Source: Gammaproteobacteria bacterium
GTDB lineage: Bacteria > Pseudomonadota > Gammaproteobacteria > S012-40
DNA: 56,905 nucleotides
Reading direction: 5' to 3'
Assembly: GCA_029884425.1 (NCBI GenBank)
Contig: JAOUHV010000014.1
Span: 1-56,905 of the forward strand
In this document: piece by piece, positions 1-56,905 of the stretch
How positions within the stretch are numbered: the first letter of the stretch is position 1
Layout of the letters: each line of letters starts with the position of its first letter
Made by a program: the position numbers and the translations under genes
Notes under the pieces: generated by a model
The model's database searches: none
Seen by the model: only the letters and a program-made list of their open reading frames with translations
Told to the model about the DNA's origin: nothing

Positions 1-2
1 TG

Positions 3-302
3 ACCACCGAGCCCGAAGTTAATTTGTTCAATGTCAAACCACAAATACTGGCCAGCCTTAATCGCTATCGCGCAAGCTATATGGATGCCGCCACGCAGTA
101 CTATGCAAAGATAGAAAAACGTGCCGGGCTGGACATCGCCAATCTGGAGCCCATTGTCAGCATTTCAACAACCAATCAAGGAAAAAGCAATTTCAGCGTC
201 ACGCTTTTTTGCCCAACGGAACGCGCACCTGAACTGGAACAAAAAATATCTGAAGAATTTTTCCGCTGGTACTACCAGCAACTGGATAATAAAAATTCAT
301 AA
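3..302 (+). CDS. MscS-family mechanosensitive channel, C-terminal end (partial)
   Basis: The reading frame is open from the first bases of the window, so this is the C-terminal ~99 residues of a longer protein; the TTG at 24 is inside the frame and is probably not the start. The tail, with an N-V-K-P-x-I-L helix followed by a Y-Y-x-K-I-E segment, an S-L/N-L-E-P-x-V strand and a closing amphipathic helix, resembles the cytoplasmic C-terminal domain of some large MscS-type small-conductance channels, which open under membrane tension to release solutes. The assignment rests on this tail only; the pore helix is outside the window. The stop at 300-302 lies next to a DUF1003-like fragment in another frame. 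Confidence 0.5.
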   Translation, partial: TTEPEVNLFNVKPQILASLNRYRASYMDAATQYYAKIEKRAGLDIANLEPIVSISTTNQGKSNFSVTLFCPTERAPELEQKISEEFFRWYYQQLDNKNS

Positions 303-466
303 CTTCGAAAGTCGAAGCCAACTACGCCATTAGCCTAAAATCTGATCTGGAAATTATTCGCCTGCACCAAAAAATAGATCAATTGCAGGAATCTTTGGAC
401 GCCCTGCGCCAGAGCACTCCCAATGTTACGGGAGACTCCGGCAGGGACAAGGGAATTACGCCTTGA
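293..466 (+). pseudogene. DUF1003-like C-terminal remnant
   Basis: A 57-codon frame without a plausible start, opening immediately after two consecutive in-frame stops (287-292), encodes a stretch containing N-Y-A-I-S-L-K-S-D-L-E-I and L-H-Q-K-I-D-Q-L. This matches the conserved C-terminal signature of DUF1003 membrane proteins (D-Y-x-x-N-L-K-A-E-x-E-I ... L-H-x-K-L-D). The transmembrane part of that family is missing. Either the upstream part was deleted, or a frameshift near 295 separates it from the MscS-like frame, of which it would then be a tail. Its last bases overlap the end of the convergent DUF465 gene. Confidence 0.5.
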
Positions 467-695
467 GCATGGCGTACAACTGATCTTTCAGCACTGCGCG
501 CTTTTTCTTCTGCTGTTCAACATAGTCATCCGAAGGCGTTTCTTCACCTTCCTCAAATCCCCAGATCTCACGATCCAAGTGCTGATACTCATGGTACAGC
601 TTGTTGAAGTGCGCATTGTTCGCCTTTAACTGATGAATCTTGTCCTTGTACTCAGGAAATTCTTTCACCAAATTATCGTGATGCTCGCCAAACAT
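456..695 (-). CDS. DUF465 (YdcH-like) small protein
   Basis: A 79-residue, highly charged helical protein starting M-F-G-E-H-H-D-N-L and continuing E-F-P-E-Y-K-D-K-I-H-x-L-K, the signature of the DUF465/YdcH family. The family forms short coiled coils and has no settled function. The frame extends 18 codons further upstream, but the ATG at 695 is preceded by AGGAGA at ideal spacing and coincides with the conserved N-terminus of the family, so it is chosen. The gene stands alone, convergent with the fragment to its left. Confidence 0.85.
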   Translation of the reverse strand: MFGEHHDNLVKEFPEYKDKIHQLKANNAHFNKLYHEYQHLDREIWGFEEGEETPSDDYVEQQKKKRAVLKDQLYAMLKA

Positions 696-825
696 ATAAT
701 CTCCTTTTTTGTGTGCCTCTGCTTTCAGTGTACTCCTGTAATTGGTCACGTAAAACCAAAAAAATTGAACTTTGCCAAATCCCCTGCCGATATCCTGCTG
801 GCATTATCGGCAAAAGGAATTTCTC

Positions 826-1038
826 ATGAGCAAGTCATCCTCTGGCAAAAAATTACTGGCGCTCATCCTTGTCACCATCGGCGTGGCATTAGCAGGCTGG
901 GCGTATCAATTATCGCAAACCCTGAGTGCGCGCCTAACCCAAACCTTCACGGGCGGCATGGATAGTCAGGTCATGTACCTGCTGATCGCCGCCGGCGTCT
1001 GTCTGGTCGCGGGATTATTCCTCTCCGCCCGCAAATAA
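826..1038 (+). CDS. DUF3185-like small membrane protein
   Basis: A 70-residue protein with two hydrophobic helices (about residues 9-27 and 45-66) separated by a short loop containing T-x-T-F-T-G-G-M. This is the layout of DUF3185 proteins, small inner-membrane proteins of unknown role. The ATG at 826 follows AAGGA at good spacing, so the longer reading from 772 is not used. Monocistronic as far as can be seen. Confidence 0.65.
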   Translation: MSKSSSGKKLLALILVTIGVALAGWAYQLSQTLSARLTQTFTGGMDSQVMYLLIAAGVCLVAGLFLSARK

Positions 1039-1129
1039 GCAGATTCGCCGGTATTAGTCAGGACAGTCGGTCAACAGCAGGGTAAAATACGCGGTTCGTT
1101 GTCATTGATCTCAATTTGCGAATCCCGAC

Positions 1130-2743
1130 ATGCTAAGAATTACCGAACTGCGCCTGCCCCTGGACCACGCTCCCGAGGCCCTGCCCAAAGCCATTGCCCA
1201 GCGCCTGCAACTGCCGGCCAAAGCCATCAGCGCCTTCAAAATCAGTCGCCGTGGCTATGACGCGCGCAAAAAGTCCGACATCAAATTGGTCTACACCGTG
1301 GATATCGAGCTGGCCGACGAGGCCAAGCTGCTGCAGAAGTTCGCCGATGACAAGCATATCAACCCTACCCCGGACACTCGCTACAAATACGTTGCCCAGG
1401 CGCCCAAGACCCTGACCGAACGCCCCATCGTCATTGGCACCGGCCCCTGCGGCGTCATGGCCGGCCTGATTCTGGCGCAAATGGGCTTCAAGCCCATCAT
1501 CCTCGAGCGCGGCAAGGAAGTTCGCCAGCGCACCAAGGACACCTGGGCCCTGTGGCGCAACAGCAAGCTCAACCCCGAATCCAACGTCCAGTTTGGCGAG
1601 GGCGGCGCCGGTACGTTCTCTGACGGCAAACTGCACAGCCAGATTAAAGACCCTCGCCATCTGGGACAAAAAGTGCTGGAAGAATTCGTCGCCGCCGGTG
1701 CGCCCGACGAGATTCTCTACATCAGCAAGCCACACATTGGCACCTTCCGCCTGGTCACCATGGTGGAAAAAATCCGCGAACAGATTACCGAGCTGGGCGG
1801 CGAAGTGCGCTTTGGCAGCCGCGTCGAGCGACTGCTGCTCGACAACCATCAAGTTACTGGCGTCAAACTGGACAGCGGCGAGCAAATTCACAGCCGCCAC
1901 GTAGTGCTGGCCATCGGCCACAGCGCCCGCGACACCTTTGAGGCGCTGTACAATCAAGGCGTCTACATGGAAGCCAAACCCTTCTCCATCGGTTTTCGCA
2001 TTGAGCATCCGCAAAGCCTGATCGACGCCGCCCGCTTTGGCGCCAGCGCCGGCAACCCGCTGCTGGGCGCGGCGGACTACAAACTGGTCCACCACTGCAA
2101 AAACGGCCGCAGCGTCTATAGCTTCTGCATGTGCCCCGGCGGCACCGTGGTCGCCGCCACCTCTGAAGAAGGCCGCGTGGTCACCAATGGCATGAGCCAG
2201 TACTCGCGCAACGAACGCAACGCCAACAGCGGCATTGTGGTCGGCATCACCCCTGAAGATTTCCCCAGCGATCACCCGCTGGCCGGTGTCGAGCTGCAAC
2301 GCCAACTGGAATCCCGCGCCTATGAGCTGGGCGGCCGCAACTATCAGGCCCCCGGCCAGCTGGTCGGCGATTTCATTCGCGGCAAGCCATCCAGCGAATT
2401 TGGCGAAGTCCAACCCTCCTACACGCCGGGCGTACACCTGACCGATCTGGCAACTGCCCTACCCGCCTACGCCATCGAGGCGTTGCGAGAGGCCCTGCCG
2501 GCATTTGAGCGCAACATCAAGGGCTACAGCATGGACGATGCGGTACTGACCGGCGTGGAAACCCGCACCTCCTCGCCAGTGCGCATCAAGCGTGACAACG
2601 ACAGCCTGCAAAGCCTCAACACCCGTGGCCTGTACCCCGCCGGTGAAGGCGCCGGTTATGCCGGTGGCATCCTGTCAGCTGCGGTCGATGGCATTAAAAT
2701 CGCCGAAGCCGTAGCACTGGACATGGTCAGCCAGTCCGCATGA
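1130..2743 (+). CDS. FAD-dependent dehydrogenase (COG2509 family)
   Basis: A 537-residue flavoprotein. The N-terminal ~95 residues form the small alpha/beta domain typical of this family (start L-R-I-T-E-L-x-L-P). An FAD-binding Rossmann motif G-T-G-P-C-G-V-M-A-G follows at about residue 103, with E-R-G at the end of its second strand. Near the C-terminus, G-L-Y-P-A-G-E-G-A-G-Y-A-G-G-I is the second flavin-contact motif. Members are annotated as uncharacterised NAD(P)/FAD dehydrogenases related to geranylgeranyl-reductase-like enzymes; the substrate is not known and cannot be read from the sequence. The stop overlaps the start of the next gene by 4 bases, so the two are probably co-translated. 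Confidence 0.88.
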   Translation: MLRITELRLPLDHAPEALPKAIAQRLQLPAKAISAFKISRRGYDARKKSDIKLVYTVDIELADEAKLLQKFADDKHINPTPDTRYKYVAQAPKTLTERPIVIGTGPCGVMAGLILAQMGFKPIILERGKEVRQRTKDTWALWRNSKLNPESNVQFGEGGAGTFSDGKLHSQIKDPRHLGQKVLEEFVAAGAPDEILYISKPHIGTFRLVTMVEKIREQITELGGEVRFGSRVERLLLDNHQVTGVKLDSGEQIHSRHVVLAIGHSARDTFEALYNQGVYMEAKPFSIGFRIEHPQSLIDAARFGASAGNPLLGAADYKLVHHCKNGRSVYSFCMCPGGTVVAATSEEGRVVTNGMSQYSRNERNANSGIVVGITPEDFPSDHPLAGVELQRQLESRAYELGGRNYQAPGQLVGDFIRGKPSSEFGEVQPSYTPGVHLTDLATALPAYAIEALREALPAFERNIKGYSMDDAVLTGVETRTSSPVRIKRDNDSLQSLNTRGLYPAGEGAGYAGGILSAAVDGIKIAEAVALDMVSQSA

Positions 2744-3516
2744 GTTCGTTTCGCCAGATCAGTTCGGCGGACAACGCCCAGTTTAAACAACTGAAAAAGC
2801 TGGCCGGCTCTGCGCGCGAGCGCCGCAAACAGAACCAGACCCTGCTCGACGGCGTTCACCTGCTGCAGTCACTGCAACAGGCTGGCGGCAGCCCTGAACT
2901 GCTGCTGGTACGCGCCGGCAGCGAAACCAACCCGGAGTTTCAGCCCTGGTTTGAGACTTTCGCTGACAAACCGGCCTTGCTGCTGGACGCCAAACTGTTC
3001 GACCAGATTTCGCCGGTAGAAACCCCGTCCGGCCTGCTGGCACTGATCAACATCCCGCGTCCCGCGCAGCGCCAGATCAACAGCGCGCTGCTGCTGGAAA
3101 ATATTCAGGACCCCGGCAACCTGGGCAGCATTCTGCGCAGCGCTGCCGCCGGTGGTATCGACGCGGTTTACCTGTCCAAAGGTTGTGTTGATGCCTGGTC
3201 GCCCAAAGTATTGCGTGGCGGCATGGGCGCGCACTTTGCGCTGGACCTGCACGAACACGCCGAACTCACCGACGCTGCCCGCCGGTTCGACAAAATCATC
3301 GCCACCCACTTGGACGCCAGCCAATCGTTGTATGATCTGGATTTGCGCGGCAACATCGCCTTTGTTTTTGGCAACGAGGGCGCCGGCCTGAGTGACGAAT
3401 TGGCGGCTGTCGCCAGCCACAAAATCATTATCCCCATGCCGGGGCAAATCGAGTCACTGAACGTCGCCGCTGCCGCCGCCATCTGCGTGTTTGAGCGAGT
3501 CCGCCAACAGCGCTGA
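2740..3516 (+). CDS. TrmH/SpoU-family RNA 2'-O-methyltransferase
   Basis: A 258-residue protein with an N-terminal L30e-like substrate-binding domain (about residues 1-95) and a C-terminal SPOUT methyltransferase domain. All three SpoU motifs are visible: N-I-Q-D-P-G-N-L-G-S-I-L-R (motif 1, with the catalytic Arg), F-G-N-E-G-A-G-L (motif 2) and I-P-M-x-G-x-I-E-S-L-N-V-A-A-A (motif 3), which form the trefoil knot that binds S-adenosylmethionine. It should 2'-O-methylate a ribose in rRNA or tRNA; the exact target is not deducible. Start ATG overlaps the FAD dehydrogenase stop. Confidence 0.9.
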   Translation: MSSFRQISSADNAQFKQLKKLAGSARERRKQNQTLLDGVHLLQSLQQAGGSPELLLVRAGSETNPEFQPWFETFADKPALLLDAKLFDQISPVETPSGLLALINIPRPAQRQINSALLLENIQDPGNLGSILRSAAAGGIDAVYLSKGCVDAWSPKVLRGGMGAHFALDLHEHAELTDAARRFDKIIATHLDASQSLYDLDLRGNIAFVFGNEGAGLSDELAAVASHKIIIPMPGQIESLNVAAAAAICVFERVRQQR

Positions 3517-3533
3517 CTAACCCGGAGCACATT

Positions 3534-6107
3534 TTGACAAACACTCACTGGCACCAACATCAGCTTCAGCAATTGGTCGAACAACTGCAAAGTGATGTGG
3601 TGTCCGGCCTGTCCAGCACCGAAGCAGAACTTCGCCTGCAACAGCACGGTGCCAACCAGCTGCATGAAAGCAAGCGCCGCCCCTGGTGGCGCATGGTGGT
3701 CGATCAGTTTCGCGACTTCATGATTCTGGTGCTGCTGATCGCAGCGATCATTTCCGGATTCATCGGCGAAGCCGTGGACACCATTGTCATTTTGGTAATC
3801 GTGCTGCTCAACGCCATCATCGGTGCCGTGCAGGAATTTCGTGCCGAGCGCGCCATGGCCGCGCTCAAAGCCATGTCCACACCGAATGTTCGCGTGATTC
3901 GCGACGGCCAGTTGCACAACCAATGGCCATCCACCCAGTTGGTTCCGGGTGACATCGTGTTACTGGAAGCTGGTGATGTCGTCGCTGCCGACATTCGACT
4001 GAGCGAATCGGCCAGCCTGAAATGCAACGAATCCCTGCTCACTGGCGAGTCCGTCAGCGTCAACAAAAATCCAGACGACAGCTTGCCACGCGATACGGCA
4101 ATCATCGAAGCCGGCAACATGCTGTTCAAAGGCAGTCAGATTACTCATGGCCGGGGTCAGGGCATTGTGGTTGCCACCGGCATGCAAACCCAGCTGGGCA
4201 ATATCGCCAGTTTGTTGCAACAAACCAACGATGACAAAACACCGCTGCAACAACGACTCGCCGTGTTTGGCAAACGACTCGCGCTGGCGGTGCTCAGTAT
4301 TTGTGCGGTGCTGTTTGCAATTGGTTTGCTGCGTGGTGAAGAACCGATGATCATGCTGCTGACCGCCATCAGCCTCGCCGTCGCCGCCATTCCTGAAGCC
4401 TTGCCGGCGGTCATCAGCGTCGCGTTGGCGCTGGGTGCCTGGCGTATGATCAAACAACACGCGCTGGTGCGCAACTTACCGGCCGTGGAAACGCTGGGCT
4501 CGGTCACCTACATCTGCACCGATAAAACCGGCACGCTGACGCAAAACTGCATGACCGCCGAGCAGTTTTTTGTCGACGGCGCGTGGCATCACAGTTTGCC
4601 CGACACTGCGCCGCTGCTTGGCCCCTTGCTTGCCCTGAGCAACGATGTCAGTCAGGGCGCGCAGGCGCTTAACGGCGATCCCACCGAAATTGCATTGTAC
4701 GAAGCGGCACTACACGCTGGCTTCGACAAAAACGCACTGGCCGCACGCTATCCGCGCATTGCCGAATTGCCGTTTGACTCACACCGCAAACGCATGACCA
4801 CCATTCATCAGTTTGACGATCACGTGATGGTTTTCTGCAAAGGCGCGCCCGAACAATTGCTGCCGCATTGCGACACCGACGCCGCAGCGCAATTACTACA
4901 ACAGGCGGAATTGCTCGCCGCCCAAGGCTATCGTGTGCTCGCGCTGGCCAGCAAATCGCTGCCCTCGCTGCCCACAGAGTTGACTCCACAGCACATCGAA
5001 AATCATCTGCAGTTTATCGCTCTGGTGGCATTGATCGATCCACCGCGCGAAGAAGCCGCCGCTGCCGTGCAGGAATGCATCAGCGCCGGCATCACGCCCG
5101 TCATGGTCACCGGCGATCATCCTGCCACAGCACTGGCCATTGCCAAACGATTGGGCATGGTCGATAACGATGCCGAAGTAATGACTGGCGCGCAGCTGGC
5201 GCAACTAAGCAGTGAGCAACTTAGCCGACAAATCAAACATATTCGTGTGTTTGCCCGCGTCAGCCCCGAACAAAAAATTCTGATCGTCGATGCGCTGCAA
5301 GCCAGCGGCGAGTTTTGCGCCATGACTGGCGACGGTGTCAACGATGCACCAGCACTGAAAAGCGCCGACATTGGCATTGCCATGGGCAAAAAAGGCACAG
5401 ACGTGGCACGTGAAGCATCGGACATGGTGTTGCTCGATGATAATTTCGCCACCATCACTGCAGCCATCCGCGAAGGCCGACGGATTTTCGATAACATCCG
5501 CAAATTTATTCACTACACCATCGCCACCAATTCCGGTGAAATCTGGCTGCTGTTTCTCGCGCCGTTTGTCGGCCTGCCGATTCCGCTGCTGCCGGTACAC
5601 ATTCTGTGGATTAATCTGGTCACTGATGGCCTGCCGGGACTGGCGCTGACAGCAGAACCTGCCGAACGTGATCTCATGCAGCGGCCACCACGCAAACCCA
5701 ATGAAAATATTTTTGCCCAAGGCCAATGGCAACGAATGATCTGGATTGGGCTGTTCATTGCCACACTAACAATGCTGGTGATGGCCTGGGCGATACAGAT
5801 CAATTCACCGCACTGGCAAACCATGGCATTCACCGTGATTACCCTGTGTCAGCTGGCCACTGTGTTGTCCATTCGTTCGGAACATCAATCACTGTGGCAA
5901 TTGGGTCTGTTTAGCAATCTGCCGTTGCTGGGAGCGCTGCTGCTAACCGTGGCATTGCAAATGTGCGTCATCTATGTCCCTAGTCTCAATGATATTTTCA
6001 ATACCCAGCCACTGACGGCACTGGAATTATCGATTTGTTTCGCATTACCGTTGCTGGTACTTATCGCCCTGGAGCTGGACAAAAAACGCCGCAATCGCCA
6101 CAGATGA
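3534..6107 (+). CDS. P2A-type Ca2+-translocating ATPase
   Basis: An 857-residue P-type ATPase starting at TTG (GGAG six bases before). It carries the actuator motif T-G-E-S near residue 170, the phosphorylation loop D-K-T-G-T-L-T with Asp at about 330, and T-G-D-G-V-N-D-A-P near 598. Helix M4 has P-E-A-L-P (P-E-G-L-P in SERCA). M5 has T-N-S-G-E and M6 has N-L-V-T-D-G-L-P, so the Asn, Glu, Asn, Thr and Asp that bind Ca2+ in SERCA are all kept. It most likely exports Ca2+ (possibly Mn2+) from the cytoplasm. It follows the methyltransferase by 17 bases. Compare the second ATPase at 44940, whose M6 site differs. Confidence 0.9.
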   Translation: MTNTHWHQHQLQQLVEQLQSDVVSGLSSTEAELRLQQHGANQLHESKRRPWWRMVVDQFRDFMILVLLIAAIISGFIGEAVDTIVILVIVLLNAIIGAVQEFRAERAMAALKAMSTPNVRVIRDGQLHNQWPSTQLVPGDIVLLEAGDVVAADIRLSESASLKCNESLLTGESVSVNKNPDDSLPRDTAIIEAGNMLFKGSQITHGRGQGIVVATGMQTQLGNIASLLQQTNDDKTPLQQRLAVFGKRLALAVLSICAVLFAIGLLRGEEPMIMLLTAISLAVAAIPEALPAVISVALALGAWRMIKQHALVRNLPAVETLGSVTYICTDKTGTLTQNCMTAEQFFVDGAWHHSLPDTAPLLGPLLALSNDVSQGAQALNGDPTEIALYEAALHAGFDKNALAARYPRIAELPFDSHRKRMTTIHQFDDHVMVFCKGAPEQLLPHCDTDAAAQLLQQAELLAAQGYRVLALASKSLPSLPTELTPQHIENHLQFIALVALIDPPREEAAAAVQECISAGITPVMVTGDHPATALAIAKRLGMVDNDAEVMTGAQLAQLSSEQLSRQIKHIRVFARVSPEQKILIVDALQASGEFCAMTGDGVNDAPALKSADIGIAMGKKGTDVAREASDMVLLDDNFATITAAIREGRRIFDNIRKFIHYTIATNSGEIWLLFLAPFVGLPIPLLPVHILWINLVTDGLPGLALTAEPAERDLMQRPPRKPNENIFAQGQWQRMIWIGLFIATLTMLVMAWAIQINSPHWQTMAFTVITLCQLATVLSIRSEHQSLWQLGLFSNLPLLGALLLTVALQMCVIYVPSLNDIFNTQPLTALELSICFALPLLVLIALELDKKRRNRHR

Positions 6108-6173
6108 TTCTGCCAAACAACTAGTGTAGCATTCGCCAAGCCAAACCAATTTTTGCTGTCTGGAACGTCCATC

Positions 6174-6602
6174 ATGTCGAACAATCCAACCCACTCTCAA
6201 TCCTGGACCTGGCTGTTTACTGCCTGGTTGATCGCTGCGGTCGCCACTCTGGCCAGTTTGTTTTTCAGTGAAGTGATGAAATTAACGCCTTGCGTGCTGT
6301 GCTGGTATCAGCGCATTTTCATGTTTCCGCTGGCCATCATTTTGTTGATTGGTTTAATGCCGCTGGACACCCGCGTCGTGCGTTATGCTCTGCCGCTAAC
6401 CTTGCTGGGATTATTTTTTACCGTTTATCACTTGCTGCTGTTTTATGGTTTTATTCCAGAAAATTTGCGGCCATGCGACAAGACCCTGTCCTGTGCTGAT
6501 GCCAGCATGGTGTTGTTCAATGTCGTGCCGATCCCATTATTGTCACTGGCGGCCTTTTCCGCCATCGCCGTTTTACTTTTGAAAATCAGGAAGCATCCAT
6601 GA
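6174..6602 (+). CDS. DsbB/BdbC-like disulfide oxidoreductase
   Basis: A 142-residue inner-membrane protein with four hydrophobic helices. The first periplasmic redox pair is in T-P-C-V-L-C-W-Y-Q-R and the second in R-P-C-D-K-T-L-S-C. The short C-x5-C spacing of the second pair is closer to the BdbC branch than to Escherichia coli DsbB. Such proteins re-oxidise a DsbA-like partner and pass electrons to quinone. ATG at 6174 is preferred over the upstream TTG at 6153. The stop overlaps the next gene, a thioredoxin-fold protein, by 4 bases, which makes the pair a functional unit. Confidence 0.9.
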   Translation: MSNNPTHSQSWTWLFTAWLIAAVATLASLFFSEVMKLTPCVLCWYQRIFMFPLAIILLIGLMPLDTRVVRYALPLTLLGLFFTVYHLLLFYGFIPENLRPCDKTLSCADASMVLFNVVPIPLLSLAAFSAIAVLLLKIRKHP

Positions 6603-7249
6603 AACAAAACAAGCTCATCCTCATTGCCATTGTCGTCATCGGCGCAATTTTCGCGATCTCTGCCATGCTGTACAACCAGCAACAGGCAGAAAAAAAACAA
6701 CAGCTCGCCGAGCAAAACGCACGTGCCTTGACACCGGCGCACGCTGTTCGCGAAGGCAATCCAAACGCCAAGGTTACTATCGTTGAATTTTTTGATCCTG
6801 CGTGTGAAACCTGTAAGGAATTCCATCCATTGGTCAAACAACTGATGGCGCAATACCCGGACAAGGTCAATCTGGTGATGCGCTACGCGCCACTGCATCC
6901 TGGTTCGGATCAAATGGTTGCGATTCTGGAAGCAGCCAGAAAGCAGGATCAATTCTGGCACGTTCTGGAATTAATGTTTGAAACCCAACAATACTGGGCT
7001 ATCGACCATCAAGCCCATCCGCAATTGTTCTGGGGCTATCTCAAAGGTTATGGCTTTGACGTGGAACGCATCAATCAGGACATGCAAGACCCCAGCGTGG
7101 TGAGCAATATTCAGCAAGATATTACCGATGGTGAATTGCTCGGTGCCAACATGACGCCGACATTTTTCGTCAACGGCAAACCGTTGGCCACATTTGGCTA
7201 TGAACAATTACAACAACTGGTCGCCAGCGAAGTCGCTGCCAACTATTAA
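6599..7249 (+). CDS. Membrane-anchored DsbA-family thiol oxidoreductase
   Basis: A 216-residue protein with one N-terminal membrane anchor (about residues 5-24), a charged linker and a DsbA/BdbD-type thioredoxin domain. The active site is F-F-D-P-A-C-E-T-C, and the cis-proline loop is M-T-P-T-F-F-V-N-G. It should introduce disulfides into exported proteins and be re-oxidised by the DsbB-like protein whose gene it overlaps (ATGA at 6599). Such a pair is useful in a cell that exports large multiheme cytochromes, whose CxxCH thiols need controlled redox chemistry; that link is only inferred. Confidence 0.88.
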   Translation: MKQNKLILIAIVVIGAIFAISAMLYNQQQAEKKQQLAEQNARALTPAHAVREGNPNAKVTIVEFFDPACETCKEFHPLVKQLMAQYPDKVNLVMRYAPLHPGSDQMVAILEAARKQDQFWHVLELMFETQQYWAIDHQAHPQLFWGYLKGYGFDVERINQDMQDPSVVSNIQQDITDGELLGANMTPTFFVNGKPLATFGYEQLQQLVASEVAANY

Positions 7250-7260
7250 TTCGCCGCATC

Positions 7261-7288
7261 TTCCGCCCATCCTGCACGATGGGCGGAA
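7261..7288 (+). terminator. Perfect 10-bp hairpin after the dsb pair
   Basis: TTCCGCCCAT pairs with ATGGGCGGAA around an 8-base loop, 11 bases after the stop of the DsbA-like gene. The downstream tract is not T-rich at once, so this is a probable but not textbook intrinsic terminator. Confidence 0.5.
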
Positions 7289-7465
7289 AACCCACTATTT
7301 TCCATAACAGTCGAACTGTTATATTCATTCCAAATTTTTCTCTCACCACAAAACAACAGCTTATCTGCTGAAACCCGCGTATCCAGCCATCGTTCCTTGT
7401 CAGCCAAGGTCAGTCTGTTACACTACGCGGCCTTTTACGGTATGCACAAGTTCGCGGGAGTTTGC

Positions 7466-8998
7466 ATGATATTTCAACTTGGTGGCGATAAATCCGTCAG
7501 TATTCGCAATGATTTGATGTCCGGCTTAACGGTTGCGCTGGCACTGGTTCCAGAAGCCGTTGCTTTTGCATTCATCGCCGGTGTCGAACCGCTGGTCGGC
7601 TTGTATGCCGCCTTCATGGTCGGCCTGCTGGCCGCCACATTTGGCGGCAGACCAGGGATGATTTCCGGTGCCACCGGTGCCATGGCAGTTGTCATGGTCG
7701 CACTGGTTGCCAATCACGGCGTGGAATATTTGTTTGCTGCGGTGGTGCTGACCGGTGTAATTCAAATTCTCGCAGGCGTTCTCAAGTTGGGAAAATATAT
7801 TCGCATTGTTCCGCATCCCGTGATGCTGGGTTTTGTAAACGGTCTGGCGATTGTTATTTTTCTTGCGCAGTTACAGCACTTTCAAATTGAAGATGCGACG
7901 GGCTCCATGAACTGGATGAGCAGTTCGGCATTAGCAATCATGTTGGGACTGGTAGCACTGACCATGCTCATCATTCACTTTTTGCCCAAACTCACCACTG
8001 CACTGCCAGCCTCGCTCGCCGCCATTCTGGTGGTTTCCCTCGCCGTCATTTATTTGGGAATTGATACTCGCACTGTCGGAGACATGGCCTCCATCCAGGG
8101 CGGACTTCCCGATTTTCACATTCCAGCGGTTCCCTTCACGCTGGAAACTCTGTGGATCATTTTGCCCTATGCCGTCATATTGGCTGCGGTGGGTTTGATC
8201 GAATCGCTGCTGACCATGTCACTGATTGATGACGTCACCAACACGCGAGGCCGCCCCAATCGTGAATGCATTGGCCAGGGCATTGCCAATACCAGTACCG
8301 GCTTTTTTGGTGGCATGGGTGGTTGCGCCATGATCGGCCAGAGCATGATTAACATCAACTCCGGTGGTCGCGGTCGATTGTCTGGCATTTCTGCCGCACT
8401 GTTTCTGTTGTGTTTTATTCTGTTTGCTTCATCACTGATTGAGATGATTCCAATCGCAGCACTGGTCGGCGTGATGTTCATGGTGGTGTTGGGAACCTTT
8501 GCGTGGTCCAGCTTCCGCATTCTGCGCAAAATCCCACGCGGCGATGCCTTCGTGTTGATTCTGGTCTCCAGTGTCACCGTGTTCACTGATCTAGCTGTTG
8601 CAGTCATCGTCGGCGTCATCGTCTCCGCACTGGCATTTGCCTGGGAGCATGCCAAACACATCAACGTTAAAACCTGGGTGGATCAGCAAGGAGCGAAAGT
8701 TTACGAATTACACGGCCCATTGTTTTTTGGCTCGGTGAAAAGTTTTCTCGAATTATTTCATCCGGAAAGCGATCCCAACGATGTCATTATCGAATTTCAG
8801 CATTCCCGTGTCTGTGATCATTCCGCCATTGAAGCCATCGACAATCTCGCGGAAAAATACATCAAGACTGGGAAAACCCTGCATATTCGCCACCTGAGCG
8901 CCGAATGCCGGCAACTGCTGCGCAAAGCCGGTGATATGGTGGAAGTCAATGTCATGGAAGATCCCCGCTATCACGTTGCCGATGACAAATTAGCCTGA
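7466..8998 (+). CDS. SulP-family inorganic anion transporter
   Basis: A 510-residue SulP/SLC26 transporter. The N-terminal ~390 residues are hydrophobic, with the family segment [13 protein letters not shown] near residue 25 and G-A-T-G-A-M-A-V in the next region. The C-terminal ~110 residues form a cytoplasmic STAS domain ([10 protein letters not shown] followed by I-I-E-F-Q-H). Members move sulfate, bicarbonate or other anions, usually with Na+ or H+; which one is not decidable here. The frame is open from 7397, but ATG 7466 with GGGAG five bases upstream gives the usual N-terminus. Confidence 0.9.
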
Positions 8999-9046
8999 TT
9001 TTATTCAGGCAAAAGAAATCTTCCCATACAAATCCATGCATTACCT

Positions 9047-9078
9047 TCTGGATTGAGTCTAATTTGACTCAATCCAGA
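9047..9078. terminator. 13-bp perfect inverted repeat
   Basis: TCTGGATTGAGTC and its exact reverse complement flank a 6-base loop, between the SulP gene and the HD-GYP gene. The position suggests a transcription terminator for the SulP gene, but there is no clear T-tract; a protein-binding operator is the alternative. Confidence 0.45.
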
Positions 9079-9180
9079 TTCACTTCAGTATCCTCATGTT
9101 TCTCGTGCAAATAATTTTCAACATAAATACTGATTGCATCCGATAACCGAGATATCAATACCATCACCTTTTTTCCAGCA

Positions 9181-10401
9181 ATGATCAAAAAAATCACTGT
9201 TAGCGATTTGCACATTGGCATGTATGTCCATGATTTGAACATGGGCTGGATCAGTCATCCATTTGCGACCAATCATTTCCGTATCAACCATGACAAAGAC
9301 ATTGCCAAAATCAAATCACTAGGCGTAAAGGAACTGTACATCGACATGGTCAAAGGCGATGACATTGCCAGCGCTATAAACCATGACACCGTAGACAAAC
9401 ACTTGGAGCAAGAACTCACACGCATCGCCACCACACCTGTGGAAATCCGGCACAAAATCCTGGTTGCCGAGGAAATGCTCCATGCTGAAAATGTACATAG
9501 CGAAGCCCAAAGCGCTATCAAACACATCATGGCTGATGCCCGCATGGGCAAACAAATGAATGCCACGCAAGTCGACAAAGTTGTCAGCAAACTGACCCAA
9601 TCCATATTGCGCAACAAGGATGCCGTTCTCAGCCTGGATCTCATTCGCCATCGTGATCAATACACGTTTGAGCATTCTGTTTCTGTCGCCGTTCTGCTCA
9701 TAGCGTTTGGCACTGAACTGGGTTTAAGCGAAGAAAAAATTCATCATCTTGGCATGGGTGGATTACTGCACGACATTGGCAAAACCAAAATTCCTGATGG
9801 CATTTTAAACAAGCCTGGCAAACTCAGCGATTCAGAATTTGGTATTGTCAAAAATCATGTGGATTATGGCGTGCAGATTCTATCCGGCCTGCAAGGTCTG
9901 TCCAGCGAGGCCATTAGTATCACCCAGCAACATCATGAGCGCATCGATGGCAGCGGCTATCCCAACCGATTAAGCGGTGATCAGATTAGTCTGTTTGGCC
10001 AGATGGCTGCCATTGCCGATGTCTATGATGCCATTGCCTCCGATCGTTGCTACCATCGCGGTGAGCCACCATCATCGGTACTGAAAAAAATGCTCGAATG
10101 GAGCAAGCATCATTTTGATGAAAATCTGGTGCATCGGTTCATCCATACGGTGGGTATTTATCCGGTAGGAAGTCTGGTGCAAATCGAGGATGGTCACTTG
10201 GCTGTCGTTATCGAACGTGGTGAAAAAGGTTTGCTCTATCCTGTGGTACGCTGCATTTATGATACTCATCAGAAAAAACACATCAAACCCTATACGCTAG
10301 ACCTTTCCACTCAAGCGGATGAATCATCAAACAGAATCATATCGTTCGAAGATCCGCTCAAATGGGGAATTCGTCCGTTCCGCTACATCACTGCGGCGTA
10401 A
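9181..10401 (+). CDS. HD-GYP domain cyclic-di-GMP phosphodiesterase
   Basis: A 406-residue cytoplasmic protein. Residues 1 to about 120 form the DUF3391 domain commonly found ahead of HD-GYP. The HD-GYP domain follows with H-S-V-S-V-A, the metal-binding H-D-I-G-K-T-K-I-P and Q-Q-H-H-E-R-I-D-G-S-G-Y-P, so all catalytic and signature residues are present. It should hydrolyse c-di-GMP and so promote motility over biofilm. The last ~90 residues form a small beta-rich tail typical of this subgroup. It sits alone between an inverted repeat and a decayed gene. No input domain other than DUF3391 is seen. Confidence 0.92.
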   Translation: MIKKITVSDLHIGMYVHDLNMGWISHPFATNHFRINHDKDIAKIKSLGVKELYIDMVKGDDIASAINHDTVDKHLEQELTRIATTPVEIRHKILVAEEMLHAENVHSEAQSAIKHIMADARMGKQMNATQVDKVVSKLTQSILRNKDAVLSLDLIRHRDQYTFEHSVSVAVLLIAFGTELGLSEEKIHHLGMGGLLHDIGKTKIPDGILNKPGKLSDSEFGIVKNHVDYGVQILSGLQGLSSEAISITQQHHERIDGSGYPNRLSGDQISLFGQMAAIADVYDAIASDRCYHRGEPPSSVLKKMLEWSKHHFDENLVHRFIHTVGIYPVGSLVQIEDGHLAVVIERGEKGLLYPVVRCIYDTHQKKHIKPYTLDLSTQADESSNRIISFEDPLKWGIRPFRYITAA

Positions 10402-10402
10402 C

Positions 10403-10549
10403 TTACTCTTCACCTTCAAGCGCAACAATTTCGGCAACAGCAATGTCCTTACGAAATTCACGCGCCGCTATATATTCTGCACTGTGATAAAACTGCTCTG
10501 CTGCTTGCAAGGAAGGAAACTGCATAATTTTCGATAGCTGACGTAATGA
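10403..10549 (-). pseudogene. DUF1330-family C-terminal remnant
   Basis: An open stretch of 48 codons between an in-frame TAG (10550-10552) and TAA (10403-10405) encodes F-P-S-L-Q-A-A-E-Q-F-Y-H-S-A-E-Y-x-A-A-R, followed by a closing V-A-L-E-G. This is the hallmark C-terminal half of DUF1330 proteins (small dimeric alpha/beta-barrel proteins). The N-terminal half is missing in all frames nearby, so this is a truncated gene. Its end abuts the HD-GYP stop. Confidence 0.6.
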
Positions 10550-10605
10550 CTAATATACTTCGATTCTCTTCACGGCGCCCCTAGCTACCCCGCGGCACTA
10601 TTGTT

Positions 10606-11280
10606 TTAAGTCAGCGACTTTTTCAGCAAAAATCCGAACGCCTTTTTCAGGGCATCTTTCCCACCTCGCTCCAGTATCTGTCCATGTGACATAACAATTT
10701 GGTCGAAATCCCACTGATAAATGGTGTCCAGTGATCGCTGAAACTGTGCATGATTTGCAATCATGGATCGCATCAAGCGTGATGGACCAAATTTCCGATA
10801 GCTGTCGTTAAGCGTAAAAAATACCTTACTCCACCAGGAAACGTTCGCAGCTATATTGAAAACCAAATCAGTCAGTATCAACGTGCGACTTATTGGATGA
10901 AAAAATACAAATTCATTGACTTTTGGTGCGCCCTGCACCTGATGCACATCAATCTGTTCAGCAATAACCGCTGCATCCAATCCTGCTAACGGCAATGATC
11001 CATCACGGCTATGGGCGGCATAATGGATGGCCTCAGGAAAGGCCACCCGCCATCCCGCCACAAACAAATCGTGAAAAGCATTGGGCTCCACCAGATAGGC
11101 AACCCTGCCCAGTGACGAAATCTGCTCTTTAAGTTCTGCCGTCAACTCAACCGGCGAATGTAGTAACAAACCGCCATCTGCCAACCGAATAACCGTCATG
11201 CGATTACCAAAGTCCGCTCCCATGAAGCGAAATGGCCGCTCAACCACCCAAATTTCCCTGCCTATGGACCTAAGACTCAT
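10606..11280 (-). CDS. DUF4336 (metallo-hydrolase-like) protein
   Basis: A 224-residue protein with the DUF4336 layout: E-I-W-V-V-E-R-P near the start, M-T-V-I-R-L-A-D-G-G-L-L-L-H-S-P, then P-N-A-F-H-D-L-F and, later, L-I-L-T-D-L-V-F-N. The family is thought to share the metallo-beta-lactamase fold, but it keeps few of the metal ligands and has no proven reaction. Start ATG 11280 has GGAG eight bases upstream; GTG 11304 is an alternative. It is divergent from a MarR regulator with paired palindromes between them, so the MarR protein probably controls it. Confidence 0.8.
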   Translation of the reverse strand: MSLRSIGREIWVVERPFRFMGADFGNRMTVIRLADGGLLLHSPVELTAELKEQISSLGRVAYLVEPNAFHDLFVAGWRVAFPEAIHYAAHSRDGSLPLAGLDAAVIAEQIDVHQVQGAPKVNEFVFFHPISRTLILTDLVFNIAANVSWWSKVFFTLNDSYRKFGPSRLMRSMIANHAQFQRSLDTIYQWDFDQIVMSHGQILERGGKDALKKAFGFLLKKSLT

Positions 11281-11313
11281 CGTAGCTGCTCCGTTCAACT
11301 CCACTCCAGATAA

Positions 11314-11352
11314 AGTAAACCATCTTTACCAACTAGTAAATATGATTTACTA
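11314..11352. promoter_or_regulatory. Two palindromes, probable MarR operators
   Basis: TAGTAAAT-ATG-ATTTACTA (11334-11352) is a perfect 8-bp inverted repeat with a 3-base centre, the size of a MarR dimer site. A weaker related palindrome, GTAAA-CCATC-TTTAC (11315-11329), lies beside it. Both sit in the 95-bp gap between the divergent DUF4336 and marR-like genes. Confidence 0.6.
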
Positions 11353-11375
11353 TTTCAGCAAATCGGAGAAACTGC

Positions 11376-11792
11376 ATGAACAACGAACCAACCGGACGCT
11401 TACTGCTCAATCTATTCAGAAAATTTGAGTCTGCCGCGCTGACTACTCTGGCAACGCAAGGATTTGCAGATGTCACCCTGTCGCACTTGAATGTGTTGCG
11501 ACATCTCAATCCTGAGGGGATGCGACAGGTTGCGCTCGCAAAAGATGCCGGATTGTCGAAGCAGGCCGTCGGCGCAATCGTCAAGGAATTGGAAGTGAAA
11601 GGCTATCTTCAGGTAGTTCCAGACGACACAGACGGTCGTGCGCACAAAGTCATCTACACCGCCAAGGGAAAACGCTGGCTGGATGCCGCCATCCGCGTGA
11701 TTGCAGCTATCGAAAATGATTACCGACTAACACTGGGAGAAACGCGTTATCAGCAATTACGTGATGACTTGATACTGCTGCTTAAAGACTGA
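11376..11792 (+). CDS. MarR-family transcriptional regulator
   Basis: A 138-residue winged-helix protein. Residues about 35-100 hold the helix-turn-helix (V-A-L-A-K-D-A-G-L-S-K-Q-A-V-G-A-I-V) and the wing with D-D-T-D-G-R-A-H-K-V, the conserved D-x-R of MarR proteins. These dimers repress divergent genes until a small ligand binds. ATG 11376 follows GGAG at good spacing. The two palindromes just upstream are likely its own and its neighbour's operators, implying autoregulation. Confidence 0.9.
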   Translation: MNNEPTGRLLLNLFRKFESAALTTLATQGFADVTLSHLNVLRHLNPEGMRQVALAKDAGLSKQAVGAIVKELEVKGYLQVVPDDTDGRAHKVIYTAKGKRWLDAAIRVIAAIENDYRLTLGETRYQQLRDDLILLLKD

Positions 11793-11817
11793 AATTGCCA
11801 TAGACGCAGCCACACCA

Positions 11818-12198
11818 TCAGCTCCCGCTCAACTGCTGGGTAATGGCAATGTACTGCGAAATAGTTTCGCTTTCGGTATCGCGATCGGCAACACTGAAAA
11901 AGCGTTTGATTTCCTCCAGTGCCTCTTGTTGCCGCCCCAGTTTCCACAAGGTATTGAACAGCGCAATCGATACCGCTCCCAAACCCGGCTGCAGCAACAC
12001 CAAACGCTCAAAAATCATTTCAGCATCAGCTAGCCGATCACTGCAATAATAGGCGCCACCAAGTATCAGCAATGCCGCCTGATTGTCGGGTTCTTGCTGC
12101 AGCAATGCCAGCAGCAACAAGCGCGCCTGATCATTTTGTCCGGCCTCGAGCATTGCCCGTGCCTGTTCAAGAATTTGCGTTTTGTCTTGGGTATCCAT
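11818..12198 (-). CDS. Tetratricopeptide-repeat protein
   Basis: A 126-residue protein made of about three TPR-like helical hairpins (A-R-A-M-L-E-A-G-Q-N-D-Q-A-R and A-L-L-I-L-G-G-A-Y-Y-x-x-x-R-L-x-D-A are clear repeats). No signal peptide, so a cytoplasmic protein-protein interaction role is likely. The ATG at 12198 has AGGGGG upstream and is preferred over the ATG 30 bases further up. Convergent with marR. Function otherwise unknown. Confidence 0.75.
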   Translation of the reverse strand: MDTQDKTQILEQARAMLEAGQNDQARLLLLALLQQEPDNQAALLILGGAYYCSDRLADAEMIFERLVLLQPGLGAVSIALFNTLWKLGRQQEALEEIKRFFSVADRDTESETISQYIAITQQLSGS

Positions 12199-12326
12199 GC
12201 GTCCCCCTGTTTTTTGCAAGTTTAACACGCATATTTACGGCATCGACATAGCCTTCGCAACAGAGAAAGACAGTGGTACCATGCTAGCACCTCCGCCAAA
12301 ACCGTCACCCGAGCTTAGTCATCGTC

Positions 12327-12710
12327 ATGGCACACAGCAACGAAATACAAGAGCTATATCAGACAGTGCGTCGATTGACGATGCAATGCCAGCAATTGCG
12401 ACTGGCCGTAGTGATGAGTTTTTTCCTGGCGCTGCTGATTTCCATGCCTTTTCCCTTGGCCCTGTTATTGGTGATTTTGCTGTGGATTCAGGAAAGCATT
12501 TGGCGTGCAGACATGGCTCGCATTGTGTTCCGACTGCAGAAACTACAAACCGGGGCCAGCGACATCCCCAGCCTTGCACAATGGAAAGCCGAGAAAATCA
12601 ACATTGCACTTGTGCAAGCCCAAGCAATGCAGCCCAAGGTGCTGTTTATTTACATGCTGATGTTCGGTATTGAGATGACCTTGTTTGGCATGGGATTCTG
12701 GCCAACCTAA
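12327..12710 (+). CDS. Hypothetical two-helix membrane protein
   Basis: A 127-residue protein not recognised as a family. A hydrophilic N-terminus with Q and R leads into a long hydrophobic segment (about 27-55), then a charged middle and a second hydrophobic segment (about 104-125). Its stop overlaps the convergent gene's stop by four bases. Composition is like that of its neighbours, so it is probably a real gene. Confidence 0.6.
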   Translation: MAHSNEIQELYQTVRRLTMQCQQLRLAVVMSFFLALLISMPFPLALLLVILLWIQESIWRADMARIVFRLQKLQTGASDIPSLAQWKAEKINIALVQAQAMQPKVLFIYMLMFGIEMTLFGMGFWPT

Positions 12711-12976
12711 ACTGGCTCGCCACGCCGACGCTGTATGTAAACACCGGTCAACATCACAATGGGAAACGACACTGCAGCCACAATCAGAGATGAAATATAC
12801 CAGTACGGATCCAAGGTCCCCACGGCAGCGTATCCCAGGCCATTAAACACCAACACGCTGTAAATCACGCCACGAATGTTGGCTGATCGCGCATTTTTCA
12901 CAAAAGCATGACAAAACAGGCCGCACAGCAGCGCAATAATCGTGGCCGCCAACAAACTGATCAATATTCCAGCCAT
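12707..12976 (-). CDS. Hypothetical three-helix membrane protein
   Basis: An 89-residue protein with three predicted membrane segments (about 1-24, 33-54 and 57-78) and a basic C-terminus ending R-R-R-G-E-P-V. The ATG at 12976 has GGAGG seven bases upstream and so is preferred over the start 15 bases earlier. No family recognised. It lies 93 bases downstream of the helicase gene on the same strand. Confidence 0.6.
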   Translation of the reverse strand: MAGILISLLAATIIALLCGLFCHAFVKNARSANIRGVIYSVLVFNGLGYAAVGTLDPYWYISSLIVAAVSFPIVMLTGVYIQRRRGEPV

Positions 12977-13069
12977 AATACTTCCTCCCAAAGCCAGTGG
13001 TTCGCATTAAACCGCTTACCTGTCGCAAACGCAAGTTCAGCCTTATTCCCGGACTTGCGCGCGCATTTT

Positions 13070-14728
13070 TTAGTCAATCGTCTTTGCATCATCGGCCAGA
13101 CGCTGAAGCAACAGACCATGGGCTCGATCGGACATCACCAGGATCAGCTTCATGGTCGCACGAGTCATCCCAACAAATAACCGCCGCATGACTCTATCGT
13201 TCCATTCATCAAAATCAATTTCGGTGAAAATCACACAGGGGGCAGATTGGCCCTTGAAGCGATAAATGGTATCGATCAGTACTTCACCTTCACTGTATAT
13301 GGGATTGCCGAGCAAATCATAATCGCCAGTAAATCGTTTCAGCGGCGTCTTGCCGAGATGCGAAAGCTTGCTGAACTGCGATGCCTCACGACCACGATAA
13401 CTCAGCAACACCATCATGGACTTTGAGAATCGCGCGCCCAACGCGCGACTAATGGCCGTTTTGGTTTTATCCGCGACCTCGGATTCATCGGTATAAGTGA
13501 TAATTTCCACGCCGGAATTGGCCAGCGGACTGCCCGTTTCCATACGCACATCATCACCCAACATTTTTTGCAAATTCTGCAACACATCCTGCGGACTGCG
13601 GTAATTGGTATCCGCATGCAAAATGGTCCAACTAGGCAAATCTACGCTGTCACGTCCATACAGATTTTGCATGGGATCTTCCATCCACCATGCGCGGCCT
13701 TCTGGTTTTAACAACCGCATCAATGACTGTTGCCATTGCTGTTCAAAATCCTGCCCCTCATCCACAATCAACTCGTCGAACAGCCATTCATCGCCAATTT
13801 GCGCATCAGACATAAATGTTTCCAATTGCTGATACGCATCTCGACGAGAAAAATCAATGTCTTCACCCAGACTGCGGGCAATACGATTGGCCAGTTGATG
13901 AAACGTGGCGACCGTCGCCGACTTGGGAGCAATCACCGACAAATAATCTGCCAGTGGGCGATTGTAGCAAACATATAAAACCCGACGCGCTGCCGCATCG
14001 GCATCCTGGAGCAGGGCCAACGCCAATTGGGTTTTGCCAGAACCCGCCGTCCCAATCACCCGAATGCGGTGCGGATGACATTCAATTTTTCGCCCCCAAT
14101 GCGACAAGCCCGCAGACAAGCGCGTATACATAATGTGACTCTGTCCCACCATGGCACTGACTTCGGGCACCAGTTGCAATTCATCGCTGAAAAAACGATG
14201 CAGATATTCCTGGCGTTTTTTGTCGACCTGCGTTGCTGGTAACAAGGATTTTATTTCATTTACCAGCGTTTCTTTTTTGCTGGCGTCGATAATACGTTCG
14301 GCAGGCAAGCCAGCAGTTTCCGGTTGCCTGACCAGATAGTCCGGACAATACAACAACCCGTCGATTTGCCAATCCATTTTGGGCGACAATCGAGACAGCT
14401 TTTGTTGCAGTGCCATTTTATTGCGCGCCATTTGCGCCGCTACCTGGCGCTTTTCGGCCCCATAGTGTTTGAGCAAACCGTCCTGACTTTCGAGTAGCAG
14501 TCCGGATTTTTGTTCGATCAATACGACCTCACCACCCGGCCCCACAATGGCAAAATCAATTTCTCCCAGAAACACCATGCCTTGATAAATGCGCGTCCAG
14601 TGCACCGCATGATAAATCCGATAATCATCGTTTAAATCATTGGCAAGCCATTCCAGGGTTTCGATTTGACGCTGCGCCACGCCAGTGGGTTTCAGCGCCT
14701 GCCAGCCTTCGGGAAAAATCAACGCCAT
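13070..14728 (-). CDS. NERD-domain superfamily 1 helicase
   Basis: A 552-residue protein. Residues ~20-130 form a NERD nuclease-related domain (G-E-I-D-F-A-I-V-G-P followed by V-V-L-I-E-Q-K-S-G, the D-...-E-x-K pattern of the restriction-like fold). The rest is an UvrD/Rep-type helicase with Walker A G-T-A-G-S-G-K-T, Walker B D-E-G-Q-D, N-Y-R-S and a C-terminal R-F-K-G-x-x and G-M-T-R-A block. Such fusions are predicted to process DNA in repair or defence; no specific role is established. It overlaps the small CWC protein upstream by 10 bases, so the two are probably co-expressed. Confidence 0.88.
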   Translation of the reverse strand: MALIFPEGWQALKPTGVAQRQIETLEWLANDLNDDYRIYHAVHWTRIYQGMVFLGEIDFAIVGPGGEVVLIEQKSGLLLESQDGLLKHYGAEKRQVAAQMARNKMALQQKLSRLSPKMDWQIDGLLYCPDYLVRQPETAGLPAERIIDASKKETLVNEIKSLLPATQVDKKRQEYLHRFFSDELQLVPEVSAMVGQSHIMYTRLSAGLSHWGRKIECHPHRIRVIGTAGSGKTQLALALLQDADAAARRVLYVCYNRPLADYLSVIAPKSATVATFHQLANRIARSLGEDIDFSRRDAYQQLETFMSDAQIGDEWLFDELIVDEGQDFEQQWQQSLMRLLKPEGRAWWMEDPMQNLYGRDSVDLPSWTILHADTNYRSPQDVLQNLQKMLGDDVRMETGSPLANSGVEIITYTDESEVADKTKTAISRALGARFSKSMMVLLSYRGREASQFSKLSHLGKTPLKRFTGDYDLLGNPIYSEGEVLIDTIYRFKGQSAPCVIFTEIDFDEWNDRVMRRLFVGMTRATMKLILVMSDRAHGLLLQRLADDAKTID

Positions 14729-14946
14729 ACGCCATCCTTATCGCTCGCCAGTGCGCGCAAACAGGTCTCGCATAAACAACGAGTTGCTGATGAGGAAGTG
14801 GCAAGCCTTGCCTGCTGCGCCGGAGTTAATGTCACCTGCCGACACCAGCAGTCTGAACGATCTGCGCCGCAGCGATTGGCTTGGCCACATGATGGACAAT
14901 GTTGATGGTCAAAATTCGTACGCAGCAAATCAGCACCCTCAGTCAC
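14719..14946 (-). CDS. Cysteine-rich CWC-family protein
   Basis: A 75-residue protein with C-P-S-C-G, C-G-A-D, C-W-C and C-L-C-x-x-C-L, the zinc-binding pattern of the cysteine-rich CWC family. Role unknown; the cysteines suggest one or two metal sites. The GTG start at 14946 is the longest reading, and a TTG eight codons... further in (leading L-L-R-T-N) is also possible because no strong ribosome site is visible. The 3' end overlaps the helicase start. Confidence 0.7.
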   Translation of the reverse strand: MTEGADLLRTNFDHQHCPSCGQANRCGADRSDCWCRQVTLTPAQQARLATSSSATRCLCETCLRALASDKDGVWR

Positions 14947-15029
14947 GGATGCTCAGTATCGCATTGAAGAACGGTCAGACCAACTGAAAAAGCTCAGGGC
15001 AAGGACGACCTCACCCCGAGCAGAGGAGT

Positions 15030-15503
15030 CTAGCGACAACGATACACGGGCAGCGCGCGATCGGCCGCTGTTTGGTATTTGACTGAAATATCGTCAAATG
15101 ATTGGAGTGCAGCGATGGGATCTTCAGTCAAAACAAACGCGTTAAAGCCACAGCGCTCCAGGAAACTCAACTGGTCGCGCAAGAAGTTGCCAACCGCACG
15201 CAATTCACCAACGAATTGATAACGATCGCGCAGCAGACGCGCCAAGCTAAAACCACGTCCATCGGTGTACTTGGGGAAATTGACCGCAACCAGATCAAAG
15301 CGTGGCAAGTCTGCCACGATAGTCTCCACCGCATCATCGCCTTCCAGCAACAATCCCAATTTTCCTGCATGATTCTGCAAACTTTCGCGCTGTGCCAACC
15401 ATGTTTGCAGCGGCACAATCACATCACCGGCAGGAACGGCCTGGTCAACCGTCAATGTCAGCCACTGCTCATCAATCACTTGGCGATTTACAATGATCTT
15501 CAT
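15030..15503 (-). CDS. DUF934 protein, sulfite reductase partner
   Basis: A 157-residue DUF934 protein. The family motif region is visible as F-D-L-V-A-V-N-F-P-K-Y-T-D-G-R-G-F-S-L-A-R-L-L-R, followed by F-V-G-E-L-R-A-V-G and a C-x-F-N-A-F segment. DUF934 genes nearly always follow cysI-type sulfite reductase genes in proteobacteria, as here, where they overlap by 4 bases. It is presumed to help sulfite reduction, but no activity has been shown to my knowledge. Confidence 0.88.
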   Translation of the reverse strand: MKIIVNRQVIDEQWLTLTVDQAVPAGDVIVPLQTWLAQRESLQNHAGKLGLLLEGDDAVETIVADLPRFDLVAVNFPKYTDGRGFSLARLLRDRYQFVGELRAVGNFLRDQLSFLERCGFNAFVLTEDPIAALQSFDDISVKYQTAADRALPVYRCR

Positions 15504-17200
15504 GCTTCCACCCCCTGCGAAATTTGTGACGTTTTTTTGCTGTCATCGCCATACAAGCGCTCCTTGAACGGCGCCTTGCCTACGCGACGATAGGTATCAA
15601 GAAAACGTTCGCCGTCACGACGCTCATCCACATAAACCTGCAAAATAACTTCCAGCGCATCGGCAACACCATTAATAGGCACCGAACGTCCGAGCACTTC
15701 GCCCAATGACGCGTCATTGGTGGAGGAACCGCCCAGGGAAATCTGGTACCACTCCTCACCTTTTTTATCCACCCCCAACAAACCGATGTGGCCGATGTGG
15801 TGATGACCGCAAGCATTCATGCAGCCGGACAATTTGACTTCCAGTTCGCCCAAATCATAGAGGTAATCCATGTTGTCGAAACGCTCATTGATTTGTTTGG
15901 CCACGGAAATGGATTTGGCATTGGCCAGTTCGCAATAATCCAGACCAGGGCAGCAAATCATGTCGGTCAAGGTGCCAATGTTCGCTGTTGCCAAACCGTG
16001 TTCTTTCAGTGTTTGCCACACGTCAAACAAGTCGGCTTGCTTCACATCCGCCAACACTAAATTTTGATCATGGGTGCTGCGAATTTCGCCAAAGCTATAT
16101 TGCTCTGCCAGGCTGGCAACGGCACGCATTTGCGCAGAAGTAATATCACCCGGCGGATTTTTTGGACCTTTGAGCGAAACAAAAACTGCGCGATAACCGG
16201 CAATCTTGTGTGCTTTGGTATTGTGTTTCACCCAGGTACGGAACGACGGATTCGCCTGTTGCTGTGCAGCCAGGGTTTCATCGGCAGCAGCATTGCTGTC
16301 ATAGGCTGGCGGCGCAAAAAATGCGTTGACTCGTGCAATTTCCCGTTCATCCAGCTCAAGACTTACCGGCCCCTGCAATACCGCCTGCCACTCGGCATCG
16401 ACTTGCTCGCGGAAAGCATCAATTCCCAATGCTTCGACCAATATTTTGATCCGCGCTTTGTACATGTTGTCGCGACGACCATAGCGATTGTAAACACGCA
16501 GAATGGATTCCAGATACGATAACAAATCTTTCTTGGCCAAAAACTCGCGGACGACTTTGCCCAAAATCGGCGTACGACCCAAGCCGCCACCCACCCAGAC
16601 TTCAAAACCGGTTTCGCCATGCGCGTTTTTCACCAGTTGCAGACCAATGTCGTGCACCTGAATGGCCGCTCGGTCCTTGCGCGCACCAGACACTGCAATT
16701 TTAAATTTGCGCGGCAAGAAGGCGAATTCAGGATGCAAGGTCGACCATTGACGGATAATTTCGCAATAGACACGCGGGTCTTCGATTTCGTCCACACAAA
16801 CACCAGCGAGCGCGTCCGAGGTGACGTTGCGCATGCAATTACCTGAGGTCTGGATGGCGTGCATTTGTACCGTGGCAAGTTCTTCCAGAATATCGGGAAC
16901 GGTTTCCAGTGCCGGCCAGTTGTACTGGATATTCTGTCGGGTGGAAAAATGACCAAATCCGCGATCGTATTTGTCGGCGATATGGGCCAACATGTTCATT
17001 TGCGACGTCGACAACAGGCCATAGGGAATCGCCACCCGTAACATCGGTGCGTGCTTTTGCACATACAGGCCGTTCATCAGACGTAGAGAACGGTATTCCT
17101 GGTCGCCAATTTGTCCCGCCAGAAACCGCTGGGTTTGATCGCGAAACTGCCGAACACGATCATCCACCAGTTGCTGGTCATACTTATCGTATTGATACAT
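15500..17200 (-). CDS. cysI: Assimilatory sulfite reductase hemoprotein
   Basis: A 566-residue nitrite/sulfite reductase with two ferredoxin-like half-domains and two siroheme/4Fe-4S domains. The cluster ligands are in C-C-P-G-L-D-Y-C (C-x5-C) and G-C-M-N-A-C-G-H-H (C-x3-C). The pairing with DUF934 is the arrangement of the CysI-like enzyme of Pseudomonas and relatives, which reduces sulfite to sulfide for cysteine synthesis. ATG 17200 has AAGGTG nine bases upstream; GTG 17212 is the alternative. No flavoprotein CysJ gene is nearby, so electrons may come from ferredoxin or from a protein encoded elsewhere. Nitrite as substrate is less likely given the DUF934 partner. Confidence 0.9.
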   Translation of the reverse strand: MYQYDKYDQQLVDDRVRQFRDQTQRFLAGQIGDQEYRSLRLMNGLYVQKHAPMLRVAIPYGLLSTSQMNMLAHIADKYDRGFGHFSTRQNIQYNWPALETVPDILEELATVQMHAIQTSGNCMRNVTSDALAGVCVDEIEDPRVYCEIIRQWSTLHPEFAFLPRKFKIAVSGARKDRAAIQVHDIGLQLVKNAHGETGFEVWVGGGLGRTPILGKVVREFLAKKDLLSYLESILRVYNRYGRRDNMYKARIKILVEALGIDAFREQVDAEWQAVLQGPVSLELDEREIARVNAFFAPPAYDSNAAADETLAAQQQANPSFRTWVKHNTKAHKIAGYRAVFVSLKGPKNPPGDITSAQMRAVASLAEQYSFGEIRSTHDQNLVLADVKQADLFDVWQTLKEHGLATANIGTLTDMICCPGLDYCELANAKSISVAKQINERFDNMDYLYDLGELEVKLSGCMNACGHHHIGHIGLLGVDKKGEEWYQISLGGSSTNDASLGEVLGRSVPINGVADALEVILQVYVDERRDGERFLDTYRRVGKAPFKERLYGDDSKKTSQISQGVEA

Positions 17201-17300
17201 AAACGATTTCACCTTTTTACAAGCCGTCGCCGCCCACCCAACAACGGTGGCAGACCGTCAAAAACTCGAGCAAATTTAACAGCTTGCCTATATAAAATGA

Positions 17301-17319
17301 AATAATGATAATTACTTTG
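17301..17319. promoter_or_regulatory. Possible Fur-like box upstream of cysI
   Basis: AATAATGATAATTACTTTG agrees with the Fur consensus at about 14 of 19 positions by eye. It lies about 100 bases upstream of the cysI start in an AT-rich tract that must contain its promoter. An AT-rich chance match cannot be excluded. Confidence 0.3.
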
Positions 17320-17450
17320 CTTATACGTTTTTCAACATATCCACACCAGAACAGCGACTCCCCCCTTTTCTGATGGCTGACACGAGACAACAACCAAAGT
17401 TTGGTCTACACTTGCGTCCAAATGACACACAATACAGGGGGAAATAACTC

Positions 17451-17582
17451 ATGAATCCTGGGCATTTTCTGCTGCCACTGCTTGCCGCTCTGGCCTTTGC
17501 TTTTGCCAACTCCAGCCACGCCCTAGCCACTATCCAGAGCAGTGGAACAGCCGCCATTGTGATCAATCAGACGACGAACTAA
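17451..17582 (+). CDS. Possible 43-residue secreted peptide
   Basis: ATG at 17451 follows AGGGGG by nine bases and opens a 43-codon frame. The first ~26 residues form a convincing signal peptide (hydrophobic L-L-P-L-L-A-A-L-A-F-A-F then S-H-A-L-A), leaving a mature part of only ~17 residues. No family is recognised. It faces the convergent ankyrin gene. It could also be the 5' stub of a longer gene broken by a frameshift after 17575, since another frame stays open for about 40 codons. Confidence 0.4.
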   Translation: MNPGHFLLPLLAALAFAFANSSHALATIQSSGTAAIVINQTTN

Positions 17583-17647
17583 AACCCGCCCGTCAGAGAC
17601 AGCAACAGCGGGACAATTCCGCCGTTGCTCAAAGAAGCGCAATCGAT

Positions 17648-19735
17648 TTAGAGCAAACCGAACAGGAATTTCCCGGATTTTTTCTGCTGGCTAATCATAT
17701 CTGCCAGCAATTTGTCTTGGTTGCGCTGGGCAATTTCTCGCGCATGTTCATTGCGCTGATTGCGTATTGCGGCATCGGCACCTGCGTCCAGCAACAATTT
17801 CACTGTGTCGCTGTCACCGCTGCGCACCGCCAAAATCAATGCAGTATCACCCGCACCATTTTTCTCATCCAGCCTGGCTTTGGCGCTGACCAAATATTTT
17901 ACCAGCAGCGATTCACCTGACGCCGATGCCAACATTAATGCCGTGTTCATTTCGCTGTTTTTCAGGTTTACGTTGGCTCCGGATTTCAATAACAGACTGA
18001 CAATCGTGGGACGCTGCTTCTTGATAGCAACCATCAGAGGAGTAAATCCCTGTTTGTCCGGAGCATCAACCGATGCGCGATACTGCAGCAGTAACTCTGC
18101 CGCTTTGAGGTTGCCGCTATCAGCGGCATGCCACAGCGCAGTTTTGCCATAGGCATCACTCACATAGGTTTTTGCGCCCCGCTGCAACAACGCGGCAACC
18201 ACCTCCGTCGGCAATTGTTCGCGAATCGCCAAAGCCAATGAAGGCAAAGCACCACCAGGCACGCGATTGACATCATTCATGCGCGGCATCAACGATTTAA
18301 CAATGTCGACATGCTGATAACCCATGGCCAGCAGCAATGCATCGTTGCCGTCTTTCCCAACATGATCAACATCCGCCTTCGACGCCAATAGCAAATCAAC
18401 AACCTCGCGATGACCATTTTCTGCAGCGTACATGAGCGGCGTATAACCCACCTTGTCTGTGGCGTTTACGTTCGCACCATTGTTGATCAATAAAACGACA
18501 ACCTTGAGATGACCTTCTTCTGCCGCGCGTAATAGCGCTGTTTTGCCATCTTTGTCCTGCTCGTTGATGCGTACATTTTTATTCTGCAGAATACGCTCAA
18601 GCAACTTATCCTGTCCTCGCCAAGCCGCCTGCACAACCAGCGGATAACCCGCATACGTGCCGTTTTCCTGAACGTCTTTGAGCGAGCGTTCTGTCAGTGG
18701 CAAATTGACATCAGTCTTCTCGTCACTTTGCACCAAACGCGTTTTGACTTCTCCAGGCATTTTTGCGCCGGCATCTTCGAGCAATTTCTGCAGTCGCTTA
18801 TCATCATTTTGTTTGGCAAACGAATACGCTGACCAGCCCTTTTTATTTTTCAGCTCCAAATCGGCACCGGCCTTTACCAACCGGGCTGCCATATCCCAAT
18901 TTTTGTCTCTGGCCGCGATGATCAATGCACTATTTCCCTGAGCATCCACCACATTCACCGCCGCACCGGCCTGCAAAAGCGCACTCACCATAACTTGGTC
19001 GCTATTTTTTACCGCCACCAGCAACGCGGTCAGTTGATGCTTATTTACCTGATTAACCGCCGCGCCACGGGAAATCAATAATCGCGCAACTTCATCGTTC
19101 TTGCGTTCTGCTGCCAAGATCAATGGTGTGTTACCGTATTCGTCCGCTGCATTCACATCGACCTTGCCGCGCAACAATCGGCGAATCTGCGCGATTTCGT
19201 TATCCAGCACCGAGTCACGCAACCACTCTTCATTGCTGACCTGGCGCTTGTCATTTTCACCATCCTCAACCAGCGGCGTGCTCACCTGATCCAGCGTTTG
19301 TAATTTTTTTTGTGCCTGTGAATAACCTAATTTGGCGGAATTTTCCAGCCAGAATCGCGCGAGCTTCGCATTGTAGCCAACGCCTTTTTCATCCAGGTAC
19401 ATGACACCGACAAGATAGGCCGCTTTTTTGTGCTCGCGTTCGGCAGCTTTCAGCAACAACCCCATAGCAACTTTGTCGTTAGCCTCAACACCAATGCCAT
19501 TTTTATAAAATACACCCAATTGGTATTGGGCATCGGCTTCGCCTTTGTCGGCCAACTTTTGCAACAAATTTATCGCTGCAACATAGTCCTTCACTCGTAC
19601 TGCACGATCAATTTGTTGATATTGTTCGGTATATTTTTTATCGCCTTCTGCTTGCGCAGCCAATGGAGCAGCGACAAACAGACTGCACACCAACAACAGC
19701 TGCATCTTCAATTTAGTCATATCAAAGTGTGCCAT
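17648..19735 (-). CDS. Exported Sel1-ankyrin repeat protein
   Basis: A 695-residue protein with a signal peptide (about residues 9-30, ending A-A-P-L-A-A-Q-A). Two Sel1-like repeats follow (A-Q-Y-Q-L-G-V-F-Y-K-N-G-I-G-V and a second ending at ~130). From ~195 to ~680 there are about a dozen ankyrin repeats (N-x-P-L-I-L-A-A, N-V-N-A-T-D-K-V-G-Y-T-P-L-M-Y-A-A). It is probably a periplasmic protein-binding scaffold. Its start overlaps the stop of the ferredoxin-flavoprotein gene by 14 bases, so they are co-transcribed; ATG 19720 (M-T-K-L-K), just after that stop, is an alternative start. Its position next to the multiheme locus suggests a role in that system, but nothing in the sequence proves it. 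Confidence 0.82.
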   Translation of the reverse strand: MAHFDMTKLKMQLLLVCSLFVAAPLAAQAEGDKKYTEQYQQIDRAVRVKDYVAAINLLQKLADKGEADAQYQLGVFYKNGIGVEANDKVAMGLLLKAAEREHKKAAYLVGVMYLDEKGVGYNAKLARFWLENSAKLGYSQAQKKLQTLDQVSTPLVEDGENDKRQVSNEEWLRDSVLDNEIAQIRRLLRGKVDVNAADEYGNTPLILAAERKNDEVARLLISRGAAVNQVNKHQLTALLVAVKNSDQVMVSALLQAGAAVNVVDAQGNSALIIAARDKNWDMAARLVKAGADLELKNKKGWSAYSFAKQNDDKRLQKLLEDAGAKMPGEVKTRLVQSDEKTDVNLPLTERSLKDVQENGTYAGYPLVVQAAWRGQDKLLERILQNKNVRINEQDKDGKTALLRAAEEGHLKVVVLLINNGANVNATDKVGYTPLMYAAENGHREVVDLLLASKADVDHVGKDGNDALLLAMGYQHVDIVKSLMPRMNDVNRVPGGALPSLALAIREQLPTEVVAALLQRGAKTYVSDAYGKTALWHAADSGNLKAAELLLQYRASVDAPDKQGFTPLMVAIKKQRPTIVSLLLKSGANVNLKNSEMNTALMLASASGESLLVKYLVSAKARLDEKNGAGDTALILAVRSGDSDTVKLLLDAGADAAIRNQRNEHAREIAQRNQDKLLADMISQQKKSGKFLFGLL

Positions 19736-21035
19736 ACTTGGTTTGCACCTCTATACCAATGGTTCGCAAAAAGTCAGTCGGCAACACACCACCAGCACAA
19801 ACAATCACCGCATCATTCTCAATTTCCAAAGGTTCATCGCCTTGCCGCAATTCAACTCGATCAGAATGAATTCGTATCACTTCCGAGTTCAACAGCAGAC
19901 GCAAGCCTTTTTTCGCCTGACATAGTTCAAGACGATCGCGGTTACCCTGTTTTATCCGTGAAAAGACTTCGCGCCGATAAGACAGTGTCACTTCATGGTT
20001 GCCCAACTCCGCGATCGCACAAGCAGCCTCAATCGCACTGTCGCCGCCGCCAACGACCAACACGCGATGGTCAACATATTGCTCGGGGTCCATCAGGCGA
20101 TAAACCACTTTCGGCAATTCTTCACCCTCGACATCTAGTTTTCGCGGCGTTCCACGTCGACCAATCGCGAGCAAAACACAACGGGTATGATACGACTGTT
20201 GATTGGTTGTCAGAATAAAATCGCCTTTTTGGCCTTCTATTTTTTCCACGCGCTGATGATAGTGAACATTCAATGGATACTTTTCATTCATCTTGGTGAA
20301 AAACTCGAGCAATTCCTCTTTGGTTGTTTGTCGAAAATGCAGTCCACCAACCAAAGGTAATTCCACTGGCGATGTCATAACCAATTTTCCACGTGGATAT
20401 TGAAAAATTGCACCTCCCAAGGATTCTTGCTCAACAACCAGGTAACGTAAATTATATTTTTTCGCAGTTAATGCCGCCGCAATACCTGCTGGCCCTGAGC
20501 CAACAATAATCACGTCGTAGGGTACATTGCCTGTCGCAGATTTTAACTCTGCCATCATTCCATCTATCGCTTGTACGCCCTGGGTCATTGCGTTGCGAAT
20601 CAAACCCATGCCACCCAGTTCACCGGCAATGTAAACGCCGGGCACATTAGTTTCAAAGTTGGGTTTGACCAACGGAATATCCACACCGCGGGTTGCGGTG
20701 CCAAACACCAATGAAATCGCCCCCGTTGGACACACTTCTTTGCAAGCGCCGTGACCAATGCACATCGCCGCGTTTAACAATCCCGCACGGCCATAAATCA
20801 ATCCCAACACTTTTTTTTCCGGACAGGCATCGACACACGAACCACAACCAATACAACGCGCCGGATCAACAATCGGATGCAGTGAGCTAGGTTCACCTAA
20901 ACCCGCACTGTGCGCCAATTTACGTTTGGCCAGATTTTGCCAGGTGCGCTGACTGCGAAGAATGGCATACACCCCCCATGAGCCTACAAACAAGGCAACG
21001 TAAATCGCCAGCGAAAATAAATCGTTTTCATCCAT
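19722..21035 (-). CDS. Membrane-anchored 2[4Fe-4S] NAD(P)-flavin oxidoreductase
   Basis: A 437-residue protein. It has one N-terminal membrane segment (about 5-25) and a ferredoxin domain with C-I-G-C-G-S-C-V-D-A-C-P and C-I-G-H-G-A-C-K-E-V-C-P; the His at the second ligand place of cluster two is, as far as I recall, usual for this family. A thioredoxin-reductase-like part follows, with FAD motif V-G-S-G-P-A-G and NAD(P) motif V-G-G-G-D-S-A. No C-x-x-C redox pair is present in the flavin domain, as in YpdA-type enzymes. It could move electrons between NAD(P)H, ferredoxin and a membrane partner. The gene diverges from the cytochrome operon at 21270 across a 234-base gap, and the two units are probably functionally linked. 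Confidence 0.85.
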   Translation of the reverse strand: MDENDLFSLAIYVALFVGSWGVYAILRSQRTWQNLAKRKLAHSAGLGEPSSLHPIVDPARCIGCGSCVDACPEKKVLGLIYGRAGLLNAAMCIGHGACKEVCPTGAISLVFGTATRGVDIPLVKPNFETNVPGVYIAGELGGMGLIRNAMTQGVQAIDGMMAELKSATGNVPYDVIIVGSGPAGIAAALTAKKYNLRYLVVEQESLGGAIFQYPRGKLVMTSPVELPLVGGLHFRQTTKEELLEFFTKMNEKYPLNVHYHQRVEKIEGQKGDFILTTNQQSYHTRCVLLAIGRRGTPRKLDVEGEELPKVVYRLMDPEQYVDHRVLVVGGGDSAIEAACAIAELGNHEVTLSYRREVFSRIKQGNRDRLELCQAKKGLRLLLNSEVIRIHSDRVELRQGDEPLEIENDAVIVCAGGVLPTDFLRTIGIEVQTKYGTL

Positions 21036-21269
21036 GGAGAATATTACTAACTGCTCATTTAGAAAGAGTTGATCAATTAAAGCGCGCAGATAATAGCAAA
21101 GCTATCTGCACAATTCATCCCACTGGGCACGATGATTGCCATTACTGCGCAACCTGGCGTATGCGAACTGTCACATCATTTGTGCTAGAATGCGCGCGTT
21201 CTGGCTACTAACCCTGCACGTTGATTTAACCTGCTGAAATTCGTCATTTATTTTGAAGTACACAGAAAC

Positions 21270-23666
21270 ATGAATACTCTGCATCATGAGCGTTTTGCTC
21301 TGTTTTTCAAGGCAATGCTGCAATACGTCAGCGTAACATTAGTCGTCATTTTCTCTGGCCTGTCGGTTGCGGCAGACAGCATTCCGACTAATGAAAAAAC
21401 GCCCTTCAATCATTTCGCCACAGGATTTCCGCTCATTGGTGCGCACAGCAACGAAGATTGTTCATCCTGTCATGTCGGCGGCATTTTCAAGGGAACCCCG
21501 ACAGGCTGTAAAAACTGTCATCAACAAGGCAGTGCTGTCGGCGCCAGCAGTAAACACAATCAACACATTGCCACCAGTAACGAATGCGACCGTTGCCACA
21601 ACCAACAAAAATGGTCTGACATTTCCCGCGTTGATCACACACAAACACTAGGCAGCTGTCAGTCGTGTCACAAAAGTTTGCTGACCTCTGCCAGCCTGCG
21701 CCACATTCCGTTTAGCGGCGACTGTGATACCTGTCACCTGCCGCGCGGCTGGGAAATAAATTCGTTTAATCACTCTAAAACCGGCTCTTTAGCCTGTTCC
21801 GGTTGCCATAACGGCAGCACTGCCGTCATGGGCAAAGGTCGCAACCATATAGCCACCACACAAGAATGTAATGATTGCCACACCGTGGGGGGTGCTTGGG
21901 AACAAGCACACGTCAATCACAATGTGGTCACGACGGCGTGCTCGGCGTGTCACAATGGTGCACACACCTTTGGTAAACCCAATACTCACATAGTTACCAA
22001 TTTGGAGTGTGATGCGTGCCATTTGCGCACCGCCTGGACACCAGCAACGTTTGTTCACCCCGCCAGTACATCAGGTTGCGCCAACTGTCATAACGGCATA
22101 CAGGCGATGGGCAAAACCCGTGACCATCTAGTCACCACTCTGGATTGCAGTTCGTGCCATACATCCAAGGGTTGGGTGCCGGCCAAGTTTGACCATTCAT
22201 CCGCAGGCGCCGCCTGTTCGACCTGTCATAACGGCACCAAGGCCACCGGCAAATCAAGCAATCACCTGCCAACTGCACAGGAATGTAGCGTCTGTCACAA
22301 GACCACCGCCTGGCAGCCCGCAACTTTCAGTCACCAAGGCATCGGCAGCAATTGTTCAAGCTGTCACAACGGCAAGATATCCACCGGCAAAACAGTCAGC
22401 CATCCGCTAACCACGCTGGAATGCGGCGCCTGCCACAGCACCAACGCCTGGACGCCGGCGACTTTCGATCACAGCGGCAGCAGCTCGGCCTGTTCAACGT
22501 GTCACAACGGCACCAAGGCCACCGGTAAAACCGCCAACCACGTACCAACCACGCAGGAATGTAGCGCCTGTCACAGCAACAAAGCCTGGACGCCCGCGAC
22601 CTTCAGCCACGTGGGCGTCACCCAAGCCTGTTCCAACTGCCATAACAATGTCATCAGCACCGGTAAGACAGCCAACCACTTTATAACCACGCTGGAATGC
22701 GGTGCCTGCCACAGCACCAACGCCTGGACGCCGGCGACTTTCGATCACAGCGGTAGCAGCTCGGCCTGTTCAACCTGTCACAACGGCACCAAAGCCACCG
22801 GCAAAACCGCCAACCACGTACCGACCACGCAGGAATGTAGCGCCTGTCACAACAACAAGGCCTGGATTCCCGCGACGTTCAGCCATGTGGGCGTGACCCA
22901 GGCTTGCGCGACTTGCCACAACGGCACCATTTCCACCGGCAAGAGCGTTACTCACGTCACCACGCTACTGGACTGCGGTCGCTGCCACACGACAAATGCC
23001 TGGCTGCCCGCGACGTTTGACCACACCGGCGCCAGCCTGGCCTGCTCAAGCTGTCACAACAACACTACCGCCACGGGTAAAAGTGCAAGCCACGTAACCA
23101 CAACCTTAGAGTGCGGCAACTGCCACACCACGTCCGCCTGGCTACCCGCCAAGTTTGACCACAGTGGCATTTCCGGCAACTGCTACAGTTGCCACAACAG
23201 CACTACGGCCACGGGCAAACCAACGACTCATATCGTGACCACTGCAGACTGTAACGCCTGCCACACGACCACCGCGTGGATGCCTGCCACTTTCAGCCAC
23301 AGTGGCATTACCAGCAACTGTGCAAGCTGTCACAACGGCACTGCTGCGACTGGCAAAGCCAGCAATCATTTTGTCACATCCAACGATTGCTCCAACTGTC
23401 ACAACACCAGCAACTGGTCAACGGTGGTATACGAACATGCATCGATAAATTATCCCGGTGATCATGCCGTCGCCATTTCCTGTACCAACTCGTCATGCCA
23501 TAGCAGCGGTTCTCAGGCAGTAACCTGGAAATTTACCGCCTACGTCAACAGTTGTGCGGGCTGCCACGCGGATAATTTCGTTGCCAATGAACACAACAAA
23601 ACACTCAGCGAATTACGCAATTGCGCTGGCTGTCATGAACACAGCGTTAGAAACACCCGCTGGTAA
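21270..23666 (+). CDS. 31-heme c-type cytochrome (giant multiheme)
   Basis: A 798-residue exported protein: signal peptide about 1-35 (ending S-V-A-A), then an almost unbroken string of heme sites from residue 64. I count 31 CxxCH motifs plus one CTNSSCH (C-x4-CH, residues 738-744). Most of the chain is a ~46-residue two-heme unit: T-T-x-E-C-x-x-C-H ... A-W-x-P-A-T-F-x-H-x-G, then A-C-x-x-C-H-N-G-x-x-x-T-G-K-x-x-x-H. The extra His in each half suits bis-His ligation. Residues 381-564 are two 92-residue copies. It is probably a molecular wire in the periplasm or at the cell surface. Strong GGAGG precedes the next gene 15 bases on. A candidate extended -10 (TGCTAGAAT, 21183-21191) lies upstream, without an obvious -35. 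Confidence 0.93.
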   Translation: MNTLHHERFALFFKAMLQYVSVTLVVIFSGLSVAADSIPTNEKTPFNHFATGFPLIGAHSNEDCSSCHVGGIFKGTPTGCKNCHQQGSAVGASSKHNQHIATSNECDRCHNQQKWSDISRVDHTQTLGSCQSCHKSLLTSASLRHIPFSGDCDTCHLPRGWEINSFNHSKTGSLACSGCHNGSTAVMGKGRNHIATTQECNDCHTVGGAWEQAHVNHNVVTTACSACHNGAHTFGKPNTHIVTNLECDACHLRTAWTPATFVHPASTSGCANCHNGIQAMGKTRDHLVTTLDCSSCHTSKGWVPAKFDHSSAGAACSTCHNGTKATGKSSNHLPTAQECSVCHKTTAWQPATFSHQGIGSNCSSCHNGKISTGKTVSHPLTTLECGACHSTNAWTPATFDHSGSSSACSTCHNGTKATGKTANHVPTTQECSACHSNKAWTPATFSHVGVTQACSNCHNNVISTGKTANHFITTLECGACHSTNAWTPATFDHSGSSSACSTCHNGTKATGKTANHVPTTQECSACHNNKAWIPATFSHVGVTQACATCHNGTISTGKSVTHVTTLLDCGRCHTTNAWLPATFDHTGASLACSSCHNNTTATGKSASHVTTTLECGNCHTTSAWLPAKFDHSGISGNCYSCHNSTTATGKPTTHIVTTADCNACHTTTAWMPATFSHSGITSNCASCHNGTAATGKASNHFVTSNDCSNCHNTSNWSTVVYEHASINYPGDHAVAISCTNSSCHSSGSQAVTWKFTAYVNSCAGCHADNFVANEHNKTLSELRNCAGCHEHSVRNTRW
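22410..22961 (+). repeat. 276-bp tandem duplication, four hemes per copy
   Basis: Copy 1 (22410-22685) and copy 2 (22686-22961) encode residues 381-472 and 473-564 of the 31-heme cytochrome. By eye 81 of 92 residues are identical, and the first ~50 codons are almost unchanged, with mostly silent differences. The rest of the gene repeats at protein level (~138-bp two-heme unit) but is more diverged at DNA level. Confidence 0.88.
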
Positions 23667-23680
23667 CGCAAGGAGGACAT

Positions 23681-24580
23681 ATGCAAAATTCCAACGAGCT
23701 GACTTACTCGGCTAACGAATCACAATCCAGCAGCGTGAAATCGCTGCGCGATCGCATATTCTCGCTTATCGGCATGCCGATGTTGTTTGTGCTGGTCACT
23801 CTCGCGATCGTTCAGGCCTGGCTGGTGAAAGACTATCGCTTTATTGATGCGGAAGAAGGTCTCGGCTATTGGTTGGGCATCGGTGGCGGCGTATTGATGC
23901 TGCTGCTATTGTTATACCCCCTCAGAAAGCACATTAACGCCCTGCATTTTCTGGGAAAAATTAACGTCCTGTTTCGCATCCATATGGTGTTCGGCATCCT
24001 GGGGCCAACACTGATTGTGCTGCACACCAATTTTCAACTGGGCGCACTCAACAGCAACGTTGCATTGTTCTGCATGCTGATTGTCGCTACCAGTGGACTG
24101 ATGGGACGCTATCTGTATTTCCGCATCCATAGTCGCCTCAGTGGTAAAAAACTGACTACGCTCGAATTGCAAAAGCAGTCACTGGATAGTTTGCGACAGC
24201 TCAATGAAGACTTGCCAAACTTCAACCATCTGACGGATTACCTGGATCGCTACAAAAACGAAGGTCACTATTTCGACCACAGCATGCTCGGATTTATTTT
24301 CAGCCCCTGGCTACGTTTAAAGCGTTTTCTGATTTATCGCGACCTGTCATCTCGCTGCCAAGCGAGCATAAAAGAGCATACATCCGATAAAAAACAACAG
24401 AAACTACTGATTAGCCGTACACAAAAAAATCTGAAATTGTATATTTTCAGTGTACTTCGCCTCGCCAAACTTGACCTATATCAACGGACGTTCTCATTGT
24501 GGCACGTGCTGCATTTGCCCCTGTTCATGATGATGCTGGTCACTGGAATTTTCCACGTTATAGCCGTACACATGTATTAA
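23681..24580 (+). CDS. Predicted diheme cytochrome b membrane protein
   Basis: A 299-residue inner-membrane protein not matching a named family for me. Five hydrophobic helices are seen (about 29-48, 63-82, 96-117, 124-147, 270-296) with a basic cytoplasmic-type loop between the fourth and fifth. Two helices each hold a pair of His 14 apart: H101/H115 and H278/H292. This H-x13-H pattern on two helices is that of the diheme four-helix core of cytochrome b. Lying between two multiheme cytochromes, it is the natural candidate for passing electrons between the quinone pool and the periplasmic hemes. Start ATG 23681 follows AAGGAGG; the next gene begins 4 bases after the stop. Confidence 0.75.
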   Translation: MQNSNELTYSANESQSSSVKSLRDRIFSLIGMPMLFVLVTLAIVQAWLVKDYRFIDAEEGLGYWLGIGGGVLMLLLLLYPLRKHINALHFLGKINVLFRIHMVFGILGPTLIVLHTNFQLGALNSNVALFCMLIVATSGLMGRYLYFRIHSRLSGKKLTTLELQKQSLDSLRQLNEDLPNFNHLTDYLDRYKNEGHYFDHSMLGFIFSPWLRLKRFLIYRDLSSRCQASIKEHTSDKKQQKLLISRTQKNLKLYIFSVLRLAKLDLYQRTFSLWHVLHLPLFMMMLVTGIFHVIAVHMY

Positions 24581-24584
24581 ACCG

Positions 24585-26267
24585 ATGAAATTCTGCTCCA
24601 TATTCGTTAGCGCGCTTTTGCTATTTTTCAGCGTACTCAGTGAAATCCAGGCCGCCAATATTGAGCGGCTGGTCATGCCTGGAAAAGTTATCAAGGGCCA
24701 TGCAAAATACGAGGAAAACTGCGACAAATGTCATGAGTCCTTCAAAAAGGCAGATCAAACCAGACTCTGCCTGGACTGCCACAAAAAAGTGGCTGACGAT
24801 ATTCGCCAAAAAAACCGCTTTCACGGCATCAACAGCGACACCCGCACGGCGCCATGCAAGCAGTGCCATAGCGAACACCTTGGCCGTGATGCCGACATCG
24901 TTCTATTCAACAAAGATTTGTTCAATCATGAGCAAACCGCCTTCAAGTTAACCGGTGCCCACACCGGCGCTTCCTGTGCTGCCTGTCACAAGGCTGACAA
25001 GAAATACCGCGAGGCCGAAACAAAATGTTTCGCCTGTCATGAAATAATCGACTCACACAACAAAAAACTGGGCGAAGATTGCGAAAAATGTCATTCCACC
25101 AAACATTGGAAAACCACCAAATTTGATCATGACAAAACAAAATACCCGCTAATCGGCAAACATCAGGATGTCAATTGCGAGCTTTGTCACCCGGCAAACA
25201 AGTATAAAGACACGTCCAAGCAGTGCATTGCCTGCCATCGCATTTCAGACACCCACCAGGGAAAGTACGGCGAAAAGTGCGAACAATGCCACGACAGCAA
25301 ACGCTGGGATAAAAGCTCATTCAATCATGACAAAACCGTTTTCCCCCTGCGTGGCGCCCATATTCCGGCCAAGTGCCGTTCTTGCCATGTCAAAGACCTA
25401 AAAGAAAAATTGAAGACTGCTTGCTTTGACTGCCATGAAAAGCAGGACAAACATAAAGGCGATCTGGGCAAAAAATGCGATAGCTGCCATACGGAAAAGA
25501 CCTGGGCGAAAATCGCCTTTGAACACAGCAAATACAAAAACGAGACATGCTACAGCTGCCACCAGAAGGATGATGAGCACGCACTTCGCTACGGCAAAAA
25601 ATGCGAAACCTGCCATCGCACCGAGAACTGGACTAAGCAGATATTCGATCACAAGAAAGACGCCAACTATGCGCTTAATGGCAAACACAAGGATGTTCGC
25701 TGTATTTTTTGTCACAAAGGCAAAGCCAGTGATGAAAAAGACAAAACCAAATGCATCCAGTGCCACGCTATTGATGACGTCCACTTAGGCAAGCAAGGGA
25801 AAAAGTGCAACCAGTGCCATGAAGAAGCTGGCTGGAACAAAAATGTAAAATTTGATCACGACATGAGCAATTTCCCGCTCATCGGCCTGCATGCCAGCAC
25901 AGCCTGCTCCGAGTGCCACATTAACTCGAGATATACAGATACAAGCAGTGCTTGTTACAGCTGCCACAAAGCCGACGACACACACAAAGAAACGCTAACG
26001 CACCAGTGTGCACTTTGCCACAACCCAAACAGCTGGCGTTTTTGGCAGTTCGATCATGACAAACAAAGTAAATTCAAACTTACCGGCAGGCACAAAAAGC
26101 TGCATTGCTCGCAATGCCACAAAACAGCGACTGACAAAAAAATAGAACAGTCGGGGAGCTGCGTCGCCTGTCACCGTGCAGACGACGAACATAACGGTCG
26201 ATTTGGCAGCCAGTGCAATCAATGCCACAACACAGAATCGTTCAAGCAGGTCACTGTCAAACAATGA
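24585..26267 (+). CDS. 23-heme c-type cytochrome
   Basis: A 560-residue exported, Lys-rich protein: signal peptide about 1-23 (ending E-I-Q-A) and 23 CxxCH motifs, on average one per ~23 residues. The chain is a repeating module, F-D-H-D-K-x-x-x-P-L-x-G-x-H-x-x-x-x-C-x-x-C-H, followed by C-x-x-C-H-x-x-D-x-H and G-x-K-C-x-Q-C-H, giving about three hemes per ~70 residues. The spare His residues can serve as distal ligands. Its basic character contrasts with the Thr/Ser-rich 31-heme protein, so the two probably occupy different places, for example periplasm and porin lumen or surface. It ends in an ATGA overlap with the porin gene, which makes a physical partnership likely. Confidence 0.92.
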   Translation: MKFCSIFVSALLLFFSVLSEIQAANIERLVMPGKVIKGHAKYEENCDKCHESFKKADQTRLCLDCHKKVADDIRQKNRFHGINSDTRTAPCKQCHSEHLGRDADIVLFNKDLFNHEQTAFKLTGAHTGASCAACHKADKKYREAETKCFACHEIIDSHNKKLGEDCEKCHSTKHWKTTKFDHDKTKYPLIGKHQDVNCELCHPANKYKDTSKQCIACHRISDTHQGKYGEKCEQCHDSKRWDKSSFNHDKTVFPLRGAHIPAKCRSCHVKDLKEKLKTACFDCHEKQDKHKGDLGKKCDSCHTEKTWAKIAFEHSKYKNETCYSCHQKDDEHALRYGKKCETCHRTENWTKQIFDHKKDANYALNGKHKDVRCIFCHKGKASDEKDKTKCIQCHAIDDVHLGKQGKKCNQCHEEAGWNKNVKFDHDMSNFPLIGLHASTACSECHINSRYTDTSSACYSCHKADDTHKETLTHQCALCHNPNSWRFWQFDHDKQSKFKLTGRHKKLHCSQCHKTATDKKIEQSGSCVACHRADDEHNGRFGSQCNQCHNTESFKQVTVKQ

Positions 26268-27970
26268 AAATTACCACCTCACTCTTTGTATTCGCCCTAA
26301 TGACAGGATATTCCGCTGCACATGCCGCCGAGATCAACAACACCACCAGTGTCACTGATGAACAATTACTGAAAATCATGGAAGATGCACGTCAGGCCAT
26401 GACCGCACATCAGTACATGATGGCCATCAAACTTTATCGACAACTTGCGGAAATGCCCGATCACGTTCTGCGTCAGGACGCGATTGAGTCATTGGGGTTA
26501 GCCTACGAACGTGCCGGCAAACAGGCTGATGCAAAGCGAGCATATGAGTATTTCTTGCAACTCTATCCCGACTCGGCCGCATCCGAGCGGATTCGTCAGC
26601 GCTTGGCCGGCATTGTGACCGCAACCTGGAAAGACAAGGAAAAGCTGGACAAGCCCAAAGAAAAAGCCGGCTCATCAACCTGGAACAATTATGGTTCATG
26701 GTCGCAATATTTCCGTCGTAATGGCAGCCTGGACGAAGACAACAAGGACATCGTCAATTTGAATTTGTTGTCCAGCAATCTGGATCTCAATGGTCGTGGA
26801 AAAATAGGTAATCTTGATTTAAAAACGCGCTTCACAGGCAGTGAAAATACCAATATCGACGATAGCAGCAACAATTACCAGACGCTCAATTATCTTTATG
26901 CCGAAATCAATAGCCGCGGCTCGGGCTTTTACAGTCGCATTGGCCGACAGCGCCCCAAAAGCGGTGGCATCATGGGCCGTTTCGATGGTGTTCATCTCGG
27001 CTATCACATCAATAACAGTTTAATTTTCAACGTAACTGCGGGTTATCCCGTGGACCGCTCAAAAAATATTTTTATTGATGACAGCCGTGAGTTTTACGGT
27101 GTAACGCTGGAAACAGGTCCGTGGCATGAGTACTGGCTTGCCAACATCTATGCTATCCGACAAATGTCGGAGTCTTATCTTGATCGTGAAGCTACGGGTG
27201 GTGAACTGCGCTATATTCACCCAAAACACAATCTGTACACCTTCGTCGACTATGACACGCATTTTGAAACATTAAATATTTTCAGCACCCAAGCCAGTGT
27301 GACCGCCAGCGAGAGCATCATATTTAATGCGTTCCTCGATGTCCGTCACACACCCACAGTGACCACGCGCAATGCCCTATTTGGTCAGCAGGTCACCACA
27401 TTGACCGAGCTGCACAAATCGAACAGTCCCGAAGCCATTCAGCAAATGGCGCTAAACAACAGCCCGAAATATTATTTGTCGATGGCATCGATGACTTATA
27501 AATTCAACAGCATGTATCAGTTGGATACCGACATAACCGCCAGCAAGTTGGAAACCTCGCCTAGCATGCCAGCCATGTCAGGCTCATCGAATCCGATGGA
27601 ATATTATTTTTCGACACGACTAACCATTAGCGAATGGTTTGGCAAACGCGATGTCAATATTGTTGGTCTGCGCTATGCCGACACGGCCAACAGCACACAA
27701 CAACAATTACTGCTCAACAGTCGCTTTTATGCCTCGGAAAAATGGTCACTCAATCCCAGCATCATCGTCGACAACCGCCGCTATAGCGGTAATAGTCAGC
27801 AGTCCGAACTTCGTGTTGTTCCAGGATTTCGAACCGAGTATCTAGCCAGCCGCAGCTTTAGTATGGACATGGAGATCGTGCCGGAATGGAGTGAACGCAA
27901 AGATACTGTGGGCAATTACGAATACAAAAACTACTACGTGAATATGGGATACCGTTACATTTTTGATTAG
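26264..27970 (+). CDS. TPR-containing outer-membrane beta-barrel (porin of the cytochrome conduit)
   Basis: A 568-residue exported protein. Signal peptide about 1-21 (Y-S-A-A-H-A), then a TPR-like periplasmic region (about 25-115: A-I-K-L-Y-R-Q-L-A and A-Y-E-R-A-G-K-Q-A-D-A-K-R-A-Y-E-Y-F-L). From ~130 to the end there are alternating amphipathic strands rich in Y, N, S and R, closing with G-Y-R-Y-I-F-D. The start ATG overlaps the 23-heme cytochrome stop; the longer frame from 26213 has no signal peptide. Function inferred from position: a barrel that sheathes a multiheme cytochrome across the outer membrane, as in porin-cytochrome complexes. It has no MtrB-type N-terminal C-x-x-C, so it is not a plain MtrB homologue. 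Confidence 0.8.
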   Translation: MKITTSLFVFALMTGYSAAHAAEINNTTSVTDEQLLKIMEDARQAMTAHQYMMAIKLYRQLAEMPDHVLRQDAIESLGLAYERAGKQADAKRAYEYFLQLYPDSAASERIRQRLAGIVTATWKDKEKLDKPKEKAGSSTWNNYGSWSQYFRRNGSLDEDNKDIVNLNLLSSNLDLNGRGKIGNLDLKTRFTGSENTNIDDSSNNYQTLNYLYAEINSRGSGFYSRIGRQRPKSGGIMGRFDGVHLGYHINNSLIFNVTAGYPVDRSKNIFIDDSREFYGVTLETGPWHEYWLANIYAIRQMSESYLDREATGGELRYIHPKHNLYTFVDYDTHFETLNIFSTQASVTASESIIFNAFLDVRHTPTVTTRNALFGQQVTTLTELHKSNSPEAIQQMALNNSPKYYLSMASMTYKFNSMYQLDTDITASKLETSPSMPAMSGSSNPMEYYFSTRLTISEWFGKRDVNIVGLRYADTANSTQQQLLLNSRFYASEKWSLNPSIIVDNRRYSGNSQQSELRVVPGFRTEYLASRSFSMDMEIVPEWSERKDTVGNYEYKNYYVNMGYRYIFD

Positions 27971-28228
27971 GAAGTTGTCGATCCTGTGACCATTTTTTGT
28001 TAAGTTTCGACTAAGAAATGTAACCTACGGACAAATAAACAAAAATACATGCTCCAAGCGTCACTTTTTCCACAACTTGTGCTGGTATTCGGCAAAGGAA
28101 AGGAGTATAGTCACTTTGCTTGCATTGGCTCAAGCGGCTTTCTTAGACACACCTCGCGTTACCTCTCTGAATCGTCATTGCGTCAACTGCACGCACCTAT
28201 TCTGTTAAATTGTGTTTCGAGGTAAAAA

Positions 28229-28432
28229 ATGAACATCGGTACCGTAAAATGGTTCAACGAGGCAAAAGGTTTTGGTTTTATCACTCCTAAAGAAGGTGGT
28301 GATGACGTATTCGTTCACTTCCGCGCTATCGTTGGCGATGGCTTCAAGACTCTGCGTGAAGGCCAGACTGTTAGCTACCAAGTAGAAAACGGCCCTAAAG
28401 GTCCTCAGGCTGCTCAAGTCCAGCCACAGTAA
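28229..28432 (+). CDS. Cold-shock domain protein (CspA family)
   Basis: A 67-residue OB-fold RNA chaperone. RNP-1 is K-G-F-G-F-I and RNP-2 is V-F-V-H-F. The start G-T-V-K-W-F-N and the end G-P-x-A-x-x-V match CspA-family proteins, which melt RNA secondary structure at low temperature or as part of general translation. The RBS is GAGGT seven bases before ATG. The 258 bases upstream hold no gene and could carry the long 5' leader typical of csp genes; a strong terminator follows. Confidence 0.95.
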
Positions 28433-28456
28433 GACCTAAGTAATTGAGTTTTAAGG

Positions 28457-28483
28457 ATAAAGCCCCGTCTGCCGGGGCTTTAT
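28457..28483 (+). terminator. Intrinsic terminator after the cold-shock gene
   Basis: ATAAAGCCCCG pairs with CGGGGCTTTAT around a 5-base loop, 24 bases after the stop, followed by a T-rich stretch. A textbook rho-independent terminator. Confidence 0.9.
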
Positions 28484-28624
28484 CTGTTTTGGACACCAGT
28501 CAGGCAAGTTTTCCCCATCCAGACCCCAATCGTTGGGATTGGTGATAAACTACCCCTGTGCCACAAACCACCCTACCGGGTTCTTTTCAGCCTTTTCAAT
28601 TGGTTATTTCCCACTCAGATTCGC

Positions 28625-29506
28625 ATGGATTGGTTTTCACTTTCGCTGCTGTGCGCCCTGAGCCTGGCCCTGGCTGACGCACTGAGCAAAAAATATTTGC
28701 CAGGTTACAGTCCCTACCAACTGCTGCTGGTGCGGTTCACAATTCCCGGCCTGTTACTTATTCCCTGGCTAATGGCCCACCCTGTATCACTCATGGATCA
28801 GCCTGCGGCGTTTTGGGGCTGGATGGCGCTCACCATCCCCCTGGAACTGATCGCCATGCTGATCTACATGCAGGCCATCAGCAACGCTCCTTTGCACCAG
28901 ACCCTGCCCTACCTGTCCTTCACACCAGTTTTCAACATCTTGACTGGCTGGCTGTTCCTGGGCGAAGAGGCTTCTCTCCTTGGCAGCATGGGCATTTTGT
29001 TGGTGGTCATGGGTTCATATTTGCTGAATCTGCATCGGCTACGCGCCAACGGCGATCTGAACCTGCTCGAACCACTGCGCGCCATCTTTTATCAACAAGC
29101 GTCACGACGCATGCTGTTGGTCGCATTCATTTACAGCCTAACCTCCGTCTTCAGCAAAGCGGCCATGAACTACACCAACCCGGATGGATTTGGCGCGTTT
29201 TACTTCGTAGTGATTGGCGGTGCATCTGTACTGCTGGTGATGATCAAACAACCAAGCAGCCTGAGCGTTTTAAGTCGCAATCTGCGCTGGCATTTGATCA
29301 TCGGCGGCCTAATGGCGCTGATGGTGGTCACGCATTTTGTTGCCATTGCACAGATTGAGGCGGCCTACATGATCGCGGTCAAACGACTCAGCCTGCTTTT
29401 TGGCATTGTGCTGGGCGCTTGGCTGCTGCATGAACAAGGATTAGGACGAAATCTGGCCTCAGCCAGTATTATGGTCGCAGGGGTTGCGTTGATATTATTG
29501 GGATAA
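28625..29506 (+). CDS. DMT-superfamily (EamA-type) transporter
   Basis: A 293-residue very hydrophobic protein with about ten membrane helices in two EamA-like halves. The first half ends with L-T-G-W-L-F-L-G-E-E and the second with V-K-R-L-S-L-L-F-G-I-V-L-G-A-W-L-L-H-E, the usual closing motifs of each repeat. Members export metabolites such as amino acids or take up small solutes; the substrate cannot be inferred. Alone between the cold-shock gene and the chemoreceptor. Confidence 0.85.
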   Translation: MDWFSLSLLCALSLALADALSKKYLPGYSPYQLLLVRFTIPGLLLIPWLMAHPVSLMDQPAAFWGWMALTIPLELIAMLIYMQAISNAPLHQTLPYLSFTPVFNILTGWLFLGEEASLLGSMGILLVVMGSYLLNLHRLRANGDLNLLEPLRAIFYQQASRRMLLVAFIYSLTSVFSKAAMNYTNPDGFGAFYFVVIGGASVLLVMIKQPSSLSVLSRNLRWHLIIGGLMALMVVTHFVAIAQIEAAYMIAVKRLSLLFGIVLGAWLLHEQGLGRNLASASIMVAGVALILLG

Positions 29507-29654
29507 AATCAATCGCACTTCATATGAATCGACAATTGGTGTTTCAGAGAGATATCTACTTTTTCACGAGGAACCTGATCAGGCGGCTGCCGAATTTTAT
29601 ACAGAGCAACCACCAGATCAAGTCTAAATTTATTATCGTTTCTGATCAGCACAA

Positions 29655-31244
29655 CTAGGTGCGGAACTGGGCCACCAATCCTGAGATACTCTTGGCCATC
29701 TGATTGAGTTCTGCACTGCCGTTGGCAGTATTTTCCGCATGCCTGCCGGTTTCAGAACTGACCACGCTAATATTCTCTACGTTGCGATTGATTTCATCCG
29801 CGACCGAACTTTGCTCTTCTGCCGCAGCCGCTATTTGCACATTGCGGCCCACGATATCCTGAATACAGGACGCGATCGACTCCAGTGCATCATTGGCCTT
29901 ACTCACTTCTTCCATCGCTTGACGCGCCCGCTCATTGCCATCATGCATGGAAGATACAGCCTGCTTGGACGACGCTTGCAGCGCCGCAATCATCACTTGT
30001 ATTTCCTGGGTAGACTCCTGAGTCCTGCTTGCCAAGGTCCGCACTTCATCGGCCACCACTGCAAATCCACGTCCCTGTTCGCCAGCGCGCGCTGCTTCAA
30101 TCGCAGCATTCAATGCCAGCAAATTGGTTTGCTCTGCAATCGTTTTAATCACATCCAGCACCGATTCAATTCGCTGACTGTGCGCATCCAATTCACTAAG
30201 CACCGTTGCGGAGCGTGCGACCTCCGCCGCCAAGCCCTCCACTGCATTCACTGAGCTCTTCACCACCTGCCGGCCGTTAATCGCTTCTTTGTCTGCGGTA
30301 TCCGCCGCAGCGGATGCGGCATTGGCGTTTTCCGCTACTTCGCGAATGCTGGCAGCCATTTCATTCACCGCTGCCGCGATGGTTTGCGTTTCCTGCTGTT
30401 GGCGCATCGCATTGTTTTTTAACTCATCAGTAATTACAGAGAAATCCGCTGCCCCACTTTCGATCGTGGCAACCGAACCCTTTATCTGCTCCATCATGCC
30501 ACGCAATTTCCCTAAAAATCGATTAAATCGCCGCGCCACATCCGTCAGCTCGTCATCGCCCTTTTCTTCCAGTTTCAAGGTTAAATCGCCATTCCCACTG
30601 GCAACATCTTCCAATCTATCTGCCAGATTTTTTATCGGATCTACCACGGCGCGACGGGTATAGAACATGGAAAACATCACAATCACCACACCCAGCAACA
30701 ACGCACCAAACATTGCGCTGTAGCTCAGCGATTCCACCCGCTCAATGGCTTCCGTCATCCCCTCCACCGCACCATCACCATTTTTCTCCAGCGCCTCCAA
30801 TTGATTCAACAAAACGTCAACGTTGGACTTATATTGCACGACCATCTCGTCGGTGACCGCATGATTTTCAGCAGCTTTTAAAATTACGTTTCTTGATTTT
30901 TTGTACTGTGAAAGAGCCTCATCAAACGGCGCCTTCAATTCCGACTTCATCAAGCCACTACCCCACATACGACCAATGGCCTCGTCACGCGCGTCCTTTA
31001 TTTCTTGAGGTATGGTGATAGGCTTATTTTCATCAATGGCCTCCTCCATCAGGATCATTTCTTCCTGAAGGGTAATCACTGTCTCCATCGCACCATCGGC
31101 TGCATCCCAGGCAGGACCGGAAATAAATGCCAGATTCTCTGACAAATTTTTAATTCCCCAAATTCCGCTAATGCCAGCCAGCAGCAGCACGGCAAACATC
31201 AGAGCATTCACCAGGCTCAATTTTCGACCAACTGTCATGCGCAT
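29655..31244 (-). CDS. Methyl-accepting chemotaxis protein
   Basis: A 529-residue receptor. First membrane helix about 10-30, a periplasmic four-helix-bundle type sensor (about 31-175), second membrane helix about 177-198, a HAMP domain ([11 protein letters not shown] to ~260), then the signalling domain with the conserved hairpin [18 protein letters not shown] and [10 protein letters not shown]. No C-terminal CheR-tether pentapeptide. It relays an unknown stimulus to CheA; because such bundle sensors often see small or redox-related signals, a link with the neighbouring electron-transfer locus is possible but unproved. GGGAGG precedes ATG 31244. Confidence 0.93.
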
Positions 31245-31506
31245 AAACAGACCTCCCCTCAGAAATGTACTGAATATTTCGCTAGTAAAACGGTTGGATT
31301 TGAAAAAAATTGAGCCAAATTTAGCTAAAAGTCAGAAATAGCCGCAAATAGACTTACAGGAATTGATAATTAAGAGTTACTTCTGATCAGGAATGCACCA
31401 AGAGTACTTTCCCGGCAAAGTGGCGAAATCGCCAGCTACCCAACCAAAAAGCAACCAATTAAACGATAAGACTTGAGAAAAAGAGAAAAGCGAAGGAAAG
31501 GAAAAT

Positions 31507-31583
31507 TGGTCGGGACGAGAGGATTTGAACCTCCGACCCCTTGCACCCCATGCAAGTGCGCTACCAAGCTGCGCCACGTCCCG
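31507..31583 (-). tRNA. tRNA-Pro (GGG anticodon)
   Basis: A 77-nt cloverleaf with acceptor stem CGGGACG/CGTCCCG, encoded CCA, TTCAAATCC T-arm and anticodon loop ATGGGGT between CTTGC and GCAAG. Its place after the ihfA/merR-like pair is the usual one in Pseudomonas-like genomes. Confidence 0.96.
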
Positions 31584-31623
31584 ACGGAATCTATAAACCT
31601 GAGCGAACTCAAGAATTGCGCGC

Positions 31624-31652
31624 ATTCTAACGGAAAAAGCCCGTAGAGTGAA
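31624..31652 (-). promoter_or_regulatory. Candidate tRNA-Pro promoter
   Basis: On the minus strand TTCACT and TAGAAT are separated by 17 bases, about 40 bases before the tRNA, with a GC-rich discriminator (GCGCGC) after the -10 as is common for stringently controlled stable-RNA promoters. The -35 is weak. Confidence 0.45.
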
Positions 31653-31670
31653 TATCTTATTCGATTTTTT

Positions 31671-32078
31671 CTAAACTTCTGGTGAAGATTCGAGCAAGTT
31701 CAAAACATCTTCCAGTTCGGTAAGAAGTTGCGCGGTCAATCTCTTATCCTGCGCATTCACGCCCGAGGGTTCCACAGGCACCACAGACTCCTTCACCGCG
31801 ACTTTGCTACTCAACTGCTGACGAGCACCATTGATCGTAAATCCACGGTCATACAGCAACTCACGAATCTGCCGAACCATCAGCACATCATGTTGCTGAT
31901 AATAACGACGATTGCCGCGGCGCTTCACGGGCTTTAATTGGGGGAACTCTTGCTCCCAATAGCGCAACACATGCGGTTTGACACCACAAAGTTCAGCTAC
32001 TTCGCCAATGGCGAAGTAGCGCTTAGTCGGTATCTCCGGAAGATGTTGGGTTTTGCTCGCTTCCTGCATAGGCTTCAA
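31671..32078 (-). CDS. MerR-family regulator (ihfA-linked)
   Basis: A 135-residue protein. The helix-turn-helix is [21 protein letters not shown], followed by the MerR wing R-R-G-N-R-R-Y-Y and a short coiled C-terminus without metal-binding cysteines. This MerR-like gene directly after ihfA is conserved in gammaproteobacteria; its effector and targets are unknown. The start at 32078 overlaps the ihfA end by 56 bases; a start at 32069 is equally possible. Confidence 0.9.
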
Positions 32079-32352
32079 CTCGGGCTTTCAATTTTTGACC
32101 TGGTCTAAAGGTCACAACGCGGCGTGCAGTAATTGGGATTTCTTCCCCTGTTTTGGGGTTGCGTCCCGGCCGCTGATTTTTATCTCTTAAGGTGAAGTTG
32201 CCAAACCCAGAAAGTTTGACGCTCACACCACTTTCCAACGAATTGCGTACTTCTTCAAAAAACAGGTCTACCAGCTCTTTCGCCTCGCGTTTGTTAAGAC
32301 CTAACTCCTCAAACAGACGCTCAGCCATATCCGCCTTTGTTAATGACGCCAT
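32023..32352 (-). CDS. ihfA: Integration host factor subunit alpha
   Basis: A 109-residue DNA-bending protein of the HU/IHF family. It has the family N-terminus [12 protein letters not shown], the beta-arm [12 protein letters not shown] with the intercalating Pro, and [13 protein letters not shown]. With IhfB it bends DNA sharply in the minor groove. It starts 3 bases after the pheT stop, the standard end of the infC-pheST operon. Confidence 0.97.
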
Positions 32353-32355
32353 AGA

Positions 32356-34734
32356 CTACTCTCTCAATGTTGCACCAACAGTTTTTAATTGTTTTAGTAA
32401 TGTCGTTATAAGCGCATCTACCCTGGAGTCTATAAGGGTTTGTTCATCATCCTGAATGGTAAAAGCGATTGCAAGGCTTTTCTTACCCTCTGGCACTCCC
32501 GCTCCCCGGTAGACATCGAAAATAACCCACTCTTTCAGTGTCTTATCGTCAACTTGTTGTATTGCTTTAGCTATTTGCTCGGCAGATACGACTTCGTCCA
32601 CAATCACTGCCAAATCACGCCGCAGTGAAGGGAACTTGGAAATCGACCGGAACCCGGGCACCTTGCCGCCACAAATTTCTTCCAGCACCAATTCAAACAA
32701 CACAATTCCACCAGGTAATCCCAACGTTTGTTGATGATTGGGATGAAGAACGCCAATCCACCCGGCCTGACGACCGGCACGTTCAATCACTGCGCTCTGA
32801 CCTGGGTGCAAGGCGAAATGTTGAGCACTCTTAAAGATAAAAGCCGAAGCTTCATGAGTCAATGACAATATTGCTTCAACATCTGATTTTATATCATAAA
32901 AATCCAGGGACTGCGGTTTCCCACCCCATTGATCAGGGTAACGACTGCCAAATGCCACACCGGCAATCATCGGCTGCTGCACGACGCTGCCGTCTGCCTG
33001 TGGCAGGTAACGCATACCGGTTTCAAACAAGCGTACACGGTTTTGCTGGTGTGCCAGGTTGTGCTCCACCGCAGGAATAAGACTAGACCACAATGTAGTA
33101 CGCATCACCGCCATTTCTGAAGAAATGGGATTGGCCAATTTCAGCGGCGTCAGTTGCGGGTCAAGTTTGGCCTGAATGGTTTCATCGACGAAACTATAGG
33201 AAATCGTTTCGTTATAACCCCGCGCCACCATCAGCTGGCGCAAGCGGTTCAACGTCACCTTGCCTTCCGGCTGCGGCGGCATTTGCAGCGCAGCTACGGC
33301 AGTATGGGTTGGAATGTTGTTGTAACCGTAAATGCGGCCAACTTCTTCGATCAGGTCTGCTTCAATCGCAATATCAAAACGATACGACGGCGGCGTTACC
33401 GTCCAGCCACCAGCAGTTGCCTGCACACCCATTCCCAAACGATCCAGGTAGTCAGCAACAGTAGCATCAGCCAAGGAAATACCCAGCACCCGCTTTAGGC
33501 GCTCGCAGCGCAGGGATATCGGCGCACGCACGGGCAAATGCTCGGCACTGCGACGCTCCACCACCGGACCGGCCTGACCACCGGCGATGTCCAAAATCAG
33601 TTGCGTCGCCCGCTCCATTGCGCGTTTCTGCAGACCAAAGTCCACGCCACGCTCAAACCGATAGGACGAATCAGTCTGCATGCCGAATTTACGGGCCTTG
33701 CCACGAATACTGTCGGGCGAGAAAAACGCGCATTCCAAAAACAGGTTATGCGTGTCATCAGAAACCGAACTGTCCTGACCTCCCATCACGCCAGCAAACG
33801 CCACGACACCCTTGGCATCGGCAATCACCAACTCGTTACTGCTCAGAGTAATTTCGGAATCGTCCAGCAACTTGGCTTTTTCGCCCTCGCTGGCGCGACG
33901 CACCACGATTTTGCCACTCAACTTATCCAGATCGAACGCGTGCATGGGCTGTCCCAGCTCCAGCAGCACAAAATTGGTTACATCCACCAGGAAACTGATG
34001 CTGCGCTGGCCGCCGCGACGCAGGCGCTCCTGCATCCACATCGGCGTTTTCACTGCGGCATTCACGCCACGGACAACACGCCCCAGATAAACGGGGCAAT
34101 CCGCCGGTGCTTGCAACTCAACGCCAAAAGTGTCGTCAATGGCCGGAGCCACAGGTGCGACTGCAGGCACATTAACGACAACCTGATTAAGTACGCCCAC
34201 TTCGCGGGCCATACCGGCAATACTCAAACAATCGCCACGATTGGGGGTAAAATCCACTTCGATGATGTTGTCGTCCAGCTGCAGCCACTGACGAAAATCC
34301 ATACCGATCGGTGCATCCGCCGGCAACAGCAACAGACCATCCGAGGTATCCGCCAGGCCAAGCTCTTTGGCCGAACACAGCATGCCAAATGACGGCTGAC
34401 CACGCAGTTTGGCCTGCTTGATTTTGAAATCGCCAGGCAAAACCGCACCGATCTTGGCGCAGGGTACGCGCGCACCTTGATGCACATTGGCCGCACCACA
34501 AACGATGGTGAGATTTTCTGCTTCGCCGACATTCACCTGACAAACGTTCAGTTTGTCCGCCTCTGGGTGCTTTTCCAGGGAAACAACTTCCCCCACCACA
34601 ACACCACTGAACTGGGCCGCCGCCGGCTCCACGCCGTCCACTTCCAGGCCCGCCATGGTCAGCTGAGCTGCCAACGCATCGCTATCAATTGCGGGATTTA
34701 CCCACTCACGTAACCACTGTTCGCTAAATTTCAT
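32356..34734 (-). CDS. pheT: Phenylalanyl-tRNA synthetase beta subunit
   Basis: A 792-residue subunit with the full bacterial layout: EMAP-type tRNA-binding domain (G-E-V-V-S-L-E-K-H-P-E-A-D-K-L near residue 47), B3/B4 editing domain, B5 domain, catalytic-like core and a C-terminal FDX-ACB domain (K-F-P-S-L-R-R-D-L-A-V-I-V). With PheS it makes the alpha2-beta2 enzyme that charges tRNA-Phe and edits Tyr-tRNA. It lies 18 bases after pheS. Confidence 0.98.
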   Translation of the reverse strand: MKFSEQWLREWVNPAIDSDALAAQLTMAGLEVDGVEPAAAQFSGVVVGEVVSLEKHPEADKLNVCQVNVGEAENLTIVCGAANVHQGARVPCAKIGAVLPGDFKIKQAKLRGQPSFGMLCSAKELGLADTSDGLLLLPADAPIGMDFRQWLQLDDNIIEVDFTPNRGDCLSIAGMAREVGVLNQVVVNVPAVAPVAPAIDDTFGVELQAPADCPVYLGRVVRGVNAAVKTPMWMQERLRRGGQRSISFLVDVTNFVLLELGQPMHAFDLDKLSGKIVVRRASEGEKAKLLDDSEITLSSNELVIADAKGVVAFAGVMGGQDSSVSDDTHNLFLECAFFSPDSIRGKARKFGMQTDSSYRFERGVDFGLQKRAMERATQLILDIAGGQAGPVVERRSAEHLPVRAPISLRCERLKRVLGISLADATVADYLDRLGMGVQATAGGWTVTPPSYRFDIAIEADLIEEVGRIYGYNNIPTHTAVAALQMPPQPEGKVTLNRLRQLMVARGYNETISYSFVDETIQAKLDPQLTPLKLANPISSEMAVMRTTLWSSLIPAVEHNLAHQQNRVRLFETGMRYLPQADGSVVQQPMIAGVAFGSRYPDQWGGKPQSLDFYDIKSDVEAILSLTHEASAFIFKSAQHFALHPGQSAVIERAGRQAGWIGVLHPNHQQTLGLPGGIVLFELVLEEICGGKVPGFRSISKFPSLRRDLAVIVDEVVSAEQIAKAIQQVDDKTLKEWVIFDVYRGAGVPEGKKSLAIAFTIQDDEQTLIDSRVDALITTLLKQLKTVGATLRE

Positions 34735-34752
34735 GAACCCAAACCGTCTGAA

Positions 34753-35808
<1,056 letters not shown>

Positions 35809-35848
35809 TTATCACGCTTGCCCTGCAAAAGCATGCGGATTGCAACAA

Positions 35849-35880
35849 AAAAGGGGAAAGGCGTTAGCCTTTCCCCTTTT
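35849..35880 (-). terminator. Strong hairpin between rplT and pheS
   Basis: AAAAGGGGAAAGGC pairs perfectly with GCCTTTCCCCTTTT around a 4-base loop, and on the minus strand a T-run follows. It is a rho-independent terminator after rplT, or an attenuator that lets some transcripts reach pheST. Confidence 0.9.
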
Positions 35881-35920
35881 GACACGGCACCTGCCAGTGG
35901 CTTGGGTAGACGTAAACGCC

Positions 35921-36277
35921 TTACGCCAAAGCAGACTTGGCAGTTTCGGCCAGCTTGCTAAAGCCAGCCTTGTCAAATACCGCGATGTCAGCCAGAACCT
36001 TACGGTCGATGGCGACATTGGACTTCTTCAAGCCATTGATCATGCGGCTGTACGACAGACCGTTAGAACGTGCACCGGCGTTGATACGCGCAATCCACAG
36101 AGCGCGGAATTGACGCTTACGCTGTTTACGGTCGCGGTATGCATACTGACCAGCTTTAGTTACGGCCTGCTTGGCTACGCGGTATACACGACTACGTGCA
36201 CCATAATAGCCTTTGGCAGCTTTTAGCACTTTTTTATGACGACGGCGTGCTTCTACGCCACGTTTAACTCTTGGCAT
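35921..36277 (-). CDS. rplT: 50S ribosomal protein L20
   Basis: A 118-residue very basic protein with the L20 N-terminus ([17 protein letters not shown]-x-A-K-G-Y) and the globular C-terminal domain [11 protein letters not shown]-x-L-W-I-x-R-I-N-A. It is an early-assembly 23S rRNA-binding protein and in many bacteria represses its own operon. Downstream of rpmI by 22 bases. Confidence 0.98.
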
Positions 36278-36299
36278 CTCGGTATCCTCTCTTGACGGC

Positions 36300-36497
36300 T
36301 TATGCGTATGGCAGCATGCGTTTTACGCCGGCTACATTGGTTTCGTGCACGGCTTCGGGTGTACGCAATTGACGCTTACGCTTGGTGCTTTTCTTCGTCA
36401 AGATGTGTCTACGATGCGACTGTTTACGCTTGAAGTGACCTGAACCTGCGCGTTTGAAGCGCTTCAGGGCACTGCTTTTAGATTTAATTTTAGGCAT
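36300..36497 (-). CDS. rpmI: 50S ribosomal protein L35
   Basis: A 65-residue basic protein with the family pattern P-K-I-K-S-K-S-S-A-x-K-R-F-K and H-I-L-T-K-K-S-x-K-R-K-R-x-L-R. Full length. It lies between infC and rplT, as in nearly all bacteria. Confidence 0.98.
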
Positions 36498-36536
36498 TAC
36501 TCTCTACTCCGCATTTGTGGGGTAATTAATTAACTA

Positions 36537-37067
36537 CTATTTTTTCCTTTTGGGGGCGAATACCATCACCATTTGCCGGCCTTCCATTTTTGGAAATTGC
36601 TCTACCGTGCCGAATTCATCCAGATCGGTTTGAATTCGTTGCAGCAGATCACGACCAAGCTCCTGGTGAGCTAACTCCCGACCACGGAACCGCAAGGTTA
36701 CCTTGGCCTTATCCCCATCACTCAAAAAGCGAATCAGGTTGCGTAGTTTTACCTGATAGTCGCCAATGTCCGTTCCTGGACGAAACTTAATTTCCTTAAT
36801 CTGAGTCTGTTTTTGTTTCTTTTTCGCTACCTGTTGACGCTTTTGCTCTTCAAACAGGAATTTGCCATAGTCCATTACCTTGCACACAGGCGGATCAGCC
36901 TGAGCTGCAATTTCGACCAAATCCAATCCAGCTTCTTCAGCAATGGCCAGCGCTTCCTTGATGGTCACCACATCTTTGAGCCCCTCTGAACCGTCTACGA
37001 TCAAACGGACACGGGGAGATGTGATTTCTTCGTTCAAGCGAACGCTTTTGTCTTTCCTGGCAGCGAT
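36537..37067 (-). CDS. infC: Translation initiation factor IF-3 (ATC start)
   Basis: A 176-residue IF-3: N-terminal domain with R-L-N-E-E-I, basic linker K-K-K-Q-K-Q and C-terminal domain [10 protein letters not shown]-x-G-D-Y. No ATG, GTG or TTG gives a proper N-terminus with a ribosome site: the TTG at 37037 lies inside the conserved R-L-N segment. Ten codons upstream an ATC stands eight bases after GGAGG. infC is known for AUU or AUC starts, through which IF-3 represses its own translation, so ATC 37067 is chosen. IF-3 binds 30S subunits and checks the start codon. Confidence 0.96.
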
Positions 37068-37080
37068 GAGTTATTCCTCC
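37065..37080 (-). promoter_or_regulatory. infC Shine-Dalgarno and ATC start codon
   Basis: GGAGG at 37080-37076 overlaps the last codons of thrS, eight bases before ATC (37067-37065). A non-canonical start here is the feedback control point for IF-3. Confidence 0.85.
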
Positions 37081-38996
37081 GAAACAATACGACCGCGCGT
37101 CGCCACCTGCTCAGTCAACAACTGGGCGAACGCCGAAACCGACATCGAACCCAGCTCTTGGCCGCCCAGGGCCCGCACGGCCACAGACTGGTCAGCAACC
37201 TCTCTGTCACCGACCACCAATAAGTACGGCACACGCTGTAATGTGTGCTCGCGGATTTTAAAGCCTATTTTCTCATTTCTCAAGTCGGCTTTAACCCGGA
37301 AGCCCTGTTTTTTCAAGGTTTCTTCAACTTCACGGACAAAATCGGCCTGCGCATCGGTGATATTCATGATCACCACCTGCTCTGGCGCCAGCCAGACGGG
37401 CATAGCGCCAGCGTAGTTTTCAATCAAAATACCAATAAAACGCTCAAGCGAGCCCAGAATGGCGCGATGCAGCATAACCGGTGTCTTGCGACTACCATCT
37501 TCGGCCACATATTCCGCTCCCAGACGACCCGGCATATTGAAGTCCACCTGAATGGTGCCGCACTGCCAGACGCGACCAATGCAGTCTTTCAGCGAAAATT
37601 CGATCTTCGGACCATAGAATGCGCCCTCGCCGGGCTGCAGATCCCATGGCAACCCCTTGTTATTCAAGGCAGTTTCCAGCGCATGCTCGGCCTTATCCCA
37701 AACATCGTCCGAACCAACACGCACCGCAGGGCGCGTAGACAGCTTGATAATAACTTCGTTAAAACCAAAATCCGCATACACCTTATATAGCAAATCGATA
37801 AATTCTGACACCTCGGACTGAATCTGGTCCTCAGTACAGAAAATATGGGCGTCATCCTGGGTAAAGCCACGCACCCGCATCAAACCATGCAGGGTACCGG
37901 AGGGCTCGTTACGGTGACAGGAACCAAATTCTGCCATACGCAACGGCAGTTCACGGTAGCTTTTCAGACCCTGATTGAAAATCTGGATGTGGCATGGGCA
38001 ATTCATGGGCTTGACCGCATAGTCCCGATTTTCGGAATGAGTGGTAAACATCATGTCCTTGAACTTATCCCAGTGACCGGACTTCTCCCACAGGGAACGA
38101 TCGACCACTTGTGGAGTACGAACTTCCTTATAGCCATGCATACGCAGGGTGTGGCGCACGTACTGCTCCACCTGCTGGTAAATAGACCAGCCCTTGTCAT
38201 GCCAGAACACCATGCCAGGCGCATCTTCCTGGGAATGAAACAGGCCTAGCTGCTTGCCCAAGCGGCGGTGGTCACGCTTTTCCGCCTCTTCGAGGCGATG
38301 CAGATAGGCTTTCAGATCCTTGGCATTGGACCAGGCGGTACCGTAAATGCGCTGCAGCATTTCGTTTTTGGCATTACCACGCCAGTAGGCGCCTGCCACT
38401 TTCATCAGCTTGATCGCCTTCAGGCGGCCGGTACTGGGCACGTGAGGACCACGGCACAGATCAATAAAGTCGCCCTGTTCGTACAGGGAAATGGCTTCGC
38501 TCTCAGGCAGGTCACGAATGATCTCGGCCTTGTATTTTTCGCCCATATTAAGGAAGAAAGCGATGGCCTCGTCGCGCGGCATCAGCTTGCGCTGGATTGG
38601 CGTGTCTGCCTTGACCAGTTCTTCCATGCGTTTTTCGATTTTCGCCAAATCATCTGGCGAGAAGCCGGCGGCATAAGAAAAGTCGTAGTAGAAACCGTTG
38701 TCGATCACTGGACCGATGGTGACCTGCGCCTTGGGATACAGTTGCTTTACAGCCTGCGCCAGCAAGTGCGCACTGGAGTGGCGAATGACTTCCAGACCTT
38801 CCTCATCACGCTCGGTAATAATTGCCAGCGCAACGTCGGTCTCAATCAGGTGCGAGGTATCCAGCAATTTACCGTCGATTTTGCCAGCCAGGGCGGCCTT
38901 GGCCAAACCGGGGCCAATGTTGGCTGCGACATCGTGAATGGTGACGGGGGCATCAAAGGAACGCTTGGAACCGTCGGGAAGGGTAATAACGGGCAT
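37071..38996 (-). CDS. thrS: Threonyl-tRNA synthetase
   Basis: A 641-residue class II synthetase of full length. N-terminal TGS domain (1-60), the editing domain with H-S-S-A-H-L-L-A-x-A and [10 protein letters not shown] (zinc-type HxxxH/C site), the catalytic core with M-N-C-P-C-H and [11 protein letters not shown], and the C-terminal anticodon-binding domain. It charges tRNA-Thr and clears Ser-tRNA-Thr. First gene of the infC operon. It leads into infC with only 3 bases between its TAA and the ATC start. Confidence 0.98.
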
Positions 38997-39046
38997 GAAT
39001 AACTCCTTTTCAGTGGCGATCCCTACGATAGACCGCTTGAAACAAA

Positions 39047-39074
39047 TAAGGCACCGCCCACGGGCGATGCCTTT
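39047..39074 (-). terminator. Terminator after tRNA-Val
   Basis: AAGGCA-C-CGCCC pairs with GGGCG-A-TGCCTT, one A-C mismatch in the stem, and the minus strand continues with TTATTTGTTT. It ends the tRNA-Val transcript before thrS. Confidence 0.8.
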
Positions 39075-39081
39075 TCGAATA

Positions 39082-39158
39082 TGGTAGGCGCGATCGGACT
39101 CGAACCAACGACCCCCACCATGTCAAGGTGGTGCTCTAACCAACTGAGCTACGCGCCT
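39082..39158 (-). tRNA. tRNA-Val (GAC anticodon)
   Basis: A 77-nt cloverleaf with CCA encoded. Anticodon stem CCACC/GGTGG around TTGACAT, acceptor AGGCGCG/CGCGCCT, T-arm GGTTCGAGTCC. All arms pair. Confidence 0.96.
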
Positions 39159-39170
39159 AAAGAGGCCGAA

Positions 39171-39198
39171 ATATTACCATAACATCTGGTTTACACAA
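39171..39198 (-). promoter_or_regulatory. Candidate tRNA-Val promoter
   Basis: Minus-strand TTGTGT and TAATAT separated by 16 bases, with the -10 twelve bases before the tRNA. Good match and position. Confidence 0.6.
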
Positions 39199-39234
39199 CC
39201 AAATTTTAGAGAATTTGACGCGTTTGCTGGTTTT

Positions 39235-41247
39235 TTACTCCAGACCAATGCCCAGATTTTTTTCCTGCAACTGCCTAAGCTGGTCACGAATCCGTGCAGC
39301 GTCCTCAAACTCCAGATTTTTGGCATGCTCACGCATCTGACTTTCCAGTCGTTTGATTTCTTTTTCCAGCGCCGCGCCGGACAGACGCTCGTACGTTGCC
39401 GCTTCTTCAGCCACGCGCGCATATTCGCGCGCACTGCGCTGCGAACCAAAGCCTGCCTCCATCACATCCTTGATGGCTTTTTTCACCCCCACCGGGGTAA
39501 TGCCATGCTGTTCGTTATACGTCCGCTGCTTGGCGCGACGACGATCGGTTTCATCAATGGCCTTGCGCATGGAATTGGTAATGCGATCGGCATACATGAT
39601 GACCCGACCATTGACGTTACGCGCTGCGCGACCAATGGTCTGGATCAGTGAGCGCTCAGAGCGTAAAAAGCCCTCTTTGTCCGCGTCCAGTATCGCCACC
39701 AGCGACACCTCGGGAATATCCAGACCTTCACGCAACAGGTTGATCCCAACCAGTACATCGAACTCACCCAGCCGCAAATCGCGAATAATTTCCACCCGCT
39801 CTACCGTGTCGATGTCCGAGTGCAGGTAACGCACACGCACGCCGTGCTCCATCAGATAATCGGTCAGGTTTTCTGCCATGCGCTTGGTCAAGGTCGTCGC
39901 CAGCACACGCTCTCCAACGTCGGTACATTTGTGAATTTCCGACAGTAAATCATCCACCTGGGTTGCCACCGGACGGATTTCGATTTCCGGGTCTACCAGA
40001 CCGGTGGGGCGCACCACCTGTTCTACCACCGAGCTGGCGTGCTCCTGCTCATACGTCCCCGGCGTGGCTGAAACGAACACCGTCTGCGGCATCAGGTCTT
40101 CAAATTCATTAAATCGCAGCGGGCGATTATCCAGCGCCGAAGGCAGGCGGAAACCGTACTCCACCAGCGTTTCCTTGCGCGAACGATCGCCCTTGTACAT
40201 CGCCCCCACCTGCGGCACGGTCACGTGGCTTTCATCGATGAACAGCAAGCCGTCTTTGGGCAGGTAATCCATCAGTGTTGGCGGCGGCTCACCTGGCCCT
40301 CGCCCCGATAAATAACGCGAATAGTTTTCGATGCCGTTGCAGTAACCCAGCTCCTGCATCATTTCGATATCCATGCGCACCCGCTGCTCCAGGCGCTGCA
40401 CTTCCACCAATTTATTCAGGTCACGCAACTGCGCCAGACGGTCTTTCAGTTCTTCTTTGATGTACTCGATCGCATCCAGAATGGTCTGGCGCGGAGTCAC
40501 GTAATGGGTGGAGGGATAAATGGTCAAACGCGGTACGCGGCGCAAAATCTCGCCGGTCAGGGGATCAAAATAGGCCAGGGATTCAACTTCATCGTCGAAC
40601 AGCTCAATGCGCACTGCCTCGCTGTCCGATTCCGCCGGATGAATATCGATCACCTCACCACGAACACGGAACGTGCCGCGAAATAGCTCCACATCGTTGC
40701 GTTTGTACTGCAATTCCGCCAAGCGTCGCAAAATGGTGCGCTGATCAATGCGCTCGCCGCGCGACACGTGCAACATCATGCTCAGGTAGGACTGCGGGTC
40801 ACCCAAGCCGTAAATCGCGGACACCGTCGCCACCACGATGGTATCGCGGCGCTCCAGCAACGCCTTGGTCGCCGAAAGTCGCATTTGCTCAATATGGTCG
40901 TTTACCGCCGCATCCTTCTCGATAAAGGTATCAGAAGCCGGCACATAGGCCTCGGGCTGGTAATAGTCGTAATAGGAAACGAAGTATTCGACGGAGTTGA
41001 ACGGAAAAAAATCCTTCATCTCACCATATAGTTGGGCAGCCAGGGTCTTGTTGGGCGCCAAAATCAACGCCGGACGCTGCAGGTCCTGGATCAAATTGGC
41101 AACGGTAAAGGTCTTGCCCGAGCCGGTCACTCCCAGCAGGGTTTGATAGGCCTCGCCATTTTGAAGCCCCTGTTTCAGTTGGGCAATGGCGGTCGGCTGA
41201 TCTCCGGATGGTTTAAATGGAGACTGGAGGTCGAAAATTTTGCTCAT
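39235..41247 (-). CDS. uvrB: Excinuclease ABC subunit B
   Basis: A 670-residue nucleotide-excision-repair helicase. Walker A G-V-T-G-S-G-K-T, the [10 protein letters not shown] beta-hairpin that clamps damaged DNA, D-E-S-H Walker B, R-T-x-x-x-R-x-Q-x-I-G-R-A-A-R motif VI and the C-terminal UVR domain (E-x-Q-M-x-x-x-A-x-x-L-x-F-E-x-A-A) are present. ATG 41247 gives the usual N-terminus M-S-K; the frame is open 6 codons further. Divergent from the aminotransferase, with 76 bases between starts. Confidence 0.98.
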
Positions 41248-41323
41248 CTGGTTTTTTGCACACAAACAATCGAGTATATTAGCGCATCTGATTTATAGCC
41301 AGAACGATTTAACGAGGAATCCC

Positions 41324-42511
41324 TTGAAACAGACGCTTTCGCATCGTGCCCGACAACTGAAGCCATCACCCACTCTGGCAGTCACTGCCCGAGCTGCCGC
41401 CCTGCGCGCAGCAGGCAAAGACATTATTGGCTTGGGCGCCGGTGAACCCGACTTTGACACCCCCGCCCACATCAAGGCGGCAGCGATTGACGCCATCAAC
41501 AAGGGATTCACCAAGTACACCAATGTTGACGGTACGCCTCAGCTCAAGCAAGCCATCATCACAAAGTTCAAGCGTGACAATGGCTTAACCTATACGCCCA
41601 AGCAGATCCTGGTTTCCTGCGGTGGCAAGCACAGCTTTTACAACCTGTGCCAGGCCCTGCTGGACGAAGGCGACGAAGTCATCGTTCCCGCGCCCTACTG
41701 GGTGTCTTACCCGCCCATGGTGGAGATGACCGGTGCCAAAGCCGTCATCGTCGACGGCCCGGCCTCGCAGGGCTTCAAGATCACTGCCCAGCAACTGCAA
41801 GCCGCGATCACTGACAAAACCCGCATGGTGATCATCAACAGCCCGTCCAATCCGACCGGTGCAGTGTACACCATCAGCGAACTGAAAGCCCTGGGCGAAG
41901 TGCTGCGCAAGTATCCCGACATTCTGGTGGTCTCGGATGACATCTACGAAGCCATCGTCTGGAAAGGCGAGCCTTGCCGCAACATCCTGACCGAAACACC
42001 CGAACTGTACGATCACACCATCGTCCTCAACGGCGTATCCAAAGCCTACTCCATGACCGGCTGGCGCATCGGCTATGCCGCTGGCCCCGCGTGGATCATC
42101 GAAGCGATGACCACCATCCAGTCGCAAAGCACCTCCAACCCCACCTCGATTGCCCAGGTGGCAGCACAGGTGGCACTGGAGCAAAGTCAGGAATGCATTC
42201 AGGAAATGCTCACGGCGTTCGAAGCGCGCCATCATCATGTGCATGCACGCCTAAACCAACTGCCCAATGTCACCTGCAACGATGCGCAGGGCGCGTTCTA
42301 TCTGCTGCCGGATTTCAGCCAGGTGATTGAGCGCCTTGACGGCATCAACAACGACATCGAACTGGGCGAATGGCTGCTGGAACACGCCGGCGTCGCCTTG
42401 GTGCCCGGTTCTGCGTTTGGTGCCCCCGGTTTCATGCGCCTGTCGTTCGCTACCTCGCTGACCAATCTGGACAAAGCACTGGACCGAATCGCTGAGGCGC
42501 TTAACAAATAA
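41324..42511 (+). CDS. Class-I aspartate aminotransferase (Igamma)
   Basis: A 395-residue pyridoxal-phosphate enzyme, likely aspartate (or aspartate/prephenate) aminotransferase. The PLP lysine is in N-G-V-S-K-A-Y-S-M-T-G-W-R-I-G-Y. Substrate-binding features include the G-A-G-E-P-D-F-D-T-P N-terminal loop, N-S-P-S-N-P-T-G and the C-terminal R-L-S-F-A Arg. The start is TTG 41324, seven bases after GAGG; the frame is open upstream to 41240, but those codons overlap the uvrB start and do not match the family. It interconverts aspartate and oxaloacetate with glutamate. uvrB next to an aminotransferase is common in gammaproteobacteria. Confidence 0.93.
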   Translation: MKQTLSHRARQLKPSPTLAVTARAAALRAAGKDIIGLGAGEPDFDTPAHIKAAAIDAINKGFTKYTNVDGTPQLKQAIITKFKRDNGLTYTPKQILVSCGGKHSFYNLCQALLDEGDEVIVPAPYWVSYPPMVEMTGAKAVIVDGPASQGFKITAQQLQAAITDKTRMVIINSPSNPTGAVYTISELKALGEVLRKYPDILVVSDDIYEAIVWKGEPCRNILTETPELYDHTIVLNGVSKAYSMTGWRIGYAAGPAWIIEAMTTIQSQSTSNPTSIAQVAAQVALEQSQECIQEMLTAFEARHHHVHARLNQLPNVTCNDAQGAFYLLPDFSQVIERLDGINNDIELGEWLLEHAGVALVPGSAFGAPGFMRLSFATSLTNLDKALDRIAEALNK

Positions 42512-42540
42512 TCAAACAAATTAAAAACTTAACAAAGGTG

Positions 42541-42569
42541 TTGACGTAACGGGAGCGTATCCCTATTAT
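42541..42569 (+). promoter_or_regulatory. Promoter of tRNA-Asn
   Basis: TTGACG and TATTAT are separated by exactly 17 bases, and the -10 ends 16 bases before the tRNA. A near-consensus sigma-70 promoter with a GCGCG-like discriminator. Confidence 0.88.
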
Positions 42570-42585
42570 ACGCGTCACCAACGAT

Positions 42586-42661
42586 TCCTCGATAGCTCAG
42601 TCGGTAGAGCAAATGACTGTTAATCATTGGGTCACTGGTTCGAGTCCAGTTCGAGGAGCCA
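42586..42661 (+). tRNA. tRNA-Asn (GTT anticodon)
   Basis: A 76-nt cloverleaf with CCA encoded; acceptor TCCTCGA/TCGAGGA, anticodon loop CTGTTAA between AATGA and TCATT, T-arm GGTTCGAGTCC. Complete, with own promoter and terminator. Confidence 0.97.
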
Positions 42662-42667
42662 TATTCA

Positions 42668-42699
42668 AAAAGCCTAGCAGGCAACCCTGCTAGGCTTTT
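42668..42699 (+). terminator. Terminator of tRNA-Asn
   Basis: AGCCTAGCAGG pairs with CCTGCTAGGCT around a 4-base loop, followed by a T-run. It begins about ten bases after the tRNA. Confidence 0.92.
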
Positions 42700-42702
42700 T
42701 TA

Positions 42703-43275
42703 TTCGGTGCCACCAAAGTGCTACCACTCGCCAAATGAGTTTTTACTCTGACCCCGAATATCCGGATAACAAGACCCACTAATACCACCGGAATCTTTAT
42801 TTCCATAACAATCCCCCCGCTATCTCCCCCCTCCGTAGTAAACTCACAGCAGGGATAAAAAAACGAAGAAGATTACTAAGCTAAAATAGGGCAAATCAAA
42901 TCCCCACCCACTTTGCTCAAAGTTCCTCTGTTTTGAACCTTGAGCATGAAATCACATCATGCCCAAGTGATCAGGATGGCAATAGAAGAACTGATCATCC
43001 GCTGGGCCGATGACTACCACTTATTCACCGATGTATTGGTCGATTTCCGTTTGGCCTGCGGTACAGCCTGCATTGATTTGGTTGCAGTTGCCATCGCTTA
43101 ATGTATGGCCTACCCCCATGACTCTCCACGAATATTCTTTGTGGAAGGGATAATTCCCCAAAAAACGTGGTCAATAGCTGTGCAGTGACGACAATGATTG
43201 ACCCCAAATAATTTAAAACAACAAGATGGGGCATGTTCCACCCGGTTATTTGCAGTTGATAAATCTGGGGCCGAT
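42703..43275 (+). other. 573-base gap with no recognised gene
   Basis: Between the tRNA-Asn terminator and the Kef-type gene I see no conserved gene. The longest plausible frame is 42946-43101 (51 codons, ATG, containing A-I-E-E-L-I-I-R-W-A-D-D-Y), without a clear ribosome site or family. Composition shifts between AT-rich (42780-42900) and mixed stretches. The gap stands exactly at the border between core genes and the accessory cation-transport operon, so it may hold debris of an insertion at the tRNA and the operon's promoter. Confidence 0.4.
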
Positions 43276-44943
43276 ATGCCAACCTTTGAGAGTGTGTTCT
43301 ACGAAATAGCCGCGTTACTGGCTGTCGCCTCGGTCGTGGGAGCCATTGGGGTCTGGCTTCGTCAACCGCTTATCGTTTCATTTATTGCCGCCGGCATTCT
43401 GGTCGGTCCCAGTGGCTTCGAATGGGTTGGTGCCAGTGACCAGGTTGAGTTGCTGGCAAAAATGGGCATTGCACTGCTGCTGTTTGTGGTGGGGCTGAAG
43501 CTGGATTTGCATATCATCCGCACCCTGGGACTGGTCGCATTGGCGACCGGGCTTGGTCAGGTTTTTTTTACCTCTGTCATCGGGTATCTGATCGCCATCG
43601 CTCTGGGAATGACGCCCGTAACCGCCCTCTATGTGGCTGTGGCATTAACCTTCTCCAGTACCATCATCATCGTCAAACTGCTCTCGGACAAAAAAGAAAT
43701 CGATGCGCTGCACGGCCGCATTGCCGTAGGTTTTCTTATTGTCCAGGACATTGTCGTGGTTCTGGTAATGATCGGTCTCGCCGCACTGGGAGTCGGTACT
43801 TCGGCAGAGTCTGGCGGGATTGGCGTGGAAATGCTGTACGTCCTGTTCAAAGGCCTCGCTATGCTGGTGGTGGTGGCATTGCTGATGCGTTATGTATTGC
43901 CCTGGCTGACCCGTCATCTGGCGCGCTCTGTGGAATTGCTGGTGTTATTCGCCATTGCCTGGGCGGTGTTGTTGGCCTCCATTGGCGATGCCCTGGGTTT
44001 CAGCAAGGAAGTCGGTGCCTTTCTGGCGGGTGTTTCGCTCGCTTCAACACCTTTCAGGGAAACCATCGGCGCACGTTTGGTCGGTCTGCGGGATTTTCTG
44101 TTGCTGTTCTTTTTCATTGATCTGGGTGCAGGGCTGGAGATAGCAACACTTGGCGACCAGCTTGGCTCGGCAATCATCCTGTCGCTGTTTGTTCTGATCG
44201 GCAATCCATTGATCGTCCTGATCATCATGGGCGTCATGGGTTATCGCAAACGCACCTCGTTTCTGGCGGGACTGACCGTTGCCCAAATCAGTGAATTTTC
44301 GCTGATCATGATTGCGCTCGGTCTGAGTCTGGGGCATGTTGAGGTTGAGACTGTCGGTCTGGTCACCCTGGTGGGACTGATTACCATCAGCGGTTCAACC
44401 TACATGATTCTCTACTCTCATGTGCTCTACGAAAAACTGGCACCATGGCTGAGTATTTTTGAACGCAAACACTCCAACCGCGAAACCGCCTACGACGGTA
44501 ACTCCCAAGGCGATGAGGACATGATCGTTCTCGGGCTTGGGCGATATGGGCGAGGCGTTAGCCAATTGCTAAAAGAACGTGGCTACCATGTATTAGGAGT
44601 AGACTTTGATCCAGAAACCATACGCACACTGCAGAAAGATGGCTATGTTATTCACTATGGCGATGCCGAAGATCCGGAATTTTTGGGTTCGCTTCCGCTG
44701 GATCGGGTGAAATGGGTAATCAGTACCGCGCCGGAAATTCAGGTCAACCTCGCCCTGTTGCAGGGCCTGGTCCATCACTCGTTTGCAGGAAAAGTGGCAG
44801 TTACCGCGCACAACCATCGTGACGCACTATTGTTAAAACAAGCCGGTGCTGATCTGGTGCTTCGTCCATATGCCGATGCCGCCAAGGAAGGTGTAGATAG
44901 ACTGCTTTCCCTTCCCTTTGCGAAACAGGAGAGCGACCATTGA
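43276..44943 (+). CDS. Kef/CPA2-type cation:proton antiporter with RCK domain
   Basis: A 555-residue membrane protein with about twelve membrane helices of the CPA2 fold (residues 5-385) and a cytoplasmic TrkA-N/RCK nucleotide-binding domain (from ~415: I-V-L-G-L-G-R-Y-G-R-G, then D-x-D-P-E). Features of the core include L-L-L-F-V-V-G-L-K-L-D and a Q-D-I-V-V-V-L helix. It should exchange K+ (or Na+) for H+ under nucleotide control. The ATG at 43276 has GGGG nearby; the frame from 43198 adds a non-conserved stretch. It is the first gene of the cation operon, and its stop overlaps the TTG start of the next gene. Confidence 0.88.
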   Translation: MPTFESVFYEIAALLAVASVVGAIGVWLRQPLIVSFIAAGILVGPSGFEWVGASDQVELLAKMGIALLLFVVGLKLDLHIIRTLGLVALATGLGQVFFTSVIGYLIAIALGMTPVTALYVAVALTFSSTIIIVKLLSDKKEIDALHGRIAVGFLIVQDIVVVLVMIGLAALGVGTSAESGGIGVEMLYVLFKGLAMLVVVALLMRYVLPWLTRHLARSVELLVLFAIAWAVLLASIGDALGFSKEVGAFLAGVSLASTPFRETIGARLVGLRDFLLLFFFIDLGAGLEIATLGDQLGSAIILSLFVLIGNPLIVLIIMGVMGYRKRTSFLAGLTVAQISEFSLIMIALGLSLGHVEVETVGLVTLVGLITISGSTYMILYSHVLYEKLAPWLSIFERKHSNRETAYDGNSQGDEDMIVLGLGRYGRGVSQLLKERGYHVLGVDFDPETIRTLQKDGYVIHYGDAEDPEFLGSLPLDRVKWVISTAPEIQVNLALLQGLVHHSFAGKVAVTAHNHRDALLLKQAGADLVLRPYADAAKEGVDRLLSLPFAKQESDH

Positions 44944-47672
44944 TAACTGACAAATCAGCAAGCGAAGGTGTTTTTCCCGTCACTGAGCAGACAAACTGGC
45001 ATGCCATGCCGGTGGAGCAGGTGCTTGCCACGCTGGATACCACAGAGGAAGGACTGGACGAGGCCCAGGCAGACAACCGGCTGAGACAATATGGGCCAAA
45101 CCGTCTGCCCGAAACCAAGCCACGCAATGCGCTGCTGCGTTTCCTGTCACATTTTCACAATCTGCTGATCTATGTTCTGCTGGCGGCGGCATCGATTACC
45201 GCCACGCTGGGACATTGGATCGACACCGGCGTGATTCTTTCTGTGGTGATAGTCAATGCCATCATCGGTTTTATTCAGGAAGGCAAGGCGGAAAACGCAC
45301 TGGCCGCGATACGCCAACTGTTATCGCCTGGGGCGATGGTCATACGTGGTTCACGGAAAATCCGCATCGATGCTGATCAACTGGTTCCAGGCGACATTGT
45401 TATGCTGCAAGCCGGCGACAAGGTTCCCTCCGATCTTCGTTTGCTGAAAACAAAAAGCCTGCAGATCCAGGAAGCGGTACTGACCGGCGAATCCATCGCC
45501 GTAGAAAAACAAACACTGCCGCTTGCCGAGGACACGGTGCTAGCCGATCGGATTTGTCTGGCTTACTCCGGCACACTGGTCAGCTATGGCCATGGCATGG
45601 GAGTGGTTATCGCCACGGGTGCATCAACCCAGATTGGATATATCAGCATACTGGTTTCCCGGGTTCAGACATTGACCACACCGCTGCTGGTAAAAATGTC
45701 CGTGTTTGCACGCTGGCTGACGCTGGTAGTACTGTTACTCGCGACGCTGGTTTTTATTTTCGGCATCAGTCTGCGGGACTACAGCACCGTCGAGATGTTC
45801 ATGACCGTGGTTGGCCTGGCAGTCGCCGCCATTCCCGAAGGGCTGCCCACCATCCTCAGCATCACACTTGCCATTGGCGTACAACGCATGGCAACACGCA
45901 GGGCGATCATCCGCAGCCTGCCAGCAGTTGAAACACTTGGCTCTGTAAGCATCATCTGTACTGATAAAACCGGCACACTGACACGCAATGAGATGACCGT
46001 GTGCAGTGTGATTTGTGACGGCAATGTCTACGCAGTCAGTGGTGCGGGATATGAACCTCATGGAAGTTTTTCCAGCGCTGGCAACAGTATTGACGTTGAT
46101 GAAAACGAGATACTGATACAAACCTTGCGTGCCGGCAGTCTGTGCAACGATACTGCCCTGGCACATGAAAACAATCACTGGCAGGTGCACGGCAATCCCA
46201 CGGAAGGCGCATTACTGATTGCCTGCCTCAAGGCCGGCATACAGCCTGAAACAGAAATCCGTCAATATCCCCGAACTGATTTGATTCCCTTTGATTCCGA
46301 ACACAAATTCATGGCCACGCTGCATCATGATCATGAAGGCAACGGATTTGTCTATCTCAAAGGCGCACCAGAGCGGGTGCTAAACATGTGTAGCCGCCAA
46401 CGCACAAAGTCGGGAGATGTTCCACTTGATCAACACTTCTGGCTGGGTCAGATTGAACAATTGGCCCATCAAGGTCAACGCGTACTGGCAATAGCGTGCA
46501 AGACTGCTGATCCCTTGATGCGTAATCTCGATTTTCAGCACGTCGAAAACGGCCTTGTTCTGCTGGGACTGTTTGGGCTGAATGATCCTCCAAGAGAAGA
46601 AGCCATTAGTGCAGTACAGCAGTGTCAGGCCGCTGGTATTCGTATCAAAATGATTACCGGAGATCACGCAACAACGGCACGCTCGATTGCTGCCCAGCTT
46701 AATCTGACAAACACCAGCGAAGCGATTACCGGCCATGATATTGACCATATGGACGAAAGCACGCTGCTGGAAAAAGTAAAACACGTCGACGTATATGCCC
46801 GCGTCAGCCCGGAGCACAAACTGCGACTGGTGACGCTGCTGCAAAGCCAGGGAGAAATCGTCGCCATGACCGGCGATGGCGTCAACGATGCGCCTGCGCT
46901 GAAACGCGCAGATGTTGGTATTGCCATGGGAAAAAAAGGCACCGAGGCCGCCAAAGAGGCGTCCGAAATGGTGATAACCGATGACAACTTTGCATCCATT
47001 GCACGCGCGGTCGAAGAAGGACGTACGGTTTACGACAATCTCAAAAAAGCCATCGTGTTTTTGCTGCCGGTAAACGGCGGTGAATCGTTGAGCATTATCG
47101 CCGCCATACTGCTTGGTTTCACTCTGCCCATCACACCTCTGCAACTTTTGTGGGTCAATATGGTGAGTTCGGTAGCTCTCGCCATGGCCCTGGCGTTTGA
47201 GCCCGGTGAAGCGAACATCATGCGCCGCCCTCCCCGTCCGGTGAATGAGGCTCTGCTTTCTGGATTCCTTCTGTGGCGTGTTGCGCTGGTTTCCATACTT
47301 TTTGCGGCTGGTGTTTTCGGCATATTCAGTTGGTCCCAATATCATGGCGCAACACTGGAAGAATCTCGCACCTATGCAGTTAATGCATTGGTGGTAATGG
47401 AGGTGTTCTACCTTTTCAGCGTGCGCTACATATACTCACCATCGCTGACCATCAAGGGATTGTTTGGCACTCGCGCTGTCATAGCCGCCGTCATCATCGT
47501 TGTGGTGATGCAACTGATTTTCACCTACGCACCGTTCATGGAAAAACTGTTTGATACCCGCCCTATAGATTTTTCTCACGGCTTTGAAATTATACTTCTT
47601 GGAGTGCTCTTTTTCGGAATTCTGGAGATAGAGAAATGGATTAGACGACGCAACTGGTCCAAAAATCCATAA
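44940..47672 (+). CDS. P-type cation ATPase with altered ion site
   Basis: A 910-residue P-type ATPase starting at TTG (AGGAGAG upstream), overlapping the antiporter stop. T-G-E-S, D-K-T-G-T-L-T (Asp about 342), T-G-D-G-V-N-D-A-P and M4 P-E-G-L-P are present. M5 keeps N-G-G-E, but M6 reads N-M-V-S-S-V-A-L where Ca2+ pumps have N-L-V-T-D-G-L-P, so the key Asp is replaced by Ser. It therefore probably does not pump Ca2+ in the SERCA way; Na+ or K+ is a reasonable guess from the operon, which otherwise handles monovalent cations. It differs in this respect from the ATPase at 3534. Confidence 0.87.
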   Translation: MITDKSASEGVFPVTEQTNWHAMPVEQVLATLDTTEEGLDEAQADNRLRQYGPNRLPETKPRNALLRFLSHFHNLLIYVLLAAASITATLGHWIDTGVILSVVIVNAIIGFIQEGKAENALAAIRQLLSPGAMVIRGSRKIRIDADQLVPGDIVMLQAGDKVPSDLRLLKTKSLQIQEAVLTGESIAVEKQTLPLAEDTVLADRICLAYSGTLVSYGHGMGVVIATGASTQIGYISILVSRVQTLTTPLLVKMSVFARWLTLVVLLLATLVFIFGISLRDYSTVEMFMTVVGLAVAAIPEGLPTILSITLAIGVQRMATRRAIIRSLPAVETLGSVSIICTDKTGTLTRNEMTVCSVICDGNVYAVSGAGYEPHGSFSSAGNSIDVDENEILIQTLRAGSLCNDTALAHENNHWQVHGNPTEGALLIACLKAGIQPETEIRQYPRTDLIPFDSEHKFMATLHHDHEGNGFVYLKGAPERVLNMCSRQRTKSGDVPLDQHFWLGQIEQLAHQGQRVLAIACKTADPLMRNLDFQHVENGLVLLGLFGLNDPPREEAISAVQQCQAAGIRIKMITGDHATTARSIAAQLNLTNTSEAITGHDIDHMDESTLLEKVKHVDVYARVSPEHKLRLVTLLQSQGEIVAMTGDGVNDAPALKRADVGIAMGKKGTEAAKEASEMVITDDNFASIARAVEEGRTVYDNLKKAIVFLLPVNGGESLSIIAAILLGFTLPITPLQLLWVNMVSSVALAMALAFEPGEANIMRRPPRPVNEALLSGFLLWRVALVSILFAAGVFGIFSWSQYHGATLEESRTYAVNALVVMEVFYLFSVRYIYSPSLTIKGLFGTRAVIAAVIIVVVMQLIFTYAPFMEKLFDTRPIDFSHGFEIILLGVLFFGILEIEKWIRRRNWSKNP

Positions 47673-47719
47673 CAGACATTGGAAGACAGAGATTCTCAGA
47701 AGAGAAACAGAGGACAGCC

Positions 47720-48301
47720 ATGGAAAAACCAACGCCTGATTCATCAATCTCACCCGAGCGACATTCTATAAAATCAGATCGCCCGCCACATTTGCTATCC
47801 AGCTTTATGTTTAGATTTTCGTTGCTGTTGATTATCTGGTTGACTATCAGCGGCAGTATTCATTCTCTATGGTTCGGCCTCCCGCTGGCCGTGATTTCCA
47901 GCTATCTCAGCATACGCTTTAGTCCATCCACTTACCGTCTTCGACTTATTCCTTCCATTCTTTTCATTCCTTTTTTTCTGCGCGAATCGATACGCGGAGG
48001 ATTCGACGTTGCACGTCGTGCATTTTCAATAAAGCCCGTGGTCAATCCGGCATTTACAGACTATCCATTGTCCTTGCCCGAGGGCGCACCACGGATTCTG
48101 TTTGCCAACATCATCAGCCTGCTACCAGGGACTCTGGGCACTGGCTTCCAGGGAAACAGCCTGCGGATTCATGTTCTCGACAGTTCAACCAACATTACTT
48201 CTGAGCTGAAGTCTCTGGAAACACGGATTGCCGCAATTTACGCAATTGATTTCGTCATGCAACAAAACCCAAATCAGGAAAATGCCCATGAAACATTTTA
48301 A
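47720..48301 (+). CDS. mrpE: Mrp-type antiporter subunit E
   Basis: A 193-residue membrane protein. An unusual ~28-residue hydrophilic N-terminus precedes two or three membrane helices and the MrpE soluble end: N-I-I-S-L-L-P-G-T-L-G-T then L-R-I-H-V-L-D. The subunit belongs to the multi-protein Na+/H+ antiporter (MbhA in archaeal hydrogenase). It starts 47 bases after the ATPase and overlaps the UspA gene start by 14 bases. Confidence 0.85.
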   Translation: MEKPTPDSSISPERHSIKSDRPPHLLSSFMFRFSLLLIIWLTISGSIHSLWFGLPLAVISSYLSIRFSPSTYRLRLIPSILFIPFFLRESIRGGFDVARRAFSIKPVVNPAFTDYPLSLPEGAPRILFANIISLLPGTLGTGFQGNSLRIHVLDSSTNITSELKSLETRIAAIYAIDFVMQQNPNQENAHETF

Positions 48302-49262
48302 AAACATCCTGTTCGTCACAGAACCTGAAGTCGACAATGGCCTGGCACTGGAGCGTACAATCGACCTCGCCAGGGACAATCAGGCAAAGCTGACAGTGAT
48401 CGATGTTATCGACAACTCTCCCAGTGGACTCAGTGCCATTCCCCACGGATTTACCGCGCAGACACTGCAGCAGGCATTCGCTGAAGAACGGAAGGAACAG
48501 CTGGATAAATTACTGGAGTTTGCAAGCAAAAAACTGAACATCAACACCGTCATCACCTCCGGCATACCTTACCTTGAAGTAGTCAACCGGGTTTTGGAGG
48601 GAGATTATGACCTGGTCATCAAACCCGCATACATCAGTGACGGCCTGAACACACGCCTGTTCGGTGGAACAGATTTTCACCTGCTAAGAAAATGCCCCAT
48701 TCCGGTTTGGTTGATGAAAACTGAAAAGGATACAAAGATCAAAAAAATTCTCGCGGCCATTGATATTGGCCATGAAGGCGAAAACGAATCCGGCAATGCT
48801 CTTGGCCTGCAAATCATGGAGCTTGCCAGTTCACAGGCGCTGGCTGAATTCGCTGAATTGCATATTGTACATGCATGGGAAGTATTCGGAGAAAACATGC
48901 TGCGCCACGGACGCGGAAGCATATCGCCGGAAGAAGTAAATAGATACGTGGATGAAGAGGAAAAACGTCACCACCAATGGGTAGAAAAAGTTTACCATAC
49001 CTCGATCAGAAATCTGGGTGAAGATGCATTGACTTACCTTAAACCAAAAATCCACTTGCCCAAGGGGGTACCCAAAAAAGTTATTCCCAAACTGGTGAAG
49101 GAGATGGATATTGATCTGGTCGTCATGGGAACGGTGGCACGCACCGGCATTCCCGGATTTTTCATGGGCAACACGGCAGAGAGTATTCTTCAGAGCATCA
49201 ACTGTTCGGTACTGGCAGTAAAGCCTGACGGATTTGTCAGCCCGGTAACCAAAAGCCGCTAA
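48288..49262 (+). CDS. Tandem universal-stress protein (UspA) inside the Mrp operon
   Basis: A 324-residue protein with two UspA domains: residues ~1-135 (F-K-N-I-L-F-V-T-E) and ~145-315 (K-I-L-A-A-I-D-I-G-H). The second ends with D-L-V-V-M-G-T-V-A-R-T-G-I-P-G-F-F-M-G-N-T-A-E, the G-x2-G-x9-G-(S/T)-type ATP site of ATP-binding USPs. Such tandem proteins often bind nucleotides and regulate transporters. Lying between mrpE and mrpF with overlaps or a 3-base gap, it probably tunes this complex. ATG 48288 chosen over 48282 on spacing to AGGA. Confidence 0.88.
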   Translation: MKHFKNILFVTEPEVDNGLALERTIDLARDNQAKLTVIDVIDNSPSGLSAIPHGFTAQTLQQAFAEERKEQLDKLLEFASKKLNINTVITSGIPYLEVVNRVLEGDYDLVIKPAYISDGLNTRLFGGTDFHLLRKCPIPVWLMKTEKDTKIKKILAAIDIGHEGENESGNALGLQIMELASSQALAEFAELHIVHAWEVFGENMLRHGRGSISPEEVNRYVDEEEKRHHQWVEKVYHTSIRNLGEDALTYLKPKIHLPKGVPKKVIPKLVKEMDIDLVVMGTVARTGIPGFFMGNTAESILQSINCSVLAVKPDGFVSPVTKSR

Positions 49263-49265
49263 CGC

Positions 49266-49556
49266 ATGACTTTCTTTTACCTGATCTGTGCCTGCATTCT
49301 GCTAGTGACACTGGTTGCCGGCTTGTGGCGGGTACAAGCCGGCCCCAGCCCGGCAGATCGCATGATGGCAGCGCAACTGTTTGGCACCACCGCCGTTGCT
49401 ATCCTGCTGCTGCTCGCACAGGCATTGAGTCAGCCGGTATTGCGAAATATCGCACTGGTTTTTGCGTTACTGGCCGCAGTCACAGTAATCGCATTTGTCC
49501 GTCGCTCCCTGGTACATCTGCACGCTGGCTCCCAGCCAGAAAACGACGAGGGATGA
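49266..49556 (+). CDS. mrpF: Mrp-type antiporter subunit F
   Basis: A 96-residue protein with three membrane helices and the family segment R-V-x-x-G-P-S-x-A-D-R-M-M-A between the first two. Small subunit of the Mrp complex (MbhB equivalent). Full length. Confidence 0.9.
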   Translation: MTFFYLICACILLVTLVAGLWRVQAGPSPADRMMAAQLFGTTAVAILLLLAQALSQPVLRNIALVFALLAAVTVIAFVRRSLVHLHAGSQPENDEG

Positions 49557-49560
49557 CAAC

Positions 49561-49872
49561 ATGATTGTCGATATAGCAAGTATGTTGTTAATCGTCACCG
49601 GCATGTTTTTTTTCGTCGCCGGCACCTTGGGGCTGCTGCGTTTTCCCGATGTCTACACACGTTTGCATGCATTAACCAAGGCTGACAATGTCGGCCTTGG
49701 TTTTGTTGTATGCGGTCTTTGTTTACAAACGAATTCGCTATCAACTGTGGGCTTGTTGATATTTATCTGGCTGCTGGTCATGCTGTCAGGGGCCAGCGCC
49801 AGCCAGCTGGTGGCACAAGCCGCATCACATTCCCCTGACAGTGATTCGCCAGGCGACAAGGTAAAAAAATGA
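49561..49872 (+). CDS. mrpG: Mrp-type antiporter subunit G
   Basis: A 103-residue protein with three membrane helices and the G-T-L-G-L-L-R-F-P-D-V-Y-T-R-L-H-A-L-T-K motif of MrpG (MbhC equivalent). ATG 49561 is 4 bases after the mrpF stop; the longer frame from 49495 is ignored. Overlaps the next gene by 4 bases. Confidence 0.92.
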   Translation: MIVDIASMLLIVTGMFFFVAGTLGLLRFPDVYTRLHALTKADNVGLGFVVCGLCLQTNSLSTVGLLIFIWLLVMLSGASASQLVAQAASHSPDSDSPGDKVKK

Positions 49873-50141
49873 CCAGCAATTCCTTGCTGTTTTTTTTCGA
49901 TGCGCTTCTGGTAGTGACACTGCTCTGGCTGGCGTGGCAGAGCATGTCCTCTCGCGATCTGTTCAGAGGCATTGTTTCTTTCATTGCCTTTGGTCTGTTG
50001 CTGGCACTGATCTGGGTACGACTGGATGCGCCTGATGTGGCACTGGCCGAGGCCGCCATCGGAGCAGGGCTCAGCGGCGCACTGCTGCTGACTGCACTGT
50101 CCCGACTGGAGAGCAGCGCAAAGGAAAAAAAGGATGAATAG
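49869..50141 (+). CDS. MbhD-like subunit (DUF4040; part of classical MrpA)
   Basis: A 90-residue protein with three membrane helices and the signature D-A-P-D-V-A-L-A-E-A-A-I-G-A-G-L of the MbhD/MrpA C-terminal domain. In classical Mrp operons this piece is fused to the NuoL-like MrpA; here it is a free subunit, as in archaeal Mbh hydrogenase. Overlaps mrpB by 8 bases. Confidence 0.85.
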   Translation: MTSNSLLFFFDALLVVTLLWLAWQSMSSRDLFRGIVSFIAFGLLLALIWVRLDAPDVALAEAAIGAGLSGALLLTALSRLESSAKEKKDE

Positions 50142-50802
50142 AATTTCTTCCGTTGTTCTGTTGTTGCTGCTTGCATCACTGGCGCTGATACTTGGCCTCG
50201 CCGTCATTTCACTTGCACAACCGTCCTCCGGCATCGGGCAGCTGGTCAACATGCAAATGAGCAACAGTGGCGTTGATCATCCGGTAACTGCGGTACTGCT
50301 GAATTTTCGCGGATATGACACCTTGCTGGAAATGGCGGTGCTGTTATTGGCTGTCATCGCGGTGTGGTCGCTGGGTTCACGTTCTTCACCACAGCAAACT
50401 CCGAGCAATCATTCCAATCCAATACTGCTGGCACTGTTTCGCATGCTGACACCGCTGATGATTGTTGTTGCCGGATATCTGCTATGGGTTGGTGCCCACG
50501 CGCCCGGAGGCGCATTTCAAGCCGGGTCGATACTGGCCGCCGCTGGCGTATTGGCCCTGCTCTACGACCAACGCCTGGCTGGTCGGTTGAGCAGTTGGTC
50601 GTTGCGTTTTTCCCTGATCCTGGGCTGCGCCATGTTTGTCGCGGTTGCGACGGGTGTGATGCTTGGTGGTGCGCATCTATTGCAGTATCCCCTGCCCTGG
50701 GCCGGTTCATTGATTCTGCTGATCGAACTGGCGGCAACGATTTCCATCGGTCTGACACTGACCGCGCTGTTTTACGGCACCAGCACGGGAGAACGGCCAT
50801 GA
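50134..50802 (+). CDS. mrpB: Fused MbhE-MrpB type subunit
   Basis: A 222-residue membrane protein. The first ~80 residues resemble MbhE (membrane helix, L-L-N-F-R-G-Y-D-T-L-L-E turn), and the rest is a MnhB/MrpB domain (L-x-P-L-M-I-V-V-A-G-Y-L-L-W-V-G-A-H-x-P-G-G-A-F-Q-A-G). So two archaeal Mbh subunits, E and F, are joined in one chain. ATGA overlap with mrpC. Confidence 0.87.
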   Translation: MNRISSVVLLLLLASLALILGLAVISLAQPSSGIGQLVNMQMSNSGVDHPVTAVLLNFRGYDTLLEMAVLLLAVIAVWSLGSRSSPQQTPSNHSNPILLALFRMLTPLMIVVAGYLLWVGAHAPGGAFQAGSILAAAGVLALLYDQRLAGRLSSWSLRFSLILGCAMFVAVATGVMLGGAHLLQYPLPWAGSLILLIELAATISIGLTLTALFYGTSTGERP

Positions 50803-51110
50803 GTCAGGAAATACTCTATGCCCTTGCCGGTGTCGGACTGTTTGTACTGGGCCTGCATGGATTAATCGTGTACGCGCATTTGCTAAGAAAAATACTCGCG
50901 CTGAATATCATGGGCAGCGGTGTATTTCTTGTTTTGATCGCGCTTGGCCGCCGGTCGGCAGTCGCCGATCCTGTCCCTGATGCCATGGTAATCACCGGCA
51001 TTGTGGTCACGGTTTCTGCCACAGCGCTGGCGCTGGTGTTGTTGCTTCGCCTGAAAGAGATGACCGGACACACCGACCTGGAACAGAACGACCGCCACCA
51101 TGAACAATGA
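50799..51110 (+). CDS. mrpC: Mrp-type antiporter subunit C (NuoK-like)
   Basis: A 103-residue protein with three membrane helices and the NuoK-like pattern (L-L-R-K-I-L-A-L-N-I-M-G-S-G-V-F and D-A-M-V-I-T-G-I-V-V). Equivalent of MbhG and of NuoK in complex I. A longer frame starting at 50364 overlaps mrpB and is not the gene. Overlaps mrpD by 11 bases. Confidence 0.88.
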   Translation: MSQEILYALAGVGLFVLGLHGLIVYAHLLRKILALNIMGSGVFLVLIALGRRSAVADPVPDAMVITGIVVTVSATALALVLLLRLKEMTGHTDLEQNDRHHEQ

Positions 51111-52554
51111 GTTCATCCTGTCTCACTGGATTGTCTGGATTATTCTAATCCCACTGATCGGTGCCATGTTGTGTTTCATGGCACCAAGGCGAGCAGGCAT
51201 GTTGGGTTTGTCCGCCGCCATCGCGACCGCCATCGCCTCAGTTGCCCTGTATCTGCAGCTGCTGGACAACGGTCCACTGCGTTACGCCGTCGGAGGATGG
51301 GGCGCGCCACTGGGCATTGAGCTTTACGCCGATGGCTTGAGTGTATTGATGCTGCTGATGAGTGCGCTGGTGGGACTGGGCGTCAGTCTGTACGCCCTGA
51401 GGTATTTCAAACACGATGCCCAACCCGCCGGTTTCTGGCCGTTGTGGTTGATGATGTGGACTGGCCTGAATGCACTGTTTCTGGCGTCGGACATTTTCAA
51501 TCTCTACGTCACGCTGGAATTGATCGGACTGTCAGCGGTTGCATTGGTTGCACTGGCCGGTAATCGTCATGCCCTGAGTGGCGCCATGCGTTATTTGCTG
51601 GTCAGCCTGCTGGCTTCCTTATGTTATCTGCTGGGCGTGGTTTTGCTCTATCACGCCTTTGGCACCGTGGATATTCAGCTACTCGGCATGGCGATGAAAG
51701 CCAGTCCTGCCAGCTATGCCGCACTGGGATTGATGGTTGGCGGTTTGCTGCTGAAAAGTGCCCTGTTCCCGTTTCATTTCTGGCTGCCTCCCGCCCACGC
51801 CAGCGCACCAACACCGGTCAGCGCGCTGCTTTCCGCGCTGGTGGTAAAGGCGTCTTTTTATCTGTTGCTGCGCTTGTGGTTTGATGTTTTTCCCGCAGCC
51901 AATGTGGATTTTGGCTGGCTGCTGGGCACGCTGGGTGCGCTGGCCATCCTCTGGGGCTCCGTTCAGGCACTACGCCAGAGCAGACTGAAAATGCTGATTG
52001 CCTACTCCACGGTCGCCCAGCTGGGTTACTTGTTTATTCCGTTTGCCTTGCTCAGTCCGCAGGCATGGCAAGGTGGAATTTATTTTGTACTGTCACATGC
52101 ACTGGCCAAGGCGGCGATGTTCATGGCCGCTGGCAATATTCTCAAATTTAGCGGTCACGATCGCATTACCGATCTTGATCGTATCGCACAACGTCTGCCC
52201 ATCACCATGACCGCATTTTGCCTCGCCGGTGTCAGCCTGATGGGATTGCCGCCCAGTGGCGGTTTTATCGCGAAGTGGTTGATGCTCGATGCGGCACTCA
52301 CGCATCAACAATGGATGTGGGCGCTGGTCATGATCGTCGGTGGACTGCTGGCCGCTGCCTATGTTTTCAAAGTGGTCGGCTACGCCTTCACCAAAGCGGA
52401 TGTTCAGGATAACAAACCCGCGGAATCCATTCCGGCGTTGATGGAGTGGGCACCTCTGGCACTGGCCGTAACCGCTATTCTGCTAGGCTTGAATGCAAAC
52501 TATCCCATGGCACTGCTGTCCATTGGCAATCCGCTTGCGGGAGTCTCGCCATGA
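51100..52554 (+). CDS. mrpD: Mrp-type antiporter subunit D (NuoM/N-like)
   Basis: A 484-residue protein of about 14 membrane helices. The conserved proton-channel residues are present: Glu in F-N-L-Y-V-T-L-E-L, Lys in L-L-K-S-A-L-F-P-F-H-F-W-L-P and Lys in L-V-V-K-A-S-F. It conducts H+ (or Na+) in the complex (MbhH equivalent). ATGA overlap with the next gene. First of three consecutive antiporter-like subunits. Confidence 0.9.
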   Translation: MNNEFILSHWIVWIILIPLIGAMLCFMAPRRAGMLGLSAAIATAIASVALYLQLLDNGPLRYAVGGWGAPLGIELYADGLSVLMLLMSALVGLGVSLYALRYFKHDAQPAGFWPLWLMMWTGLNALFLASDIFNLYVTLELIGLSAVALVALAGNRHALSGAMRYLLVSLLASLCYLLGVVLLYHAFGTVDIQLLGMAMKASPASYAALGLMVGGLLLKSALFPFHFWLPPAHASAPTPVSALLSALVVKASFYLLLRLWFDVFPAANVDFGWLLGTLGALAILWGSVQALRQSRLKMLIAYSTVAQLGYLFIPFALLSPQAWQGGIYFVLSHALAKAAMFMAAGNILKFSGHDRITDLDRIAQRLPITMTAFCLAGVSLMGLPPSGGFIAKWLMLDAALTHQQWMWALVMIVGGLLAAAYVFKVVGYAFTKADVQDNKPAESIPALMEWAPLALAVTAILLGLNANYPMALLSIGNPLAGVSP

Positions 52555-54041
52555 GCACCTTGCTGCCCCTGTTGCTGCTCGCCAGTTCGCTGATTCCGGG
52601 TTTGATTATTTTTTTCCTCAACGAAGAACAGGTACGCCTGCGCATTACGCTGAATATGGCAGGCGCGATAATCAAACTCGCACTGGTGCTGCTGATGGTG
52701 TGGGGCGTTTATCACGGCCAGAGTTATGAAGCCCGTCTGCCGCTGCTGCCGGGGCTGGAGCTGGCATTACATGCCGATGCACTGGCACTGCTGTTTGTGG
52801 TGCTGTCCTCGGTGTTGTGGCTGGTGACAACGGTGTATGCCATCGGTTATCTGGAAGACTCGCCCAACCGCAGCCGATTTTTCGGTTTTTTCAGTCTGTG
52901 CGTAACGGCCACCGTCGGTGTTGCCCTGTCGGACAATCTCATTACCTTCCTGCTGTTCTACGAACTGCTGACCCTGAGCACCTATCCGCTGATCATTCAT
53001 CGTGGCACCGAAGTAGCGCGCAAGGCTGCCAAGGTCTATCTGTTTTACACCTTGGTCGGTGGCGCATTGTTGCTGCTGGCCACGGTCTGGCTCTACACCG
53101 TTGCCGGCACGCTGAGTTTTACGCCAAAAGGGTTTCTTGCAGGAATAGACCCGCAGCATCACAATGTGCTGGTGGCTATTTTTGTATTGCTGATCGCCGG
53201 TTTTGGCGTCAAGGCAGCGATTATTCCCCTGCATGGCTGGCTGCCCAAGGCGATGGTGGCAGCGGCACCGGTCAGTGCCCTGCTGCATGCGGTGGCCGTC
53301 GTCAAAGCCGGTGCCTTTGGCATTGTGAGAGTCATTCATGAAGTCTATGGCGTAGCGTTTGCCAGCAGCCTGGGGCTGTTAATGCCACTGGCGCTGCTCG
53401 CTGCAGCCACCATCATCTACGGCTCCATTCGTGCCTTGTATCAAGACGACCTGAAACGTCGTCTGGCCTATTCCACGATCAGCCAGGTTTCCTACATCAT
53501 ACTGGGCAGCGCTATCGCCGGACCGGTTGCAGCCATTGGTGGCATCGTTCATCTGGTACATCAGGGGCTGATGAAAATCACCTTGTTCTTTTGCGCGGGC
53601 AATCTTGCCGAAACGCTGGGCATTCACAAAATCAGCGAAATGAATGGCGTAGGCCGACGCATGCCGTGGACCATGGCGGCGTTTACCCTGGCAGCGCTGG
53701 GCATGATAGGTGTGCCGCCGCTGGCCGGTTTTATCAGCAAATGGTATCTGGGTGTGGGCGCGCTGGAAGCGGATCAGGGCTGGGTTATCTGGATATTGAT
53801 GGGCTCCAGTGTGCTTAACGCTGCGTATTTTCTTCCCATCCTTCATGCGGCATGGTTTAAACCACCTTCACCCGTCTGGCCGGCCGAGCGACATTTTGGC
53901 AACAAAGAAACCGCCTGGGCGTTACTGCTGCCGCCGCTGATCACTGCTTTGTTTTCACTGGCCACGGGGTTGTTTGCCAATACTGAATTCAGTCCCTTGC
54001 AGTGGGCCATATTCATCTCCGCGCTGGAGTTCAAGCCATGA
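52551..54041 (+). CDS. Second antiporter-like subunit (NuoM/MrpD family)
   Basis: A 496-residue protein of about 14 membrane helices with the same key residues as MrpD: Glu in F-L-L-F-Y-E-L-L, Lys in G-V-K-A-A-I-I-P-L-H-G-W-L-P and L-L-H-A-V-A-V-V-K-A-G. A paralogue, probably a second proton channel. The ATG at 52551 overlaps the mrpD stop; the frame from 52446 is spurious. Which of this and its neighbour replaces MrpA (NuoL) is unclear. Confidence 0.87.
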   Translation: MSTLLPLLLLASSLIPGLIIFFLNEEQVRLRITLNMAGAIIKLALVLLMVWGVYHGQSYEARLPLLPGLELALHADALALLFVVLSSVLWLVTTVYAIGYLEDSPNRSRFFGFFSLCVTATVGVALSDNLITFLLFYELLTLSTYPLIIHRGTEVARKAAKVYLFYTLVGGALLLLATVWLYTVAGTLSFTPKGFLAGIDPQHHNVLVAIFVLLIAGFGVKAAIIPLHGWLPKAMVAAAPVSALLHAVAVVKAGAFGIVRVIHEVYGVAFASSLGLLMPLALLAAATIIYGSIRALYQDDLKRRLAYSTISQVSYIILGSAIAGPVAAIGGIVHLVHQGLMKITLFFCAGNLAETLGIHKISEMNGVGRRMPWTMAAFTLAALGMIGVPPLAGFISKWYLGVGALEADQGWVIWILMGSSVLNAAYFLPILHAAWFKPPSPVWPAERHFGNKETAWALLLPPLITALFSLATGLFANTEFSPLQWAIFISALEFKP

Positions 54042-55795
54042 TCATCTCCGGATACTGGCTGACATTGCTGCCATTGATTCCACTGGTGAGCGCATGTTCA
54101 TTGTTGATGTTTGCCGCCAGCAAAAAAGTACGCATGTTTCTGGCCGTGTGCAGCACAATGCCGGCACTGGTTATCGCCTTGCTGCCGGCAGAATATACCA
54201 GCGTCCAGGTGTCCGGCTTGCTGCTGGGAACACACTTTGCGCTGAATGACAGTGATGGTCTTTTTTTGCTGCTGACTGCATTTGTCTGGCTAATCGCGAC
54301 GCTGTACTCCAGGCAATATTTTTCATCATCACAACGATGCGGCTTTACTGTTCTTTTCCTGTTCACCATGGCAGGGAATATGGGAGCAATAGTTGCCGAT
54401 GACATTCTCGCCTTCTATTTCTTTTTTGCCTTGATGAGTTTTTCCGCGTACGGACTGCTGATCCACAACCGTACACCACAAGCGATGAGAGCTGGCCGCA
54501 TCTATATGATCTTTGTGCTGTTGGGTGAAGTCATGTTACTCAGCGCACTGATGCTCGCCGCCAGTTCGACACAAACCAGCGATTTTGATTCCTTCCGCAA
54601 TGCGCTGCTCATCTCCCAGCATCGCGATCTGATCATACTGTTGCTTGTCATGGGACTGGGTATCAAAACCGGTCTGCCCGGCCTGCATTTCACACTGCCA
54701 CTGACTTATGGCACCGCGCCGCTGCCGGTGACGTTAGTGCTGGCCGGCGCCATGGTTAATGTCGGCCTGCTGGGCTGGCTGCAACTGTTGCCACTGGGGC
54801 AGATTGCTCTTGCCGGTTGGAGCACAATAATGATGTCACTGGGCATCTGCGCCATGTTTTTTGGCGTGGTGTTTGGTTTAATGCAGCGCGAAAACAAAAC
54901 CCTGCTGGCCTACTCCAGTATCAGCCAGATGGGCATCGCAACCTTGGCCATTGGGTTTGCACTGGCTGCACCACAGACCTGGCCGGGCGTACTCATGGCA
55001 ATCAGCATCTTCGTGGTTCATCATGGTCTGGCCAAGACCGCGTTATTTGCTGGACTGGAAACCGTACAGCAACAGCGTAATAAGACCTACTGGAAATATT
55101 TATTCGCGCTTGGCCTGTTGTTGCCCGCACTGACGCTGGCGGGTGCGCCCATGAGCAGTGGCATGCTGGCCAAGTTGATGCTGAAAAATGAAATGTACCC
55201 GCCCGTTGTATTTGGGGGATGGACGCTGAATGACATTCTCACTGCCAGCAGCATTGCGACAACATTGTTGATGGCAAGATTTGTTTACCTGGCCTGGCCA
55301 CTTTTTTCAGATTCAGGCAATCCAGAAAGACAGGTTACTGAAAACAGATTTTATTGGCCGTGGGCCGCGCTGCTAATCGCGTCACTGACAACCGTCTGGT
55401 TTATTCCACAGACAGCAAATATAGATGTATTTTCCCTGTCACTGTGGTGGCAATCGGCATGGCCAATATTGTGCGGAGTAGGCGTGGCGTACATCGCGGT
55501 AAATAGTGCTCGAACATGGAAGTTCAGGATTCCGCAAATCCCCTCGGGAGATGCACTGATACTAATTGAGCTGACAGTTCAGTATTTAGGTAAAATTCAA
55601 CGATCTTCAGTTATGAATAAATTATGCACGTCACTGGATAGCAACCCAGTTCAGAAGATTCACAGACGGATTGTTAATGCCCTTCAAGCACTCGACCTTA
55701 TCGAAAACAAAATAGCAAACTGGGCAATCCCCGCCACGCTATTGGTGCTATTCATTGTTCTCCTGATTGGCGTAGCTTACGCCGGGGAACTCTAG
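54038..55795 (+). CDS. Third antiporter-like subunit, degenerate ion path
   Basis: A 585-residue homologue of the two genes before it, with about 14 membrane helices plus a C-terminal extension ending in another membrane helix (about 558-580). The helix that should carry Glu reads F-Y-F-F-F-A-L-M-S-F, so Glu is replaced by Ala. The first Lys is kept (G-I-K-T-G-L-P), but the second reads M-V-N-V-G, with Asn for Lys. It is therefore unlikely to be a full proton channel and may be structural. ATGA overlap with its upstream neighbour. Last gene of the cation operon. Confidence 0.83.
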   Translation: MIISGYWLTLLPLIPLVSACSLLMFAASKKVRMFLAVCSTMPALVIALLPAEYTSVQVSGLLLGTHFALNDSDGLFLLLTAFVWLIATLYSRQYFSSSQRCGFTVLFLFTMAGNMGAIVADDILAFYFFFALMSFSAYGLLIHNRTPQAMRAGRIYMIFVLLGEVMLLSALMLAASSTQTSDFDSFRNALLISQHRDLIILLLVMGLGIKTGLPGLHFTLPLTYGTAPLPVTLVLAGAMVNVGLLGWLQLLPLGQIALAGWSTIMMSLGICAMFFGVVFGLMQRENKTLLAYSSISQMGIATLAIGFALAAPQTWPGVLMAISIFVVHHGLAKTALFAGLETVQQQRNKTYWKYLFALGLLLPALTLAGAPMSSGMLAKLMLKNEMYPPVVFGGWTLNDILTASSIATTLLMARFVYLAWPLFSDSGNPERQVTENRFYWPWAALLIASLTTVWFIPQTANIDVFSLSLWWQSAWPILCGVGVAYIAVNSARTWKFRIPQIPSGDALILIELTVQYLGKIQRSSVMNKLCTSLDSNPVQKIHRRIVNALQALDLIENKIANWAIPATLLVLFIVLLIGVAYAGEL

Positions 55796-55912
55796 AAATG
55801 AATGCTCCTGATTTAGGGGGGAGTTACACAACCACCTAATTAGGCAGGGCCTGATCCTCCCCCGATACAATGGACACACCCGCTGTCAAGCATACCGCTC
55901 CTCATATTCCAC

Positions 55913-56386
55913 TTACAATACTTGTGAATATAGTATCCACCCGGCATAAAGGCCTAACCCAAAAATGCTGTGCATAGACAAATTAAGAATTCTTACAACA
56001 TTTGGTTTCGGTGCTAAACGAGCGAAACACCCTAACCCCAGCCCAGGTTGAAGAACGAACCATGGCACTAATACAGTCACCAAACCGAATCCTATTGCTG
56101 ACATAGCACTAGGATTGCCTTGAACGATAAGCATATACGCAAACCCGTAGCTTATACCAATAGCGTAATGAAGAACCCACCCAATAGTTAATTCATGCTT
56201 GATTCTGGTACTACGTGAAATAGGACTGTGTATAAACTTACCTTTTGGCAAGTGGCCAAACCATCGCCCGACCATTCCCCAATTAGTAGTGGGAAGTTTG
56301 AAGCCCCTACTCAATATCTCTGCCCATATGTCTATCGCGGCAGTTCCAACTACACCAATTACTATCGATATTAATACTAGCTCCAT
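55913..56386 (-). CDS. DUF2938 membrane protein
   Basis: A 157-residue membrane protein with four or five helices. The N-terminus G-V-V-G-T-A-A-I-D-I-W-A and N-W-G-M-V-G-R-W-F-G-H, then G-W-V-L-H-Y-A-I-G-I, are the DUF2938 pattern. Function unknown. Convergent with the cation operon, and next to mobile-element debris. Confidence 0.82.
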   Translation of the reverse strand: MELVLISIVIGVVGTAAIDIWAEILSRGFKLPTTNWGMVGRWFGHLPKGKFIHSPISRSTRIKHELTIGWVLHYAIGISYGFAYMLIVQGNPSAMSAIGFGLVTVLVPWFVLQPGLGLGCFARLAPKPNVVRILNLSMHSIFGLGLYAGWILYSQVL

Positions 56387-56461
56387 AAATTCCTACTTCA
56401 CTATATTGTAAGGGGATAACGCCTAGCATCATCCTACCATTGCAGCGGTGAGAAGCTTGCG

Positions 56462-56551
56462 CTATGCAAGCGCAAACGAACGCCGCGGAAATGGGATTAC
56501 CCACCTGTAGAGTATGAAAATCGTTACCAAGAACGGCTGGTAAGTGTCTGA
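56462..56551 (+). pseudogene. IS3-family transposase C-terminal remnant
   Basis: A short frame ends P-P-V-E-Y-E-N-R-Y-Q-E-R-L-V-S-V followed by TGA (56549-56551), preceded by K-R-K-R-T-P. This is the shape of the extreme C-terminus of many IS3-group transposases (S-P-x-x-Y-E-x-R). The rest of the gene is absent upstream, where DUF2938 begins. Confidence 0.5.
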
Positions 56552-56575
56552 AGAACTGGTGGCGACTTCATGACT

Positions 56576-56606
56576 GGCCGTCGAAAGATACTTCGACGGC
56601 CTTTGT
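56576..56606 (+). terminator. Perfect 10-bp hairpin with T-rich tail
   Basis: GGCCGTCGAA pairs with TTCGACGGCC around a 6-base loop, followed by TTTGTTT on the plus strand. It probably belonged to the lost gene to its left; it now has no clear client. Confidence 0.65.
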
Positions 56607-56616
56607 TTGAGGGTGG

Positions 56617-56778
56617 TTAGTACATTCCGGGAATTAAGCTAGCTATTTCCTTCTTATACTTTGTATAGGTCTCACCAAAGCTTCTGGTCAGATCCCGTTC
56701 TTCAAAATAGACACCAACTGCGATATAGATAGTGAGTAGGGTCGATAGCACTAAATGCGCTACTGTCATCACCGGTAT
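56617..56778 (-). pseudogene. Isoprenylcysteine-methyltransferase-like gene, cut by IS
   Basis: The minus frame ending at TAA 56617-56619 encodes P-V-M-T-V-A-H-L ... I-Y-I-A-V-G-V-Y-F-E-E-R-D-L-T and Y-K-K-E-I-A-S-L-I-P. This is the C-terminal signature of ICMT/NnrU-like membrane methyltransferases (the group includes methanethiol S-methyltransferase). Only about 50 residues remain; the frame runs into the inserted element at 56779. The 5' part, if kept, lies beyond the window on the far side of the IS. Confidence 0.7.
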
Positions 56779-56905
56779 TGTAGTGGTCAACTAATTCCGG
56801 ACAGTCGTTTAAGTTTTTCTTCTTTCGCCGCAGGCGAAAGGCCATCATTAGCCGCATGAGGACGCCGCTGGTTATAGTGCGCCATCAGGTACCAACCAAT
56901 ATCCA
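56779..56905 (-). mobile_element. IS3-family insertion sequence, right end (partial)
   Basis: From 56779 the sequence TGTAGTGGTCAACTAATTCC has the look of an IS3-group terminal repeat, and the transposase frame ends 8 bases inside it. The element continues beyond the window edge. It interrupts the methyltransferase gene at 56778/56779. Confidence 0.75.
56787..56905 (-). CDS. IS3-family transposase (C-terminal part, partial)
   Basis: The last 38 residues, D-I-G-W-Y-L-M-A-H-Y-N-Q-R-R-P-H-A-A-N-D-G-L-S-P and E-E-K-L-K-R-L-S-G-I-S, are the C-terminal end of the rve/DDE integrase domain of an IS3-group transposase (Y-N-x-x-R-P-H ... G-x-x-P). The DDE residues are outside the window. Confidence 0.85.
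   Translation of the reverse strand, partial: DIGWYLMAHYNQRRPHAANDGLSPAAKEEKLKRLSGIS

Follow-up and report, generated by a model that had tools for sequence, protein, structure and literature searches.

Porin-cytochrome clusters of the PCC3 type were defined in 2017 as exactly four genes, one of which encodes a protein of ~300 residues with five transmembrane (TM) segments, two HX13H motifs and an SGXXG motif; this protein was then also proposed to hold two b hemes, and the complete cluster is presumed to conduct electrons through the entire cell envelope (PMC5566968, He et al. 2017). The extracellular multiheme cytochrome c (MHC) of PCC3 has a published median of 34 hemes (PMC5566968), and 21, 24 or 18 are the usual numbers for its periplasmic MHC. 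PCC3 is widespread in Proteobacteria; a role in extracellular electron transfer is predicted from sequence, for the published clusters as for the locus described here.

Within the stretch of DNA analysed (the window: 56,905 nucleotides, contig JAOUHV010000014.1 of Gammaproteobacteria assembly GCA_029884425.1), ORF analysis delineates a tight four-gene operon on the forward strand (21270-27970) encoding a 31-heme MHC, an inner membrane protein (IMP), a 23-heme MHC and a β-barrel porin (Table 1). Motif counts within these ORFs bear out the 54 CxxCH hemes (31 + 23) reported in an earlier note on this DNA, all confined to two of the four genes; the remainder of the window contains 12 scattered CxxCH across all six frames, and 54 in two genes are thus far beyond chance. 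The spacing given in that note stands for the 4-base gap before the 23-heme MHC gene and for the ATGA overlap with the porin gene, while the gap before the IMP gene is 14 bases rather than 15.

Table 1. Features of the PCC3 locus and its divergent neighbours (window positions).
Feature	Coordinates	Strand	Description
F, Sel1-ankyrin repeats plus signal peptide	17648..19735	-	overlaps end of E by 14 bases
E, ferredoxin + flavoprotein	19722..21035	-	divergent from four-gene operon
Divergent intergenic region, E to operon	21036..21269	.	11-pair inverted repeat 21083-21112
Large multiheme cytochrome c, presumed extracellular PCC3 subunit	21270..23666	+	798 aa, 31 CxxCH
IMP, 5 TM helices, predicted di-heme b	23681..24580	+	299 aa, 0 CxxCH
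Periplasmic multiheme cytochrome c	24585..26267	+	560 aa, 23 CxxCH in triads
Porin	26264..27970	+	568 aa; TPR domain residues 32-120 + barrel 140-567

We assign the locus to PCC3 because it matches the 2017 definition feature by feature, and this assignment is almost certainly correct; the resemblance to PCC3 suggested in the earlier note thus holds, whereas its proposal of an undescribed variant, founded on the membrane b-type gene, does not, as PCC3 was defined with that gene (PMC5566968). Shared with the published clusters are the four genes, the IMP motifs, a low ratio of residues to hemes (~25), an outer MHC built of T/S/A/G-rich repeats, and a predicted barrel (PMC5566968). The present locus differs from them in that (i) the outer MHC gene comes first, before that for the IMP, an order found in 1 of 104 loci (i.e., in this one alone), (ii) the periplasmic MHC has 23 hemes, (iii) the porin is the shortest seen, (iv) Leu replaces the first Trp of the WX3HX13H motif, and (v) two neighbouring genes, designated E and F, are absent from the published main text. 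One of the published PCC3 reference loci, that of Amphritea atlantica DSM 18887, has 63 and 21 hemes (PMC5566968); it was recovered among the homologues with these same heme numbers.

The large MHC displays a 23-residue heme spacing over 21 consecutive repeats, with T/S/A/G making up 42% of its residues, and its relatives share both the 23/24 spacing and the composition; many hemes within low-complexity T/S/A/G-rich repeats characterize the PCC3 outer subunit, for which an extracellular location is presumed. The 23-heme MHC is homologous to 21- and 24-heme subunits (39-47% identity), consistent with the ~21-heme periplasmic component of PCC3, and looks like the 24-heme form minus one heme segment. 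Both proteins have free His residues in numbers (39 for 31 hemes and 26 for 23) that would allow all of their hemes to be bis-His ligated. PDB sequence searches with the periplasmic MHC, the IMP and the porin returned nothing useful.

As in the PCC3 definition, the IMP is a ~300-residue, 5-TM protein with HX13H on TM3 (H101/H115) and TM5 (H278/H292), as well as SGXXG (SGLMG; S138-G139-G142) on TM4, and its four histidines are invariant across 28 aligned sequences. The Trp of WX3HX13H is retained on TM5 (W274); the equivalent TM3 position, Trp in at least 90% of relatives, is Leu97, which by sequence is a substitution within the family. Pfam and NCBIfam searches with the IMP gave no match, the ferric reductase transmembrane domain PF01794 included, and neither a plasmid search with its sequence nor a Foldseek search with its structure model (pLDDT 81.8) yielded a (significant) match. 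Fold comparison of that model with Streptococcus pneumoniae NADPH oxidase (8qt6; Z 10.7, rmsd 3.7 over 122 residues), Dcytb (Z 8.4) and NOX5 (5o0t; Z 8.3, VIA-align) gave weak matches, with scores that helical bundles can also reach by chance.

The porin is modelled with confidence as a 22-strand β-barrel preceded by a TPR domain of five helices (mean pLDDT 87.7), in keeping with the barrel predicted in the earlier note, and is homologous to about 50 porins of other PCC3 loci. Inspection of neighbourhoods, also proposed in that note, placed homologues beside multiheme cytochromes and not apart from them. The best fold matches of the porin are generic barrels (TonB-dependent receptors, the OprD family and ushers) that indicate no single family, with MtrB not among the matches listed. 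The absence of the MtrB CxxC was correctly noted before, as the porin contains no cysteine at all.

MtrCAB, MtoAB and PioAB likewise form a trans-outer-membrane wire from a porin with periplasmic and outer multiheme cytochromes. In contrast, the present cluster encodes MHCs of 23 and 31 hemes instead of 10, has a predicted di-heme b membrane protein in its operon, and possesses a Cys-free porin without the N-terminal CxxC of Shewanella MtrB. No MtrB_PioB domain (PF11854) was detected in the porin or elsewhere in the genome, and both MHCs scored below the cut-off for the DmsE-family decaheme MtrA/MtoA model (TIGR03508; 126 and 22 bits versus 192). With the PF11854 match, the porin Cys and an above-cut-off TIGR03508 score all missing, assignment to Mtr was rejected. 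PCC4 was also rejected; it has three periplasmic MHCs, of 4, 5 and 10 hemes, and lacks an extracellular one, as opposed to the two MHCs present here (31 + 23). PCC4 and related IMP-decaheme clusters (PMC5566968) do share a related five-helix IMP and an adjoining E-like flavoprotein with Fe-S domains, whose gene immediately precedes that for the IMP relative in three of the four PCC4-like loci inspected; however, their cytochromes are small, with no giant outer MHC, and the flavoprotein differs from E in being non-permuted and in carrying cyclic-nucleotide-binding domains.

While the earlier reading of four genes is sound as regards the operon, it missed the co-conserved flavoprotein gene next door. 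E is predicted to have a single TM helix (residues 8-26), with the remainder cytosolic by the positive-inside rule. Its ferredoxin-like domain contains CxxCxxCxxxCPE and CxxHxxCxxxCP motifs, with an invariant Cys-x2-His in which His would replace one Fe-S cluster cysteine. Fused to it is a circularly permuted FAD and NAD(P) domain of the YpdA/thioredoxin-reductase-like type without CxxC; residues 170-434 match YpdA (E 2.8e-42), and ferredoxin-NADP reductases are also resembled. An identity as a thioredoxin reductase was rejected on account of the missing CxxC. YpdA bacillithiol disulfide reductase and TrxR-type ferredoxin-NADP reductases similarly lack this motif, and differ from E, which is permuted, membrane-anchored and fused to a ferredoxin.

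Of 34 genomes with a PCC3-type IMP, 33 encode E, compared to 2 of the 240 that have no such IMP (Fisher p = 5e-39, a value that overstates independence as the genomes are related). The positives include genomes in which E lies on a separate contig (G097, G013); the exception is G012 (97% complete), a PCC3 genome in which E was not detected at the threshold applied. In a phylum sample, full-length E and IMP occurred in the same 4 of 349 genomes, 2 of which overlap the first sample. Co-occurrence of E with PCC3 is also compatible with a role in assembly or maturation. The IMP alignment was too variable to serve as a scan query, and a scan of named genomes with the IMP of the window alone found nothing; E was hence used to find PCC3 loci in those genomes. 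There, an IMP gene accompanied E in 66 of 80 loci, and a PCC3 gene was present at all 29 loci flanked by 8 kb or more on each side; F was near E in 67 of the 80, and in several relatives E and IMP are separated by a maturation gene of the CycH/CcmI-like type. No main text in the literature covered mentions E or joins PCC3 with FAD, ankyrin, TPR or thioredoxin-type genes, although a supplement may hold an earlier mention. E is a near-constant companion of PCC3, new relative to the published four-gene definition, and is very probably tied to it functionally.

Overall, these data are probably best explained by a PCC3 conduit in which E is the cytosolic redox partner of the IMP. We infer the heme wiring, the localisations, the E-IMP contact, the use of NAD(P)H and the direction as follows: anchored E would exchange electrons with NAD(P)H (or a soluble carrier) on one side and, on the other, with the inner b heme of the five-helix IMP, which would hold two such hemes and move electrons across the inner membrane; the 23-heme MHC would then span the periplasm as a heme wire, linked through the outer membrane by the TPR-barrel porin to the 31-heme MHC outside the cell. 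E and the IMP would thus constitute a split NADPH-oxidase-like chain, with E akin to the dehydrogenase half. As in NADPH oxidases and ferric reductases, a membrane protein with two heme-b HX13H motifs would be combined with an FAD-NAD(P)H dehydrogenase part, for which E, a distinct polypeptide with Fe-S clusters, is the candidate here; unlike these enzymes, the IMP has no Pfam ferric-reductase match and E is of the YpdA/thioredoxin-reductase type rather than the FNR fold. The link to them is putative. Thermodynamically, flow from NAD(P)H out to an external acceptor would be the easier direction. A tentative extension of this reading is that PCC3 might act as a transenvelope NAD(P)H:extracellular acceptor oxidoreductase and not as a quinone-only conduit for metal oxidation, with E, its His in place of one Fe-S cluster cysteine, feeding the NOX-like di-heme b protein and, through it, the heme wires outside.

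Di-heme b proteins commonly react with quinones. PCC3 may accordingly draw on the quinone pool only, with the IMP a quinone-active di-heme cytochrome b and E an accessory off the main electron path; this route, with which the path drawn in the earlier note also starts, is the discoverers' published model, itself a hypothesis (PMC5566968), and we consider it rather unlikely given that E tracks PCC3 in all but one of its genomes, is nearly absent elsewhere, and is predicted to expose its FAD, NAD(P) and Fe-S domains on the cytosolic side. Alternatively, E and F, together with the CycH-like gene of relatives, could form a maturation or assembly module for many-heme cytochromes, outside the conduit. 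The position of that CycH/CcmI-like gene in several loci suits such a module, as does the exported Sel1-ankyrin protein F, a typical binding scaffold; however, a thiol reductase would be expected to have a redox CxxC, which is missing from E, and E-like flavoproteins also adjoin IMP relatives in PCC4-like loci whose cytochromes are all decaheme, leaving this explanation improbable as a whole. On the narrower question of whether E is an electron entry/exit module rather than an assembly factor, we regard the case as evenly balanced.

The earlier note's proposal that the locus oxidises or reduces an external metal or electrode is a hypothesis. Inward flow during extracellular Fe(II) or mineral oxidation likewise appears improbable. 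Electron transfer from Fe(II) to NAD(P)+ is strongly uphill. RuBisCO large-subunit genes in the present genome suggest that it may belong to an autotroph. Several iron oxidisers carry PCC3 (PMC5566968, PMC10734462), and in strain CL21 one PCC3 IMP is up when cells can oxidise iron (PMC12442390); by contrast, both PCC3 clusters of Sideroxydans ES-1 are down on Fe(II) (PMC8788666); magnetite does not clearly induce them, and one outer cytochrome was undetected (PMC12016527). Most published expression data do not support Fe(II) oxidation by PCC3.

A near-obligate redox partner outside the four-gene definition affords a concrete test of electron entry or exit at the inner membrane, and E may be the point where electrons enter or leave PCC3. 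Its well-conserved GELGGMGL and CIGHGAC stretches also make E a marker for PCC3 genomes, even those with badly assembled repetitive cytochrome genes. Between E and the operon, a promoter scan gave a result at chance level; the inverted repeat in this region is possibly an operator or a hairpin.

By its sequence features, the four-gene locus in the window is PCC3, an ordinary assignment to a porin-cytochrome type known since 2017. He et al. defined PCC3 by a porin, an extracellular multiheme cytochrome c (MHC; median 34 hemes), a periplasmic MHC (median 21) and a conserved inner membrane protein (IMP) of ~300 residues, with five transmembrane (TM) segments, SGXXG on TM4 and WX3HX13H on TM3 and TM5, for which two b hemes were already proposed (PMC5566968). 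The window locus shares every structural feature bar one Trp (Leu97 in its IMP). The membrane b-type gene, presented in the earlier note as a novelty, is thus none, as it already lies within this definition. The operon described there otherwise stands, i.e., 31 and 23 CxxCH motifs counted in the two cytochrome ORFs (the chance background being 12, scattered over the window's remaining frames and positions), a 299-residue membrane protein encoded between them, and a 568-residue porin ORF sharing an ATGA overlap with the 23-heme ORF; only the first gap needs amending, to 14 bases. A locus of Amphritea atlantica, for which that paper gives 63 and 21 hemes, was recovered independently (L168), with the same heme counts and PCC3 architecture. 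No MtrB/PioB was found in the genome (2.9 Mb, 98% complete), and PCC3 is therefore no supplement to an Mtr system here; the genome also contains four matches to the RuBisCO family, of which three are strong.

The IMP has five hydrophobic segments, with its four histidines and S138, G139 and G142 invariant across 28 aligned sequences. Its structure matches (Streptococcus pneumoniae NADPH oxidase, Z 10.7; Dcytb, 8.4; NOX5, 8.3) are only suggestive of a two-heme cytochrome b fold, because unrelated helical bundles reach similar Z. For the porin, the barrel expected in the earlier note is borne out in an AlphaFold2 model (30 aligned homologues; mean pLDDT 87.7), which has 22 strands at residues 140-567, preceded by a five-helix TPR domain (residues 32-120) that holds many of the most conserved positions. 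Its fold matches are outer-membrane barrels generally, and it is shorter than all ~50 other PCC3 porins compared.

Positions of features in the window and in relatives
Feature	Locus	Position	Remark
F, Sel1-ankyrin gene	window	17648-19735 (-)	
E, ferredoxin-flavoprotein gene	window	19722-21035 (-)	
Inverted repeat	window	21083-21112	11 pairs
23-heme cytochrome gene	window	24585-26267 (+)	
IMP TM3	window	H101, H115	
IMP TM4	window		SGLMG
IMP TM5	window	W274, H278, H292	
CycH/CcmI-like maturation gene between E and IMP	L052	5840-6742	Pfam match
CycH/CcmI-like maturation gene between E and IMP	L168	8828-9706	Pfam match
CycH/CcmI-like maturation gene between E and IMP	L098	8884-9636	similar by eye
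Exported 148-190 residue protein	L053	13357-13902	
Exported 148-190 residue protein	L063	2507-2953	
Exported 148-190 residue protein	L060	5366-5824	
Exported 148-190 residue protein	L076	13956-14528	

Two neighboring genes beyond the span given in the earlier note, E (divergent from the operon) and F, recur adjoining PCC3, and E is a family-wide partner gene found almost only in PCC3 genomes. When one set of 274 class genomes was searched for IMP (E <= 1e-20) and for E protein (E <= 1e-60), a PCC3-type IMP occurred in 34, of which 33 also had E, versus 2 of the 240 others (Fisher p = 5e-39, which overstates independence because the genomes are related). Those two matches were one broken fragment and one in an incomplete genome; G012 was the sole IMP-bearing genome without E at this cut-off. 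The pairing also holds where E sits on a separate contig (G097, G013) or at a distance of kilobases (G249, G047, G223). Across a phylum-wide sample, a full-length PCC3 IMP and full-length E each occurred in four genomes, and these were the same four. Among 80 E loci from named genomes (the best matches to E, hence no random sample), IMP was present in 66, mostly divergent, and F in 67; where at least 8 kb was available on both sides, PCC3 genes were found in 29/29. These loci span Gamma-, Beta- and Alphaproteobacteria, including Bradyrhizobium sp. STM 3843, listed as a PCC3 carrier by He et al. (PMC5566968). No description of E as a PCC3 partner was found in the main texts of the PCC3 papers covered. 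F, which overlaps E, encodes an exported Sel1-ankyrin protein and is conserved beside PCC3 in most loci.

E has a single TM helix, and its negative N-terminus and the basic stretch behind the helix indicate, by the positive-inside rule, that the remainder should face the cytosol. A two-cluster ferredoxin-like domain follows, with CxxCxxCxxxCPE (second Cys occasionally Ser, Ala, Thr, Gly or His) and CxxHxxCxxxCP (His kept in 110/111 distinct sequences). The flavoprotein part best matches YpdA (E 2.8e-42), along with TrxR-type ferredoxin-NADP reductases, and lacks the thioredoxin-reductase CxxC. Its alignments show it to be circularly permuted: residues 173-429 align with 4-270 of the flavoprotein of L087, a PCC4-like locus, and 120-158 with 279-317, and once its segments are put in that order E gives a single continuous alignment (8e-57). 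Residues 120-158 also match C-terminal parts of solved flavin reductases, and in 90/90 E sequences with both motifs readable, GxGPAG comes after the C-terminal FAD motif.

Its domains, conserved partnership and cytosolic placement, and the recurrence of a PCC4-like flavoprotein (a FAD/NAD(P)/Fe-S protein lies directly upstream of an IMP relative in 3/4 PCC4-like loci inspected), lead us to infer an electron-transfer role for E in PCC3. Electrons would most likely pass from NAD(P)H or some soluble carrier via FAD to the Fe-S clusters of E, then to the IMP b hemes and the 23-heme periplasmic wire, and through the porin to the 31-heme outer wire and the outside. If NAD(P)H is the partner, electrons moving outward run downhill both chemically and electrically, whereas inward flow from Fe(II) to NAD(P) would be strongly uphill, which argues against PCC3 serving Fe(II) oxidation. 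Most published expression data likewise leave that role unsupported, with PCC3 being down on Fe(II) in Sideroxydans ES-1 (PMC8788666) and without clear induction on magnetite (PMC12016527), although in strain CL21 one IMP was up with the ability to oxidise iron (PMC12442390). For E itself, the main alternative to electron transfer is that it serves cytochrome maturation, given the CycH/CcmI-like gene that several relatives carry between E and IMP; none lies there in the window.

The window's gene order is rare for PCC3. The usual order, in about 45 gammaproteobacterial and 80 named loci, is IMP, periplasmic MHC, outer MHC, porin; an MHC upstream of IMP on the same strand was found in the window only (1/104 distinct IMP loci). 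The first MHC after IMP has 21 hemes in 67 loci, 18 in 12 and 24 in 10, with 23 in the window only. This protein, its hemes arranged in triads, looks like the 24-heme form minus one heme segment near residue 318, where a gap opens on alignment with 24-heme relatives. In the 31-heme protein, the heme interval is exactly 23 residues for 21 steps running. The window IMP is nearer to IMPs of some other families (43-44% identity) than to those of its own (25-40%), which hints at a lateral origin.

In the window's family (G007, G008), two divergent PCC3 copies occur in one genome, far in sequence from the window copy, suggesting lateral movement of PCC3 within the family. Several PCC3 loci encode an exported protein between outer MHC and porin (no Pfam match for the one member tested), absent from the window. 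The stretch separating E from the divergently oriented 31-heme gene holds the inverted repeat, a possible operator or hairpin. The PCC4-like loci L087, L089 and L090 share the order flavoprotein (two cyclic-nucleotide-binding domains plus Fe-S domains), IMP relative, decaheme cytochrome (bearing an FHA domain in L087), two more genes and a second multiheme protein.

Follow-up and report, generated by a model that had tools for sequence, protein, structure and literature searches.

An inner-membrane protein of PCC3 porin-cytochrome clusters, a putative di-heme cytochrome b, and its candidate cytosolic flavoprotein partner

Introduction

The PCC3 type of porin-cytochrome cluster was described by He et al. 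in 2017, whose main text lists a porin, extracellular and periplasmic multiheme cytochromes and a conserved inner-membrane protein (IMP) that has five helices, an SGXXG motif on the fourth transmembrane helix (TM4) and two WX3HX13H motifs (PMC5566968). That text also proposed that the PCC3 IMP carries two b hemes and that the IMPs of PCC3 and PCC4 are quinone-active, by analogy with the cytochromes b of bc1 and of hydrogenase (PMC5566968). PCC3 is widespread, and it is by this analogy that a link to the quinone pool has been assumed. The PCC4 IMPs of the same work resemble those of PCC3 in having two helices with HX13H; they are reported to be without significant homology to PCC3 IMPs (PMC5566968). 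In Sideroxydans ES-1, both PCC3 clusters are expressed less during growth on Fe(II) than during growth on thiosulfate (PMC8788666).

Two other kinds of heme protein invite comparison. In E. coli, Fre hands electrons from NAD(P)H to the heme protein MsrQ, from which they pass to a periplasmic enzyme in a NOX-like flow (PMC11031084). Among the DUF4405 heme-b cytochromes, which have four conserved histidines as IMP does, one protein was purified with heme b (PMC11334425).

Results

We analysed a window that comprises a whole stretch of gammaproteobacterial DNA of 56,905 nucleotides, and found that the 299-residue protein encoded between two multiheme cytochrome genes is the IMP of a PCC3 cluster (Table 1). 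Like Slit_1446 of Sideroxydans ES-1, an IMP covered in the main text of He et al. (PMC5566968), it has about 300 residues, five helices, HX13H on TM3 and TM5, SGXXG on TM4 (here SGxxGR, formed by S138, G139, G142 and R143) and the same gene set. Length, helices, motifs and gene cluster thus all agree with the published family, with one difference: the tryptophan of the first WX3HX13H, present in 117 of 120 homologues, is a leucine (L97) in this protein, whereas that of TM5 (W274) is kept. An earlier note on this DNA, written from the sequence, had recognised no family for the protein, and indeed no Pfam or NCBIfam model matches it; the family was nevertheless described in 2017. The idea that its members hold two hemes is therefore already known, and in proposing it the note rediscovered a published hypothesis, since He et al. 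had advanced it in their main text (PMC5566968).

Table 1. Coordinates of the PCC3 cluster, its divergent neighbours and the codons of the putative heme ligands in the window
Feature	Position	Strand	Description
ANK	17648..19735	-	695-aa Sel1/ankyrin-repeat protein; signal peptide likely, judged by inspection; 14-base overlap with FLAV; in 27/30 fully covered loci
FLAV	19722..21035	-	437-aa protein, candidate partner of IMP on the cytosolic side; membrane helix at the N-terminus, two Fe-S motifs, thioredoxin-reductase-like FAD/NAD(P) domain, seemingly circularly permuted
MHC1	21270..23666	+	798-aa multiheme cytochrome c, 31 CxxCH; PCC3 extracellular class; best match of second multiheme cytochrome in 65/65 loci
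IMP	23681..24580	+	299-aa, five-helix inner-membrane protein; putative di-heme cytochrome b of PCC3 cluster
H101 codon	23981..23983	+	TM3, cytoplasmic-side putative heme ligand; invariant 120/120
H115 codon	24023..24025	+	TM3, periplasmic-side putative heme ligand; invariant 120/120
H278 codon	24512..24514	+	TM5, cytoplasmic-side putative heme ligand; invariant 120/120
H292 codon	24554..24556	+	TM5, periplasmic-side putative heme ligand; invariant 120/120
MHC2	24585..26267	+	560-aa multiheme cytochrome c, 23 CxxCH; PCC3 periplasmic class; best match of multiheme cytochrome after IMP in 65/65 loci
PCC3 porin	26264..27970	+	N-terminal TPR-like stretch; ATG at 26264; homologue in 28/30 fully covered loci

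Comparison with the heme-protein families named in the earlier note (cytochrome b561, NapC, ferric-reductase-like and DUF families) gave no assignment. The ferric reductase family PF01794 had no match in the window IMP and did not rank among the 25 weakly matching families seen most often across 39 homologues; PF01292 (cytochrome b561 and Ni-hydrogenase cytochrome b) likewise had none in the window IMP and appeared in 3 of the 39 (best E 0.0013). The window IMP is also no member of DUF4405 (PF14358) by Pfam, a family that appeared in 7 of the 39 homologues (best E 0.038), and it contains no CxxCH motif for c-type heme as in the quinol dehydrogenases NapC, NrfH and CymA. Aligned by hhalign, IMP showed no significant similarity to 16 MsrQ/FRD or to 18 b561-type proteins taken from related genomes (p 0.04 against the MsrQ-type alignment), searches of PDB sequences with profiles of IMP and of the fused domain described below returned chance matches only, and viral contigs yielded no relative.

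The earlier note had drawn attention to two pairs of histidines, H101/H115 and H278/H292, each spaced H-x13-H in a hydrophobic helix, and to a long basic loop between the two helices; all of this was borne out. These are the only two HX13H pairs in IMP. Hydropathy and an AlphaFold model (mean pLDDT 84.5) agree on five membrane helices and place one pair on the third (TM3, residues 94-115) and the other on the fifth (TM5, the end of a helix spanning 237-298). They are separated by a fourth helix and by a basic helical stretch of ~110 residues, with 24 K+R and 12 D+E, that links helix 4 to helix 5. The HX13H spacing is by itself weak evidence, because 8% of composition shuffles of the IMP residues reach two or more such pairs, and we dropped the chance argument based on it.

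Conservation was more informative, as all four histidines are invariant in the alignment of 120 homologues (Table 1), together with K83, G105, N124, G139, G142, R143, W274 and P280. None of the nine other histidines of IMP is invariant, and only H150 (113/120), H297 (110/120) and H275 (109/120) are frequent. The near-conserved H297 lies at the periplasmic end and could be at the contact with a cytochrome. Judged from loop charges, the N-terminus and the basic TM4-TM5 region are predicted to be cytoplasmic, the latter because of the positive-inside rule, and the C-terminus to lie outside. TM3 and TM5 would run in the same direction, so that H101 would pair with H278 and H115 with H292, and we infer one b heme near the cytoplasm held by the former pair and a second near the periplasm held by the latter. 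Together, two hemes so placed would form a transmembrane electron path.

Fold comparison did not discriminate further. With Foldseek, neither the IMP model nor the fused-domain model had a match below E 0.001. In a second-look alignment the IMP model was superimposed on SpNOX (Z 9.4, rmsd 2.8, 117 residues), cytochrome b561 (Z 9.0, rmsd 3.5, 130 residues) and Dcytb (Z 8.3, rmsd 3.5, 131 residues), and for the fused domain hydrogenase-1 cytochrome b, b561, SpNOX and DUOX1 appeared. As unrelated helical proteins (ABC transporters, talin and other bundles) scored at the same level and were mixed with these heme proteins, the predicted fold of IMP is consistent with a two-heme four-helix core and does not prove it. 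IMP does have two histidines on each of TM3 and TM5, as in ferric reductase domain proteins.

We collected 80 IMP loci from GTDB genomes, 30 of which have wide flanks on both sides and are called fully covered here; a pattern search of genome contigs was run with a 12-sequence alignment, as the full alignment was too divergent. In the window, the genes of a flavoprotein (FLAV) and of a Sel1/ankyrin-repeat protein (ANK) are divergent from the PCC3 cluster, and both belong to the PCC3 gene set, beyond the published set. Among 370 genomes, a strong IMP occurs in 42, FLAV in 42 and both in 41 (Fisher p 3e-52); the genome with FLAV only (G103) carries a truncated copy with a stop, and that with IMP only (G006) carries a FLAV fragment beside IMP. 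Four genomes (G045, G048, G104 and G293) have two PCC3-branch IMPs each and two FLAVs each. FLAV was found in 29 of the 30 fully covered loci (counts for ANK and the porin are given in Table 1), and in the thirtieth, from Thalassotalea sp. ND16A, the one FLAV of the genome lies just beyond the end of the locus, so that it is close to IMP in 30/30. Across 68 loci, FLAV lies upstream of IMP and divergent from it in 51, upstream and co-directional with it in 12, and downstream in 5. No fusion of the flavoprotein to IMP was found within the PCC3 branch. Our literature search found no paper joining PCC3, extracellular electron transfer and a flavoprotein, and the terms "ankyrin", "FAD" and "pyridine nucleotide" do not occur in the main text of He et al., although the neighbour may be drawn in the figures or supplements of that work (PMC5566968).

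FLAV is conserved at 48-61% identity, higher than IMP. Across 64 FLAV sequences, cysteines 61, 67, 71, 92, 98 and 102 never vary, and C64 is present in 60 of them. The second Fe-S motif, CIGHGAC-x3-C, comprises three cysteines and one conserved histidine. When residues ~112-170, which precede the first Rossmann motif, were moved behind the C-terminus, the thioredoxin-reductase match grew from positions 1-244 to 1-292 of 300 and gained 11.5 bits, and the FAD domain therefore seems to be circularly permuted. A PADLOC match of FLAV to LmuA (E 5e-5) was disregarded because it covered only ~30 residues, at the nucleotide-binding motif.

Reductases of other architectures accompany more distant relatives of IMP. 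A profile built from 39 IMPs and searched in the 370 genomes recovered distant members, with per-genome E values mostly between 1e-9 and 1e-22. In the PCC4-like loci examined, a protein of ~800 residues with FAD/NAD(P), two cNMP-binding and 4Fe-4S parts (~33% to FLAV) is followed by IMP and then by a decaheme cytochrome. These IMPs stand next to a PF13247 iron-sulfur protein and a decaheme cytochrome, as PCC4 IMPs do, and the PCC3 profile detects them with per-genome E values mostly between 1e-14 and 1e-21. If the PCC4-like clusters are PCC4, the reported lack of significant homology between the IMPs of the two cluster types (PMC5566968) would have to be revised. Short IMPs of ~195-250 residues, in the loci examined, occur with a FAD_binding_6/NAD_binding_1/Fer2 protein and an octa- or heptaheme cytochrome.

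A further family (L204-L226) unites a NirB-like FAD/NAD(P) module, a BFD [2Fe-2S] domain and a heme domain in one chain. Its 23 proteins have open frames of 653-732 residues, one of them truncated; both HX13H pairs are present in all 23, and a decaheme cytochrome is encoded by the next gene in 22, the remaining one being at a contig end. The fused C-terminal domain aligned with IMP by hhalign at a probability of 95.8 (E 7e-9) with the histidines in register, compared with E 0.44 for a reversed profile and 7e-4 for the best of 60 block shuffles. Members of the fused-domain family also gave weak matches to DUF4405 (13/22, best E 3e-4), b561 (best 1e-6) and ferric reductase (7e-4). The IMP heme family is thus adjoined by four reductase architectures, one of them fused.

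Discussion

These observations suggest a candidate cytosolic partner for the PCC3 IMP and a wider IMP family tied to NAD(P)H-type flavoproteins. We consider it probable, though well short of certain, that IMP is the inner-membrane part of the PCC3 conduit and exchanges electrons with a cytosolic NAD(P)H flavoprotein, with outward flow favoured. On the inside, IMP would exchange electrons with the membrane-anchored FLAV, as in split NOX-type systems (Fre/MsrQ); the electrons would cross the inner membrane via the two b hemes; and on the outside IMP would exchange them with the 23-heme cytochrome MHC2, beyond which the path may lead through the porin to the 31-heme extracellular cytochrome MHC1. 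NOX/SpNOX and the MsrQ-Fre pair follow the same proposed logic, with a cytosolic NAD(P)H flavoprotein, heme or hemes between TM3 and TM5 and an extracytosolic acceptor. IMP differs from them in having no PF01794 match, in that its acceptor would be a multiheme cytochrome and in that its partner adds Fe-S clusters. The adjacency of the FLAV and IMP genes suggests a partnership and does not prove contact, and FLAV is mostly transcribed away from IMP (51/68 loci).

The direction from NAD(P)H to the outside is the weakest step of this model; we favour it because electrons leaving the cytoplasm from a low-potential carrier follow the membrane potential, and the lower expression of PCC3 on Fe(II) in Sideroxydans ES-1 fits it without proving it. 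The same gene evidence would serve an inward flow, in which electrons from an extracellular donor pass through PCC3 and IMP to the flavoprotein and on to NAD(P)+ or an iron-sulfur carrier, and some Fe(II) oxidisers do carry PCC3 (PMC5566968, PMC10734462). By established thermodynamics, however, electrons from Fe(II) could reach NAD(P)+ only by an uphill transfer that also opposes the membrane potential, and growth on Fe(II) goes with lower expression of both clusters of Sideroxydans ES-1 than growth on thiosulfate (PMC8788666), so that we regard inward flow as quite unlikely.

The earlier note had placed IMP at the quinone-facing entry or exit of the electron path. The four invariant histidines and the position of the gene between multiheme cytochrome genes uphold a di-heme-b-type protein in such a path, but a quinone-facing role found no support, and the gene context points instead to a cytosolic FAD/NAD(P)/Fe-S partner. 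An IMP that oxidises quinol or reduces quinone while FLAV does something else would agree with the published analogy, with the four invariant histidines and with the b561, hydrogenase cytochrome b and ubiquinol oxidase chains among the fold-comparison rows. It would leave the near-constant FAD/NAD(P)/Fe-S companion unexplained, as well as the fused and alternative reductases, and we hold it to be unlikely; a quinone role could possibly coexist with the flavoprotein model. FLAV and ANK might also be assembly, repair or sensing factors of the conduit and no electron partners of IMP, as the frequent divergent transcription of FLAV would allow, and ankyrin and Sel1 proteins are commonly scaffolds. 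The occurrence of four reductase architectures beside one heme family, one of them in a single chain, suggests electron delivery instead and makes such accessory functions decidedly improbable.

More tentatively, and at somewhat less than even confidence, we propose that PCC3 belongs with PCC4-like and related clusters to a single superfamily of transenvelope conduits coupled to NAD(P)H, in which a di-heme b protein would take electrons from cytosolic FAD/Fe-S reductases that can replace one another (four architectures, one of them fused) and would feed multiheme cytochrome wires. PCC3 would then be an extracellular reductase driven by NAD(P)H instead of an Fe(II) oxidase linked to quinones. 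If the conserved NAD(P)H-type flavoprotein is indeed the partner, the expected electron donor, the energetics and probably the direction of the PCC3 pathway would change, and this would fit the finding that PCC3 expression in Sideroxydans ES-1 is not tied to Fe(II) oxidation (PMC8788666).

The gene order of the window is unusual, because the extracellular cytochrome gene precedes IMP, whereas all 65 other loci with both cytochromes carry both after IMP, the first best matched by MHC2 and the second by MHC1. It differs in this also from the PCC3 clusters in the main text of He et al., where the extracellular cytochrome gene follows the periplasmic one and the usual periplasmic cytochrome has 21 hemes, compared with 23 in MHC2. 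MHC1 is a highly regular repeat, with one CxxCH per 23 residues over most of its length. A PCC3 extracellular cytochrome frame at another locus (L091:12722-20927, JACQWY010000013.1) has at least 89 CxxCH, the frame being truncated where the available sequence ends; the largest number known to He et al. was 85 (PMC5566968). ANK is perhaps a periplasmic scaffold. Beyond ANK, a sulfite/nitrite reductase-like hemoprotein, recognised by inspection (15030-17212, minus strand), and a small downstream gene adjoin the PCC3 cluster, with no evidence of a link to it.
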